Below are positions 1-49,422 of a stretch of 49,422 nt of DNA, one piece after another. Each line of letters starts with the position of its first letter. Within the stretch, counting starts at the first letter, position 1. The DNA is taken from assembly GCA_016649905.1 (NCBI GenBank), contig JAENWU010000003.1, forward strand, positions 1-49,422, written 5' to 3'. Position numbers and translations under genes: made by a program. The stretch is from Thermoleophilia bacterium (GTDB lineage: Bacteria; Actinomycetota; Thermoleophilia; Solirubrobacterales; 70-9). The notes below the pieces were generated by a model. That model was not told the DNA's origin. It made no database searches and was given only the letters and a program-made list of their open reading frames with translations.

Positions 1-2
1 CC

Positions 3-191
3 CTCGACGTGCTGGTCGAAGGGACCAGCCGCACCGACGAGACGCGCCTGCGCGGACGCACCCGCCACAACAAGGCGGTCAACTTCGACGGGGTCGCGGA
101 ACCCGGTGAGTTCGTTGCCGTCGAGATCGACTCGGCTACGTCGCAGACGTTGAGCGGGGTGTCGGCACAACCCCTCTCGCGCCTCCTTTGA
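3..191 (+). CDS. miaB: MiaB C-terminal TRAM domain (5' partial)
   Basis: Last ~62 residues of a gene that begins before the window. The segment LVEGTSRTDETRLRGRTRHN followed by KAVNF is typical of the TRAM RNA-binding domain closing MiaB, the radical-SAM/Fe-S enzyme that methylthiolates i6A37 of tRNA. The rest of the protein (radical-SAM CxxxCxxC and N-terminal MTTase domain) is outside the window, so a related methylthiotransferase cannot be strictly excluded. The following miaA, which makes the i6A substrate, supports MiaB. The stop TGA overlaps the TTG start of miaA (TTGA), which implies translational coupling. Confidence 0.85.
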   Translation, partial: LDVLVEGTSRTDETRLRGRTRHNKAVNFDGVAEPGEFVAVEIDSATSQTLSGVSAQPLSRLL

Positions 192-958
192 CGGTCCTCG
201 CGATATTCGGGCCGACCGGGGTCGGGAAGACCGGGGTGGCGATTGCGCTCGCTGAGGAGCTGCGGGAGGCTGGCGAGGATCCGGTTGCGGTCAATTGCGA
301 CGCGCTGCAGGTGTACGAAGGGCTGGGGGTGCTCACGGGCAGCGCCACTGCCGAGGAGCAGGCGAGGCTGGAGCACAAGCTCTTGGGGTTTGTGCCGGTC
401 ACGGAGGGCTTTTCGGTGGGGGACTACATGCCGCTGGCTCACCGGGAGATCGATTTGGCGCTGGAGGCTGGGCGGACGCCGATCGTGGTGGGAGGGACGG
501 GGCTCTATCTGCGGGCGGCGCTCGCCGAGCTCTCGCTGCAGAAGGTGCCGGCGGAATCGGGGGATTCGGAGCTGTGGTCGCCGGAAACTCGCCATCCGAC
601 CACGATCTTCGGCCTCGACATGGACCGCGAACGGCTCTACGAGCGGATCGATGAGCGGGTCAAGGCGATCGTCGCCGGCGGTGGCGCCGAGGAGGCACGG
701 CGCGCCGATGCGCTCGGGCCCGGTCGCACCGCCCGCAAGGCACTCGGCTTCGACGAGCTGCTCGCCGGCGACCTCGAGACGATGAAAAAGCGCTCGCGTA
801 ACTACGCCCGCCGCCAGCTCACCTGGATGCGCAAGATCCCCAACCTCCACCACATCGACCGCACCGCCCTGAGCGACACCCAAACCGCTCGCCTGTTGAT
901 CGATGGGCCGATACCGGGAGATATAGGCACGAAATCGGCCCATCGGCGGAAGGCGTAG
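188..958 (+). CDS. miaA: tRNA dimethylallyltransferase MiaA, internally shortened
   Basis: Transfers the dimethylallyl group from DMAPP to N6 of A37 in tRNAs reading UNN codons; MiaB then methylthiolates it. Seen: P-loop GPTGVGKT (residues 8-15), the NCDALQVYEGL segment corresponding to DSxQVYxG of the family, GGTGLYLRAAL, and the C-terminal NYARRQLTWMRK. It is 256 aa against about 300-316 in the family. Between GTGLYLRA (about residue 105) and TTIFGLDMDRERLYERI only ~30 residues remain where E. coli MiaA has ~85, so the insertion ('swinging') domain with its DRQRxxRALEV segment is missing. The last ~18 residues (DGPIPGDIGTKSAHRR then KA) are encoded by a palindromic repeat at 901-947. Start is TTG at 188, overlapping the miaB stop. 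Activity is uncertain given the deletion. Confidence 0.88.
   Translation: MTVLAIFGPTGVGKTGVAIALAEELREAGEDPVAVNCDALQVYEGLGVLTGSATAEEQARLEHKLLGFVPVTEGFSVGDYMPLAHREIDLALEAGRTPIVVGGTGLYLRAALAELSLQKVPAESGDSELWSPETRHPTTIFGLDMDRERLYERIDERVKAIVAGGGAEEARRADALGPGRTARKALGFDELLAGDLETMKKRSRNYARRQLTWMRKIPNLHHIDRTALSDTQTARLLIDGPIPGDIGTKSAHRRKA
901..947 (+). repeat. Palindromic element A, copy 1 (in frame in miaA)
   Basis: Inverted repeat with arms CGATGGGCCGAT (901-912) and ATCGGCCCATCG (934-945) around a GGGAGATATAGG-like centre. The same element occurs at 25971-26023 and 49165-49217. Here it is read in frame and supplies the MiaA C-terminus (DGPIPGDIGTKSAHRR). Confidence 0.85.
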
Positions 959-959
959 G

Positions 960-1814
960 GTGCGGCGGGTGCGCTTCGAGAAGTGGCAGGCTCTTGGTAA
1001 CGACTACTTGATCCTCGAGGAGGAGAACCTGCCTTGGGAGCTCAACCCCAAACGGATCGAGTGGCTTTGCGATCCCCACTTCGGCGTCGGCTCCGACGGC
1101 ATTCTGCTGCTCTCGCGCAGCGAGGACCCGCAGTTCGTCGCCTCGCTGCGGATCTTCAACCCCGACGGCTCCGAGGCCGAGCTTTCCGGCAACGGTGCTC
1201 GGGAGGCAATTCTCTACCTGCGCCGGCACGGCTGGACCGACGCCGACGAGTTCGCGATCAGCACCGTCGCCGGGCCGATCGTGCCGACGATCACCGGCGA
1301 GCTGACCTGCGCAGTCGAGATGGGCAAGGCCTCGACCACCTCCAAGGACTTCCCGTCCGCAGGCGAGGACGGCAAGGGCAGCCTCAGTGCCGGCGGGCGC
1401 GAGTGGGAGTTCCAGCACGTCTCGATCGGCAACCCGCAGTGCGCGATCGTCGTCGGCGACGAGCTCGACGACCTCGACCTCGGCGCAATCGGGCCCGGGA
1501 TCGAAGGCAACGAGCTCTTCCCCAACCGCACCAACGTCTCCTTCCTCGAGATCGACGGCAGCACGGTGCGGGCGCGGATCTTCGAGCGCGGGGTGGGGGA
1601 GACGCTCTCCTCCGGCACCGGCGCCAGTGGCGCCGCCGTCACCGCCTACCTGCGCGGAGCCACCAGCCCGATCCTTGTCGAGCTCGAAGGCGGCGAGCTC
1701 GAGGTCGAGATCGGCGAGGACCTGGCGGTGCGTCTGACCGGCTGGGCCGAGCCCGTCTACGCCGGCGAGCTCTCGCCGGAGCTGCTCAGCGCACTGTCCG
1801 AGCTGTCCGACTAG
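960..1814 (+). CDS. dapF: Diaminopimelate epimerase DapF family, Ser for both catalytic Cys
   Basis: DapF interconverts LL- and meso-diaminopimelate for lysine and peptidoglycan synthesis. At 284 aa it has full family length. Fold signatures are present: ALGNDYLI (11-18), FNPDGSEAE (66-74), GNGAR and ETLSSGTGAS (214-223). Oddity: the two cysteines that act as acid and base in characterised DapF enzymes are both serine here (Ser76, codon 1185-1187, in LSGNGA; Ser218, codon 1611-1613, in SSGTGA). It follows miaA by one base (GTG at 960; an in-frame GTG at 969 is a plausible alternative start) and precedes dapL by 12 bp, so the pathway context is strong. Either this lineage uses a serine variant or the protein has another activity. 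Confidence 0.85.
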   Translation: MRRVRFEKWQALGNDYLILEEENLPWELNPKRIEWLCDPHFGVGSDGILLLSRSEDPQFVASLRIFNPDGSEAELSGNGAREAILYLRRHGWTDADEFAISTVAGPIVPTITGELTCAVEMGKASTTSKDFPSAGEDGKGSLSAGGREWEFQHVSIGNPQCAIVVGDELDDLDLGAIGPGIEGNELFPNRTNVSFLEIDGSTVRARIFERGVGETLSSGTGASGAAVTAYLRGATSPILVELEGGELEVEIGEDLAVRLTGWAEPVYAGELSPELLSALSELSD

Positions 1815-1826
1815 ATTTCCGCGCCC

Positions 1827-2996
1827 ATGGGGATCGCAGAACCGTCCAAGCGCCTGGAGGCGATGCCTCCCTACAAGTTCCAGGAACTGGAGCGCCAGAT
1901 TGCCGACCGGCGGGCCGCCGGCATCGACGTGATCAACCTCGGCATCGGCGACCCCGACGAGCCGACCTATCCCCACATCGTCAAGGCGATGCAGGCGGCG
2001 GTCGCCGACCCGACCAACCACCAGTACCCCTCCAACCGCGGCCGCGAGGAGTTCCGCCAGGCCTTCGCCGACTTCTACGACCGTCGCTTCGGGGTCGAGA
2101 TCGACCCGGCGACCGAGGTGATCCCGGCGATTGGCGCCAAGGAGTGCATCTACAACCTCTGCTTCGCATTCCTCGACCCGGGCGGCGTCGCCCTCGCCTC
2201 CGACCCCGGCTACCCGGTCTACACCGGCGGCCCGATCCTCGCCAACGCGACGCCGGAGCTGCTGCCGCTGGTCCCCGAGCTCGGCTTCGCTCCCGACCTC
2301 ACCGCGATCGCGCCGGACGTCGCCGAGAAGGCGCGCCTGATGTTCATCAACTACCCGAACAACCCGACCGGCGCCGTCGTCCCCGAGGGGTTCTTCGAGC
2401 GGGTCGTCTCCTTCGCCAGGGAGTACGAGATCCTCGTCGTCCACGACGACGCCTACTCGGAGACCACCTACGACGGCTACGTCGCGCCCAGCTTCCTCGC
2501 CACGCCCGGCGCCAAGGAGGTCGGCGTCGAGGTCTTCTCGCTCTCCAAGGGCTTCAACATGACCGGCTGGCGCTGCGCCGCGATCCTCGGCAACGCCGAG
2601 GCGATCCAGACCTACTGGCGGCTGAAGACCAACGTCGACTCCGGCCTCTTCGAGGCGGTGCAGATGGCGGGCGTCGCCGCTCTGGAGGGCCCGACCGGCC
2701 CGTTGGAGCGGATGAATCAGACCTACAGCCGCCGCCGCGACCTCGTCGTCTCCGCCCTGCGTGAGATCGGCGTCGAGGTCAACGCTCCGAAGGGAACGAT
2801 CTACGTCTGGGCGCCGGTCCCGAGCGGCCACACCTCGACCTCCTTCTGCGAGACGGTGCTCGAGGAGGCCGCAGTGGTGATCTCACCGGGCTCGATGTAC
2901 GGGCCCAGCGGCGAGGGCTTCTTCCGGATCTCGCTGACCACGCCCGACGAGCGCATCGAAGAGGCCGTCGAGCGCATGCGCGAGCACCTCGCCTAG
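1827..2996 (+). CDS. dapL: LL-diaminopimelate aminotransferase-type PLP enzyme (DapL)
   Basis: Class I/II fold-type I aminotransferase of 389 aa. Motifs: NLGIGDPDEPT near residue 35, FINYPNNPTGA, HDDAYSE and SLSKGFNMTGWR with the PLP-binding Lys. DapL converts tetrahydrodipicolinate directly to LL-DAP, bypassing the succinylase branch. The assignment to DapL rather than a general aspartate/alanine aminotransferase rests on the GIGDPDxPT opening, the SKxxNMTGWR segment and its position directly after dapF. ATG start at 1827. Its stop (2994-2996) abuts the stop of the convergent MBL gene with no spacer, so transcripts must overlap or terminate inside coding sequence. Confidence 0.82.
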   Translation: MGIAEPSKRLEAMPPYKFQELERQIADRRAAGIDVINLGIGDPDEPTYPHIVKAMQAAVADPTNHQYPSNRGREEFRQAFADFYDRRFGVEIDPATEVIPAIGAKECIYNLCFAFLDPGGVALASDPGYPVYTGGPILANATPELLPLVPELGFAPDLTAIAPDVAEKARLMFINYPNNPTGAVVPEGFFERVVSFAREYEILVVHDDAYSETTYDGYVAPSFLATPGAKEVGVEVFSLSKGFNMTGWRCAAILGNAEAIQTYWRLKTNVDSGLFEAVQMAGVAALEGPTGPLERMNQTYSRRRDLVVSALREIGVEVNAPKGTIYVWAPVPSGHTSTSFCETVLEEAAVVISPGSMYGPSGEGFFRISLTTPDERIEEAVERMREHLA

Positions 2997-3854
2997 TCAG
3001 GCCCCTTCGTGCTCGGCCTTCTTTCGCCAGTAGCGGTCGAGGCCGCTCCACTGGTAGGCAGTCGGTGCTGCCTGCAGCAGCTCGGCGACGATCTCCTCAC
3101 CGTGTCCTTCTCCGTCCAGCTGCGCTCGGATCCGGCGCTGCAGGTCGGCCTCGTAGGCGTCCTCGGGCAGCTTTCGAGCCAGCGCAGCCTCGTCACGCAG
3201 GCGCTCGCGGACGGTCTCGATGTGGCCGGGAACGTCATCTTCGATCGCGCCGAAGTGGGTGAGGGCGAGCCGCTCGGGCGTCCAGCCGGCGACCGTGTCC
3301 AGCGACTCCTCCCAGACCTCGATGTTGATGTCCGGCGGCGGCGTCGGCGGCATGACCAGGTTCGAGGGCGGGATCCGGCAGGCGGCAACGTCGCCGGTGA
3401 AGGCGGTGCCGCTCTCCTCGTGCAGGTAGGAGACGTGGTGGGAGGCGTGGCCGGGCGTGTAGGCGACCCGCATGCCGAGGATGGTCTCGCCGCCGCTGAG
3501 GACGTGGACGTTGGCCTCGGGGACCGGCAGGATCTTCCCCCACAGGTACTCCAATTTGTCGCCGTAGAGGCGCTCAGCGCTGGCCAGCAGCTTCGAGGGG
3601 TCGATCAGATGCGGGGCGCCGCGCTCGTGGACGTAGACCTCGAGGTCGGGCCAGCGCTGCACCAGCGCCCCGGTCGCGGCGGCGTGGTCGAGGTGGATGT
3701 GGGTCAGTAGGACCGCCCGCGGCTGCTCGTCGCCGATCGCCTCGAGCACGGTCGGCAGCGAGGACTCCGGACCGGGGTCGACCAGGGCTCCGTCGACCTC
3801 CCAGCAGCCGATCACGTGCGGCCGGCCGAGGTGGCGGACGTCGATTACGCGCAT
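2997..3854 (-). CDS. MBL-fold metallo-hydrolase
   Basis: 285 aa metallo-beta-lactamase-fold hydrolase. The metal-binding motif HxHxDH is present as THIHLDHA (about residues 51-58), followed by TPGHASHHVSY and FTGDVAACR, which carry the third-to-fifth metal ligands of a glyoxalase II-like site, and LTHFGA near residue 210. The C-terminal ~70 residues are helical and rich in Glu, Arg and Leu, as in a subgroup of uncharacterised actinobacterial MBL hydrolases. Substrate unknown; glyoxalase II, lactonase or thioesterase chemistry are all possible. Transcribed alone or with the epimerase gene upstream (23 bp gap). Confidence 0.8.
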   Translation of the reverse strand: MRVIDVRHLGRPHVIGCWEVDGALVDPGPESSLPTVLEAIGDEQPRAVLLTHIHLDHAAATGALVQRWPDLEVYVHERGAPHLIDPSKLLASAERLYGDKLEYLWGKILPVPEANVHVLSGGETILGMRVAYTPGHASHHVSYLHEESGTAFTGDVAACRIPPSNLVMPPTPPPDINIEVWEESLDTVAGWTPERLALTHFGAIEDDVPGHIETVRERLRDEAALARKLPEDAYEADLQRRIRAQLDGEGHGEEIVAELLQAAPTAYQWSGLDRYWRKKAEHEGA

Positions 3855-3877
3855 GCGCGGCAGATTATGGGACGGCG

Positions 3878-4873
3878 CTAGGCGGCTGCGGCGGCCGGGA
3901 TCCGGCCTTCGGCGGCGAGCATGTCGCGCAGGCCCTGCTCGAGGCCGCGTGGTTCGTAGCCGAGCTCGGTGTGGGCCTTGTCGTAGCTGGCCCAGAAGGT
4001 GACGCCGTCGGCGGAGGAGATCAGCTCGCGCAGGTTCGGCGGCTGGCCCATCATCCTCCCGACCAGCGGACCGATCGGGATCATCGCCTTCATCAGCGGC
4101 GTCGGGATCGCGTGCTTGGGCGGCTTGCGGCCGGTGACCTCGCCGACGATGCCGATCGCCTCGCGAACCGTCGTTTTCGGCCCGCTGATCACGTAGGACT
4201 CGCCGGGCCGGCCCTTGTCGAGCCCGAGCAGGATGCCGGCGGCGATGTCCTCGACGTGGCTGAGGCAGATCCCCAGCTCCGGGAACGGCATCAGCGGCAT
4301 TTTTCCGCTCAGGAACTGGTTCAGCAGCTCGGCGATCGAGGAGGTGTCACCGGGGCCGTAGACGCCGCCGGGCTGGACGATCGTGCAGGGCAGGCCCTCG
4401 GCGATCAGCCGTTTGGCGACCTGGTGGGCTTCCCACTTGGTCTGCTCGTAGCAGGAGGTGAAGTCCACGGCCGGGTGCTCGTAGGACTCGTCGACGATCT
4501 TGCCATCGGTGTTGCCGAAGACGCCGACGGTGGAGACGTAGACGACCTTCGGGATCTTCGCCTCGAGGGCGGCGCCGAGGACTCGTTCGGTGCCACCGAC
4601 GTTGGCCTCGCGCATCGGCTCGCGCTCACGGGCGGGGATCCCAACCTCGTAGACGGCGGCGGCGTGGATCACGGCGTCGCAGCCGGCCATGCCCTCGCGA
4701 ATCGCCCGTTCGTCACCAAGATCGCCGGCGACCAGCTCGCAGCCGAGCTCGGCGGCCTGCTTCCCTTTTTCCGGGTTGCGGACCAGGCACGCGACCTCGT
4801 CGCCGCGAGCGCGCAGCTGACGCACGACGGCGCCGCCGATGAATCCCGTCCCCCCGGTAACGAAAACCTTCAC
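3878..4873 (-). CDS. NAD-dependent epimerase/dehydratase (extended SDR)
   Basis: About 331 aa, extended-SDR Rossmann protein. Seen: GGTGFIGG near the N-terminus (TGxxGxxG cofactor motif), DAVIHAAAVYEVG, VYVSTVGVFG and YEQTKWEAH (catalytic YxxxK). The C-terminal half (PxxxISxxKTTVREAIGIV, then PTPLMKAM) resembles the dihydroflavonol-4-reductase/NDP-sugar-epimerase-like group in actinobacteria. I choose GTG at 4873, which follows GGGAA and begins directly with the beta-1 strand VKVFVTGG; an in-frame TTG at 4882 adds three residues. Substrate unknown. Divergent from hflX. Confidence 0.8.
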   Translation of the reverse strand: MKVFVTGGTGFIGGAVVRQLRARGDEVACLVRNPEKGKQAAELGCELVAGDLGDERAIREGMAGCDAVIHAAAVYEVGIPAREREPMREANVGGTERVLGAALEAKIPKVVYVSTVGVFGNTDGKIVDESYEHPAVDFTSCYEQTKWEAHQVAKRLIAEGLPCTIVQPGGVYGPGDTSSIAELLNQFLSGKMPLMPFPELGICLSHVEDIAAGILLGLDKGRPGESYVISGPKTTVREAIGIVGEVTGRKPPKHAIPTPLMKAMIPIGPLVGRMMGQPPNLRELISSADGVTFWASYDKAHTELGYEPRGLEQGLRDMLAAEGRIPAAAAA

Positions 4874-4930
4874 GGTTCCCAAAGCCTAGAGGAAAGGGCT
4901 CCCCCCGAGACGGGGCCTACTATTAAGCGA

Positions 4931-6268
4931 GTGCAACGTTCTCGAAACGGCCGCAAGGTCGAAACGCGGTACAACGCCGAGCACGGCAACGGTGCCGGCG
5001 TCACCAACCCGCGCGCCCGCCAGCGGGCGCTGGCGATCGGCATCGTCGACGGCAGCGCCGGCGAGGAGCCGCTGGCCGAGCTGAAGGAGCTGCTGCGCAC
5101 CGCCGGCGTGGCAACGGCGGGGGAGGCGACCCAGCAGCGGCCAAAACCGGACCCCGATCGCTACTTCGGCCGCGGCCGCCTCGACGAACTCAAAGCGGAG
5201 ATCAAGGCATGCGATGCCAACCTGGTCGCCTGCGACGACGAGCTCGCTCCCCGTCAGGAGCGCAACCTCGAGAGCGCGTTGGGCGTGCCGGTGATCGACC
5301 GCACCGCGGTGATCCTCGATATCTTCGCCGACCACGCCCACTCGGCCGAGGGAAAGCTGCAGGTCGAGCTGGCCCAGCTCGAATACAACATGGCCCGCAT
5401 GCGGGGCCTCTGGACCCACCTCGAGCGCCTCGGCGCCGGCAGGATGGACGGCGGCATCGGCACCAGGGGCCCGGGCGAGACCCAGATCGAGACCGACCGG
5501 CGGCTCGCCCGCAACCGGATCGCGGCGCTGCGACGACGGCTGACCCGACTGGAGCAGAACCGCGGCGTCATGCGCGCCCGCCGCGACAGCTCCTCGCTGC
5601 CGCGGGTGGCGCTGGCCGGCTACACCAACGCCGGCAAGTCGACCCTGCTGAACGCGCTCACCGGCGCCGAGGTTGGAGTGGGGGACCGCCTCTTCCACAC
5701 CCTCGACCCGACGACCCGCACCCTCGAGCTCTGCGGCCGCGACTTCCTCTTGACCGACACGGTCGGGTTCATCGAGAAGCTCCCCCACCAACTCGTCGAG
5801 GCGTTCAAGGCGACCCTGGAGGAGACGGTGCTGGCCGAGCTGATCGTCCACGTCGTCGACGCCTCCGAGCCCGAAGAGCGACGCTTGCTCGACATGCAGG
5901 CCGTTGACGAGGTGCTGGAGGAGGAGATCGGGGCGGGGGAGAAGCAGCGGCTGCTGGTGCTCAACAAGGCCGACCTGCTGGACGAGGACGAGCGCCACGA
6001 GGCCGCGATCAGCCACCCCAACGCGGTGCTGGTATCAGCGCTCTCCGGCGACGGGCTGGACGACCTGCGCGAGCGGATCGAGGCCGCGTTCGCCGAGACC
6101 CTGACCGAGGTTGAGCTGCTGATCCCCTACTCCGAGGGCGCGCGCCTGCACGAGCTGCACGAAGTCGCCGGCGAGCTGGAGCGGACCGAGGGCCCAGATG
6201 GCGTCCTCGTCCACGCCCGCGTGCCGGCCGCCGAGATGCACCGCTTCGACGACCTCGCCGTCGTCTGA
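4931..6268 (+). CDS. hflX: Ribosome-associated GTPase HflX
   Basis: HflX is a GTPase that binds the 50S subunit and helps split or rescue stalled ribosomes. From GTG at 4931 the protein is 445 aa, the usual size. Order: N-terminal HflX domain with YFGRGRLDEL and GVPVIDRTAVILDIF, the linker GGIGTRGPGETQIETDRR, then the G domain with AGYTNAGKST (G1), DTVGF (G3) and LNKADLL (G4), and a C-terminal domain ending HRFDDLAVV. The reading frame is open far upstream across the opposite-strand epimerase gene, but the homologous region starts after 4931. The stop lies at the left arm of a hairpin repeat (6267-6362). Confidence 0.93.
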   Translation: MQRSRNGRKVETRYNAEHGNGAGVTNPRARQRALAIGIVDGSAGEEPLAELKELLRTAGVATAGEATQQRPKPDPDRYFGRGRLDELKAEIKACDANLVACDDELAPRQERNLESALGVPVIDRTAVILDIFADHAHSAEGKLQVELAQLEYNMARMRGLWTHLERLGAGRMDGGIGTRGPGETQIETDRRLARNRIAALRRRLTRLEQNRGVMRARRDSSSLPRVALAGYTNAGKSTLLNALTGAEVGVGDRLFHTLDPTTRTLELCGRDFLLTDTVGFIEKLPHQLVEAFKATLEETVLAELIVHVVDASEPEERRLLDMQAVDEVLEEEIGAGEKQRLLVLNKADLLDEDERHEAAISHPNAVLVSALSGDGLDDLRERIEAAFAETLTEVELLIPYSEGARLHELHEVAGELERTEGPDGVLVHARVPAAEMHRFDDLAVV

Positions 6269-6362
6269 GCCCTCTCGAACGCGCCTGGCGGCGTCATCGG
6301 TCGCTTGTGTGCAGAGCACACGGCGCTCTCTGCTTCCTTGCCAGCCACGTTCGAGAGGGCTC
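6267..6362. repeat. Hairpin repeat C, copy 1
   Basis: Perfect 15-bp outer arms (GAGCCCTCTCGAACG at 6267-6281, complement at 6348-6362) enclose a core containing TCGGTCGC and TGTGCAGAGCACA. The core recurs at 29212-29314 and, inverted, at 30772-30867, but the outer arms differ completely. The left arm overlaps the hflX stop codon. It may act as a terminator between hflX and dut. Confidence 0.8.
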
Positions 6363-6376
6363 AGTAGGCTGGCGGC

Positions 6377-6808
6377 GTGGAGCTGCCTACGATGAAGCTC
6401 AAAGAGGGTGCGATCCTGCCGACCCGCGCTCACGAGGGCGACGCTGGCCTCGACCTCTACGCCTGCGAGGCCGCCCACATCGGACCCGGCGAGCGCTGGG
6501 GGGTGGGGACCGGGATCGCGCTGGAGATCCCCGCCGGCCACGCCGGCCTGGTCCTGCCGCGTTCGGGTCTCGCCCGCGAGCACGGGATCACGCTCGTCAA
6601 CAGTCCCGGCCTGATCGACGCCGGCTACCGCGGCGAAGTGCGGGTGCTGCTGCTGAACGCCGACCCGGCCGAGGTCTTCCGGGTCGAGCCCGGCGACCGC
6701 ATCGCCCAGCTCGTGCTGACGCCGATTGCCGTGGCCGAGCCGGTCGAGGCGAGCGCGATCACCGATTCCGCCCGCGGCGAGGGCGGCTTCGGCTCCAGCG
6801 GTAGCTGA
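6377..6808 (+). CDS. dut: dUTP pyrophosphatase
   Basis: Hydrolyses dUTP to dUMP and PPi, keeping uracil out of DNA and supplying dTMP synthesis. 143 aa, the usual size of trimeric dUTPases. The five motifs are visible: DAGLDLYA (motif 1, about 22-29), PRSGLA (motif 2), GLIDAGYRGEV with the catalytic Asp (motif 3), GDRIAQLV (motif 4) and the C-terminal arm RGEGGFGSSG (motif 5), which closes over the nucleotide. GTG start at 6377. An in-frame ATG (MKLKEG) five codons later is a possible alternative. Confidence 0.96.
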   Translation: MELPTMKLKEGAILPTRAHEGDAGLDLYACEAAHIGPGERWGVGTGIALEIPAGHAGLVLPRSGLAREHGITLVNSPGLIDAGYRGEVRVLLLNADPAEVFRVEPGDRIAQLVLTPIAVAEPVEASAITDSARGEGGFGSSGS

Positions 6809-6811
6809 GGC

Positions 6812-7222
6812 TCAGGACTCCGAGATCCTGCGCAACAGCACGACCGCGCGAGCGAGCGTGTCCTGCTCCTCGGGCGTCAGCTGCTCCATCGCTGCGACCA
6901 GCCAGCCCTCGCGGTGGCTGCGGTCGGCCTGCAGCGCGGCAACGCCATCGGGGGTGAGGCTGACCAGCGAGCGACGACCGTCGTCGGGATCGGGGCGACG
7001 ACTGACCAGGCCCTCGGCTTCGAGGTCGCCGACCGTCTGAGCCATCGACTGCGGCCGCACCCGCTCGGCCGCGGCGACGTCCTCGCGATCGCCTCCGAGC
7101 ACGACGACGCCGCCGGCACCGAACGGGGAGCGAACACGATCCTCGCCTTCGAGCTCGCCGGCATCCCCGCCGCCCCCTGATCTCCGGTTGTCGCTTGTAG
7201 CCCAGAGGGCGACAAGCGCCAA
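6812..7222 (-). CDS. MarR-family regulator with degenerate N-terminus
   Basis: Up to 136 aa. The C-terminal half is a clear MarR winged helix: VAAAERVRPQSMAQTVGDLE (recognition helix region), then GLVSRRPDPDDGRRS (wing) and SLTPDGVAAL. The first ~60 residues, rich in Gly and Asp, do not resemble MarR helices 1-2, and several residues before VAAAERV seem to be missing. Neither other frame restores the family pattern. The longest frame begins inside a hairpin (7188-7215). It is probably 5'-truncated or decaying, so DNA binding is doubtful. Last gene of the murT-gatD direction, 3 bp after gatD if the longest frame is used. Confidence 0.55.
   Translation of the reverse strand: MALVALWATSDNRRSGGGGDAGELEGEDRVRSPFGAGGVVVLGGDREDVAAAERVRPQSMAQTVGDLEAEGLVSRRPDPDDGRRSLVSLTPDGVAALQADRSHREGWLVAAMEQLTPEEQDTLARAVVLLRRISES
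7188..7215. repeat. Short hairpin (element F)
   Basis: Arms TTGTCGC (7188-7194) and GCGACAA (7209-7215) around TTGTAGCCCAGAGG. The inner sequence TAGCC..CAGAGGG is shared with the loop of the hairpin at 17059-17103 (opposite strand), although the outer arms differ. It sits just after gatD at the ambiguous 5' end of the MarR gene. Confidence 0.5.
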
Positions 7223-7225
7223 CCG

Positions 7226-7960
7226 CTAAGCGCCCGCGGCGGCCCGCGCCGAGGCGTGGGCGGCGTCCTCGAAGGCGTCGTCGAGCGGTTCCAGCTCGGG
7301 CCTGGTGCCGTAGCGGCGCTCGAGCGCGAGGGCGATCAGGTGGTCGGCGAGCCAGGCGTTCTTCGGCAGCAGCGGCCCGTGCAGATAGGTGCCGATCAGG
7401 TTGTCGTGGCGGACTCCCTCGCGGCCGTCGCGGCCGTTGTTGCCCTTGCCCTCGATCACCGTCCCCAGCGCCACCGCACCCTCGCCCAGGTAGGTACGGC
7501 CGCCGTGGTTCTCGAAACCGGCGAGGATCCGCGGCCCGGAGCCGAGGTCGACCTCGATCGCGACGTTGCCGATCAGGCGCGGGCCCGGCTCGCGGACCGT
7601 CTCCAGCTCGGCCAGTCCCAGGCCCGGCAGCTTCTCCTCGTCGAGCTGGTAGCTGTGGCCGAGCAGCTGGTAGCCGCCGCAGACGGCGAGCAGGACGGCG
7701 CCGTCGCCGGTGGCATCTGCCAGCGCCTCGCGCTTGCTCGCGACCATGTCCTTGGCGACCATTCGCTGGTCGCGGTCCTGGCCGCCACCGATGTAGAAGA
7801 GGTCGTGGGCGGTGGGGTCGACCGGCTCGCCCGGGCCGGCACCGGCGTGGCTGAAGTCGATCCCGCGCCACTCGCAGCGCCGCTGCAGGAAGACGATGTT
7901 GCCGCGGTCGGCGTAGATGTTCATCTGCTCCGGGTAGAGGCTGAGCACGCGGAGCTCCAT
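7226..7960 (-). CDS. gatD: Lipid II isoglutaminyl synthase, glutaminase subunit GatD
   Basis: GatD releases ammonia from glutamine for MurT, which amidates the D-Glu of lipid II to D-isoglutamine. 244 aa, CobB/CobQ-type class I amidotransferase. Seen: YIGGGQDRDQ (57-66), the nucleophile elbow LAVCGGYQLLG with Cys94, and TYLHGPLLPKN with His194 as catalytic base. NIYADRGNI near the N-terminus is also typical. Its ATG overlaps the stop of the preceding methyltransferase by one base, so murT, the methyltransferase and gatD are translationally coupled. The ~20 C-terminal residues are Ala-rich and likely disordered. Confidence 0.92.
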   Translation of the reverse strand: MELRVLSLYPEQMNIYADRGNIVFLQRRCEWRGIDFSHAGAGPGEPVDPTAHDLFYIGGGQDRDQRMVAKDMVASKREALADATGDGAVLLAVCGGYQLLGHSYQLDEEKLPGLGLAELETVREPGPRLIGNVAIEVDLGSGPRILAGFENHGGRTYLGEGAVALGTVIEGKGNNGRDGREGVRHDNLIGTYLHGPLLPKNAWLADHLIALALERRYGTRPELEPLDDAFEDAAHASARAAAGA

Positions 7961-8682
7961 CAGGACGGCTTTCCGAGCACGACGACGAGGGAGCCGACGT
8001 GGATGTCGGTGGGGGGGATCGCGCGGCGTTCGAGCGGGAGGAGGCCAGCCTGCGCGGCCTCATCCTCCAGTTGGGCCGCCGGGAAGGTCGTGATCCGGAC
8101 GGCGTTCGGTTCCTCGCTCAGCTCGCCGGTCGGCGAGACCCTCTGGCGCAACCGGTGGATGACGATTTCCTCGGCGCCGACCGCGGCCTCGACCGCCAGG
8201 CTCGAGTAGACCCAGCCGTCGACCTCGCGCACGTCGGGGAGCGGCGGTGGGGCGCCGTCGGGCTCGGGCATGCCCTCGAGTATCGCCGCCGCCAGGCGGC
8301 CACCCGGGCGCAGCGCCGCGGTGACGCAGCGCAGGCAGGCGATGCGGGCCTCGGCGTCGGGGAGCAGCTGCAGCATCTGGCTTGGGGCAACGGTCAGCGC
8401 GACCGGGTCGTCGAGCGCGAAGTCGCGGGCGTCGGCGACGACCCCGGTCAGCGGCAGGCCCGCGCCGCGCTCCCGCAGGGCCTCGATCAGCTCGGCGTCG
8501 CTGTCGAGGCCGACGGTCGGGTAGCCCCGCCGCGCCAGCTGCAGGGCGACGCGGCCGGTGCCGCAGCCGAGCTCCAGGACCGGACCTCCGGCGCTCGTCG
8601 CCAGCTCTTCCCAGAGGCCGAGGTCGGCGCCGTAGGCCCCGCACTCGACATCGTGCCAGATCGCCGCCGCCCCGCCGCTCAC
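7960..8682 (-). CDS. Class I SAM-dependent methyltransferase between murT and gatD
   Basis: 240 aa. Motif I is VLELGCGTGRVALQLA (about 35-50), followed by GLDSDAELIEALRERG (acidic residue binding the SAM ribose) and an ADARDFALDDPVAL segment corresponding to motif II. The C-terminal half is beta-rich and unassigned. GTG start at 8682 overlaps the murT stop (GTGA), and its own TGA overlaps the gatD ATG, so it is produced in step with both subunits of the lipid II amidation enzyme. Substrate unknown; the position suggests an envelope precursor or a role near MurT/GatD, but that is inference. Confidence 0.85.
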   Translation of the reverse strand: MSGGAAAIWHDVECGAYGADLGLWEELATSAGGPVLELGCGTGRVALQLARRGYPTVGLDSDAELIEALRERGAGLPLTGVVADARDFALDDPVALTVAPSQMLQLLPDAEARIACLRCVTAALRPGGRLAAAILEGMPEPDGAPPPLPDVREVDGWVYSSLAVEAAVGAEEIVIHRLRQRVSPTGELSEEPNAVRITTFPAAQLEDEAAQAGLLPLERRAIPPTDIHVGSLVVVLGKPS

Positions 8683-10100
8683 CGCCAGAACTCCTTGGCC
8701 AGCCCGCGGTCAGCGAGCAGCTTCCGCAGTTCAAGCAGCGCCGTATACGTGGGGAGGGCGAAGACGCGCGGCGCTCGCGACATTGGGGCCCCCATAAGGG
8801 ACGCTACGTCGCGAGCGGCCGCGACGGCGGCGTCGAGCGAGGGCTCGATCGCGGGGATCACCTCGATCCGGTCGGTCGGCCAGCCGGCGTACTTCAGCCG
8901 CAGGGCCATCTCCGGCGCCCGCGTGCCGGCGCAGACGACGCGGCGCACGGCCGAGTCGAGCAGCTCGAAGTCGGCATCCCAGATCCAGGAGACGTCGCGG
9001 CCGTCGGCGATGCGGTCGTTGAGGGCGATCCAGAGGTCGATTCCCTCACCCTCGTCCTCCGCCTCGAGCAGCAGCGTGCGCAGCACCTCGTTGGCGCCGG
9101 CGGGGTTCTTGATCAACAGGATCGAGACCGGGACGCCGCCGACCTCGATCGTCTCCACCCGCCCGAAGGCCGCCTTCATCTCCGCCAGCGCCGCCGCGAT
9201 CCGCTTCGGGGCGACGCCGAGGCGGATGCCGGCGGCGACCGCGGCGAGGGCGTTGTAGACGTTGTAGAGGCCCGGCAGAGGCAGCTCGAGCTCGATCTCC
9301 CCCTCGGGGGTGCGGATCGTCGACCGCGAGCCCTCCATGCCATGCAGCTCGATCGCGGTCGCGGCGACGTCGGGGCGCGGGCGCTTGGCGCCGCAGTTGG
9401 GGCAGGAGTAGTGGCCGAGGTGGCCGACGAAGGCGCGCTCGTACTCGTAGGGGTGTCCGCAGCGGCGACAGTGCTTGGCGTCGAAGGCATGCTGGAGCTC
9501 GGGCAGCGCCTGGGAGGGGTCGTCGATGCCGAAGTAGAGGACGCCCTCGCGCGGACGCCCCTCCGGGTTACGGCCGAGATCGGCGATCAGCGGGTCGTCG
9601 GCGTTGAGCGCGAAGGCGGAGTGGCCCTCGCAGGCGGCGACCGTGCGCGCCCAATCGTCGGCCAGCGCCTCCATCTCGCCGTAGCGGTCGAGTTGATCGC
9701 GGAAGAGGTTGCCGAGCACGACCAGGCGGGGGTGCAGCTGTTCGCTGACCCGGGGCAGCCAGGCCTCGTCGACCTCGAACAGCCCCTCGTGCCCGCGCTG
9801 CTCGAGCAGCGCCGTCGCCACGCCCCAGGTCATGTTCGAGCCGGCCCGGTTGTGGACCGGCTGGCGACCCTCGGCGGCGAGGATCGCGGCGATCATCCCG
9901 GCCGTCGTCGTCTTGCCGTTGGTCGCGGAGACGACGGTGGCGCCACCGTCGAGACGGTCGCCGAGCCGGGCGATCGCATCCGGGGCGAGGCGCAGCAGCA
10001 CCCGTCCCGGCAGCGTCGTGCCGCCGCCGCGGCCGCTGGCCCTGCTCGCGGCCCCGATCCCGCGCGCCAGCGCGACCTTGGTGGCGAAGCCGGCGCTCAA
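8679..10100 (-). CDS. murT: Lipid II isoglutaminyl synthase, Mur ligase-like subunit MurT
   Basis: MurT activates the D-Glu carboxylate of lipid II with ATP and uses ammonia channelled from GatD. 473 aa. Seen: Mur ligase P-loop in SATNGKTTTAGMI (about 58-70), NRAGSNMTWGVA, FEVDEAWLPRV, a four-Cys zinc ribbon (CRRCG and CPNCG, near residues 208-229) that is specific to MurT among Mur ligases, and the C-terminal DUF1727-type domain with DRIADGRDVSWIWD. TTG start at 10100 overlaps the stop of the lipid kinase gene (TTGA). Confidence 0.94.
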   Translation of the reverse strand: MSAGFATKVALARGIGAASRASGRGGGTTLPGRVLLRLAPDAIARLGDRLDGGATVVSATNGKTTTAGMIAAILAAEGRQPVHNRAGSNMTWGVATALLEQRGHEGLFEVDEAWLPRVSEQLHPRLVVLGNLFRDQLDRYGEMEALADDWARTVAACEGHSAFALNADDPLIADLGRNPEGRPREGVLYFGIDDPSQALPELQHAFDAKHCRRCGHPYEYERAFVGHLGHYSCPNCGAKRPRPDVAATAIELHGMEGSRSTIRTPEGEIELELPLPGLYNVYNALAAVAAGIRLGVAPKRIAAALAEMKAAFGRVETIEVGGVPVSILLIKNPAGANEVLRTLLLEAEDEGEGIDLWIALNDRIADGRDVSWIWDADFELLDSAVRRVVCAGTRAPEMALRLKYAGWPTDRIEVIPAIEPSLDAAVAAARDVASLMGAPMSRAPRVFALPTYTALLELRKLLADRGLAKEFWR

Positions 10101-10993
10101 GCGGAGGCCGGGGGCGGGACCAGCACGCTGAGCGCCCGCGGCAGCACCCGCAGCGACGCCGGCAGGTCGGTCAGGTGCTCGCCGTCGGCATAGACGGGGA
10201 AGGGGCGGCTGGCGCTCAGTTCGAGGTGCTGGGCGCGGAAGACGCGGACCTCGTCCTTCTCGACGTGGGTGCCCTTGAACACCTTCGGCAGGTTACTTAC
10301 GTAGCGCAGCTTGCTCACGTCGCCGACGGAGACGACGTCGAACTCGCCGTCGTCGAGCTCGGCGTCGGGCGCGACGTACATGCCACCGCCGAAGCAGCTG
10401 CTGTTGGCGACCGCGATCGAGTAGCCAGAGAGCCGGATCCGTTCCTGGTCGACCGCGATCGTGAAGCGAGCCGGTTTCCAGCTCAGCAGGGTGCGGATCG
10501 CCGCGTAGGCGTAGACGAGGTTGCCGCGCAGGAACTTGGTTTCGTTGGCGCGGCGGTTGGCTTCGGAGTCGAAGCCGACGCTGACGATGCCGAGGAAGCG
10601 CTTGCCGTTGGCCTCGCCGACGTCGATGCGGCGGCTGTGCCCGCCCAGGATCACCTCCACCGCCTGCTCGGGCTCGTCGGGGATCCCGAGCACGCGGGCG
10701 AGGTCGTTGCCGCGGCCGCCGGGGACGATCCCGAGCGGCGTCTCCGAGCCAGCCATAGCGCCGCCGACGGCGCCGAGCAGGCCGTCGCCGCTGATCACCA
10801 CCGGCAGCTCGCCCGCTTCGATCGCCCGCAGCGCCTGCTCGACGCCGTGCTCGAGGTTCTTGGTGCGCTGGACGCGAAACTCGACCCGGCGCTCGTCGAG
10901 GGCCTGCTCGACCCGCGGCAGCAGCTTCAACGTCTTTCCCCCGGCCGAGGAGGGGTTGACGAGGAGCGCCAGCGGCATGCCATCGAAGGCCAT
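10097..10993 (-). CDS. Diacylglycerol kinase-family lipid kinase
   Basis: 298 aa, DAGK/YegS/sphingosine-kinase fold. Seen: LLVNPSSAGGKTLKLLP (9-25), the nucleotide loop SGDGLLGAVGGAMAG (SGDG, as in sphingosine kinases, rather than the GGDGT of most bacterial members), GIVPGGRGNDLARVLGIP, and a beta-rich C-terminal domain ending with YADGEHL. It probably phosphorylates diacylglycerol or another lipid alcohol at the membrane. First gene of the four-gene run to gatD, with 4-bp stop/start overlap to murT. The DagK/BmrU/YegS distinction cannot be made from sequence alone. Confidence 0.85.
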   Translation of the reverse strand: MAFDGMPLALLVNPSSAGGKTLKLLPRVEQALDERRVEFRVQRTKNLEHGVEQALRAIEAGELPVVISGDGLLGAVGGAMAGSETPLGIVPGGRGNDLARVLGIPDEPEQAVEVILGGHSRRIDVGEANGKRFLGIVSVGFDSEANRRANETKFLRGNLVYAYAAIRTLLSWKPARFTIAVDQERIRLSGYSIAVANSSCFGGGMYVAPDAELDDGEFDVVSVGDVSKLRYVSNLPKVFKGTHVEKDEVRVFRAQHLELSASRPFPVYADGEHLTDLPASLRVLPRALSVLVPPPASA

Positions 10994-11001
10994 GCCCCAG
11001 C

Positions 11002-11508
11002 CTAATCAGACGGGGTCGCCTGACCGTTGTCGCGCAGGCGGGCGACAGAGAAGCTGCCGTCGCCGGCGCTCTCGCTGGCGATCAGCGTGAATCCGTGCCG
11101 CGAAAGGCGCCAGCGGGCGAGCCTGGCACCAAGGCCGCTGGCGGCCTCGGTCCGTTCGGAGCGGGCGAGGATCAGGTGACCGCCGGGCCGCAGCACCCGC
11201 GCCGCCTCGGCCACGGCCGGGACGGCGTCGACGGCGGCGACGAGATCGAAGTGGCCGTCGGGGAACGGCAGCTTCCGCGGTCCGCCGACCTTGAAGGCGA
11301 TTCGACCCTCGGGATCGAGCCCGATCCGCGCCGTCGCCCGCCGGATCGCCGCCTCGGAGGAGTCGACGCCGCGGACCCGGGCTCGCGGGAACTCGCGGGC
11401 CAGGAAGAGGGCGCCGTCGCCCTCGCCGCACTCGATCTCGAGCAGGCTCTCGGGTGAGCCGAGCGCCAGAACGGCGGCGGCGAGCGGCGTCAACGGCGGC
11501 GTCGGCAT
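11002..11508 (-). CDS. Class I SAM methyltransferase (UbiE/Methyltransf_11-like)
   Basis: 168 aa from ATG at 11508 (MPTPPLTPLAAA). Motif I is degenerate: LLEIECGEGDGALFLA rather than ExGxGxG. RVRGVDSSEAAIRRA supplies the acidic ribose ligand, and LPFPDGHFDLVAAVDAV then AARVLRPGGHLILARSE are typical of methyltransferases acting on small or lipid substrates. It is short for the class, lacking most of the C-terminal lid. Divergent from the cyclophilin gene, with ~39 bp between starts, so the two promoters overlap. Substrate unknown. Confidence 0.72.
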   Translation of the reverse strand: MPTPPLTPLAAAVLALGSPESLLEIECGEGDGALFLAREFPRARVRGVDSSEAAIRRATARIGLDPEGRIAFKVGGPRKLPFPDGHFDLVAAVDAVPAVAEAARVLRPGGHLILARSERTEAASGLGARLARWRLSRHGFTLIASESAGDGSFSVARLRDNGQATPSD

Positions 11509-11547
11509 CGCATCGATCGTAGTGCGGTTTGCACTAACCTCCCGGCC

Positions 11548-12222
11548 GTGGAGGCGCAGCCCGATAGACGTTGGATCATCCTCGCCGTTTTCGCCCTGGT
11601 GGCGGCTGTCGTCGTCGGCGCGATCCTGATCTCGCGCAGCGGCGGCGACTCGACCAGCGCCGCCAAGGAATCCGGTGGCTGCAAGAAAGTCGAAGCGCCG
11701 GAACCGAAGGAAGTGAGCTTCTCGAAACCCGAGCAGACCGTCGAGCAGGGCGAAAAAGTCAACGCCGTGGTCCAAACCAGCTGCGGCACCTTCACGATCG
11801 CCCTCGACACCGAGCGGGCGCCGATAACCAGCAACTCCTTCGCCTTCCTCGCCGAAGAAGGCTTCTACGACGACCTCACCTTCCACCGCATCGTCCCCGG
11901 CTTCGTGATCCAGGGCGGCGACCCCGAAGGGACCGGCAGCGGCGGCCCCGGCTACAGCGTCGACGAGAAACCGCCGGCCAACATCGAATACACCAAAGGC
12001 GTGGTGGCGATGGCCAAGAGCGAAGCGGAGCCGCCCGGGCGCTCGGGCAGCCAGTTCTACGTGGTGACTGCGCCTGACGCGGGCCTGCCGGCCGAATACG
12101 CGATCGTCGGCGAAGTCAGCGACGGCTATCCGGTGGTCAAACGAATTGAAGAACAGGGCGGTGCGGATGAAAAACCGAAACAGACCGTCCTGATCGAAAG
12201 CATCACGATCGAACGCGAATAG
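11548..12222 (+). CDS. Membrane-anchored cyclophilin-type peptidyl-prolyl isomerase
   Basis: 224 aa: a short cytosolic start (MEAQPDRR), one membrane segment (about residues 9-29, IILAVFALVAAVVVGAILI), a linker with one Cys, and an extracytoplasmic cyclophilin domain from about residue 70. Catalytic signatures FHRIVPGFVIQGGDP and GSQFYVV are present, so proline isomerisation of exported proteins is likely. GTG start at 11548. Codon choice changes along the gene: the last ~110 codons have 11 GAA against 2 GAG for Glu, unlike neighbouring genes. Followed 19 bp later by a peroxiredoxin gene. Confidence 0.88.
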   Translation: MEAQPDRRWIILAVFALVAAVVVGAILISRSGGDSTSAAKESGGCKKVEAPEPKEVSFSKPEQTVEQGEKVNAVVQTSCGTFTIALDTERAPITSNSFAFLAEEGFYDDLTFHRIVPGFVIQGGDPEGTGSGGPGYSVDEKPPANIEYTKGVVAMAKSEAEPPGRSGSQFYVVTAPDAGLPAEYAIVGEVSDGYPVVKRIEEQGGADEKPKQTVLIESITIERE

Positions 12223-12241
12223 CGGCGGCTAAGCTGCGCTC

Positions 12242-12694
12242 GTGGCCAAGCTCAAGGCAGGCGACCCGGCTCCCGATTTCGAGCTGCCCGGAACGGGTGG
12301 CAAGACCTACCGGCTCGCCGACTACCGCGGCCGTAAGCTGATTCTGGCTTTCTACCCGGGCGATTTCACCGCCGTCTGCACCAAACAGTTCTGCTCCTAC
12401 CGCGACCAGGGCGAGCGGCTCGACGGCCTCGGCGCCGAGGTGCTGGGGATCTCTCCGCAATCGGTGGAATCGCACGAGCGCTTCACCGAGGAGAAGCGGC
12501 TCAACGTGCCGCTGCTGGCCGACGAGGACAAGGAGGTCGCCCGCGCCTACGGCGTGCTCGCCGGGCCGCTGGTGCGGCGGGCGATCTTCGTGATCGACGA
12601 GGAGGGGATCATCCGCCACCGCAAGGTCAGCCTCGCCGGCCTCGCCTACGAGTCGGTCGACGACCTCGAGCAGGCGCTGGCGGCACCGGGCTGA
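12242..12694 (+). CDS. bcp: Peroxiredoxin, Bcp/AhpC-TSA type
   Basis: 150 aa thiol peroxidase that reduces hydrogen and alkyl peroxides. PDFELPG (11-17) and [18 protein letters not shown] contain the peroxidatic Cys46 with Thr43 (TxxC) and a second Cys51 five residues on, the spacing of atypical 2-Cys Bcp/PrxQ proteins. The usual PxxxT of Bcp is PGDFT here. C-terminal [12 protein letters not shown] is typical. GTG start at 12242. Its stop TGA overlaps the ATG of the next gene (TGATG), indicating coupling to the hydrolase. Confidence 0.9.
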
Positions 12695-13558
12695 TGGCGG
12701 CGACCGCGGCGCCCTTCGAGCTCGGGCCGGCGCCGACGATTCGCGGCGAGAGCGCCGGCGAGGGGCTCTCGATCGTGCTCTGCCACGGGATCACGGCGAC
12801 GCGGCGCTACGTCGTCCACGGCTCGCGCTCGCTGGAGCGTGCCGGTCACCGTGTCGTTAGCTACGACGCCCGCGGCCACGGGGAGTCGGATCCCGCCCCG
12901 GCGGCGGAGGATTATGGATACCCGCGACTCGTCGACGACCTCGAGCGGGTCGTCGCCGCCGAGGTGGGGGAGGGCCGCTTCGTCCTCGCCGGGCACTCGA
13001 TGGGCGCCCATACCGCGGTCGCCTACGCGCTTCGCCACCAGGAGCGACTGGCCGGGCTGGCCGTGATCGGGCCGGCGTACACGGGCGAGATCAGCGACGA
13101 ATCGCTGCGGTATTGGGACGGGTTGGCGACGGCGTTGGAGACGGACGGGGTCGACGGCTTCGTCGCCTATATCGAGCGCAACCAGGGGATCGACCCGGCC
13201 TGGCGCGACTCGGTGCTGCGCTTCACCCGCGAGCGGATCTCGCTGCACCGCCACCCGCAGGCGCTGGTGCAGGCGCTGCGGGAGGTGCCGCGATCGCGCC
13301 CGTTCGGCTCGCTCGACGAGCTCGCGGCGCTGCGGCTGCCGGCGCTGGTCGTCGCCAGCCAGGACGACGCCGACCCCGGCCACCCCTACGCGACCGCGGC
13401 CGCCTACGCCGAGGTGCTGCCGCAGGCCCGCCTGATCAGCGAGGGGGGAGGGAGAGTCGCCGCTGGCCTGGCAGGGCGGCAAGCTCTCGCGCGAGCTGGC
13501 GGCATTCTGCGCCGATTCGGCAGTTCTAAGCCTCTCGGGATCTTCAAACGGCGCTTAG
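12694..13558 (+). CDS. Alpha/beta hydrolase with a G-run frameshift
   Basis: Alpha/beta-fold hydrolase: LCHGITATRRYV (oxyanion loop), SYDARGHGESDP, nucleophile elbow AGHSMGAHTAV, and a C-terminal DDADPGHPY segment for the acid/His part of the site. At 13443-13448 a run of six G shifts the frame. With five G the protein would end ESPLAWQGGKLSRELAAF..., as expected for this group, and stop at TAG 13556-13558 (about 287 aa). As written, the frame instead reads on without stop through 13559-13581 into the VKOR gene. This is either an assembly indel or a real, possibly phase-variable, frameshift. Substrate unknown. Confidence 0.8.
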
Positions 13559-13581
13559 CCGCAGTCATTATCGTGACCGCT

Positions 13582-14040
13582 ATGAAATTTCCGAGCGAAG
13601 CTTTTCTGCGCCGGGCTGTCGCCTTCGTGGCGACGCTCGGGATCGGCGTCGCGACCTACATCACGATCGCCGATTCGGGGGGCGGAGCGCCCGCCTGCGT
13701 CGCCGGTGGGCACGGCTGCGCGACCGTCGCCGAAAGCTCCTACTCGCACATCGCCGGCATTAACGTCTCGGTCTTCGGGATCATCGGCTACGTGCTGCTG
13801 CTGGCGACGGCCTTCTTCGCGACGGACCTGGCGCGCTTCGCCGGCTTTGCGCTGGCGCTCGGCGGCTTTGGCTTCAGCATCTACCTGACCTACCTGGAGA
13901 TCTTCGAGATCGAAGCGATCTGCCAGTGGTGCGTGGCCAGCGCCGTGCTGATGACGATTCTCTTCCTGCTCAACGCCACGCGCCTGATCGGCTACGCGGG
14001 AACCGACGGCGTCACCGGCGCCGAGCAGCTGCAGAACTGA
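13582..14040 (+). CDS. Vitamin K epoxide reductase family protein (VKOR)
   Basis: Integral-membrane quinone reductase that reoxidises DsbA-like proteins. 153 aa from ATG at 13582, with about four membrane segments. The two redox Cys pairs are present: Cys39/Cys46 in the loop (ACVAGGHGCATV) and the active-site CQWC (Cys114/Cys117), which accepts electrons toward quinone. The frame is open upstream into the hydrolase because of the G-run shift, but the family begins here (MKFPSEAFLRR). The next gene encodes an anchored CxxC thioredoxin-fold protein, its probable partner. Confidence 0.92.
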   Translation: MKFPSEAFLRRAVAFVATLGIGVATYITIADSGGGAPACVAGGHGCATVAESSYSHIAGINVSVFGIIGYVLLLATAFFATDLARFAGFALALGGFGFSIYLTYLEIFEIEAICQWCVASAVLMTILFLLNATRLIGYAGTDGVTGAEQLQN

Positions 14041-14060
14041 AACGCGACCAGGGAGGGCAC

Positions 14061-14828
14061 GTGAGCAACAAGCGGGAGCGAGAGAAGCGCCGAGATGAGC
14101 GGCTGGCGGCGGAAACGCAGGTGGACACGCAGGACCGCCGCAAAAAGCTGCTGCAGATGGGAGCCGGCGCGGTCTTCCTGGTCGTGGTCGTGATCGCGGC
14201 GCTGATCGTGATCAGCGCCTCCAGCAGCGACGGCGGCGACGCCAGCAACGTCAAGGACGCGGCCGCCGTTGAACAGGAGCTGAGTGGCATCCCGCAGGAC
14301 GGCCTCCTGCTCGGCGATCCGAACGCACCGGTCGAACTGGTCGAGTTCGGGGACCTGCAGTGCCCGGTCTGCAAAGCGAACTCCGAAGAAGCGCTGCCAG
14401 CGGTGATCGAAGGCCAGGTGGCGCAGGGGCAGGCGAAGATCTCCTTCCGCAACTTCATCGTCATCAGCGCCCAGTCAGAACTGGCCGGAGCGGCGGCACT
14501 GGCCGCCGGCGAACAGGGCCGCGGCTGGAATTACGTAAACCTCTTCTACCGAAACCAGGGCAAAGAGGGATCGGGCTACGCCGACGACGAATTCCTCACC
14601 GCGATCGCCAAAGCCGCCGGTGTCAAAGACATCGACAAATGGAACCAGGACCGCAACAGCGCCAAGGTCAAGGGCGAGGTCCAGAAAACCAACGCGGAAG
14701 CGAGCAGGTTGGGTTTCGAAGGCACGCCGTCGTTTGCGATCAAAGGCCCGAGCACGGACGGCCTGGAACTGCTCGGCAACCTCAGCTCGTCAAACGAAAT
14801 CGAAGCGGCGATCGACGCCGCCAGCTGA
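14061..14828 (+). CDS. Membrane-anchored DsbA-like thiol oxidoreductase
   Basis: 255 aa. A charged cytosolic start (SNKREREKRRDERL), one membrane segment (about 34-52), then a DsbA/thioredoxin-fold domain with VELVEFGDLQCPVCKANSEE; the active site CPVC is Cys101/Cys104, and EGTPSFAI carries the cis-Pro. It probably introduces disulfides into exported proteins and is reoxidised by the VKOR encoded 20 bp upstream. GTG start at 14061 with AGGGAGGG 3-10 bp before. Glu codons shift from GAG in the cytosolic tail to mostly GAA in the extracytoplasmic domain (13 GAA, 4 GAG). Confidence 0.9.
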   Translation: MSNKREREKRRDERLAAETQVDTQDRRKKLLQMGAGAVFLVVVVIAALIVISASSSDGGDASNVKDAAAVEQELSGIPQDGLLLGDPNAPVELVEFGDLQCPVCKANSEEALPAVIEGQVAQGQAKISFRNFIVISAQSELAGAAALAAGEQGRGWNYVNLFYRNQGKEGSGYADDEFLTAIAKAAGVKDIDKWNQDRNSAKVKGEVQKTNAEASRLGFEGTPSFAIKGPSTDGLELLGNLSSSNEIEAAIDAAS

Positions 14829-14874
14829 GCTTCCCCGCCCAGTTCGCCGCCAGGTTTACATAACCACCATTATC

Positions 14875-15342
14875 GTGCGTTGGATTCAGAGAGCCCGGGA
14901 TAGGGCACAAATCATGCTCGGCCCCTTCTGGGCCGGCTTTCTGGGTGGTTTGGGCTCTTTGGCAGGGATTTTCCTGGGAATCCTGGCGATGTCGGCCGCG
15001 TTCTCCGGCGAACCGAGCGACGATCTGTTCCGCGATCTTCTCGCGGTCGACATCGCGCTTTTGATCGCCTACAGCGTTGCTACGGCTGGTGTGTCCATCG
15101 GCGTTCAGCGCCTTGATAGTCATTTGAGCTGGCTCGGCTCGATCTGCAGTGTCGGTCTCGGCGGCGGCATCTCGATTGGGCTCGGCGTTGCGCTGGCTGC
15201 CTACGTAGAAGCCGGGCACTCAGGCGATCTGGTCAGAATCGGCCTTTATTGGATCATCGGGACGAGTGCTTTACTCGGTGTGTTCATCGCATTTCTCCCA
15301 TATGCGGCCTTCAGCTGGAAGAAGACCGCTCGTGAGGACTAG
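14875..15342 (+). CDS. Hypothetical four-helix membrane protein
   Basis: 155 aa from GTG at 14875 or 143 aa from ATG at 14914 (MLGPFWAGFLGG). Four hydrophobic segments are visible: GFLGGLGSLAGIFLGILAMS, VDIALLIAYSVATAGVSIGV, a Gly/Ile-rich segment (SVGLGGGISIGLGVALAAY), and YWIIGTSALLGVFIAFLPY. A short charged tail KKTARED follows. I recognise no family. Codon choice is visibly less GC-rich than its neighbours (TTT, ATT, GTT, TAT), suggesting recent acquisition or low expression. Convergent with the lipid-kinase pseudogene; the stop codons overlap (15339-15342). Confidence 0.65.
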   Translation: MRWIQRARDRAQIMLGPFWAGFLGGLGSLAGIFLGILAMSAAFSGEPSDDLFRDLLAVDIALLIAYSVATAGVSIGVQRLDSHLSWLGSICSVGLGGGISIGLGVALAAYVEAGHSGDLVRIGLYWIIGTSALLGVFIAFLPYAAFSWKKTARED

Positions 15343-15840
15343 CCAGCGGCCGCCAACCGCACGAGCGGCGCCTCCAGGGTCATCGCCTCGCCGTCGACGC
15401 CGACCGGGACCGGTCCGTCGCTCTCGATCTCGAGTTCGGGCGCCTTCAGCTCGCGCCAGCGCGCCGTTGTCGACTTTTGACTCGCTATAGGGGGGTGAAA
15501 GTCGACAACGCCGAGGACGCCCTCGTCGAGGCGTGGCCGGGTGCCGGAGCCGAGGGTCGGGCCCAGCCTGTAGACGTTGTTCGAGACCAGGATCAGCGCG
15601 AGATCGAGCGCGAAGTGGTTGCGGGTGCCGGAGGGAATGCAGGCGTAGGACCGGCTGGCGCGGCGGCAACGCCGGCGGCAGGGAGCGGTCAGGCTTGAAG
15701 GCGACGCGGGCGTTGGCGACGGCGACCAGGAAGGCGACCGCGACGATCGCCAGCACGCCGCTGTTGTCGCCGCTGGCAATCGAGGCGATCGCGGCGGCGA
15801 TCAGGATCAGCGCCAGGATCGCGGCCAGGCGGCGGCTCAT
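15339..15840 (-). pseudogene. Decayed membrane-linked diacylglycerol kinase
   Basis: Remnant of a DAGK-catalytic-domain protein with N-terminal membrane helices. From 15840 one frame gives MSRRLAAILALILIAAAIAS and a second hydrophobic stretch up to about RSLPPALPPRQPVL. After a frame change near 15660, another frame gives CIPSGTRNHFALDLAL (the DAGK signature) joined directly to ILVSNNVYRLGPTLGSGTRP, RLDEGVLGV and VPVGVDGEAMTL, which are C-terminal DAGK motifs. The GGDG loop and roughly 200 residues in two blocks are missing. A hairpin lies inside it at 15465-15510. The divergent PAP2 gene 11 bp away is a natural partner of a lipid kinase. Confidence 0.75.
15465..15510. repeat. Hairpin element D inside pseudogene
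   Basis: Perfect 13-bp arms CGTTGTCGACTTT (15465-15477) and AAAGTCGACAACG (15498-15510) around a 20-base loop with CGCTATAGGGGGG. It lies between the VVDFHPP and TTARWRE segments of the lipid-kinase remnant. Confidence 0.65.
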
Positions 15841-15851
15841 ATCATCGCCCG

Positions 15852-16394
15852 ATGCGCGAGTGGCTGACTGAGGCGAAGACGGTCGACACCGCGCTCTACG
15901 CCGCTGTCGCGGGCACCGAGACGCCGCGGCTCGACGTCGCGATGCGCCGCCTCTCCCGGGCGGCCGACGACAGCAAGCTGTGGTTCGGCGCCGCGGCTGC
16001 GATGGCGCTTCTCGGCGGGCCAGACGGCCGCCGCGCGGCGCGCAACGGCCTGGTCTCGCTTGGGATCGCGTCCGCCTTCGCCAACCTCGTCGCCAAGCCG
16101 CTGACGACCAGGCGCCGGCCCGAGCGCGAGGAGCTCGAGGTGCTCGCCCGCCGCCATGTGCCGATGCCCGTCTCGAGCTCGTTTCCCTCCGGCCATGCCG
16201 CCACTGCCTTCGCCTTCGCCACCGGCGCCGGCCAGGTCCAGCCCGCCCTCTCGGCGCCGCTGCGAGCGCTGGCGACGCTGGTCGGCTATTCGCGCGTGCA
16301 TACCGGCGTCCATTATCCCGCAGACGTCCTCGCCGGCGCCTTCATCGGCGTCAGCGCCGCCGAGCTGTCAAACCGCCTGCTCGAGCGCCGCTAG
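15852..16394 (+). CDS. PAP2-family phosphatase
   Basis: 180 aa membrane lipid phosphatase. The three phosphatase motifs are present: KPLTTRRRP (KxxxxxxRP, about 80-88), SSFPSGHAA (SGH with catalytic His, about 114-122) and SRVHTGVHYPADVLAG (SRxxxxxHxxxD, about 141-156). Hydrophobic stretches between them fit a small membrane PAP2. Likely substrates are phosphatidic acid or undecaprenyl diphosphate. Start ATG at 15852. Its former divergent neighbour was a lipid kinase, now a pseudogene, so the phosphorylation/dephosphorylation pair appears broken here. Confidence 0.88.
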   Translation: MREWLTEAKTVDTALYAAVAGTETPRLDVAMRRLSRAADDSKLWFGAAAAMALLGGPDGRRAARNGLVSLGIASAFANLVAKPLTTRRRPEREELEVLARRHVPMPVSSSFPSGHAATAFAFATGAGQVQPALSAPLRALATLVGYSRVHTGVHYPADVLAGAFIGVSAAELSNRLLERR

Positions 16395-16410
16395 GAGTGG
16401 ATCGGGGCGG

Positions 16411-17070
16411 TTAGTTCCGGTTTCCGAGTACCGCGCTGCCACGGACCAGCGGCTCGACCAGCGGCGGCGCCTTTGGCATCCGCTCGTGCTCGACTGCGCC
16501 GAGCGTGAAGCTAGAGGCGGCGATCGTCGCCAGCGTGTCGCGGTTGCAGCGGCAACCGTCGGCGAGGAAGCGCCAGGGCTTCTCGAGCCGGTCCTGCCAG
16601 CGCGCCAGGCGCGGCTCCTCGGAGCGGACGTGCTCGATGAAGAGCAGCTTGCCGCCCGGTTTGAGGACCCGGCTCAACTCGATGATGGTGGCGCTGGGGT
16701 CGGGAACGGTGCAGAGCACCAGGGTGGCGACGGCGGTATCGAAGCTGGCCGACTCCAGCGGCATCCGTTCGGCCGGGGCTTCGACGATCGTCGCCTCGCG
16801 ACCAGAGCTCGCCAGCCGCTCTCGCAGCCGCTTGGTCATGTGCGGGTCGGGCTCGACCAGAACCAGCTCCTCAACGGCAGCGCTGTAGAGGTCGAGATTG
16901 GCGCCGGTTCCGGCACCCAGCTCCACCACCCTCCCCCCTGCCCCGCTCAGCAGCTCGGCGCGCATCTCGCGCAGACCTGCCTCCTCGGTCGCCTTCAGCC
17001 CGCGGTCGTAGAGGGCAGAAAATGCCCGGCCCCAGGTCGCGTCGTAGATCCGCCCCATCGAGGAGTGCAT
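16411..17070 (-). CDS. SAM-dependent methyltransferase (UbiE/PmtA-like)
   Basis: 219 aa. Motif I is RVVELGAGTGANLDLY (about 47-62), followed by LVLVEPDPHMTKRLRERL, ERMPLESASFDTAVATLVLC and SRVLKPGGKLLFIEHVR. The last, with the WxxxxDGCRCNRDT segment near residue 170, is typical of the METTL7/phospholipid N-methyltransferase-like group, so a lipid or small thiol/quinone substrate is possible. Two starts: ATG 17070 preceded by AGAGGGGGAC, a good ribosome site, or ATG 17058 (MGRIYDATW), where family similarity begins. The first lies in the arm of a hairpin (17059-17103) that would sequester it. Confidence 0.82.
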   Translation of the reverse strand: MHSSMGRIYDATWGRAFSALYDRGLKATEEAGLREMRAELLSGAGGRVVELGAGTGANLDLYSAAVEELVLVEPDPHMTKRLRERLASSGREATIVEAPAERMPLESASFDTAVATLVLCTVPDPSATIIELSRVLKPGGKLLFIEHVRSEEPRLARWQDRLEKPWRFLADGCRCNRDTLATIAASSFTLGAVEHERMPKAPPLVEPLVRGSAVLGNRN

Positions 17071-17103
17071 TGTCCCCCTCTGAGGTGGCTAATGCACTCC
17101 TCG
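17059..17103. repeat. Hairpin element E at the methyltransferase start
   Basis: Perfect 13-bp arms CGAGGAGTGCATT (17059-17071) and AATGCACTCCTCG (17091-17103) with a 19-base loop. On the minus strand the loop carries the purine-rich AGAGGGGGAC and the arm carries the ATG at 17070, so the structure would cover the translation start of the methyltransferase. Loop sequence is related to the hairpin at 7188-7215. Confidence 0.7.
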
Positions 17104-17110
17104 GCGCGCG

Positions 17111-18007
17111 TTAAGCCGCGTCGCGCTCGGGCGCCGGCTCCGCGGCTGCAGCGCCACCACCCTCGGCGCTCGGCTCGCTCGCCGCGGCGCGCTCCTCGTA
17201 GGCGCGGCGGGCGCCGTGGTCGACTTCGAGCATCAGCTTGTCGACCTTCATCAGCCTCCCCAGCGCCTCGCGGGCGCCGCGCGGCAGCAGGGTCAGGAAC
17301 TTGTAGAGGGCGCCGTTGGCGCGCGGCACGAAGACGTCGAAGCGCGGCACTTCGAGCGCATCGACGATCTCGTTGGCGACGTCGGCAGCCTCGACCGGTT
17401 TCACCCACTTCTGGCCGACGCCGCTGGTCAGTTCGGTGTTGACGACCGTCGGCATCACGCAAGCGATCTCGACGCCGCTGCCGCGCAGCTCCGCCCGCAC
17501 CGCCTCGCTGAGGCCGACCACCGCGTGCTTGGTCGCCGAGTAGGTGGCGATGCCGGGGATCCCGGCCTTGCCGGCCTGGGAGGCGATGTTGACGATGTGG
17601 CCGCCGCGCCGCGGGGTCATCCGCGCGATCGCCAGCTGGGTGCCGGTGATGACGCCGTGGAGATTGATGTCCACCTGGCGGCGCACCGAGTCCTCGCCCT
17701 CGTCGACGAACGGGGTCACCGGCATGATCCCGGCGTTGTTGATCACCACGTCGACCGGGCCGAGCTGGCGCTCGGCCTCGTCGAGGAAGGCGGCGAAGGA
17801 GGCGCGGTCGGTGACGTCGAGCGCCAGCGCCACGGTGCCGCCGCCGAGCCCGGCGGCGGTCTCCTCAGCCAATGCCAAATCGATGTCCCCGATCGCGACC
17901 CGGCAGCCCTTGCGCACCAGTGCCGTCGCCGTCGCCTTGCCGATCCCGCGGGCACCGCCGGTGATCGCCACGACCTTGCCGTCCAGTGAGCGTCGCTGCT
18001 TGGCCAT
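17111..18007 (-). CDS. SDR-family NAD(P)-dependent oxidoreductase
   Basis: 298 aa classical short-chain dehydrogenase. Cofactor motif TGGARGIG (16-23), GDIDLA at the end of beta-2 (Asp favours NAD), NNAGIMPV, catalytic Ser in IVNIASQAG and YSATK (YxxxK). A ~45-residue C-terminal tail, ending in Ala/Glu/Pro-rich sequence, is likely disordered. Lies 27 bp after an SCP2-type thiolase gene, suggesting a shared lipid or steroid-like acyl metabolism role, but the substrate is unknown. Similar mycobacterial SDRs have been annotated as short-chain dehydrogenases of lipid metabolism. Confidence 0.87.
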   Translation of the reverse strand: MAKQRRSLDGKVVAITGGARGIGKATATALVRKGCRVAIGDIDLALAEETAAGLGGGTVALALDVTDRASFAAFLDEAERQLGPVDVVINNAGIMPVTPFVDEGEDSVRRQVDINLHGVITGTQLAIARMTPRRGGHIVNIASQAGKAGIPGIATYSATKHAVVGLSEAVRAELRGSGVEIACVMPTVVNTELTSGVGQKWVKPVEAADVANEIVDALEVPRFDVFVPRANGALYKFLTLLPRGAREALGRLMKVDKLMLEVDHGARRAYEERAAASEPSAEGGGAAAAEPAPERDAA

Positions 18008-18034
18008 ATCGCTTCCTCCTCGTCGCGGCGGGAC

Positions 18035-19228
18035 TCAGCCCGCCGGCTTGTAGACGGTGACCACGGCGGCGCCGCCGAGGCCGATGTTGTGCTGGAGCGC
18101 CACCTTGGCGCCTTCCACCTGGCGCTTGTCGGCGTCGCCGCGCAGCTGCCAGGTCAGCTCCGAGCATTGCGCCAGCCCGGTCGCGCCGAGCGGGTGGCCC
18201 TTCGAGATCAGTCCACCCGAGGGGTTGACCACGACCTGGCCGCCGAAGGTCGTCGCTTCTTCCTCGACCAGCTTGTGGCCCTCGCCCTCAGCCGCGAAGC
18301 CGAGCGCTTCGTAGGTGATCAGCTCGTTGGCGCTGAAGCAGTCGTGCAGCTCGCAGACGTCGACCTCGTCGGCGCTGATGCCGGCTTCGGCATAGGCGCG
18401 ATCGGCCGCGGTCTTCGACATCTCCGAGCCGACGATCGTCATGCAATCGGCGCCCTCGTCGAAGGTCGAGCTGAGGTCGGTGACCATCGACTGGCCGACG
18501 ATCTCGATCGCCTGGTCGCCGAGGTCGTGCTCTTCGACGAAGCGCTCGGAGGCGACGATCGCGCAGGCCGAGCCGTCGGAGGTCGGCGAGCACTGCAGCT
18601 TGGTCAGCGGCTCGTGGATCATCTTCGCCGCCTTGATGTCCTCCAGCGAGTACTCGTCCTGGAACTGGGCGTAGGGGTTGTTGACCGAGTGCTTGTGGTT
18701 CTTCCACCCGATCCAGGCGTAGTGGTCGGCAGTAGAGCCGTACTTGGCCATGTGGTCGCGGCCGGCGTTGCCGAACATCTGCGGCGCCGGCGGTGAGGCC
18801 TCCGGGTCGCGGATCTCGAACATCCGCATCGCGTGCTTGTCGAGCGCGTTGGTGCGGTCGGTGTACTTGACGCCGAGGCTGCCGGGCTCCATCTTCTCGA
18901 AGCCGAGCGCCATCGCGCACTCGACGAGGCCGCCCTTGACCGCCTGGCGGGCGAGGAACAGCGCCGAGGAGCCGGTCGAGCAGTTGTTGTTGACGTTGAC
19001 GACGGGGATCCCGGTCAGGCCGAGCTGGTAGAGCGCCCGCTGCCCGTAGGTCGAGTCTCCGTAGCAGTAGCCCGCGTAGGCCTGCTCGACGTCGGTGTAC
19101 GGGATGCCGGCATCGGCGAGCGCCTTCTCCCCCGCCTCTTTGGCCCAGTCGGGGTAGTCGCCCTCCTTGGTGCCCGGCTTCTCGAACTTGGTCATCCCGA
19201 CCCCGATTACGTACGTCCTGTTGCTCAA
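18035..19228 (-). CDS. SCP2-type thiolase / lipid-transfer protein
   Basis: 397 aa thiolase-superfamily protein. Nucleophile loop [11 protein letters not shown] with Cys83, then [11 protein letters not shown] (about 290-300) and GHPLGATG (about 345), the His- and Cys-containing active-site blocks. The HDCFSANE form and absence of the classical CGGGMG block place it with SCP-x/lipid-transfer-protein thiolases rather than FadA. It probably acts in beta-oxidation of branched or sterol-like acyl-CoAs or in a retro-aldol step. TTG start at 19228 ([14 protein letters not shown]). Transcribed toward the SDR gene. Confidence 0.87.
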
Positions 19229-19286
19229 GTCTGCTCCCCTGGTCCGCCGCGCCCCGGCGCGGCCGTTTGGCTGCCTGGCCAGGAAT

Positions 19287-20429
19287 TTACCGGGCTGGGG
19301 CCTCCGGTGGGTCCGGAGGCGGTCTCACCGCCTCGAATCGGAGGTCCCTCCCCTCCCCCGGCGTCGGCCAGATCACGAAGGCGAGGAAGGCGATCCCGAT
19401 CCCGAGCGCGGTGCCGACTGCGCGCAGGCCGGCGGCCTGCAGTGCCGGCTCGCCGAGGGTGTCGGTGAGGAGCACGACGTAGGTGGTGATCGAGGCCGTG
19501 AACAGCGCGTACTGGACCGTGAGCAGGCCGAACGCGAGCCCGGCGGAGACCGTGAGAACGATCGCAACCGCGAAGTCGTAGCTGCCGACCGTTTCGGCGA
19601 TCGCCGTGGCGACGATCAGACCGAGCGCGGTGCCGGCGGCCCGCAGCGCCAGCCGCAGATAGGTTTCGTCGCGTTCGGGGCGCATCACGAAGAGGATCGT
19701 CAGCGGGATCCAGAAGCCGTGGTTGTCCATGTCGATCAGTCGGTAGACGGCGACGCCGGCGGCGAGGGCAGCGCCGCAGCGGATCCCGTGGCGGAGGTTC
19801 GGCGAGCTCCAGTTGAAGTTGGCGGCGAAGGCGGCCGCGGTGGCGCGGGCGTCCCAGCCGCTCGGCTCGCCCCTTGCAGCGCGGTCGACGACGACCCAGA
19901 GGATCAGCGACCAGAGCGCCTGCACGAGGCCGCCGACCGTCCCCCACAACAGCGCCGGCAGGATCTCCGAGGTCTCGAGGAAAAGCCCCTGGGCGACCAT
20001 CAGCGCCAGCGCCACCGAGAGCCCGTAGATCGCCAGCCGCAGCGAGACCGAGAAGCAGTAGCCGGCGAGCGCGCCGACCACCCCCATCGCCAGCACTGCC
20101 GCCGGTGCCGACTGACTGCTGAGGATTCCGAGCGCCGCCGCGACGCCGATCGCCGGCGCCACCGCCGCCTGCCAGGCGGCCCGCGGCCCGGCCGGAGCGT
20201 CCATGGCCGGGAAGCCGGCGAGCAGGGCGCCGGTTGCGATCGCGCCTTTGGTCGGTGCGTCGAAGCCGAACTCGATCGCCAGGCAGATCCCGATCGGGAC
20301 CGCGATCAGGGCGCCGCGCCGCAGCGCCGGGCCCGGCTCGCTGGGCCCGATCGCGAACAGCGGCGAGGCCCGCAGCCGCCGCGCCGTACCGGCGGCGTTG
20401 TAGAGACCTGGGGTCGGGCCGGACGACAC
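19287..20429 (-). CDS. FUSC-family integral membrane protein
   Basis: 380 aa with about ten hydrophobic segments in two related halves, separated near residues 185-215 by a polar loop ([20 protein letters not shown]). The segment [20 protein letters not shown] followed by [20 protein letters not shown] is the signature of the FUSC/aromatic-acid-exporter (YccS/PET) family; the second R-x-x-x-T block also fits. Likely an efflux carrier of small organic acids, but substrate cannot be predicted. GTG start at 20429, divergent from ccdA with 24 bp between start codons. Confidence 0.82.
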
Positions 20430-20453
20430 GGGCTGAGGGTAACCTGAGGCCCA

Positions 20454-21215
20454 GTGGTAATCGCGGCCATCAGCTCCGATCCCGCCGCCGGAGTGGGTTT
20501 GCTCGCCGCCCTCGCGGCGGGGATCGCCTCCTTCCTCTCACCCTGCGTGCTGCCGCTTGTCCCCGGCTACCTCTCGGCGGTGACGGGGGTCTCGGCAAGC
20601 GAGCTCGACAACGCCGGCTGGCGCCGGGTGCTTGGCCCGAGCCTGCTGTTCGTCGCCAGCTTCTCGGCGATCTTCATCCTCCTCGGCCTCACCGCGACCG
20701 GCCTCGGCTCCTTCCTCAAGGACCACGAGGAGCTGCTGACGAAGATCTCGGGGGCGCTGATCGTCCTCATGGGTGTCCTCTTCGTCTCCTCCCTGTTCAT
20801 CGCCCGGCTGAACCAGGAGTGGCACGTCGACGCCCTGCTCGAGCGCGCCGGCAAGGGCGGCCCGATCGTCGCCGGCGCCGCCTTCGCGATCGCCTGGACG
20901 CCCTGCATCGGGCCAACCCTGGGCGCGATCCTCACCGCGGCCTCGCTCTCGGGCTCGGCCGCCCACGGCGCCCTCCTGCTCGCCGTCTACTCGGCCGGCC
21001 TGGCGATTCCCTTCATCCTCACCGCCCTCGCCTTCTCCCGCATGACCACCGCCTTCGCCGTGGTCAAGCGCCACTACGCCCTGATCGTCGCCGTCGGCGG
21101 CGTGATCCTGATCGCGATGGGCATCCTGATCTGGACCGGCGAAATCACCCAGCTCAACGTCACGGTCCAGCGCTGGGCCGAAGAATCCGGGATCGACTTC
21201 TGGAACAGCGTCTGA
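20454..21215 (+). CDS. ccdA: CcdA/DsbD-type thiol-disulfide membrane transporter
   Basis: 253 aa, six or more membrane segments. The paired Cys motifs are present in FLSPCVLPLVPGYL (about 26-39) and FAIAWTPCIGPTLGAIL (about 145-161), which shuttle reducing equivalents from cytosolic thioredoxin to extracytoplasmic targets such as apocytochrome c or DsbE-like proteins. There is no ResB/ResC gene beside it in this window. GTG start at 20454. Together with the VKOR/DsbA pair at 13.6-14.8 kb it balances oxidation and reduction outside the membrane. The stop is followed at once by a hairpin repeat. Confidence 0.92.
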   Translation: MVIAAISSDPAAGVGLLAALAAGIASFLSPCVLPLVPGYLSAVTGVSASELDNAGWRRVLGPSLLFVASFSAIFILLGLTATGLGSFLKDHEELLTKISGALIVLMGVLFVSSLFIARLNQEWHVDALLERAGKGGPIVAGAAFAIAWTPCIGPTLGAILTAASLSGSAAHGALLLAVYSAGLAIPFILTALAFSRMTTAFAVVKRHYALIVAVGGVILIAMGILIWTGEITQLNVTVQRWAEESGIDFWNSV

Positions 21216-21217
21216 GC

Positions 21218-21266
21218 GCCGAGTCTGCTCTAGGTGGCGCTATTCGCCACTAAACGCAGACTCGCG
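21218..21266. repeat. Hairpin repeat B, copy 1
   Basis: Arms CGAGTCTGC (21220-21228) and GCAGACTCG (21256-21264), plus inner GTGGCG-CTATT-CGCCAC. The same element, with a perfect 22-bp stem, is at 40694-40742. It fills the gap between the convergent ccdA and the small unknown gene and touches the latter's stop, so it may act as a bidirectional terminator. Confidence 0.8.
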
Positions 21267-21551
21267 TCAGTTCTGGACCGGCGCGACGGTCTCGAGCTCT
21301 TTGCCGACCGCCTCGGTGATCTCCAGGCCGGAGTCTTCGAGGTCGCGGGAGCAGACGATGCGGAAGCGACCGGTGCCGATCTCGCCGTCGGGGATCACCG
21401 GCAGGCCGCGGATCGTGTCCCAGCCGAGCCGTTCGACCTCGAACGGATTCATCCGCACCTCGGCCGCCGGGAACGGACAGTTCGAGTTGTGCTGGTCGAT
21501 CGCCTGGGAGATCGCCTCCAGGTTCTTCGCCTCGGGGGAAGCCACTGACAT
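21267..21551 (-). CDS. Hypothetical 94-residue protein
   Basis: 94 aa, soluble, single Cys pair (NSNCPFPAAEV and RIVCSRDLED), no signal peptide or membrane segment. The order MNPFEVERLGWDTIRGLPV then IPDGEIGTGRFRIVC suggests a small alpha/beta domain; I do not recognise a characterised family. Credible as a gene because codon use is typical and it fits exactly between a hairpin repeat and the CDF transporter promoter region. ATG at 21551. Confidence 0.65.
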   Translation of the reverse strand: MSVASPEAKNLEAISQAIDQHNSNCPFPAAEVRMNPFEVERLGWDTIRGLPVIPDGEIGTGRFRIVCSRDLEDSGLEITEAVGKELETVAPVQN

Positions 21552-21615
21552 GGAGAGTAGCGGCGATCGACGGATCCGCCCGGCGCCGCGGCAGCTCTAA
21601 CATCGGCCACAGACC

Positions 21616-22368
21616 ATGAATCTCGCCCTCGACTACGCCCCGCTCGGTGGCGATCGCCACCGCCACGGCGCTCGCGAGCATTCGCATCCCCACCGCGGTC
21701 CCCACGACCATCGCCGTGGTGAGCGCATTCCCATGCACAGCCACGATCACGGGCACAGCCACGGCCTCGTCGACCCCAGCGTCAAGCGCTCCCGGGCCGG
21801 CCTGCGGGCGGTCGGGCTCTCCCTGGCCGTGCTCGGGCTCACCGCCCTGGCGCAGACGGCGATCTTCGCGGCCACCGGCAGCGTCGCCCTGCTCGCCGAC
21901 CTGATCCACAACTTCGGCGACGCCGCAACCGCGATCCCGCTCGCGATCGCCTTCGCCCTGCGCTCCGAGCGAGCCGAGCGCGGCGCCGGCCTCCTGGTCG
22001 TGCTGGTGATCTTCTTCTCCGCCTGCATCGCCGGCTACGAGGCGATCGACCGCTTCTTTCACCCCGCACAGGTCGACTACCTTGGTGCAGTCGCGGCGGC
22101 CGGCGCCCTCGGCTGGCTCGGCAACGCCGTCGCCGCCCGCATTCGCACCCGCGCCGGCCGCGCCCTCGACAGCGCCGCCTTGATCGCCGACGGCAACCAC
22201 GCCCGCGCCGACGCCTACGTCAGCCTCGCGGTAATCGTCAGCGCCGCCGCGGTCGCGCTCGGCGCCTCCTGGGCCGACCCGCTGATCGGTCTCGGGATCA
22301 CCCTGGTCATCCTCAAGATCAGCTGGGACTCCTGGTGGACCGTCCGCGGCCACGACCACGTCCACTGA
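21616..22368 (+). CDS. Cation diffusion facilitator (zinc exporter)
   Basis: 250 aa CDF-family metal/proton antiporter. His-rich N-terminus (RHRHGAREHSHPHRGPHDHR and HSHDHGHSHG, residues ~14-49) fits Zn binding. Membrane region has LLADLIHNFGDAATAIPLA (TM2, HNxxD) and LIADGNHARADAYVS (TM5, HxxxD), the tetrahedral metal site. The C-terminal cytoplasmic domain normally found in CDF proteins is almost absent: the protein ends 20 residues after TM6 (WWTVRGHDHVH), a compact form. Start ATG 21616; an in-frame ATG (MHSHDHG) near residue 40 is an alternative. Confidence 0.87.
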   Translation: MNLALDYAPLGGDRHRHGAREHSHPHRGPHDHRRGERIPMHSHDHGHSHGLVDPSVKRSRAGLRAVGLSLAVLGLTALAQTAIFAATGSVALLADLIHNFGDAATAIPLAIAFALRSERAERGAGLLVVLVIFFSACIAGYEAIDRFFHPAQVDYLGAVAAAGALGWLGNAVAARIRTRAGRALDSAALIADGNHARADAYVSLAVIVSAAAVALGASWADPLIGLGITLVILKISWDSWWTVRGHDHVH

Positions 22369-22408
22369 GTGGCCCCGCGGCCGCCGCCGCGATCCCTACG
22401 GTTAGTTC

Positions 22409-23494
22409 GTGAACGACTGGCCTCGCTGTATCGCCCATCTCGACATGGACGCCTTCTACGCGTCGGTTGAGTTGCGCAGAAGGCCGGAGCTGAAGGGGAA
22501 GCCGGTGATCGTCTGCGGGTCGGGGCCGCGGGCGGTGGTGACGACGGCGAGCTATGAGGCGCGCAAGCTGGCGGGGATCCACTCGGCGATGCCGGCGGCG
22601 GTGGCGCGCCGGCGTTTGCCGAACGCGGTCTACCTGACGCCGGACTTCCCCGCCTACCGCGAGGCCTCGGCGCGGGTGATGGAAGTGCTGCAGGGCAACG
22701 TCGAGACGGTCGAGGTGGTGGGGCTGGACGAGGCGTATTTAGATTTGACGGGACTCTTTTCGCCGAAGGCGACGATGCGGCGGGTCGCGGTGCAGATCCG
22801 CGAGGCGACCGGGCTGACCTGTTCGGTCGGGATCTCCGAGAGCCGGATGCTGGCGAAGATCACCAGCGAGCTGGGCAAGCCGACCGGTCTGGTCGTGCTC
22901 TCGCGGGAGGCGGCACTGGAGCGCTTTGCGGCGGACTCCCCCGGCCTCGTCCCGGGGATCGGGCCGAAGACTCTCGCCCGGCTGGAATCGATCGGGATCC
23001 GCACGCTGGCCGAGCTCGGCCGCCACCGGCGCGAGGAGCTGGAAGCCAGCTTCGGCCCGCGCTCGGGCGCTTGGCTGCACGCCCGCGGCCGGCTCTGGGA
23101 CGAGACCCCCGTGGTCGTCTCGCACGAGACCAAGTCGGTCTCGTGCGAGACGACCTACGACACCGACCTCAACAAGCGCGGCGAGATCGAGGCCAAGCTC
23201 GTCGGTCTCGCCGAGGAGCTCTGCCGGCGCCTGCAGAAGAAGGAGCTCGCCGGGCGCACGATCGGGCTCAAGGTGCGGCTCGACGACTGGACCAACGTCA
23301 GCCGCTCGCACACGCTCGAGCGCCCGACCAACGACCCGGAGGTGGTGGTCCCGGCCGCCCTCGAGCTGCTGCGCGCCTACGACCCGCAGCGCCCCGTCCG
23401 CCTGCTCGGCGTTCGCGTCGCCGGATTCGAGGCTGAAGCCGAGGCCGAGCCGGAGCCGACCAGCGGTCAGCTCCAGCTCGGCCTCACCGGCTGA
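22409..23494 (+). CDS. dinB: DNA polymerase IV (Y-family)
   Basis: Error-prone translesion DNA polymerase. 361 aa. Catalytic blocks: AHLDMDAFYASVELRR (Asp12 and Asp14), ARKLAGIHSAMP, and VVGLDEAYLDLTG with the Asp/Glu metal ligands; a helix-hairpin-helix GIGPKTLARLESIGI follows, then the little-finger domain from about residue 245 (VSCETTYDTDL). The C-terminus (SGQLQLGLTG) contains a QLxLG-like beta-clamp-binding motif. GTG start at 22409. No LexA box was apparent in the 40 bp upstream. Confidence 0.95.
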   Translation: MNDWPRCIAHLDMDAFYASVELRRRPELKGKPVIVCGSGPRAVVTTASYEARKLAGIHSAMPAAVARRRLPNAVYLTPDFPAYREASARVMEVLQGNVETVEVVGLDEAYLDLTGLFSPKATMRRVAVQIREATGLTCSVGISESRMLAKITSELGKPTGLVVLSREAALERFAADSPGLVPGIGPKTLARLESIGIRTLAELGRHRREELEASFGPRSGAWLHARGRLWDETPVVVSHETKSVSCETTYDTDLNKRGEIEAKLVGLAEELCRRLQKKELAGRTIGLKVRLDDWTNVSRSHTLERPTNDPEVVVPAALELLRAYDPQRPVRLLGVRVAGFEAEAEAEPEPTSGQLQLGLTG

Positions 23495-23516
23495 GGACTT
23501 CCGTCAGGAACGGGAT

Positions 23517-24164
23517 CTAGCGGGTCGCCAGCAGGGTGTCGACGCCCGGGAAGCCGAGCCGGTCTCGCGTCGCCTCGGTCAGGTCGTAGTCGCGGCCGGC
23601 CACGTAGGGGCCGCGGTCGATCACCGGCACGGTGATGCTGCGACCGTGGTAGCGCAGCTTCACCATCGTCCCGCAGGGCAGCGTCTTGTGGGCGACGCCG
23701 AGCGTGCCCGGCATCAGGGTGCCGCCGCAGGCGACGCCGTTGCCGTAGAGCCCCGGCCCGTAGTAGGAGGCGCCGGCCTGGCGGTAGCTGGTCAGGTGGC
23801 GCTGCACGCTGGCGCTACCGGTGACCTGGCGGCTGTGGACGCCGAAGGCGCGCACCGAGTAGGTGCCGGTGCTATCCGGCGCCCAGCGCAGGGCGAAGGT
23901 GCCGTTGGCCCTGGTGGTGAGCGCGCGGACACCGCCGTCGCGACCGCGGAAGACGATCCACACCCGGTGGCGTCCGCTCGGGCGGACCTTGCCGTGGACG
24001 GCGATGCCGTTGCCGCTGAGCACGGTGTGGCCGGAGAGGTGCAGGGAGACATGGGCCTTGGCGCGGTGGGGCTGGTGGTGCTTGGGCTTGGAATCTGCCG
24101 CCGCCGGCGCCAGGCCGATCGACAGCGCGGTGGCAACCGCCACCCCGGACAGGAGGTATCGCAT
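23517..24164 (-). CDS. RlpA-like double-psi beta-barrel exported protein
   Basis: 215 aa. Signal peptide about residues 1-22 (LLSGVAVATALSIGLAPAAA), a His-rich stretch, a beta domain (about 35-110) built of SGxxVLSGNGIAVHGKVRP-like strands, and a C-terminal RlpA/3D-type barrel: QAGASYYGPGLYGNGVACGG, LPCGTMVKLRYHGR, VPVIDRGPYVAGRDYDLTEA. The Asp in VIDRGP and the AxYYG block are conserved in peptidoglycan-cleaving RlpA/resuscitation-like proteins. A c-di-AMP riboswitch precedes it, as is common for wall hydrolases in actinobacteria. Confidence 0.88.
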   Translation of the reverse strand: MRYLLSGVAVATALSIGLAPAAADSKPKHHQPHRAKAHVSLHLSGHTVLSGNGIAVHGKVRPSGRHRVWIVFRGRDGGVRALTTRANGTFALRWAPDSTGTYSVRAFGVHSRQVTGSASVQRHLTSYRQAGASYYGPGLYGNGVACGGTLMPGTLGVAHKTLPCGTMVKLRYHGRSITVPVIDRGPYVAGRDYDLTEATRDRLGFPGVDTLLATR

Positions 24165-24184
24165 ATTGCTTTGCTCGCTTTCTG

Positions 24185-24356
24185 CTGCCTACGGGGTTAG
24201 CTGACGGGCTCGCGGGCGCCGGCACTCTCCGGACACGCGCTACGGACGGCAAGCCGTCCGATTCGCCCCGGCCGCGGCAATTGGTCGCCGCGGCAATTGG
24301 GTCCCCCGATCCCCGTCGCGGTGCGAGGGGACTCGGCAGATGGGTTCGCTCGTTTA
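24185..24356 (-). promoter_or_regulatory. c-di-AMP riboswitch (ydaO/yuaA class)
   Basis: On the minus strand the leader of the RlpA-like gene carries the conserved blocks in order: CGGGGGACCCAA, then GGGGCGAATCGG (class form GGGGUGAAUCG), a GGACGGC-TT-GCCGTCC hairpin, and the near-invariant CCCGTCAGCTAACCCCGTAGGC about 20 nt before the start codon. These match the class as known from Bacillus ydaO and actinobacterial rpf/RlpA leaders. High c-di-AMP normally lowers expression. Ends are approximate. Confidence 0.88.
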
Positions 24357-24502
24357 GGTCCAGAACACGCTAGGCCCTTCTCCGGCCGCGGAATGTGAGC
24401 GAACGCACACAGACCGCTTTCCGCACGCAAACGCCCAAACGGCTTTGCAGAGCCGAAAATAAGCCCCTATCGCGCTTGAACAGGCTGTGCGAAGATGGAG
24501 AC

Positions 24503-25966
24503 GTGGCTGCGGACAGGCTGACCGGGCTGGACGCCTCCTTCCTCCATATGGAGCGTGAGGGAGCGCACATGCACGTCGCCAGCACGATCATCTTCGAAGG
24601 CCCGGCGCCCACCCACCGGGAGTTCCGCGACCACATCGCCTCGCGCCTGCATCTGGTGCCGCGCTTCCGCCAGAAGCTGCGCTCGGTCCCACTCGACCAG
24701 GGCCGCCCGGTCTGGGTCGACGACCCGCACCTCAACCTCGACTACCACGTGCGCCAGACCGCGCTGCCGGCGCCAGGCTCCGAGGAGCAGCTGCGCAACC
24801 TGGGGGCGCGGATCTTCTCCCAGCAGCTCGACCGCAGCAAGCCGCTCTGGGAGCTGTGGCTGGTCGAGGGCCTCCACGACGGCCGCTTCGCGATCGTCGG
24901 CAAGAGCCACCACGCCCTCGTCGACGGCGTCTCCGGCGTCGACATCACCACCGTCCTCTTCGACCTCGACCGCGAGCCCAAGGGCGGCTCCGCCAGCCCA
25001 CCGCCCTGGCTCGCCCGACCCGAACCGAGCGACCTGAAACTGCTCGGCGACGCGATGCGCGAGCGCCTCACCAGTCCGGCTGAGATCTTCCGCGGCGTCC
25101 GCCACGCGCTGCGCGGCCCGCGCCAGGTCCTGCGCGGCGTCGGCGCCACGACCAAGGTGCTCGGTGCCGGCATGGCCGCCCCCAACACGCCCTTCAACGT
25201 CGAGATTGGCCCGCACCGCCGCTTCGCGATCACCCAGGCCGACCTGGCCGAGCTGAAGCTGGTCAAGGACGCCTACGGCGGCACCGTCAACGACATCATC
25301 CTCTCGATCGTCACCGGCGCCCTCGGCAACTACCTGCGAGCCCGCGGCCACGACACCGAGGAGCTGGAGATGCGGGCGCTGGTCCCGGTCAGCGTCCGCG
25401 CCGACGAAGAGCACGGTGCCCTCGGCAACCGGATCTCGGCGATGATGGCGCCGCTGCCCGTCTGGTCGCAGGACCCAGTCGAGCGGCTGCGGATCCTGAC
25501 CGAGCAGATGGGCGATCTGAAGGCCTCCGGCCAGGCGGTCGGAGCCGAGATCCTGACCAAAATCACCGACTTCGCGCCGACCACGATCGCCTCGCAGGCG
25601 GCGCGGCTGCAGCCCGCCCAGCGCTTCTTCAACCTCGTCGTCACCAACGTCCCCGGGCCGCAGTTCCCGCTCTACGTGCTGGGACGGCAGATGGAGTCGA
25701 TCTTCCCGATGGTTCCGCTGGCCCGCCGCCAGGCCCTCTGCGTCGGGATCATGTCCTACAACGGCCAGGTCAACTTCGGCTTGATCGGCGACTACGACGC
25801 GATGGCCGACCTCGACAGCTTTGCCCTCGACCTCGAGGCGGCGACGCAGGAGATCGTCGACACGCTGCCGGCAGCACCCAAGAAGGCGAAGAAGCGGAAG
25901 ACCGCCGCCAAGGCGGGATCGTCGAGCAACGGCGCCGGCCCCGTCGTGGTCGAGCCCAGCGCCTAA
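24503..25966 (+). CDS. Wax ester synthase / diacylglycerol acyltransferase (WS/DGAT)
   Basis: Esterifies acyl-CoA with fatty alcohol or diacylglycerol to make storage lipids. 487 aa from GTG at 24503 (preceded by GGAG; start matches the family opening AADRLTGLDASFLHME). Catalytic HHxxxDG is at 136-142 (SHHALVDGVSG). The second domain has the PLW segment, TVNDIILSIVTGALGNYL (ND block) and the NVPGPQFPLYVLGRQMESIF block. A ~25-residue Lys/Ala-rich C-terminal tail is disordered. Its stop is 4 bp before palindrome A copy 2. Confidence 0.93.
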   Translation: MAADRLTGLDASFLHMEREGAHMHVASTIIFEGPAPTHREFRDHIASRLHLVPRFRQKLRSVPLDQGRPVWVDDPHLNLDYHVRQTALPAPGSEEQLRNLGARIFSQQLDRSKPLWELWLVEGLHDGRFAIVGKSHHALVDGVSGVDITTVLFDLDREPKGGSASPPPWLARPEPSDLKLLGDAMRERLTSPAEIFRGVRHALRGPRQVLRGVGATTKVLGAGMAAPNTPFNVEIGPHRRFAITQADLAELKLVKDAYGGTVNDIILSIVTGALGNYLRARGHDTEELEMRALVPVSVRADEEHGALGNRISAMMAPLPVWSQDPVERLRILTEQMGDLKASGQAVGAEILTKITDFAPTTIASQAARLQPAQRFFNLVVTNVPGPQFPLYVLGRQMESIFPMVPLARRQALCVGIMSYNGQVNFGLIGDYDAMADLDSFALDLEAATQEIVDTLPAAPKKAKKRKTAAKAGSSSNGAGPVVVEPSA

Positions 25967-25970
25967 CTCG

Positions 25971-26023
25971 CCGCCGACGGGCCGATTTCGGGCCTATATC
26001 TCCCGAATTAGGCCCATCGGCCC
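25971..26023. repeat. Palindromic element A, copy 2 (intergenic)
   Basis: Near-palindrome of 53 bp between the convergent WS/DGAT and metalloprotease genes. Read on the minus strand it encodes DGPNSGDIGPKSARRR, the same peptide as copies 1 and 3, but lies beyond both stop codons. Its arms (GACGGGCCGATTTCGGG and partial complement) could form a bidirectional terminator. Confidence 0.85.
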
Positions 26024-26028
26024 CGCGG

Positions 26029-27462
26029 TTAGCGGAGCAGGTTGGCGCGGACCTCGAACGGGACCTGGTCGGTCAGGTAGCGCCAGTCGAGGCGACGAGC
26101 GCTGAAGCCGGCGGCGCGGGCGTCGGCGTTGACGACGACGGCGGTAATGCGGCTGAAGCGGGCCGGTTCGGCGAGCTGGACCCGCAGCTCGCCGCCGCCG
26201 CGGCTGTAGTCGACGTTGCTGATCACCTTGCCAGCGCGTTCGGTGCCGATCCGGCCCACCAGCGCCACCGCCGCGGCGGTCCCGCGCGGCGCGATCACGT
26301 GGACGACAACGGCGCGGCCATCGGCGGCGAGGACCTGCAGCGGCTCGAAGGTGGTGTGGTTGAGCAGATGGGTCTCCGCCGCGACGCCCAGCTTCACCTG
26401 GCCCTGCCGCGGCATATCGGGAAAGAGGCTGCTCTCCCGGAACCCAGCCCCGGTCCGCCACTCGGCGACGGCGGCGGCGAAGCGGGCGAAGTCACGGCTG
26501 AAGTCGGAGCCGCCCGCGGCCCTGATCGCCGCCTCGTAGACGGCGACCGAGAAGCCGCCGGGGCGGGTGCGGAGTGCCCGCGCCCAGGCCTTGCGGATGA
26601 TCTGCGGCCCGTAGCGCCGGGCCAGCCACTGGTTCCAGACGGCGGAGCCGTACTCCTTGATCGAACTGGTCGTCAGCGGCGTGTCGAAGCGGTGCACCCA
26701 GCGGCCGACGTAGCGCAGGTAGTCGTCGATTCCGTTGTAAACCTGGTCCTCCATCCAGACCGCGGTCGCCTCGGCGAACCAGGGGTCCTGGAAGGCGTCG
26801 TAGCCGAACTGGAGGATGTGGTTGTACTCATGGGCGATCGTTACCTGCAGGTCCTGAATCGGCTTGGTGCCGGGGAACTCGAAGGCGCTGTAGTCGTTGT
26901 CGAGGACCAGGTAGCCGTGCAGGCGCCGCGGCAGCCGGTGCTCTTTGGTCACCTGGCCGCGGTCGGGGGCGGCGTAGCCGAAGAGGTCGCCGCCGATCTG
27001 GGAGAGGTAGACGTCGGTCTTCCCCACTCCCCCGCCTTGGCGCCCGTCACTCTGGGGCTCGCGCCAGCCGAGTTTCTCGTTCTCGATCTCGTGCGCGTGT
27101 TCTGCCACCTCGAGGACCTTTTCGACGTAGTCGGGGACGCCGTCCTTGTCGGCGTCGGCGAGGCTGGGCGCGTCGAGCCCCTCGGCGACCCAGTGCACGC
27201 AGAAGAATTTGGAGCAGGCGGGTGAGCGTGGGGCCTCGGGGACCGAGTAGGCGTTGCGGTTGGGATCGAGGTCGTCGGTCGGGCGCCGCCGCGCTTCGGT
27301 CGGCCGCGGCTGCGGCGCGATGAACGGCTTCTGCGAGGGCGAGGCGAGGCTGGGGACGGCATCGGCGAGGCCTGGCGCGGCCGAGGAAGCACCTGGCGCG
27401 GCGGCGAGCGCCAGCAGCGCCGCCACCGAGAAGCCGACCAGTTGGCGACGGCGGTCCCGCAT
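26029..27462 (-). CDS. Secreted zinc metalloprotease-like protein (HEYNH)
   Basis: 477 aa from ATG at 27462. Signal peptide about 1-28 (GFSVAALLALAAAPGASSAA). The propeptide-like region is followed by a Ca-binding DADKDGVPDYVEKVLEV (thrombospondin-3/dockerin-like loop), then the zinc site VTIAHEYNHILQFGYDAF (HExxH) with EATAVWMED downstream supplying a likely third ligand. The catalytic half resembles putative surface metalloproteases of the MXAN_6640 type; the C-terminal ~150 residues are beta-rich. A Cys pair (CSKFFC) precedes the Ca loop. Divergent from nadE, with 81 bp between starts. Confidence 0.78.
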   Translation of the reverse strand: MRDRRRQLVGFSVAALLALAAAPGASSAAPGLADAVPSLASPSQKPFIAPQPRPTEARRRPTDDLDPNRNAYSVPEAPRSPACSKFFCVHWVAEGLDAPSLADADKDGVPDYVEKVLEVAEHAHEIENEKLGWREPQSDGRQGGGVGKTDVYLSQIGGDLFGYAAPDRGQVTKEHRLPRRLHGYLVLDNDYSAFEFPGTKPIQDLQVTIAHEYNHILQFGYDAFQDPWFAEATAVWMEDQVYNGIDDYLRYVGRWVHRFDTPLTTSSIKEYGSAVWNQWLARRYGPQIIRKAWARALRTRPGGFSVAVYEAAIRAAGGSDFSRDFARFAAAVAEWRTGAGFRESSLFPDMPRQGQVKLGVAAETHLLNHTTFEPLQVLAADGRAVVVHVIAPRGTAAAVALVGRIGTERAGKVISNVDYSRGGGELRVQLAEPARFSRITAVVVNADARAAGFSARRLDWRYLTDQVPFEVRANLLR

Positions 27463-27543
27463 CCACGCCAGCCTACCGAGGGCCGCGGCCCGCTCCCGCG
27501 CAAGCGAAAGCGATACTTCGGGAATGAAGCACGAGTGGTCGGC

Positions 27544-29214
27544 ATGCGGATAGCCCTCGCCCAGATCAACCCCACCGTCGGCGACATCGACGCCAACGCG
27601 GCGAAAGTCGCCGAGTGGATCGCCCGTGCCCGCGCGGCAGGCGCCGAGCTGGTGATCTTTCCCGAGCTCTGCATCCCCGGCTATCCAGCCGAGGACCTCT
27701 ACCTGAAGCGGCACTTCCTCGAGGCCAACCGCCGCGCCGTCGAGGAGCTGGCGGGCGCGGTCGAGGGCATCACCGCGCTGGTCGGCTACGCCGAGCCGAT
27801 CCCGGGCGGCGGCGACTTCCGCCACGCCCACAACTCCCTGGCCGTGCTCGCCGACGGCGGCGTCCGCGCCGTCTACCGCAAGAACCGCCTGCCCAATTAC
27901 TCCGTCTTCGACGAGCAGCGCTACTTCGTGCCCGGCACCGAGCCGCTGACCGTCGACGTCGCCGGCGAGAAGGTCGGGCTGACGATCTGCGAGGACTGCT
28001 GGGTGCAGGGGCCGCCGGCGCAGAGCGAGGCCGAGGCGGGCGCGAAGCTGATCGCCAACCCGTCGGGCTCGCCCTACCACCGCGGCAAGGGGCGCGAGCG
28101 CGAGCAGATGTTCGCCGAGCGCGCCCGCGCCTACGGCACCTACTTCGCCTTCTGCAACCTCGTCGGCGGCCAGGACGAGCTCGTCTTCGACGGCCAGAGC
28201 TTGTTGATCTCCCCCGAGGGCGAGCTGATCGCCCGCGCCGCGCAGTTCGAGGAGGAGCTCTTGGTCTGCGACATCCCCGCCGAGCAGCCCGGACCGCTCG
28301 CCGAGCCGCTCGACGACGTCGACGAGGTTTACGAGGCGCTGACCCTGGGCCTGCGCGACTACGTCGGCAAGAACGGCTTCGGGCACGTCGGCGTCGCCCT
28401 CTCGGGCGGGATCGATTCCGCTCTGGTGGCGGAGCTCGCCGCCGACGCCGTCGGGCCCGAGCGGCTCAGCTGCGTGGTGATGCCGTCTCCGCATTCCAGC
28501 TCCGAAACCCAGCAGGACGCCAGAAATATCGCTGCAAACCTCGGTTGCGAGCTGATCGAGATCGAGATCCAGCCGCTGATGGACTCCTACGAGCGAGCGC
28601 TGGCCGGCCTGCTCAACCCCGGCGAGGCGCCTGAGATCGGCGAGGAGCAGCCGCCGCGGGACCCGGCGCGGCCCTCCGAGCCCGACCTCGCGGCGGAGAA
28701 CATCCAGGCGCGGATCCGCGGCAACATGATGATGGCGCTCTCCAACCGGCACGGCTGGCTGGTGCTGACGACCGGCAACAAGAGCGAGATGTCGGTTGGC
28801 TACGCGACCCTCTACGGCGACATGGCCGGCGGTTTCGCGGTGATCAAGGACGTCCCCAAGGAACTCGTCTACGACCTCGTGCGGCGCCGCAACGAGCGGG
28901 CGGGGATGGAGTTGGTGCCGAACAGCGTGCTCGACCGCGCCCCCTCGGCGGAGTTGCGGCCCGACCAGGTCGACAGCGACTCCCTGCCGCCGTACGAGCT
29001 GCTCGACCGGATCCTCGAGGCCTACGTCGAGCGCGACCAGGGCCGCGAGGAGATGATCGCCGCCGGGATGCCGGCCGAGACCGTCGACGACGTGATCCGC
29101 TTGGTCGACCGCTCCGAGTACAAGCGCCGCCAGGCGGCGCCAGGAATCCGCATCACCCCGCGCGCCTTTGGCAAGGATCGCCGCCTCCCGATCACCAACC
29201 GCTTCGGCGGTTAG
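27544..29214 (+). CDS. nadE: Glutamine-dependent NAD+ synthetase
   Basis: Amidates nicotinic acid adenine dinucleotide to NAD+, using ammonia from its own glutaminase domain. 556 aa, two domains. N-terminal nitrilase-type glutaminase with the triad Glu41 (FPELC), Lys (YRKNRLPNYSVFDEQRYF) and Cys (TICEDCW). C-terminal synthetase with the PP-loop ALSGGIDSALVAELA, LTTGNKSEMSVGYATLYGD and KDVPKELVYDL. ATG at 27544 begins MRIALAQINPTVGD, the usual family start. Stop TAG forms the outer edge of hairpin repeat C copy 2. Confidence 0.95.
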   Translation: MRIALAQINPTVGDIDANAAKVAEWIARARAAGAELVIFPELCIPGYPAEDLYLKRHFLEANRRAVEELAGAVEGITALVGYAEPIPGGGDFRHAHNSLAVLADGGVRAVYRKNRLPNYSVFDEQRYFVPGTEPLTVDVAGEKVGLTICEDCWVQGPPAQSEAEAGAKLIANPSGSPYHRGKGREREQMFAERARAYGTYFAFCNLVGGQDELVFDGQSLLISPEGELIARAAQFEEELLVCDIPAEQPGPLAEPLDDVDEVYEALTLGLRDYVGKNGFGHVGVALSGGIDSALVAELAADAVGPERLSCVVMPSPHSSSETQQDARNIAANLGCELIEIEIQPLMDSYERALAGLLNPGEAPEIGEEQPPRDPARPSEPDLAAENIQARIRGNMMMALSNRHGWLVLTTGNKSEMSVGYATLYGDMAGGFAVIKDVPKELVYDLVRRRNERAGMELVPNSVLDRAPSAELRPDQVDSDSLPPYELLDRILEAYVERDQGREEMIAAGMPAETVDDVIRLVDRSEYKRRQAAPGIRITPRAFGKDRRLPITNRFGG

Positions 29215-29314
29215 GCCGCAGCCATACCTTCGTCTGACGGCGTCCTCGGTCGCTCACGTGCAGAGCACGCTTCGCTCCCTGCGTCCTGGTCAGACTCGGT
29301 CTGGCTGCGGCCTA
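29212..29314. repeat. Hairpin repeat C, copy 2
   Basis: Perfect 13-bp outer arms TAGGCCGCAGCCA (29212-29224) and complement (29302-29314). The core has GGCGTCCTCGGTCGCTC, CGTGCAGAGCACG and CGCTCCCTGCGTCCT, as in copies at 6267 and 30772. The arm includes the nadE stop codon. The convergent thioesterase gene reads through the right arm and ends inside the element. Confidence 0.82.
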
Positions 29315-29697
29315 ACGGCAATGGTCATTTGGGCCAAGGCGCAGAGCCTGACCTCGTCGTCGCGGACCTCGACGTCCCAGACCCAGGTGGTGCGGCCGCG
29401 GTGGCGGGCACGGGCCTCGACCTCGATCGCGCCCTCGGTGATCGGCCGGATGAAGTTGACGCTGATCGACTGACCCATCGCGATCATCCCCTGGTCGGCG
29501 ACCGCCAGCGCCGTCGAGCGCGAGCAGATGCTCTCGACCAGGCTCGACATGACGCCGCCATGCAGCAGGCCGAAGGGCTGGCGGAGCTCGTCGCGCAGCG
29601 GCACTCGCACGCGGGCGCGGTCGGGATCGTCGCCGAGCCACTCGGTCCCGATCAGCACGTCGAAGTCGGAGCGCAGTCCCCTGGGGTCGTCTGCCAT
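29290..29697 (-). CDS. Hotdog-fold thioesterase (PaaI-like)
   Basis: 135 aa from ATG at 29697. The hotdog helix QPFGLLHGGVMSSLVESICS contains the HGG-x(n)-E catalytic block of PaaI/4-hydroxybenzoyl-CoA thioesterases; SVNFIRPITEGAIEVEARARH is the usual central strand pair. It hydrolyses an acyl- or aryl-CoA of unknown identity. The final ~8 residues (RPQPDRV) are encoded by the right arm of repeat C and are not part of the fold, so the native end was near MTIAV. The frame is open far upstream over the next gene, but homology starts at 29697. Confidence 0.85.
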   Translation of the reverse strand: MADDPRGLRSDFDVLIGTEWLGDDPDRARVRVPLRDELRQPFGLLHGGVMSSLVESICSRSTALAVADQGMIAMGQSISVNFIRPITEGAIEVEARARHRGRTTWVWDVEVRDDEVRLCALAQMTIAVRPQPDRV

Positions 29698-29791
29698 CGG
29701 CGGCACCCTACCTGGCGCCGAAATTAAGCTTTCGCGACCCCGCGGCGGCGGTCGGCAATCCGGCTGCCCTGGGTCGTAGGGTTTGGTGCGG

Positions 29792-30778
29792 ATGGCGCTC
29801 AGCGACGACCAGAGAGCGATGCTGCGGTTGCTGGCGCAGCGGGAGCAGGGATACGAGGACATCGCCGCCCTGATGGGGCTGAGCGTCGACGACGTGCGCG
29901 CCAAGGTCAAGGAGGCGCTGGCCCAGTTGGAGGACGAAGGTGCCGAGGTGCCAGCGCTGCCGCCGGAGCCACCCGCGGTCGCGCCACCACCGGTCGCACC
30001 CCCGGCACCCGAGCCACCGCCTGTGGTGAAGCAGCCGCCAGCGGAGCCGCCTGTCGCGCCGGAGCCTCCGGCGGTGGCGCCTGAGCCCGCCGCGCCCGTG
30101 GCCACCCAACCAACCTTGAAGAAGGACCGCCCGAAGCCGGCCTTGCCGACCAGCAACGGCGCCCGCGCCGCGATCGCCGCTGGCGTCGCGGCCGTGATCG
30201 TCGTGGTCCTGCTGCTGGCCCTCGGCGGCAGCGACTCGGGCAATGGCGACAGCACCACCGCCGCCAACGCGCCCGCGAGCGAAGAACCGGCCGACTCGGA
30301 AGCCGAAACCGCGAGCAACGCCAAACAGCCGACGGTCGCGACGCTGGCAGCCGTCGACGGCAGCGACGCGAGCGGCCGCGCCGTCTTCGGTCGGGTCGAA
30401 GACTCCCTGGCGCTGGGGATCCAGGCAAACGGCCTCGAACCGAACCCGAAAGGCAGCGTCTACATGGTCTGGCTGGCGCAATCGTCGCAGCGGATGCTGC
30501 CGTTGACCGCGATCGCGGTGCCGAAATCCGGCCGGATCAATGCTCAGTACGAAGTCCCGACCGAAGCGGTCGTCTACCTCGCCACCGGCAAATTCGACCG
30601 ACTCGTCCTTACCCGGGCCGAGAACGCGCCGCTGCGGGCGTCGCTGGAAAAAGCCAACGAAGAAAAACAGGTCCCCGCCTACACCGGCACGCCTGTCCTC
30701 GAAGGTACGGTCGAAGGGCCGATCGTCGGCGCCGAAGCGCGCCTGAAAGCGCGCGAAGAAGCCGAAGACGGCGGCTGA
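29792..30778 (+). CDS. HTH - Pro-rich - TM - RskA-like membrane protein
   Basis: 328 aa from ATG at 29792. Residues 1-45 (ALSDDQRAMLRLLAQREQGY then EDIAALMGLSVDDVRAKV) look like a sigma-70 region 4-type HTH. A long Pro/Ala/Val linker (about 50-105) leads to one membrane helix (about 123-142, IAAGVAAVIVVVLLLALGG). The outer domain has GSVYMVWLAQSSQRMLPLTA and GRINAQYEVP, which resemble the C-terminal domain of anti-sigma-K factor RskA. It may sense an envelope signal or bind a sigma factor; function is inferred. Glu codons are GAG before the membrane helix and almost all GAA after it (17 GAA, 1 GAG). Confidence 0.72.
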   Translation: MALSDDQRAMLRLLAQREQGYEDIAALMGLSVDDVRAKVKEALAQLEDEGAEVPALPPEPPAVAPPPVAPPAPEPPPVVKQPPAEPPVAPEPPAVAPEPAAPVATQPTLKKDRPKPALPTSNGARAAIAAGVAAVIVVVLLLALGGSDSGNGDSTTAANAPASEEPADSEAETASNAKQPTVATLAAVDGSDASGRAVFGRVEDSLALGIQANGLEPNPKGSVYMVWLAQSSQRMLPLTAIAVPKSGRINAQYEVPTEAVVYLATGKFDRLVLTRAENAPLRASLEKANEEKQVPAYTGTPVLEGTVEGPIVGAEARLKAREEAEDGG

Positions 30779-30867
30779 CGAGGCAAAGCAGGCCAAGGAC
30801 GCAGGGAGCGTGGCGTGCTCTACACGCGAGCGACCGAGGACGCAGGGATGCGCAGCCTCGTCAGCCG
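30772..30867. repeat. Hairpin repeat C, copy 3 (inverted)
   Basis: 13-bp arms CGGCTGACGAGGC (30772-30784) and GCCTCGTCAGCCG (30855-30867). The core is the reverse complement of copies 1 and 2. The TGA stop of the RskA-like gene (30776-30778) and the TGA stop of the convergent flavoprotein gene (30861-30863, minus) lie at exactly paired positions in the two arms. Confidence 0.82.
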
Positions 30868-32486
30868 GCGAGCAACTTGCCCGGGTTCATGATCCCGGCC
30901 GGATCGAGCTCTTCCTTGACCGCACGGAGGACGTCGAGGCCGCCCCTCCCCACCTCCGCCTCCATATAGGGAGCGTGGTCGCGGCCGACCGCGTGGTGGT
31001 GGGTGATCGTGCCGCCGCAGGCGACGATCGCCTCCGAGGCGGCGCGCTTGACCTGGCGCCACTGCTCAAGCTCGGCGCCGGCGCGGCGGCGGGAGATGAA
31101 GGTGAAGTAGAGCGAGGCGCCGTCGGCGTGGGCGTGCGAGAGGTGGCACCAGACCAGCCCCGGGGTCCCCTGGGCGGAGAGCGAGTCGCCGATCGCCTTG
31201 GCGACGGCGCCGTGGAGCTCCTCCAGCCGGGTCCAGGTGTGCGAGGTCTCCAGCGTCTCGACCATCGCCCCCATCCCCATCAGCGTGTCGCGCAGGTAGG
31301 GACCGTTGTAGCGGCCGTGCTCCCAAGAGCGGCCGGCCGCCTGTCCCAGGTAGGCGGCGGCGCCGGCTCGCAGGCCGCGCACGGTGAGCGAGCGGCGGCG
31401 CGCCACCGACTCCTCCTCGCCCTCGAAGCCGACGATGACGAGGGCGCCACCGCGCCGGCGCCGCAGTCCGAGGTAGCGGTCGAAGGCCTTGCCGGTGACC
31501 CCGCGCGGGCCCGAGAGCGCCAGTGAGCCCTGGGTCTCTTCCTCGTCGGAGACGCGAATGATCTCCGGCAGGCCCGGTCCCTGCGCCAGGCCACGGACGA
31601 TCTCGGCGGCTGCCTCGAAACCCTCGGCCATCCAGGCCTCGTAGCGGCGCACCGCCGGCTGGGGCCGCACCCGCACCGTCACCTCCGGGATCACCCCGAG
31701 CACGCCCTCGGAGCCGACGATCAGCTCGCGCAGAGCCGGGCCGGCGGCCGTGTGCGGGGTTTCCAGCGTCCGCAGGTCAGCGGTCGGCGCCAGCAGGCGG
31801 ACGGAACTCACCACTGCGTCGAAGCGGCCGTAGCCGCTGGAGGCCTGGCCGGCCGAGCGGGTTGCCGCGAAGCCGCCGATCGTCGCGTACTGGAAGGACT
31901 GCGGGAAGTGGCCGAGGGTGACGCCGTGGCGGCCGAGCGCCTCCTCGGCCTCGGGGCCACGCAGGCCGGCGCCGAGGCGGGCGGTCAGCGAGCGTAGGTC
32001 GACCTCGACCCCGCGGAGGGCGCCGAGGTCGAGGCTGATCAGCCGTGGGTGCGCCCCGCGCAGCGGCTCGACGCCGCCGACCACGCTGGTGCCGCCGCCG
32101 AAGGGAACGACGGCGATCCCCTCGCGAGAGCAGACGTCGAGGACCGCGCGCAGCTGCTCGGCGTCGGCGGGCATCACCACCGCGTCCGGCGCGTCCTCGA
32201 GCGCGCCGGCGCGCATCCGCGCCAGGTCCGCGTAGCCGCGACCGCTGGCGTGCCGCAGGCGGTCCTCGTCTGAGGCGAAGACACGCTCGGCGCCGACCGC
32301 CGCGGTCAGCTCGGCCGGCAGCGGCTGCGCCGGCGGCAGCGAGAAGGCGCCGAGCTCGGCGGCCAGCGGCCACGGCTCGAGTGCGCCGATCCGCTCGCGC
32401 AGGATCCCCAACGCGACCTCGTCGAGCTCGGGCAGGGTCTCCGGGTCCCCCCACCCCCACCACTTCGTATCGCGTCGCGGTTCCAT
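30861..32486 (-). CDS. FAD-binding oxidoreductase, alkyl-DHAP synthase-like
   Basis: 541 aa VAO/PCMH-family flavoprotein. The N-terminal TKWWGWGDP is the hallmark of alkyldihydroxyacetonephosphate synthase (AGPS) relatives. FAD-binding blocks: VVPFGGGTSVVGGVEP, GHFPQSFQYATIGGFAATRS, GSEGVLGVIPEVTVRVRP; C-terminal active-site block GTITHHHAVGRDHAPYM and ELDPAGIMNPGKLL. AGPS makes ether lipids, but bacterial homologues are often annotated as FAD-binding oxidases or D-lactate dehydrogenase-like, so the substrate is open. A perfect palindromic operator-like site lies 20-40 bp upstream of the start. Confidence 0.83.
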   Translation of the reverse strand: MEPRRDTKWWGWGDPETLPELDEVALGILRERIGALEPWPLAAELGAFSLPPAQPLPAELTAAVGAERVFASDEDRLRHASGRGYADLARMRAGALEDAPDAVVMPADAEQLRAVLDVCSREGIAVVPFGGGTSVVGGVEPLRGAHPRLISLDLGALRGVEVDLRSLTARLGAGLRGPEAEEALGRHGVTLGHFPQSFQYATIGGFAATRSAGQASSGYGRFDAVVSSVRLLAPTADLRTLETPHTAAGPALRELIVGSEGVLGVIPEVTVRVRPQPAVRRYEAWMAEGFEAAAEIVRGLAQGPGLPEIIRVSDEEETQGSLALSGPRGVTGKAFDRYLGLRRRRGGALVIVGFEGEEESVARRRSLTVRGLRAGAAAYLGQAAGRSWEHGRYNGPYLRDTLMGMGAMVETLETSHTWTRLEELHGAVAKAIGDSLSAQGTPGLVWCHLSHAHADGASLYFTFISRRRAGAELEQWRQVKRAASEAIVACGGTITHHHAVGRDHAPYMEAEVGRGGLDVLRAVKEELDPAGIMNPGKLLAG

Positions 32487-32504
32487 CAGCCTCCTCGTGT
32501 CGAG

Positions 32505-32527
32505 TTTGTCAACCAGTGGTTGACAAA
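32505..32527. promoter_or_regulatory. Operator-like palindrome upstream of the AGPS-like gene
   Basis: TTTGTCAACC-N3-GGTTGACAAA, perfect 10-bp arms with a 3-bp centre, in the 49-bp gap between the SRPBCC and flavoprotein genes. Length and symmetry fit a TetR-family operator, as found before acyl/lipid metabolism genes in actinobacteria. No TetR gene is in the window. Confidence 0.6.
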
Positions 32528-32535
32528 AGCGCCAT

Positions 32536-32988
32536 TCACGTCAGCGCCCTCTCGATTCCATCGAGCGCCTCGTCGAGGATCGCTCCCTGTCCGCGCCGCA
32601 GCAGCGGCGATCCCAGCCGCGACATCCCTTTCATCGTCTGCACCGAGCTCAGCGAGACCTCGGTCGCCTCGCCCTGCGCCCGCATCCCGACCGCGACCTC
32701 GGAGCGGCGCAGGTGGCGGGCGAACGGCGTCCCCTCCAGCTGCTGCTCCCAGACGAAGCGCTCGTTCTGGGCGGAGCTGAGGCAGCGGTAGTCGGCCCGC
32801 ACACCGCGGCCCTCCGCCGTCTCCAGCACCTTCGTCCACTGGCTGCGGCGGCCGCCGCTCTTGCGCTCGACGTTCTCGACCCGCGAGGTCCGCGGCCACC
32901 AGCGCGGCAGGCTGTGGGGATCGGAGACGAGCTTCCAGACCTCTCCGACCGGCGCCTCGATCGTGCGCCGTCGCGTCACCCGGGGCAT
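32536..32988 (-). CDS. SRPBCC-family (polyketide cyclase-like) protein
   Basis: 150 aa. START/SRPBCC helix-grip fold: begins RRRTIEAPVGEVWKLVSDPH (beta-1 and helix 1), SLPRWWPRTSRVENVE, and ends with a long C-terminal helix (RRGQGAILDEALDGIERAL) covering a hydrophobic cavity. Probably binds a lipid or aromatic ligand; catalytic role unproven. ATG at 32988, 6 bp after the ftsR-like gene, so it is part of the rsiG-garA-ftsR transcript. Confidence 0.78.
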   Translation of the reverse strand: MPRVTRRRTIEAPVGEVWKLVSDPHSLPRWWPRTSRVENVERKSGGRRSQWTKVLETAEGRGVRADYRCLSSAQNERFVWEQQLEGTPFARHLRRSEVAVGMRAQGEATEVSLSSVQTMKGMSRLGSPLLRRGQGAILDEALDGIERALT

Positions 32989-32994
32989 TGCGGC

Positions 32995-33744
32995 TCAGTC
33001 GCCGGCGAGGCGACGGAGATCCCGCACGAGCAGCAGGTGCTTGAGGTGGGAGACGGTCGTCGCCAGGCTTTCCAGGCTCTGCAGCGCCTCTTTGCGGCGC
33101 TCAGGGTTACGCGAGCGCAGCGATGGCCCCAGCAGCGCTTCCAGCAGGTTCGCCTCGCGATCGGCGGAGGAGCGGAAGACGCGCAGGTTGCGGGCGCCGA
33201 CGCCGACCCGTGAGAGTTCGTTGGCGGCGCGGACGATCTCCCGGTCGGTCTCGTCATAGACGGTCTTGCCCTCGCGTTTCTCGGGCTGGACGATGCCGAA
33301 GTTCTCGAGCTCGCGGATCAGCTCCTCGCGGGCGCCGGTCTCCTCGACGATCTCCTCGAGGGTCAGGTAGGCGCGCGAGGTATCGACCAGGATCGCTCGC
33401 CGCACGGCGCCGCTGGCGGGCTTGCGATCGCCGTCGCCGAGCACCAGGTCGCCACCGGAGGCGAGCTCCTGGCGGATCACCCGCAGCGGCAGGAACTCGT
33501 CACGCTGCAGGCGCAGGATCGTCCGCAGCCGTTCGACGTCGGACTGGCTGTAGAGGCGGTAGCCGCCGGAGGTACGGCGCGGGCTCAGCAGCTTCTGGTC
33601 CTCGAGGTAGCGGATCTTCGAGATCGAGACGTCGTCGAACTCGCTCTGAAGGATCTTGCAGACGGCACCGATAGTCAGCGCCTTGCGCGGCCTGCTGGGC
33701 GATTCCGGCGTCCGCGCCGGGGATTCGGAGACGGCCATGGTCAA
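32995..33744 (-). CDS. ftsR: MerR-family regulator, FtsR/Rv1828-like
   Basis: 249 aa. N-terminal winged helix KALTIGAVCKILQSEFDDVS, SKIRYLEDQKLLSPRRTSGG, YRLYSQSDVERLRTILRLQR is the form seen in Corynebacterium FtsR and M. tuberculosis Rv1828, which sit next to the FHA protein GarA/OdhI as here. The C-terminal half holds a second HTH-like region (YLTLEEIVEETGAREELI) and a dimer helix. FtsR is known as an activator of ftsZ; the same role is inferred. The start overlaps the garA-like stop by 4 bp. A MerR-type dyad in the operon promoter (34575-34591) may be its own site. Confidence 0.83.
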   Translation of the reverse strand: MTMAVSESPARTPESPSRPRKALTIGAVCKILQSEFDDVSISKIRYLEDQKLLSPRRTSGGYRLYSQSDVERLRTILRLQRDEFLPLRVIRQELASGGDLVLGDGDRKPASGAVRRAILVDTSRAYLTLEEIVEETGAREELIRELENFGIVQPEKREGKTVYDETDREIVRAANELSRVGVGARNLRVFRSSADREANLLEALLGPSLRSRNPERRKEALQSLESLATTVSHLKHLLLVRDLRRLAGD

Positions 33745-34214
33745 CGCTCCAGGTAGCTGAGCTTGTACTTGCCGACCTGGATCTCGTCGCCGTCAGCGAG
33801 ACGGTGGGACTCGATCCGGCGGCGGTTGACGTAGGTGCCGTTGAGTGAGCCGAGGTCGTCGATGTAGAGGCCGTCGCGGCGGCGCACCAGCAGCGCGTGG
33901 TTGCGAGACACGGTGACGTCGTCGAGAAAAACGCCGGCGTCGGGACTGCGGCCGATGCTGACCCGGTCCTCGGCGATGCTGAAGCTCTCGCCGGCGCGAC
34001 CGCCGCCGGCGCGGATCACCAGCGCCGCGCCTGACTCCTCGACGACCTCGTCGATGTCGACCGGCTGCATATCGCCGGTCTCGTCGACCCGGTAGGTCAT
34101 CGTCGTCGGGTCCTCGCCCTCCTCTTTCGGGCCACCCAGAAATGCCCCGCACTTCTGGCAGTAGTTGGCGCCCTCAGGGTTGGCGAAACCGCACTCGGGA
34201 CAGTGAACGGCCAT
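33741..34214 (-). CDS. garA: Zinc-ribbon FHA protein, GarA/OdhI-like
   Basis: 157 aa. Zinc ribbon CPECGFANPEGANYCQKCG (Cys5, 8, 19, 22), a Thr-rich segment DPTTMTY (36-41) placed like the phosphorylated ETTS motif of GarA, then an FHA domain with SIGRSPDAGVFLDDVTVSRN (Arg, Ser and Asn/His of the pThr pocket) and GSLNGTYVN. GarA/OdhI, when unphosphorylated, inhibits 2-oxoglutarate dehydrogenase; Ser/Thr kinase phosphorylation closes it on its own FHA domain. The added zinc ribbon differs from mycobacterial GarA. Upstream of ftsR with 4-bp overlap. Confidence 0.84.
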   Translation of the reverse strand: MAVHCPECGFANPEGANYCQKCGAFLGGPKEEGEDPTTMTYRVDETGDMQPVDIDEVVEESGAALVIRAGGGRAGESFSIAEDRVSIGRSPDAGVFLDDVTVSRNHALLVRRRDGLYIDDLGSLNGTYVNRRRIESHRLADGDEIQVGKYKLSYLER

Positions 34215-34229
34215 CAGCGATTCCCGGCG

Positions 34230-34499
34230 CTAGGCGGCGTCGTCCGGCGGGGGCTGCTGCGCCTTGCCGGCGAGGATTTCGGTCAGTTGCTCGACGTCGT
34301 CGCCGGAGATCATCGTGTCGCCGTGCTCGCGTTTTTGCCGCAGGCGGTTGACCAGCTCGGCGCGGAGGATGTCGATGCGGCCATGCAGCACGCGCCGCTT
34401 GTAGGAGATCTCGTTCTCCTCCTCGGTCAGGTTGGCGATCAGGTCTTTCAGTTCCTTGTCGCTGAGCGCCCCAAGATCGGGGAAGGTCGTGTCCTCCAT
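34230..34499 (-). CDS. RsiG-like small helical protein with single c-di-GMP motif
   Basis: 89 aa helical protein. ALSDKELKDLIANLTEEENE and ISYKRRVLHGRIDILRAELV match the RsiG anti-sigma family. The c-di-GMP signature E(X)3S(X)2R(X)3Q(X)3D is seen once as Glu28, Ser32, Arg35, His39, Asp43, with His replacing Gln. Streptomyces RsiG has two such motifs and binds sigma WhiG; single-motif homologues that dimerise are known from Rubrobacter. So this is probably a dimeric c-di-GMP-responsive anti-sigma factor. RBS AGGAG lies 6 bp before ATG at 34499. First gene of the garA-ftsR transcript. Confidence 0.75.
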   Translation of the reverse strand: MEDTTFPDLGALSDKELKDLIANLTEEENEISYKRRVLHGRIDILRAELVNRLRQKREHGDTMISGDDVEQLTEILAGKAQQPPPDDAA

Positions 34500-34549
34500 G
34501 ATGCTCCTAACTCGAGGGGGCTTTGGCGCCTCCGTTTGCGCGAGGGCCG

Positions 34550-34591
34550 ATTATAGGTCGAGAGCCCTTCAAGGTTCAACTCTAGGTTGAA
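34550..34591 (-). promoter_or_regulatory. Promoter of the rsiG-garA-ftsR operon with MerR-like dyad
   Basis: On the minus strand -35 TTGAAC (34579-34574), an 18-bp spacer and -10 TATAAT (34555-34550) lie about 45 bp before the RsiG-like start. The dyad TTCAAC-N5-GTTGAA (34575-34591) covers the -35, and outer CCTTCAA/TTGAAGG repeats flank it. A MerR-type regulator, possibly the FtsR-like protein of this operon, is the likely binder. Confidence 0.68.
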
Positions 34592-34604
34592 GGTTCGGCG
34601 ATTT

Positions 34605-34638
34605 GGCGCTCGGCTTGCAGGGACGGGAGCCGGGCGCC
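34605..34638 (-). terminator. Hairpin downstream of pgsA
   Basis: GGCGCTCGGCT (34605-34615) and AGCCGGGCGCC (34628-34638) pair over 11 bp with one mismatch, just after the pgsA stop. No T-run follows, as is common in high-GC genomes, so its termination activity is inferred from position. Confidence 0.45.
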
Positions 34639-34644
34639 CGCGAC

Positions 34645-35274
34645 TCAGCTTGCGGCGCGAGTGGCGCGGAGGCCCTCGCGGGCGTAGAGGACGGTGGCGA
34701 TGATCGCCATCACCAGGCCCCAGAGCAGCAGCGCGGTTGCGACCCAGCCGGGGGCGAAGAGGGCCAGCCAGATGCCGCCCATGATCGGGAAGACCGAGAT
34801 CCGCCCCGGCCAGTTGACCTTGATGTCGACACCGTGGCGGAGCCCGTACTGGGCAAGGAAGAGCATCGAGAGCTCGCGCAGGGCCAGCAGCGCCAGGGCC
34901 CAGCGCGGCAGCAGCTCGAAGCTCCAGCAGACGACGGCGCCAGCGAGGATCGTCAGGCGATCGACCAGCGGGTCAAGCAGGGCCCCGAGCCGGCTGTACT
35001 GGCCGGTGACACGGGCGAGGAAGCCGTCGAGGTAGTCGCCCGCGGCGATCGCCCAGAAGACCATCGCGGCCAGGAACGAGGTCCCATCCTCGGTTCGGTA
35101 GGCGAGCACGAGGAAGACAGGGATCGCGGCGAGGCGGACGTAGCCGACCAGGTTCGGCAGGGTCCAAGGGTTGAGCGGCTCCCCGGACCGGGTCTGGCGG
35201 GGCGGCGGCGCGCTGCGGTCGAGGCCGAAGAGGCGGCGCATGCGGCCGCGCCCGAATGGGTTCTTCTCAGACAT
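34645..35274 (-). CDS. pgsA: CDP-diacylglycerol-glycerol-3-phosphate phosphatidyltransferase
   Basis: Makes phosphatidylglycerophosphate from CDP-DAG (produced by CdsA, encoded upstream in the same direction). 209 aa from ATG at 35274, with several membrane segments. The CDP-alcohol phosphotransferase motif DG(x)2AR(x)8G(x)3D(x)3D is present in DYLDGFLARVTGQYSRLGAL and LDPLVD. WTLPNLVGYVRLAAIPVFLV is the usual N-terminal helix. A ~30-residue Arg-rich N-terminal extension precedes it. The start overlaps the proS stop by 8 bp. Phosphatidylinositol-phosphate synthase is less likely because the TLPNLxGYxR opening favours PgsA. Confidence 0.88.
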   Translation of the reverse strand: MSEKNPFGRGRMRRLFGLDRSAPPPRQTRSGEPLNPWTLPNLVGYVRLAAIPVFLVLAYRTEDGTSFLAAMVFWAIAAGDYLDGFLARVTGQYSRLGALLDPLVDRLTILAGAVVCWSFELLPRWALALLALRELSMLFLAQYGLRHGVDIKVNWPGRISVFPIMGGIWLALFAPGWVATALLLWGLVMAIIATVLYAREGLRATRAAS

Positions 35275-36946
35275 CGAGGAGCGACAGCGCCTGGGCGGCG
35301 GCGTCCTCCAGGGGCAGCTTGTGCTCGGCGCCGCCGTCGCGCTCGCTGGCCTCGACCACACCCTCGGCGAGGCCACGACGCCCGACGACGATCCGCAGCG
35401 AGCAACCGAGCAGCTCGGCGTCGGTCAGCTTCTCCCCCGGTCCGGCGTCGCGATCGTCGTAGAGGACCTCAGCGCCGGCGGCCTCCAATTCCCCGTAGAG
35501 CTTGTCGGCGGCCTCGCGCTCGCGCTCGCCGCCCTTGGCAAGCGAGACGAGGTGGACCTGCCAGGGCGCCAGCGACGCCGGCCAGACGATGCCGCGCTCG
35601 TCGGCGCGCTGCTCGATCGAGGCGGCGACGATCCGCGCCGGGCCGATCCCGTAGCTGCCCATCACGATCGGGTGCTCCACGCCGCCTTCGTCGAGGAAGG
35701 TGGCGCCGAGCGGGACCGAGTAGCGGGTGCCCAGCTTGAAGATGTTGCCGACCTCGATCGCCGGCTCGATCTCGATCGTGCCGCCTCCAGGGGCGGTGTC
35801 GCCGGCCTCGACCGTGCGCACGTCGAGCTCTTCGAAGGCGAAGTCGCGGCCCGGCTGCACGCCGCGCAGGTGGGTGTCGGGCTGGTTGGCGCCGCAGATC
35901 AGGCCGGCGCCGGCGATCGCCGTGTCCTTGATCACGGGCACCTTTGCCCCGACCGGGCCGATGAAGCCCGTGGGCCCGATCTCGGCGTCGATCTCCTCTG
36001 GCTTGGCCTGGCGGAAGTCGGCGCCGAGCGCGTTGCGCAGCTTGATTTCGTTGAGGCGGTGGTCGCCGCGCAGCAGCACCATGTTCAGGCCACGGCCCTC
36101 GACGACCACCGGCAGCGCCTTGATAAGCGCCGCGGGCGCCACCTTGAGCGCCGCCGAGACCTCCTCGACCGTGGTCAGGCCCGGGGTCGCGACTTTTTCG
36201 GGGGCGTCCATCGCTGCCGGCAGTTCGACCGGCTGCGCGGTCGCCGAGGCGACCTCGACGTTGGCGGCGTACCCGGGCGCCAGCGCCACCTCGTTCTCAC
36301 CCGCCGGACAGGGAGCCATGTACTCGTCGGCGCCGGAGCCACCCATCATCCCGACGTCGGACTCGACCTTGTACCAGCGCAGGCCGCAGCGGTCGAGGAT
36401 GCGGCCGTAGGCGCCGGCCTGGGCCTCGTAGGAGCGGCTCAGGCCCTCCTCGTCGCGGTCGAAGGAGTAGGCGTCCTTCATCGTGAACTCGCGCGTGCGC
36501 AGGACACCGGCGCGGGGGCGCGGCTCGTCGCGCTCCTTCGTTTGGATCTGGAAGAGCATCAACGGCAGGTCGCGGTAGGAGCGGACCTCGCGAGCGACGT
36601 GGTAGGTGACGGCCTCCTCGTGGGTCATCGCCAGGACCAGCGGCGAGCCCTTGCGGTCGTCGAGCTTGAACAGCTCGTCAATCTCGTAGCGACCGGTCTT
36701 CTGCCAAGGCTCAGCTGGCTGCAGCACTGGCATCAGCATCTCCTGACAGCCGATCGCCTCCATCTCCTCGCGGATGATCGCCTCGACCTTGCGCTCGACC
36801 CGCCACCCGGCCGGCAGGTACGTCCACAGCCCCGCACCCATCTGCCGGATCAACCCGGCCCGCACCATCAGCTTGTGCGAGATCGCCTCCGCGTCGGCGG
36901 GAGCGTCCTTGAGGGTGGGAATGAAAGCCTGCGAGAGTCGGGTCAC
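35267..36946 (-). CDS. proS: Prolyl-tRNA synthetase
   Basis: Class II aminoacyl-tRNA synthetase, 559 aa, bacterial type with editing (INS) domain. Motif 1 region GAGLWTYLPAGWRVERKVEA, motif 2 FQIQTKERDEPRPRAGVLRT followed by REFTMKDAYSFD, the INS domain about 215-380 with KVAPAALIKALPVVV and LRGDHRLNEIKLRNALG, motif 3 GSYGIGPARIVAASIEQ, and an anticodon-binding C-terminus (VLYDDRDAGPGEKLTDAELLG). GTG start at 36946. Placed after ispG and before pgsA in a conserved actinobacterial order. Confidence 0.97.
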   Translation of the reverse strand: MTRLSQAFIPTLKDAPADAEAISHKLMVRAGLIRQMGAGLWTYLPAGWRVERKVEAIIREEMEAIGCQEMLMPVLQPAEPWQKTGRYEIDELFKLDDRKGSPLVLAMTHEEAVTYHVAREVRSYRDLPLMLFQIQTKERDEPRPRAGVLRTREFTMKDAYSFDRDEEGLSRSYEAQAGAYGRILDRCGLRWYKVESDVGMMGGSGADEYMAPCPAGENEVALAPGYAANVEVASATAQPVELPAAMDAPEKVATPGLTTVEEVSAALKVAPAALIKALPVVVEGRGLNMVLLRGDHRLNEIKLRNALGADFRQAKPEEIDAEIGPTGFIGPVGAKVPVIKDTAIAGAGLICGANQPDTHLRGVQPGRDFAFEELDVRTVEAGDTAPGGGTIEIEPAIEVGNIFKLGTRYSVPLGATFLDEGGVEHPIVMGSYGIGPARIVAASIEQRADERGIVWPASLAPWQVHLVSLAKGGEREREAADKLYGELEAAGAEVLYDDRDAGPGEKLTDAELLGCSLRIVVGRRGLAEGVVEASERDGGAEHKLPLEDAAAQALSLLDV

Positions 36947-36976
36947 GCAGGAAACCTATCCGCTACTTGCGGGTGC

Positions 36977-38230
36977 TCAGGCCCTGGTGAAGCGGCGACT
37001 CGCGGTTGGCGAGGCCTCCTCGTCGAGGAGGACCCGGTCGGACTCGCCCTTTTCGACCGCTTCCTTCTCCATCAGGGCGATCTTCTCCGGGGTCAGTTCG
37101 TCGGCGTTTTCCTCCTCGATCTTCGCCAGCCACTCGACGCCCTCGCGCGACTCGGACTCGTCGAACTCGACCTTGCCGCGGCCGAGTGACTTGTCGATCT
37201 CCTCGAAGAGGGTGTCGACGAGGGTCTCCTGGGGCACCTTGCGCAGCGGTTTGCCGCCGGCGAAGATCAGGCCCTCGTTCTTGGCGCCAGCGATCCCGAA
37301 GTCGGCGTGGCTGGCCTCGCCGATGCCGTTGACGGCGCAGCCGAGCACGGCGACCTCGACCGGCTCCTCGTAGCCTTCCAGGCGCTGCTCGATTTCAGCG
37401 ACGACCGAGTCCATGTCGAACTGCAGGCGGCCGCAGGTCGGGCAGGCGATCAGGACCGGGCCTTTCTCGCGCAGCTGCAGCGCCTTGAGGATCTCCCAGG
37501 CGACTTTGACCTCCTCCTCGGCGTGGAAGGTCGAGAGGCTGATCCGGATCGTGTCCCCCACCCCGTCGGCCAGCAGGGTGCCGAGTCCGACCGCAGATTT
37601 CAGCGAGCCCGACCATTTCGTCCCCGCCTCGGTGATCCCCAGGTGCAGCGGGTAGGGAACCTTTTCGGCAAGCAGACGATTGGCGGCGATCGTGTACGGC
37701 ACGTTGGTCGACTTGATCGAGATCTTGAAGTTCTCGAAGTCGAGGCCCTCCATCAGTTCGGTGAACTCGATCGCGGCGGCGACCAGCGCCTCCACCGGGG
37801 CTTCGCGCTCGAGCGCGTGCAGGTGCTTGGGCAGCGAGCCGGAGTTGACCCCGATCCGCATCGGCACGCCCTTTGCGTTCGCCTTCTCTGCCACCTCGGC
37901 GACCTTGTCGCGGCCGCCGATGTTGCCCGGGTTGAGGCGGATGCAGTGGGCTCCCGCGTCGATCGCTTTCAGCGCCAGCGTGTGGTTGAAGTGGATGTCG
38001 GCGATGATCGGGATCGGCGATTGCTTGACGATCGTCTTCAGCGCCTCGACGTCCTTTTCGCGCGGAACCGCACAGCGGACGATGTCGGCGCCAGCGTCGG
38101 CGACCCTGTGGATCTGCTCCATCGTCGCCGCCAGGTTGGCGGTCTCGGTCTTGGTCATCGTCTGCACGGCGACCGGGGCGCCGCCGCCAATCGGCACCTT
38201 CCCTACGAAGATTTGGCGTTTGGAAGCCAT
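36977..38230 (-). CDS. ispG: 4-hydroxy-3-methylbut-2-enyl diphosphate synthase IspG
   Basis: Fe-S enzyme of the MEP isoprenoid pathway (MEcPP to HMBPP). 417 aa. TIM-barrel opening VGKVPIGGGAPVAVQTMTKT, DIHFNHTLALKAIDAGAHCI, RLNPGNIGG; C-terminal [4Fe-4S] site in CPTCGRLQFD (two Cys) and LGCAVNGIGEASHAD (third Cys). A ~60-residue charged tail after the catalytic core (about 355-417, rich in Glu/Lys) is longer than in most homologues. dxr of the same pathway is two genes upstream. Start ATG at 38230. Confidence 0.95.
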   Translation of the reverse strand: MASKRQIFVGKVPIGGGAPVAVQTMTKTETANLAATMEQIHRVADAGADIVRCAVPREKDVEALKTIVKQSPIPIIADIHFNHTLALKAIDAGAHCIRLNPGNIGGRDKVAEVAEKANAKGVPMRIGVNSGSLPKHLHALEREAPVEALVAAAIEFTELMEGLDFENFKISIKSTNVPYTIAANRLLAEKVPYPLHLGITEAGTKWSGSLKSAVGLGTLLADGVGDTIRISLSTFHAEEEVKVAWEILKALQLREKGPVLIACPTCGRLQFDMDSVVAEIEQRLEGYEEPVEVAVLGCAVNGIGEASHADFGIAGAKNEGLIFAGGKPLRKVPQETLVDTLFEEIDKSLGRGKVEFDESESREGVEWLAKIEEENADELTPEKIALMEKEAVEKGESDRVLLDEEASPTASRRFTRA

Positions 38231-38264
38231 ATGGACAGGCTATCTGGGTGGCGCGACGCGCCCG

Positions 38265-39356
38265 CTACCGAGCCTGGACGCCGTCGCCGAGCCGGCCGAG
38301 GTCGTTGGAGAGGCCGAGCACGAACAGCATCAGGACCAGGGCGAAGCCGATCATGCTGGCTCTTTCCATCACCCGCAGGGAGACCGGGCGGCCGCGCAGT
38401 TTCTCGACCAGGCTCCAGAAGATGTGGCCGCCGTCGAGCGGCAGGATCGGCAGCAGATTGATCAGGCCCAGCGAGAGGCTGACCAGGGCCAGCAGCAGCA
38501 GCGAGCGCTGAGCGCTTTCGTCGATCGTCTGGTTGGCGACGTCGCTGACCCCGACGATGCCCGAGACCTGCTCGCGCTTTTCCTTTTCGAACAGGCGACT
38601 GAAGACCGTGACCGTCCCCGAGGCCACCTGCCAAACCGCGTCGCCGGCTTCGCGGGCGGCGGCACCGGCGCCGACGTCGACCGAGCGGCTGCCGTAGGAG
38701 AAGCCGACCAGGGCACGTTTGGCGGCGCCGTCGTACTCGGGCTTGACGAGGAGCGTCTGCGGTTTGCCGTTGCGCTCGATCCGCAGCGCCACCGGCGTCG
38801 CCGCGATGCAGCCGTCGACCTGCTTGCCGGCGCATTCGTGCGAGCCGATGTCTTCGCGGAAGCGTTCGAGCCGGTCTTCGAGGCTCAGCCCCGGGTAGGT
38901 GTTGCCATCGACGGCGACAATCCGATCGCCCGGCTGCAGCGTCTTCGCCGCCGGCGTACCCGGCCGCAGTTCGCCGACCGACTGGGTCGGGTCCTGCTTC
39001 CCGTTGGCGAGGAAGACGAAGAAGATGATCGCGAAGGCGAGCACGATGTTGACGGCCGGGCCAGCGCCGATCACGACGATCCGCTTCCAGACCGGCTGGC
39101 GGTAGTAGGCGCGCTCGGCGACCTCCGGAGGAATCTCCTCCTCCGGGTTCATGCCGGTGATTTTCACGTAGCCGCCGAGCGGGATCGCAGCGACCCCGTA
39201 CTCGGTCTCGCCGCGCCGGACCGACCACAGCTTCGGCCCGAAGAAGAGGTAGAACTTCTCGACCCGCATTCCGGTCGCCTTGGCGGCGAAGAAGTGGCCG
39301 GCCTCGTGGAGGATGATCAGCAGCGCGAAGCCGAGGAAGATCAGTAGCCAGTTCAT
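38265..39356 (-). CDS. rseP: Site-2 protease, RseP/Rip1 family
   Basis: Intramembrane zinc protease that cuts anti-sigma factors and other membrane proteins. 363 aa. HEAGH zinc motif at residues 17-21 in the first membrane helix, PLGGYVKITGMNPEEE, a PDZ domain (about 130-230, with PGTPAAKTLQPGDRIVAVDG) and LINLLPILPLDGGHIFW carrying the third metal ligand Asp. About four membrane segments. The ATG overlaps the dxr stop (ATGA). The RskA-like membrane protein at 29.8 kb is one conceivable substrate, by inference only. Confidence 0.93.
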   Translation of the reverse strand: MNWLLIFLGFALLIILHEAGHFFAAKATGMRVEKFYLFFGPKLWSVRRGETEYGVAAIPLGGYVKITGMNPEEEIPPEVAERAYYRQPVWKRIVVIGAGPAVNIVLAFAIIFFVFLANGKQDPTQSVGELRPGTPAAKTLQPGDRIVAVDGNTYPGLSLEDRLERFREDIGSHECAGKQVDGCIAATPVALRIERNGKPQTLLVKPEYDGAAKRALVGFSYGSRSVDVGAGAAAREAGDAVWQVASGTVTVFSRLFEKEKREQVSGIVGVSDVANQTIDESAQRSLLLLALVSLSLGLINLLPILPLDGGHIFWSLVEKLRGRPVSLRVMERASMIGFALVLMLFVLGLSNDLGRLGDGVQAR

Positions 39357-40498
39357 GCTGGAGTCAACCCCCGAACGTGGTCCTCGCTGCGGCGGCGGGC
39401 CTCGGCGTCGGTCGCGAAGAGGTCGTCGAAGTGGGTCACCGGCGCCGCCGGCATCTCCGCCAGGACCCGCTCGATCACGGCGGCGATCCCGGTGAAGGGG
39501 ATCTCACCGGCGAGGAAGGCGGCGACCGCGACCTCGTCGGCGGCGTTCAGCACACAGGGCGCCGTCCCCCCCGCCTCGCCGGCCTCCAGGGCCAGCCGCA
39601 GGCAGGCGAAGGTCTCGAGATCGGGGGCCTCGAAGGTCAGCGCCCCGGCCGCGGCGAGGTCGAGCTGTGGCACGTCGACGTCGGCGCGCTCGGGGTAGTG
39701 CAGCGCGTAGGAGATCGGCACTCGCATGTCGGGATAGCCGAGGTGGGCCAGCGAGGAGCCGTCGTTGAGGTGGATCAGCGAGTGGATCAGCGACTGCGGG
39801 TGGACGACGACGCCGATCCGCTCGTAGGGGACGCCGAAGAGGTGGTGGGCCTCGATCGCCTCGAAGCCCTTGTTCATCAGCGTCGCGCAGTCGATCGTGA
39901 TCCTCCCCCCCATCTCCCAGGTCGGGTGGGCGAGCGCGTCGGCGACGCTGACGTCGCCGAGGTCCTCGCGGCCGCGGAAGGGCCCGCCGGAGGCGGTGAG
40001 GACGAGCTTCTCGACCGTCCCCGGCGCCTCGGAGCCGATTAGCTGGTGCAGGGCCGAGTGCTCGGAGTCGACCGGCAGCAGGCAGGCGCCGGTCGCCTCG
40101 GACAGCGCCATCACCAGCTCGCCGCCGACGACCAGGCTCTCCTTGTTGGCGAGGGCGACGTCGATCCCCTCGGTCAGGGCGACGACGGTCGAGCCGAGCC
40201 CGGCGGCGCCGACGATCGCGTTCAGCACCAGGTCGGCGCCGGATGAAGCAACCAACTCGCGCACGCCCTCCTCGCCGCTCAGCACCTGTCCGCTCCAGCC
40301 CTCGCGCGCACTGGCGGCGGCGTCGGGGTCGGCGAGGGCGATCGTCGGCACACCGTGCTCGCGCGCCTGCTCCACGGTCGTCTCCCAGCCGCGCCCGGCG
40401 GCGAGGCCGACGACCTGGAGGTCCTCGGAGCGCGCGACGACTTCCAGCGCCTGCGTTCCGATCGACCCGGTCGAGCCGAGGATTACCAGCTTCTTCAT
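39353..40498 (-). CDS. dxr: 1-deoxy-D-xylulose 5-phosphate reductoisomerase
   Basis: Second enzyme of the MEP pathway; converts DXP to MEP with NADPH. 381 aa. NADPH-binding LVILGSTGSIGTQALEV at the N-terminus, ALANKESLVVGGELV, PVDSEHSALHQLI (metal-binding Asp and Glu), ASGGPFRGREDL, and NKGFEAIEAHHLFGVPYERI. ATG at 40498. In many actinobacteria dxr directly follows cdsA; here 244 bp containing a gene scrap and hairpin repeat B separate them. Confidence 0.95.
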   Translation of the reverse strand: MKKLVILGSTGSIGTQALEVVARSEDLQVVGLAAGRGWETTVEQAREHGVPTIALADPDAAASAREGWSGQVLSGEEGVRELVASSGADLVLNAIVGAAGLGSTVVALTEGIDVALANKESLVVGGELVMALSEATGACLLPVDSEHSALHQLIGSEAPGTVEKLVLTASGGPFRGREDLGDVSVADALAHPTWEMGGRITIDCATLMNKGFEAIEAHHLFGVPYERIGVVVHPQSLIHSLIHLNDGSSLAHLGYPDMRVPISYALHYPERADVDVPQLDLAAAGALTFEAPDLETFACLRLALEAGEAGGTAPCVLNAADEVAVAAFLAGEIPFTGIAAVIERVLAEMPAAPVTHFDDLFATDAEARRRSEDHVRGLTPA

Positions 40499-40540
40499 GC
40501 CCCGCAGAGGATACGGGGGGCGGCCGGTCGGCCAGCCGGC

Positions 40541-40660
40541 CTAGAAGCCGTTGGCGCCAGGCTTGCCGTCGAGGGTGAACGAGTAGCGCCGCGGGCTGCT
40601 CTTGTTGCCGGCCCTGTCGAAGCAACCGGCCTTGGGGTGAAACCTAGCGTGAACCAGATC
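40541..40660 (-). pseudogene. Fragment of a surface-protein gene
   Basis: The minus strand encodes RFHPKAGCFDRAGNKSSPRR then YSFTLDGKPGANGF up to a TAG at 40541-40543. CFDRAGNxSxPRxYxFTxD is the kind of sequence that closes Ig-like/Big-type repeats in secreted proteins. There is no start, signal or upstream part, so only the 3' tip of a lost gene remains between dxr and cdsA. The upstream limit is approximate. Confidence 0.5.
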
Positions 40661-40693
40661 GCAGTCATGGACATTCCTATGCCGTATCCGGGC

Positions 40694-40742
40694 CGCGAGT
40701 CTGCCCTGAGTGGCGCTATTCGCCACTCAGGGCAGACTCGCG
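40694..40742. repeat. Hairpin repeat B, copy 2 (perfect 22-bp stem)
   Basis: Perfect 22-bp inverted repeat around a CTATT loop (40716-40720). Innermost pairs are GTGGCG/CGCCAC, and the outer arms are CGCGAGTCTGC and its complement. Same element as at 21218-21266, but with all pairs matched. It abuts the cdsA stop codon at 40743 and could terminate the rpsB-cdsA transcript. Confidence 0.88.
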
Positions 40743-41627
40743 CTAGTAGACGAGCCAGACCGAGAGGTAGTAGCCGACGACGACCGTGAACAGGACGGCG
40801 TCGAGGCGGTCGAGGATGCCGCCGTGGGGGCCGAACATGGTGCCGGTGTCCTTGGTGCCGAGGTCGCGCTTCAGCATCGACTCGAAGAGGTCGCCGATCG
40901 GCGCCAGGGCGGCGACGGCGGCGCCGATGATCAGCGCGTCCACTCCCGAGAGCCAGTCCTGGTAGAGACCGGCGAACCAGAAGCCCATGGTGCCGATCAG
41001 GAAGCCGCCGATCAGCCCCTCGATCGTCTTGTTCGGGGAGATGCCGGGGGCGATCTTGTGGCTGCCGAACATGCGACCGGTCGCGTAGGCGGCGGTGTCG
41101 GCGACGAAGGTGCCGACCAGGACGTCGACCAACAGGGCGGCGCCGTGGTCGGGGAGGTCGCGGAGCAGCACGGCGTGGACCAGCGGGATCCCGATCCAGA
41201 CGATGCCCAGCAGGGTGACGCTGATCGAGACGGTGACGCCGTTGCGCTGCGTGGCTTTGGCGCCGAAGGCGAACAGCAGCGGGAACGAGGCGGCGAGCAC
41301 CATCAGGACGTTGAAGGCGGTGCCGAAGTGGGCGGCGACGATCAGGCCGGCGACCACGAGGTAGGCGGGGATCGGCAGCGGCCGCGCGTCCTCGGTCATC
41401 GTCAGGTACTCGCGCAGGCAGGCGGCGCCGATCGCGATCATCGCCAGCGCGAAGACGCCGCCGCCGGCGACGGTGATCGCGATCGCGAAGACGATCCACG
41501 GCAGCGCCACCAGGACCCGCTTCGCGGTCTCGCCGTTGAGACCCCGTTTGCGCGGCTCCCGCGGTGGTTTCGGCAGCGGCGGCGGATCCGGCTCGAACAT
41601 CTCGTCGTCGAACAGTTCGACGGTCAC
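40743..41627 (-). CDS. cdsA: Phosphatidate cytidylyltransferase
   Basis: Makes CDP-diacylglycerol from CTP and phosphatidic acid. 294 aa with about eight membrane segments. The family signature near the C-terminus is visible: SMLKRDLGTKDTGTMFGPHG followed by GILDRLDAVLF (KRxxxxKD...PHGGxxDRxD). TFVADTAAYATGRMFGSHKI and SPNKTIEGLIGG are also typical. A ~35-residue cytosolic N-terminus is acidic then Arg/Pro-rich. GTG start at 41627 overlaps the uppS stop (GTGA). Feeds PgsA. Confidence 0.94.
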   Translation of the reverse strand: MTVELFDDEMFEPDPPPLPKPPREPRKRGLNGETAKRVLVALPWIVFAIAITVAGGGVFALAMIAIGAACLREYLTMTEDARPLPIPAYLVVAGLIVAAHFGTAFNVLMVLAASFPLLFAFGAKATQRNGVTVSISVTLLGIVWIGIPLVHAVLLRDLPDHGAALLVDVLVGTFVADTAAYATGRMFGSHKIAPGISPNKTIEGLIGGFLIGTMGFWFAGLYQDWLSGVDALIIGAAVAALAPIGDLFESMLKRDLGTKDTGTMFGPHGGILDRLDAVLFTVVVGYYLSVWLVY

Positions 41628-42292
41628 GAGCGGGCCCCGAAGCGGCGCTGCCGCGTCTCGTACTCGCCGAGCGCGGCCTCGAAGGCGGCGCGGTCGAAGT
41701 CCGGCCAGAGCTCCTCGCTGAAGACCAGCTCCGAGTAGGCGCACTGCCAGAGCAGGTAGTTGGAGAGCCGCTGCTCGCCGCTGGTGCGTATCAGGAGGTC
41801 TGGGTCGTGCATCTCGGGCGCGTAGAGGTGCCGGCGGAACTCCTCCTCGGAGTCCCCCTGGAAGCTTCGCGCCGCGTCGACGATCTCCGCCCTGCCGCCG
41901 TAGTTGAAGGCGACGAAGAGGGTGATCCGCTCGTTGCCCGCGGTCGTCTCCTCGGCCCACCGCATGCGCTCGATCAGGTCCTCCCCCAGGCCCTCACGGC
42001 GGCCGACGAAGCGCATCCGCACGCCTTCGGCGTCGAGCTCGGGCGTTTCGGAGGCGATCCGCTCGTCGAACATCTGCATCAGGCCGCCGACCTCCTCGGG
42101 CGAGCGGCTCCAGTTCTCGGTCGAGAAGGAGAACACGGTCAGCTCCTCGACCCCGAGCTCAGCGGCGTCGCGCAGGCGCGCCTTGAGGACGTCGGCCCCC
42201 GCCCGGTGCCCCTCGATCGTCGGCAGTCCCCGGCTCTGCGCCCAGCGGCCGTTGCCGTCGGTGATGATCGCGACGTATCTGGGTGCGCTCAC
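41624..42292 (-). CDS. uppS: Isoprenyl (undecaprenyl) diphosphate synthase
   Basis: cis-prenyltransferase adding isopentenyl units to make the C55 carrier for wall synthesis. 222 aa from GTG at 42292 (SAPRYVAIITDGNGRWAQSR), with catalytic Asp in TDGNGRWA (usually MDGNGRWA), GHRAGADVLKARLRDA, FSFSTENWSRS, LFVAFNYGGRAEI and DLLIRTSGEQRLSNYLLWQ (RTSGExRLSNFLLWQ block). It is shorter than many homologues (about 250), lacking an N-terminal extension. Chain length cannot be told from sequence. Overlaps cdsA by 4 bp. Confidence 0.94.
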   Translation of the reverse strand: MSAPRYVAIITDGNGRWAQSRGLPTIEGHRAGADVLKARLRDAAELGVEELTVFSFSTENWSRSPEEVGGLMQMFDERIASETPELDAEGVRMRFVGRREGLGEDLIERMRWAEETTAGNERITLFVAFNYGGRAEIVDAARSFQGDSEEEFRRHLYAPEMHDPDLLIRTSGEQRLSNYLLWQCAYSELVFSEELWPDFDRAAFEAALGEYETRQRRFGARS

Positions 42293-42320
42293 GGGCAGGC
42301 CCGCCGGTCCGCGAGGCGCC

Positions 42321-42884
42321 TCAAACCTCGAGGATCTCGGTTTCCTTGTTTTTGAGGAGCGAGTCGATCTCGGCGATCGCGTCGTCGGTCTGCTTTTGCA
42401 ACGACGCCTCGGCGCGACGCTCGTCGTCCTCGCCGGCTTCGCCCTCTTTCTTGAGGTCACGCAGGTCCGACATCACGTCGCGGCGGACGTTGCGAATCGC
42501 CACCCGGCCCTCCTCGGCGACGCCGTGGACGACCTTGACCATCTCGCGCCGCCGCTCCTCGGTCAGCTCGGGAATCTGCAGCCGGATCACGTTGCCGTCG
42601 TTGCTCGGCGTCAGACCGACGTCGGACTCCTGGATCGCTTTCTCGATCCCGCCCAGAGCGCCTTTGTCGAACGGCGTCACGGTCAGCAGGCGGGCGTCGG
42701 TGGTGGCGACGTTGGCGAGCTGCTTGAGCGGGGTCGGCGAGCCGTAGTAGTCGACGACGATGCGGTCGAGCAGGTGCGGCGAGGCGCGGCCCGTGCGTAC
42801 GGTCGCCAGCTCACCACGGCTGGAATCGACCGACTTGGTCATCCGCCCTTTGGCGTCCTCGAGAAGTTCGTCGATCAGCTCCAC
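42321..42884 (-). CDS. frr: Ribosome recycling factor
   Basis: Splits post-termination ribosomes with EF-G. 187 aa, standard length. Seen: VRTGRASPHLLDRIVVDYYG, SPTPLKQLANVATTDARLLT, GLTPSNDGNVIRLQIPELTE, ERRREMVKVVHGVAEEGRVA and RNVRRDVMSDL, all hallmark blocks of domain I and II. GTG start at 42884. It lies between pyrH and uppS in the conserved rpsB-tsf-pyrH-frr order. Confidence 0.97.
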   Translation of the reverse strand: MELIDELLEDAKGRMTKSVDSSRGELATVRTGRASPHLLDRIVVDYYGSPTPLKQLANVATTDARLLTVTPFDKGALGGIEKAIQESDVGLTPSNDGNVIRLQIPELTEERRREMVKVVHGVAEEGRVAIRNVRRDVMSDLRDLKKEGEAGEDDERRAEASLQKQTDDAIAEIDSLLKNKETEILEV

Positions 42885-42899
42885 GGTCCCATTTCGTCG

Positions 42900-43640
42900 C
42901 TATGCGGCCGGTCGGTTGGAGACCAGCGTCCCCACCTTCTCGCCGCAGACGATCCTATCTATGTTGCGCTCGTCGGCCATGTTGAAGACGTAGATCGGCA
43001 GGTCGTTGTCCATGCAGAGCGAGAGCGCCGTCGAATCCATCACCTTCAGCCCGCGCTCGATCGCTTCGCGGTGGGTGATCGTCGGGATGAAGCTGGCGTC
43101 GGGATTGGTCGCAGGGTCGGAGTCGTAGACCCCTTCCACCCCGTTCTTGGCCATCAGAATCGCCTCGGCGTGGATCTCCAGCGCTCGCAGCGCCGCCGCG
43201 GTGTCGGTGGTGAAGAACGGGTTGCCGGTGCCGGCGGCGAAGATCACCACCCGGTTCTTCTCCAGGTGGCGCATCGCGCGGCGACGAATGTAGGGCTCGG
43301 CGACCTCCTTGACGTCGATCGCCGACATCACCCGCGTGTACTGGCCCTGCCCCTCGAGCGCGTCCTGCAGGGTCAGCGCGTTGAGCACGGTCGCCAGCAT
43401 CCCCATGTAGTCGCCGGTGGCCCGGTCCATCCCTTTCGCGGCGCCAGCCAGGCCGCGGTAGATGTTGCCGGCGCCGACCACGATCGCCACCTCCACCCCG
43501 CGCTCGCGCACGGCCGCGACCTGCCGCGCGATCCGCTCGACCTCGGCGCCGTCGGTGCCGTACTCCAGCTCGCCCATCAGGGCCTCACCGGAAAGCTTCA
43601 GCAGGATTCGTCCGAATCGTGGTTCGGCGGAGTCGCTCAC
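42900..43640 (-). CDS. pyrH: UMP kinase
   Basis: Phosphorylates UMP to UDP; hexameric, amino-acid-kinase fold, not related to eukaryotic UMP/CMP kinase. 246 aa. Seen: [13 protein letters not shown] (ATP-binding start), [20 protein letters not shown] (UMP loop), [40 protein letters not shown] and [17 protein letters not shown] at 43640, 12 bp after tsf. Confidence 0.97.
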
Positions 43641-43652
43641 GTGGGTTGGACC

Positions 43653-44258
43653 CTATTCCTCGCCGACGCGGAAATAGGCGAAGCGGGCGATGCGGATGTT
43701 CTCGCCGGTCTTCGCGGCGAGCTCCTGGCGCAGCTCCTCGATCGTCTTCGAGTCGTGTTTCTCGGCGTTGACGTGCGCCTGGTCGAGCAGCGCCACCTCG
43801 CTGGCCCACTTCGAGAGCTGGCCGCTGACGATTTTCTCGACGACGTTGTCGGGCTTGCCTTCCTCGCGCGCCTTCTCTTCGAAGACCCGCTGCTCGGCCT
43901 CGCGCTCCTCGGCGGGGATCTCCTCCGAGGAGACGTAGCGCGGCGCCGTCGCCGCCACGTGCAGGGCGACCTGGTAGGCGAACGCCTTGAAGTCCTCGTT
44001 GCGGGAGACGAAGTCGGTCTCGCACTGAACCTCGACCATCGCCCCGACCCTGTCGTTGGCGTGGATGTAGGAGGAAACAACGCCCTCGTTGGTGCCACGG
44101 CCTTCGCGCTTGGCGGCCGACGCCTGCCCCTTGACCCGCAGCAGCTCGATCGCGCGATCGGTGTCGCCGTCGGCCTCGGCCAGAGCGGCCTTGCAGTCCA
44201 TCATCGCCGCCCCGGTCCGATCCCGGAGCGCCTTCACGTCAGCAGCGCTGATGCTCAT
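43653..44258 (-). CDS. tsf: Elongation factor Ts (short form)
   Basis: Nucleotide exchange factor for EF-Tu. 201 aa, the short type with one core subdomain, as in Thermus and chloroplast-like forms, rather than ~280 aa in E. coli. N-terminal UBA-like domain VKALRDRTGAAMMDCKAALA, then the TDFV motif in VEVQCETDFVSRNEDF. The C-terminal dimer region is short. ATG at 44258 overlaps the rpsB stop (ATGA). Confidence 0.96.
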   Translation of the reverse strand: MSISAADVKALRDRTGAAMMDCKAALAEADGDTDRAIELLRVKGQASAAKREGRGTNEGVVSSYIHANDRVGAMVEVQCETDFVSRNEDFKAFAYQVALHVAATAPRYVSSEEIPAEEREAEQRVFEEKAREEGKPDNVVEKIVSGQLSKWASEVALLDQAHVNAEKHDSKTIEELRQELAAKTGENIRIARFAYFRVGEE

Positions 44259-45376
44259 TTGTCCTCCGCTTTCTGCTCGGCCGGCTCCGCTTTCTGCTCG
44301 GCGGCCGGAGCCTCTGCTTTCGCGGCGGGCTCGGCAGCGGGCGCCTCGGCGGCAGCCGGCGCGGCTGGAGCCTCGGCGGCCTTCTCCGGCGCGGCCGGTG
44401 CCTGAGGTGCTTTCTGCGGCGCGGCAGGAGCTTGCGCTTGCTGTGCTTTCTGCTCAGCCGTAGGCGGCTCTGGCGCGGGCGCCGGCGGTGCGGGCGGTTG
44501 GGACGGCGTCGCCGCCGCTTTGGCCGCTGCGTCAGCCTGCGCTTTGGCGGTTTTCTCAGCGTCTTCTGCCGCTTTTTTGGCCTCCGCCGCTTCGACCCGG
44601 ACTTTCTCTTCTTCCTCGCGTTTCTTGCGCTCTTCCTCGTCGCGTTTGCGCCGTTCCATTTCTTCGGCGATCCGCTTCTCCTCCTGGACGCGCCAGGTCG
44701 AGGACCCCTCGTCGACGGCGGTGCCGATCGTGCCGATGACCAGCTCGCAGGAGCGGATCGCGTCGTCGTTGCCGGGGATCACGAAATCGACCGGCGTCGG
44801 GTCGCAGTTGGTGTCGACCAGGCCGATGATCGGGATCCGCAGGCGGGCCGCCTCGTGGACCGCAATCTCCTCGGTTTTCAGGTCGGTGACGAAGACAGCG
44901 TCGGGCAGACGGTCCATGTCGCGAACGCCGCCGAGGTTGAACTCAAGCTTGGCGAGTTCGGCCTCCATGCCCATCCGCTCCTTGGTCGGGAGCAGGTCGA
45001 GTTTGCCGTCCTCTTTCCAGCCGTTGAGCTCGTGCAGGCGGGCGATCCGCTGCGACATCGTGTTGAAGTTGGTCAGCAGCCCGCCCAGCCAGCGTTTGTT
45101 GACGTAGGGCATCTTGCAGCGTTCGGCCCATTCCTGGACCGTGTCGCGGGCCTGCTTCTTGGTGCCGACGAAGAGCACCGTGCCGCCACCACTGGCGAGC
45201 TCGCCGGCGAAGCGACGGGCGTTCTCCAGCAGCGCCTCGGTCTGCAGCAGATCGATGATGTGGATCCCGTCGAGCTCGCCGAAGATGAAGCGGCGCATGT
45301 TCGGGTTCCAACGACGCGTCTGGTGGCCGAAGTGGACTCCGGCCTCGAGCAGCTCTTTCAAGCCTGCTTCGGGCAT
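44255..45376 (-). CDS. rpsB: Ribosomal protein S2 with long low-complexity tail
   Basis: 30S protein uS2. 373 aa from ATG at 45376; RBS AAGGAG lies 5 bp upstream. Core: LLEAGVHFGHQTRRWNPNMR, FVGTKKQARDTVQEWAERCK, YVNKRWLGGLLTNF, LPDAVFVTDLKTEEIAVHEA, IPIIGLVDTNCDPTPVDFVI and PGNDDAIRS. The core ends near residue 225; the remaining ~145 residues are a charged helix (EEKRIAEEMERRKRDEEERK...) and then an Ala/Pro/Glu/Lys-rich repeat region ending AEQKAEPAEQKAEDK. Typical S2 is 230-300 aa, so the tail is unusually long. Frame open upstream of 45376 is not homologous. Confidence 0.95.
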   Translation of the reverse strand: MPEAGLKELLEAGVHFGHQTRRWNPNMRRFIFGELDGIHIIDLLQTEALLENARRFAGELASGGGTVLFVGTKKQARDTVQEWAERCKMPYVNKRWLGGLLTNFNTMSQRIARLHELNGWKEDGKLDLLPTKERMGMEAELAKLEFNLGGVRDMDRLPDAVFVTDLKTEEIAVHEAARLRIPIIGLVDTNCDPTPVDFVIPGNDDAIRSCELVIGTIGTAVDEGSSTWRVQEEKRIAEEMERRKRDEEERKKREEEEKVRVEAAEAKKAAEDAEKTAKAQADAAAKAAATPSQPPAPPAPAPEPPTAEQKAQQAQAPAAPQKAPQAPAAPEKAAEAPAAPAAAEAPAAEPAAKAEAPAAEQKAEPAEQKAEDK

Positions 45377-45399
45377 TCGATTCTCCTTGTGCGTTGTGG

Positions 45400-45450
45400 T
45401 GAAGCTCCCGTCCCGCTTGCCGGGACCCGGCGCGAGTCGCGCTGGGCAGG
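45400..45450 (-). promoter_or_regulatory. Structured rpsB leader (candidate)
   Basis: The ~115-nt leader of rpsB holds GTCCCG-N5-CGGGAC (45410-45426) and an adjacent GCGC-rich imperfect hairpin (about 45427-45447), ending ~35 nt before the start codon. A TACAAT -10-like hexamer is at 45499-45494 with no clear -35. S2 leaders often bind S2 for autoregulation; here this is only suggested by position. Confidence 0.35.
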
Positions 45451-45509
45451 ATCCGGTTCGCCTGTGAACGGGGATTGAGTTTCTGAAGGCGGGATTGTAG
45501 ACGGCGTGG

Positions 45510-46190
45510 CTAAGGCACGCGGGCGGCCTCCAGGGCGGCCTCCAGGTCCCCGGGCAGCGGCGACTCGAAGCTGAGGCGCTCGCCGCTGACCGGATGCTCG
45601 AAGGCGAGCCGGTGAGCATGGAGGAACTGGCGCCCCAGCTCGTAGCGCTCGGCCCCGCCGTAGGTGGGATCGCCGGTCAGCGGGTGCCCGATCGCGGCGA
45701 AGTGAGCGCGGATCTGGTGGGTGCGGCCGGTCTCCAGGCGCACCTGGACGTAGCTCTCGCGCGGCAGCAGCTCCAGCACCTCGAAGTGAGTGCGCGCCTG
45801 GCGCGAGGCGGCGCCGGAGACCGCCATCCGGTGGCGCTGGCGTGAGGCGCGGCCGATCGGAGCGTCGATCGTCCCGGTCCGGGAGCTGAGCCGGCCGCCG
45901 GCCAGTGCCAGATAGATCCGTTCGACCTCGCGATCGCGCACCTGTCGCTGCAGGGCGGCGTGGGCGGCGTCGTCGCGGGCGACGACCAGCAGCCCACTCG
46001 TCCCCTTGTCGAGCCGGTGCACGATCCCGGGGCGCTCGGGGTCGCCACCACCGCCGAGGATCTCCGCCAGCTCGTCGACCAGGGTCGAACCGGTGTGCGA
46101 GGGAGCCGGGTGCACGACCAGGCCGGCTGGCTTGTCGACGACCGCCAGCGCCTCGTCGAGGTGGACGATCCGCAGCTGCGGCTCAGCCAC
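45510..46190 (-). CDS. rluD: RluD-type 23S pseudouridine synthase lacking S4 domain
   Basis: 226 aa from GTG at 46190. Catalytic block GIVHRLDKGTSGLLVVARDD (HRLDxxTSG with the catalytic Asp), EALAVVDKPAGLVVHPAP at the start and LETGRTHQIRAHFAAIGHPL near the end are RluA/RluD-family hallmarks. RluD of E. coli (~325 aa) has an N-terminal S4 RNA-binding domain; that region would lie inside lspA here and does not encode S4 in this frame, so the protein is catalytic domain only. RluA, RluC or RluD specificity cannot be decided. Start overlaps the lspA stop by 8 bp. Confidence 0.88.
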   Translation of the reverse strand: MAEPQLRIVHLDEALAVVDKPAGLVVHPAPSHTGSTLVDELAEILGGGGDPERPGIVHRLDKGTSGLLVVARDDAAHAALQRQVRDREVERIYLALAGGRLSSRTGTIDAPIGRASRQRHRMAVSGAASRQARTHFEVLELLPRESYVQVRLETGRTHQIRAHFAAIGHPLTGDPTYGGAERYELGRQFLHAHRLAFEHPVSGERLSFESPLPGDLEAALEAARVP

Positions 46191-46656
46191 CTTCGGGCTC
46201 CGCCCCGGCGTCGAGCAGGTAGAGCCCGACCAGGAGGATGACGCCGGCCGTGATCGCCATGTCAGCGAGGTTGAACGGCGGCCACGGCGGCAGGTCGACG
46301 AAATCGGTGACCTCGCCGAGGCGGACGCGGTCGACGAGGTTGCCGATCGCGCCACCCGCCAGCAGCCCCACCGCGACCCACATCCAGGGGCGCGCCGGGT
46401 TGCGCGAGAACAGGTAACCGACGACCCCGAGCGCGATCAGGGTGACGAACACCAGCGGTGCCCCCGCCCCGCCGGCCAGCCCGAAGGCGACGCCGCGGTT
46501 GTGGGCGAGGGTGAATTCGAGCGGCCCCAGCACGTCGATCTGCTCGCCGATCGCGATCTGGTCCTCGACGATCGCCTTTGCGACCTGGTCGAGGACCAGC
46601 ACGGCGACGGCCAGGCAGGCGGCCAGGAGCCAGGCGCGCTTGGCGGCGGCGCTCAC
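46183..46656 (-). CDS. lspA: Lipoprotein signal peptidase
   Basis: Aspartic protease that removes lipoprotein signal peptides after lipidation. 157 aa with four membrane helices. Catalytic blocks FTLAHNRGVAFGLAGG (NxGxAF) and GGAIGNLVDRVRLGEVTDFV with the two catalytic Asp. GTG start at 46656 overlaps the yggT stop (GTGA). In many Gram-positives lspA and rluD are paired as here. Confidence 0.95.
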   Translation of the reverse strand: MSAAAKRAWLLAACLAVAVLVLDQVAKAIVEDQIAIGEQIDVLGPLEFTLAHNRGVAFGLAGGAGAPLVFVTLIALGVVGYLFSRNPARPWMWVAVGLLAGGAIGNLVDRVRLGEVTDFVDLPPWPPFNLADMAITAGVILLVGLYLLDAGAEPEGG

Positions 46657-46955
46657 CCGCGAATCAGGCCGACGACGACGGCCTGGGCCACGAAGAGCAG
46701 GATGATCCCGACCATCGGGGCGAGATCGAGGGCGAAGCCGCCACCGCCGACCGGCCTCATGAAGCGGCGGAAGAAGTTGAGGTAGGGGTTGGTGGTGTCG
46801 GTGATGAAGTCGAGCACCGAGCGCAACCACGGCCGGTAGGGCATCCGCGGCACGTAGGAGATCAGGATGTTGGCGAAGATCAGGATGATGTAGACGAGGA
46901 AGAGGGCGCTGACGTAGTCGGCGAGATCACCGCGGGTGAGGGCCAGAGGGATCAC
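46653..46955 (-). CDS. yggT: YggT-family membrane protein
   Basis: 100 aa, two membrane helices (YVSALFLVYIILIFANILIS and APMVGIILLFVAQAVVVGLI) with the family block SYVPRMPYRPWLRSVLDFIT followed by NPYLNFFRRFMRP. Function is not established; the gene is conserved next to sepF/proC in division clusters and linked to envelope or division processes. ATG at 46955 overlaps the proC stop by 4 bp. Confidence 0.92.
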   Translation of the reverse strand: MIPLALTRGDLADYVSALFLVYIILIFANILISYVPRMPYRPWLRSVLDFITDTTNPYLNFFRRFMRPVGGGGFALDLAPMVGIILLFVAQAVVVGLIRG

Positions 46956-47689
46956 CCGCGCATCCTCTCCAACGAGGCGGCGACGGCGGCGGCGAACGCC
47001 TCGCGGGCACCTTCGCGGTCGAGCGCTTCCAACCCGGCTTCGGTGCTGCCTCCGGGCGAAGCGACGGCGGCGCGGACGTCGGCGGGATGGCGGACCCGCA
47101 GCAGCTCGGCGGTGCCGGCCGTGGTCTCGACCACCAGCTCCCGCGCCAGCTCCTCGTCGAGGCCGGCCGCGGCACCCGCCTCGGCCAGCGCCTCGACCGC
47201 CAGCGCCAGGTAGGCGGGCGCGCAGCCCATGATCGCCGTCGCCTCGTCGAACTCCCCGTCGTCGATCTCGACCACGTGGCCGAGCAGGGCGAGCTTCGCC
47301 CTCACCTCGGCGCTCGCCGTGCCGGCGACACAGAGGACGCCCTGGCGGACCTCGACGCCGACGTTCGGCATCACCCGCAGGACCTCCGCCTTCGGCAACG
47401 CCTCACGCAGCCGCGGCAGCGACGTTGCCGCCAGGATCGAGGCGACCTTGTTCGCCGCCTCCAGCTCCGTCGCCACCGCGTCGAGACCGGCGGGCTTGAC
47501 GGCGAGGACGACGAAGTCGGCGCGCTCCGCCAGCTCGGCGTTGGCGACGGCATCGCCGCCGAGCTCCTCGGCCAGCGCCCGCGCCCTGCCGGAGCCGTTG
47601 TCGGAGAACAGCATCCGCTCGAACTCACCGGACCAGCCGCGGGCCATCGCCGCGGCCATATTCCCGGATCCACAAAAACCTACGATCAT
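46952..47689 (-). CDS. proC: Pyrroline-5-carboxylate reductase
   Basis: Last step of proline synthesis. 245 aa. Rossmann start IVGFCGSGNMAAAMARGW, FVVLAVKPAGLDAVATEL, EVLRVMPNVGVEVRQGVLCV, and the C-terminal dimer domain with MGCAPAYLALAVEALAEAG and VASPGGSTEAGLEALD. Slightly shorter than the usual 265-280. ATG at 47689. The position between sepF and yggT is the standard arrangement. Confidence 0.94.
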   Translation of the reverse strand: MIVGFCGSGNMAAAMARGWSGEFERMLFSDNGSGRARALAEELGGDAVANAELAERADFVVLAVKPAGLDAVATELEAANKVASILAATSLPRLREALPKAEVLRVMPNVGVEVRQGVLCVAGTASAEVRAKLALLGHVVEIDDGEFDEATAIMGCAPAYLALAVEALAEAGAAAGLDEELARELVVETTAGTAELLRVRHPADVRAAVASPGGSTEAGLEALDREGAREAFAAAVAASLERMRG

Positions 47690-47735
47690 GGCCCGGGAGA
47701 CTATCCGCGGGCTGGGTTTGCGACCGGGCGCCGGA

Positions 47736-48290
47736 CTACGACTGGTTGAAGAAGCCCTTGTCGATCAGCCGCGCTTTTTCCTCGGCGGAGACCTCGACGT
47801 TGCGCGGCGTCAGCAGGAACATCTTCTCGGCGATCCGTTGCATGCCGCCGTCCAACGCGTAGGTGAGGCCGGAGCAGAAGTCGATCATCCGCTTCGAGAG
47901 CTCGTGATCGGCGGTCTGCAGGTTGAGGATCACCGGCACCGACCGTTTGAACTGGTCGGCGACCTGCTGGGCATCGTTGAAGTTGCGGGGGATGACCAGG
48001 TGCACCTGGATTTCGCCGCCGCCGTTGTCGACCGGGCGCAACGTGCGGGTGCGGCTGGCGGCAATCGGCTCGTCGTCGGCGAAGATGTCGTCGATCTCGT
48101 CGCGGCGGGCGCGGCGTGAGGTCGGCAGGCGCCGGACCGAGCCCTGCTCGCGCTCGCGTCGGGCCTCGAAGACTTCCTCCGAACCGGTCTCCGGCTCGAA
48201 GTCGTCCTCGTATTCGGGGCCGTAATCGTGGTGGTCCTCGGCGAGGCCGAAGTAGACGAGCGCTCTATGCCAGGTATCTCTTAGTGCCAT
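47736..48290 (-). CDS. sepF: Cell division protein SepF
   Basis: Membrane anchor and bundler for FtsZ. 184 aa. N-terminal amphipathic helix MALRDTWHRALVYFGLAE, an acidic linker, and the C-terminal SepF domain (about 88-170) with IPRNFNDAQQVADQFKRSVP, VILNLQTADHELSKRMIDFC, SGLTYALDGGMQRIAEKMFL and LTPRNVEVS. Shows the N-terminal helix needed for membrane binding. ATG at 48290; 46 bp from proC. Confidence 0.96.
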   Translation of the reverse strand: MALRDTWHRALVYFGLAEDHHDYGPEYEDDFEPETGSEEVFEARREREQGSVRRLPTSRRARRDEIDDIFADDEPIAASRTRTLRPVDNGGGEIQVHLVIPRNFNDAQQVADQFKRSVPVILNLQTADHELSKRMIDFCSGLTYALDGGMQRIAEKMFLLTPRNVEVSAEEKARLIDKGFFNQS

Positions 48291-48356
48291 CTCACGCGTT
48301 GTTTCGGGCTGAGTCTCTCGACTCCTTTACCCATTTCCGCGGAGATTAGCGTCGAT

Positions 48357-48989
48357 TCACACGAACAGGGCGGTGCCCAATCGGATGATCGTCGCCCCCT
48401 CCTGGACCGCGATCCGCCAATCCTGGGAGGTTCCCATCGAGAGGCGCGGCAGTCCGTTGGCCGCCGCGAGCTCGGCGAGGCGGGCGAAATGGGGCCGCGA
48501 GGCCTCCGGATCGGGGCTGAATGGCGGCATCGTCATCAGGCCTCCAACCCTTACCGGGCAGCGGGCGATGAAGTCGGCGAGGTCCGCTGGGGCGACGCCC
48601 CCCTTGCCCTCCTCGCCGGCGATATTCACCTCGACCAGGACCTCGGTTGCGCTCGTGCCGTGCTTCTCGAGCTGGGCCAGGACCGAGTCGGTGGCGACCG
48701 AGTGGATCAGACGACAGAGCGGTAGGACCTGTTTGACCTTGCGGCTCTGCAGGTTGCCGATGAAGTCCCACGTGAAGCGCTCGCCCCAGCGCTCGTGCTT
48801 GGCGGCGAGGTCCTGCTGGCGGTTCTCGCCGACCAGGGTGACACCAGCCTCTGCCAGGGCTCCCATCTCCTCGATCGGCACGTACTTGGCGGCAACCAGG
48901 ATCTCGACTCGCTCTCCCGTGACGGCGCGGACCTCGTCGAGGTTGGCGGCGACCCTGGCGGGGTCGATCCCGTGGAAAGACTCAACCAC
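48357..48989 (-). CDS. yggS: YggS-family PLP homeostasis protein
   Basis: PLP-binding protein (PROSC/YggS) that controls free PLP; fold-type III. 210 aa from GTG at 48989. PLP-Lys in EILVAAKYVPIEEM, then GENRQQDLAAKHERW, TWDFIGNLQSRKVKQVLPL, LVEVNIAGEEGKGG and RLSMGTSQDWRIAVQEGATI. Slightly shorter than E. coli YggS (234) at the N-terminus. The start overlaps the pgeF stop by 8 bp. Confidence 0.93.
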   Translation of the reverse strand: MVESFHGIDPARVAANLDEVRAVTGERVEILVAAKYVPIEEMGALAEAGVTLVGENRQQDLAAKHERWGERFTWDFIGNLQSRKVKQVLPLCRLIHSVATDSVLAQLEKHGTSATEVLVEVNIAGEEGKGGVAPADLADFIARCPVRVGGLMTMPPFSPDPEASRPHFARLAELAAANGLPRLSMGTSQDWRIAVQEGATIIRLGTALFV

Positions 48990-49422
48990 CGGCGCTGGCC
49001 CCCGCGTCGAGCCAGGCGAGCCCACCTTGCCGGCCCGTCCTGCCGCCGTCGCGCCGGTGTGAGAAGAAGAGCTCGGCCTCGCAGCTGGTGCAGAGCCCGG
49101 CCACCTCGACCCGCTCCACCCCGGCCTCGCCCAGCAGCCGCCGCGCGACCTCGACCAGGTCCAACCGCCGATGGGCCGATTTCGGGCCCATATCTCCCGA
49201 AATCGGCCCGTCGGCGGAGAGATTCGCGAAGGCGTCGAGGACCTCGGGGCCGACCTCGTAGCAGCAGGGGCCGATGCCGGGGCCGATCGCGGCGTCGGTC
49301 GCCCGTACGGCCGCGACGCCCTTGGCGACGATGCCGGCGGCGAGGCCACGCCAGCCGCAGTGCAGGATCGCCACGCCGCCCGGCCCGCGCAGGGCGACGG
49401 GGAGGCAGTCGGCGGTAAAGAC
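48982..49422 (-). CDS. pgeF: Peptidoglycan editing factor PgeF (5' partial) with inserted palindrome
   Basis: Multicopper-oxidase-like DUF152/laccase-domain protein that removes L-Ser-containing errors from peptidoglycan precursors. The visible part (about 147 residues; 5' end outside the window) has ADCLPVALRGPGGVAILHCG, WRGLAAGIV, AAIGPGIGPCCYEVGPEV and CTSCEAELFFSHRRDGGRTG, with the metal-binding Cys and His residues. Between DAFANLSA and LDLVEVARRLL, where the family has a variable loop, palindrome A copy 3 adds DGPISGDMGPKSAHRR in frame. The enzyme seems otherwise intact. Confidence 0.9.
   Translation of the reverse strand, partial: VFTADCLPVALRGPGGVAILHCGWRGLAAGIVAKGVAAVRATDAAIGPGIGPCCYEVGPEVLDAFANLSADGPISGDMGPKSAHRRLDLVEVARRLLGEAGVERVEVAGLCTSCEAELFFSHRRDGGRTGRQGGLAWLDAGASAGG
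49165..49217 (-). repeat. Palindromic element A, copy 3 (in frame in pgeF)
   Basis: 53-bp near-perfect inverted repeat, CCGCCGATGGGCCGATTTCG on one side and its near-complement on the other, centred on CCATATCTCC. It is read on the minus strand within pgeF as DGPISGDMGPKSAHRR. Same reading strand and frame relative to the GGAGATAT centre as copy 1 in miaA. Confidence 0.88.

Follow-up and report, generated by a model that had tools for sequence, protein, structure and literature searches.

Results and discussion

Diaminopimelate (DAP) epimerase (DapF) is an essential enzyme of cell-wall and lysine synthesis, and homologues with serine at both catalytic cysteine positions are real and widespread. 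They seem likely to form a natural class of DAP epimerases in which a hydroxyl/alkoxide pair of serines (Ser/Ser) inverts the alpha-carbon, this being the only DapF of a whole actinobacterial order, where a histidine has also become glutamine, and occurring in other phyla as well. The example described here lies in the window, i.e., the whole 49,422-nucleotide stretch of DNA that was analysed, which its named neighbours put in the Solirubrobacterales and whose draft assembly has 212 contigs. A plasmid search gave distant, partial matches only. The relevant features are as follows.

188..958, + strand: miaA-like gene directly upstream of dapF (open reading frame and synteny; name from sequence alone)
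960..1814, + strand: dapF, Ser/Ser diaminopimelate epimerase homologue, 284 aa, GTG start (open reading frame, profile models, AlphaFold model)
1185..1187, + strand: TCC codon of Ser76, aligned with catalytic Cys73 of E. coli / H. influenzae DapF
1437..1439, + strand: CAG codon of Gln160, aligned with His159; Gln only in the Solirubrobacterales form
1611..1613, + strand: TCC codon of Ser218, aligned with catalytic Cys217
1827..2996, + strand: dapL, LL-diaminopimelate aminotransferase, which makes the LL-DAP substrate (PRK09276, 539.9 bits, cut-off 507)

An intact DapF without catalytic cysteines

The translation of positions 960-1811 contains NPDGSEAELS(76)GNGAR and ERGVGETLSS(218)GTGAS, and in the alignment with E. 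coli DapF, Cys73 falls on Ser76 and Cys217 on Ser218. The original prediction, that these two serines replace both catalytic cysteines, is therefore exact down to the codon coordinates. It had also described the gene as otherwise intact and full length, which agrees with a score of 186.7 bits on the DapF equivalog model TIGR00652 (cut-off 114.65), two PF01678 (DAP_epimerase) domains over the curated cut-off and a confident AlphaFold model (pLDDT 94.8, pTM 0.90). Compared with many solved DapFs, to which the protein is homologous over its full length at about 30-34% identity, the model has the two-domain DapF fold, with TM scores mostly of 0.8-0.88. In this model Ser76 and Ser218 come just ahead of the N-termini of the central helices, residues 77-89 and 219-231, which is the place of the catalytic cysteines.

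Set against the DapF signature N-x-[DN]-[GS]-[SENGFT]-x(4)-C-[GI]-N-[GA]-x-R, quoted with its catalytic Cys73 in PMC8225329, the window segment NPDGSEAELSGNGAR has a sole mismatch, Cys to Ser76. Ser218 likewise stands where DapFs have their second catalytic cysteine, Cys217, and Gln160 where they have His159 near the catalytic pair. The DAP-binding residues N11, N64, N75, N157, N190, E208, R209 and T219 (E. coli numbering) are all present. On the bifunctional DapF/glutamate racemase model NF038284 the protein reaches 46.7 bits, below the cut-off of 350. It is thus a DapF by sequence and fold; by the mechanism that defines the two-thiol class we file it outside that class, because both catalytic cysteines, including that of the signature, are absent.

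dapL follows dapF directly, as had been proposed; on TIGR03540 it scores 515.9 bits, below the cut-off of 593. The gene order miaA-dapF-dapL is conserved. Adjacency of dapF and dapL is equally common in relatives with both cysteines (Cys/Cys), which leaves the serine change with no particular link to the DapL pathway. We accordingly rejected the idea that the Ser/Ser state is specific to DapL-pathway operons, the same dapF-dapL order being found in Cys/Cys relatives and in those with Ser at the first site only (Ser/Cys).

Fixation of both serines within the Solirubrobacterales

Aligning DapF across the Solirubrobacterales, a check named by the original prediction, gave Ser at both sites in 89 of 89 distinct sequences fetched, with Gln at the His159 position in all of them. 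Asn11, Asn64, Gly74, Asn75, Asn157, Asn190, Glu208, Arg209, Gly218 and Thr219 (E. coli numbering) are invariant in the same set. Because both serines are fixed in every distinct order-level sequence, the Ser/Ser DapF is far beyond chance, and is neither a decayed nor a one-off gene. Serine codons of the TCN and AGY families occur in ratios of 86/3 and 76/13 at the two sites (distinct order-level sequences); since these families are not joined by one synonymous change, their joint occurrence suggests that serine itself is maintained at both positions. The dN/dS of dapF against close relatives was 0.16-0.30; the value of 0.61 against L091 was left out, being unreliable through codon saturation. 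One dapF homologue match (G065:C13:26180-27019) contains an in-frame TAG, reflecting either a sequencing error or decay.

The need for meso-DAP and the search for another source

The MurE of the window's own genome carries DNPR, which we take to be the meso-DAP-type motif. LysA, which acts on meso-DAP, was present in 60 of 61 order genomes. Every member of the order is described as having meso-DAP for its diamino acid (PMC3035278), and meso-DAP has been found in Solirubrobacter (PMC10722151).

A profile search found no second PF01678 protein in the window's own genome, and in the class survey the two PF01678 domain matches of order members represent one protein, with rare exceptions. In eight single-contig genomes (G017, G081, G093, G103, G139, G160, G198 and G226) the sole PF01678 protein is Ser/Ser. 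Ddh (meso-DAP dehydrogenase, PF16654) was not found in 80 of 81 order genomes, and six closed ones (G017, G081, G093, G103, G139 and G160) gave no match. A second canonical dapF and a Ddh gene were what the original prediction had proposed to look for, the former as grounds for abandoning it; with no second dapF in its own genome or the eight closed ones, and no Ddh in all but one genome, we rejected rescue by either on these own-genome and order-wide searches. Given meso-DAP in the order, the presence of LysA, the lack of a second DapF and the near absence of Ddh, we infer that LL-DAP is epimerised in these cells, with the Ser/Ser DapF as the only known candidate.

Some individual genomes deserve mention. 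The sole Ddh match among the 81 is L183 (G254:C1:346057-346512). In G307, an 8.2 kb contig (C165) holds a divergent Cys-type DapF-like open reading frame (L182) beside the Ser/Ser DapF of the same genome, which may be a paralogue or contamination. The window's own genome has the glutamate racemase MurI. Of the 41 order genomes searched for MurI (TIGR00067), 11 gave no match (G081 and G103, both closed, G053, G098, G118, G280 and five of genus g27); D-glutamate might be supplied there by a D-amino-acid transaminase, or else by DapF if it is promiscuous.

Ser/Ser and Ser/Cys forms beyond the order

Among the loci read from other Thermoleophilia families, those of f5, f6, f8, f10 and f12 are Cys/Cys, those of f7 and f11 are Ser/Ser with His kept, and f9 is a mix of Cys/Cys and Ser/Cys. 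The Ser/Cys loci of f9 (L007, L009, L021, L023 and L030) are nested among Cys/Cys relatives, and as placed on the tree their clade is a separate Cys73-to-Ser change; these proteins represent a naturally occurring intermediate that could serve studies of the mechanism. Outside the class, 13 of the 30 Aquificota loci read are Ser/Ser with His kept and the remaining 17 are Cys/Cys. The Ser/Ser members (Hydrogenothermaceae) are on the side with the named Persephonella and Sulfurihydrogenibium records. Being thermophiles, the Aquificota on the two sides of this split (noted for L186-L198, L134 and L139) would offer stable proteins for side-by-side comparison. In Methylomirabilota, 29 loci read Ser/Ser with His kept and one further locus is truncated; all loci read from the class and the phylum surrounding the ANGP1 genome show the same state. 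In the first eight non-Thermoleophilia genomes found with it, the Ser/Ser protein is the only DapF.

On a tree computed without the catalytic columns, the catalytic states need at least five changes and the Ser/Ser rows fall in four groups. The AU test does not reject a single Ser/Ser clade (p-AU 0.31), and the Ser/Ser state may have had one origin or several.

Candidate helper residues

Within the order, Cys37 (95/95) and Cys161 (91/95) are conserved, but both also occur in Cys/Cys enzymes. Cys161 varies in the Ser/Ser and Cys/Cys groups alike, and the Ser/Ser proteins of f7 have Ala there; Cys117 is missing from some order members. A nearby cysteine taking over, the other finding that the original prediction had said would undo it, is therefore not what the alignment shows, and alignment column counts led us to reject a shifted cysteine at either catalytic position. 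Glu82 is nearly fixed in the order. It is unlikely to be a helper base, as Ile takes its place in the other Ser/Ser groups and the helix geometry would point it away from Ser76.

Catalysis by DapF is described as requiring His159 (PMC5885031). The replacement of this histidine by Gln is confined to the Solirubrobacterales among the groups examined, the other Ser/Ser groups keeping His, and suggests a retuning of the active site.

A proposed serine-pair mechanism

Judged from the genomic evidence, the Ser/Ser protein is almost certainly a working LL-DAP epimerase, and a serine-based version of DapF very probably exists. It is quite likely that this DapF makes meso-DAP with Ser76 and Ser218 as acid and base. 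The original prediction had left a choice between a Ser/Ser epimerase and supply of the function by another residue or protein; meso-DAP in the order, the presence of LysA and the failure of both proposed refutations support the former best. The simplest reading is a two-base inversion by the serine pair. Ser76 and Ser218, each placed where a central helix begins, would lie on either side of the substrate in the manner of the cysteine pair. The helix dipole, together with the desolvation that comes with domain closure, would deprotonate or polarise one serine so that it takes the alpha-proton, and the second would give a proton to the opposite face.

We count in favour of this reading the invariant DAP-binding residues, the single DapF, the near lack of Ddh (1/81), the presence of LysA (60/61), the meso-DAP reported for the order, the DNPR of MurE, the serine codon mix, the dN/dS, the fold, the recurrence in other phyla and the catalytic Ser of an epimerase in the related proline racemase superfamily. 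In the C. glutamicum DapF complex, the substrate is held by residues matching those invariant in the order, and alanine at eight tested substrate-binding residues almost abolished activity (PMC5296763). Against it we count the poor activity of Cys-to-Ser mutants described next, that His159, called essential in canonical enzymes, is also lost in the Solirubrobacterales form, and that the model yields no pKa or geometry accounting for hydroxyl activation.

That Cys-to-Ser mutants lose epimerisation, as the original prediction stated, is upheld for characterised enzymes. A single Cys-to-Ser change leaves PddB with <0.1% activity, as is also reported for M. tuberculosis DapF (PMC8225329); HisR C67S and C209S are greatly impaired (PMC11602996). 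An Asp/Glu racemase with Thr for one Cys works in one direction, according to a review (PMC8142540). Because Cys-to-Ser mutants keep <0.1% activity, the natural Ser/Ser enzymes must differ from them in some way. In the open-access literature we found neither an assayed Ser/Ser enzyme of the DapF fold nor a description of a natural Ser/Ser DapF.

The canonical two-cysteine DapFs of H. influenzae, E. coli, C. glutamicum and P. aeruginosa share with the window protein the fold, the substrate-binding residues, the single copy and the pathway position; they differ in having both catalytic cysteines, including that of the PROSITE signature, and the His159 that is Gln in the order. The H. influenzae C73S and C217S mutants (PDB 2q9h and 2q9j), which have solved structures and were made because the change hinders catalysis (PMC12039745), have Ser at one of the two catalytic positions. 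They are single mutants of a thiol enzyme, whereas the natural form combines both changes with lineage-specific changes around the site. Among the PDB entries matched, not all of which were checked residue by residue, these engineered proteins were the only ones with such serines, and no natural Ser/Ser DapF was seen. In the proline racemase superfamily, of the same fold class, a Ser/Cys 4-hydroxyproline 2-epimerase has a natural catalytic Ser for one cysteine, but only at one position and with another substrate, and the double replacement Ser/Thr is a trans-3-hydroxyproline dehydratase, not an epimerase (PMC4113996). Chlamydia has DapL, and its bifunctional DAP epimerase/glutamate racemase DapF resembles the window protein in acting after it. 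The Chlamydia protein, however, retains both cysteines, C72 and C207 (PMC5885031), and the window DapF is far under the cut-off of the bifunctional model.

Alternative explanations

The protein could be a DAP epimerase in which at least one of the serines has no acid/base role, with Glu209, Gln160, a bound water or Cys161/Cys37 moving the protons. Gln160 in every order-level sequence implies that changes in the active-site chemistry go further than the serine pair, and the order does conserve Cys37 and Cys161, as given above. We nevertheless regard this as unlikely: the distribution of both cysteines across Cys/Cys enzymes and family f7 speaks against them, Glu209 is also present in Cys enzymes and binds the substrate amino group in a published structure (PMC5296763), and idle serines would hardly explain strict fixation at both sites. 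Loss of the epimerase activity altogether, with meso-DAP made by an unrecognised enzyme such as a broad-specificity PLP racemase, is less probable still, and we would be surprised by it. Characterised enzymes are nearly dead as Cys-to-Ser mutants (PMC8225329, PMC11602996), and a meso-DAP-making enzyme of another kind could escape searches for known families; yet the invariant DAP-binding residues, the presence of the gene in nearly every genome, its synteny with dapL and purifying selection all argue otherwise, and the same loss and replacement would have to have happened in several separate lineages.

A changed reaction, i.e., another substrate, a lyase comparable to the Ser/Thr dehydratases of the proline racemase superfamily (PMC4113996) or a glutamate racemase like Chlamydia DapF (PMC5885031), appears very improbable. 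Residue changes in the DapF/proline racemase fold have gone with new functions, and some order genomes (11 of 41) gave no MurI match, but the protein is the only DapF, it adjoins dapL and meso-DAP is still required; moreover the window's own genome has MurI and the NF038284 score is low. As for a sequencing or assembly artefact or a pseudogene, which the draft state of the assembly might bring to mind, we give it next to no chance, this being refuted by the recurrence of the same residues across numerous independent assemblies, among them closed genomes and those of two named strains, Conexibacter arvalis (L091) and Solirubrobacter taibaiensis (L125).

Implications

Annotation pipelines pass Ser/Ser proteins as ordinary DapF, so that the variant is easily missed. 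C. glutamicum DapF is switched off via an active-site disulfide (PMC5296763), and the serine form points to a DapF that neither oxidation nor inhibitors of the thiol-directed or aziridine kind would affect. Serine (pKa ~16) in the role of cysteine would challenge the accepted explanation for the deprotonation of a carbon acid of pKa ~29.
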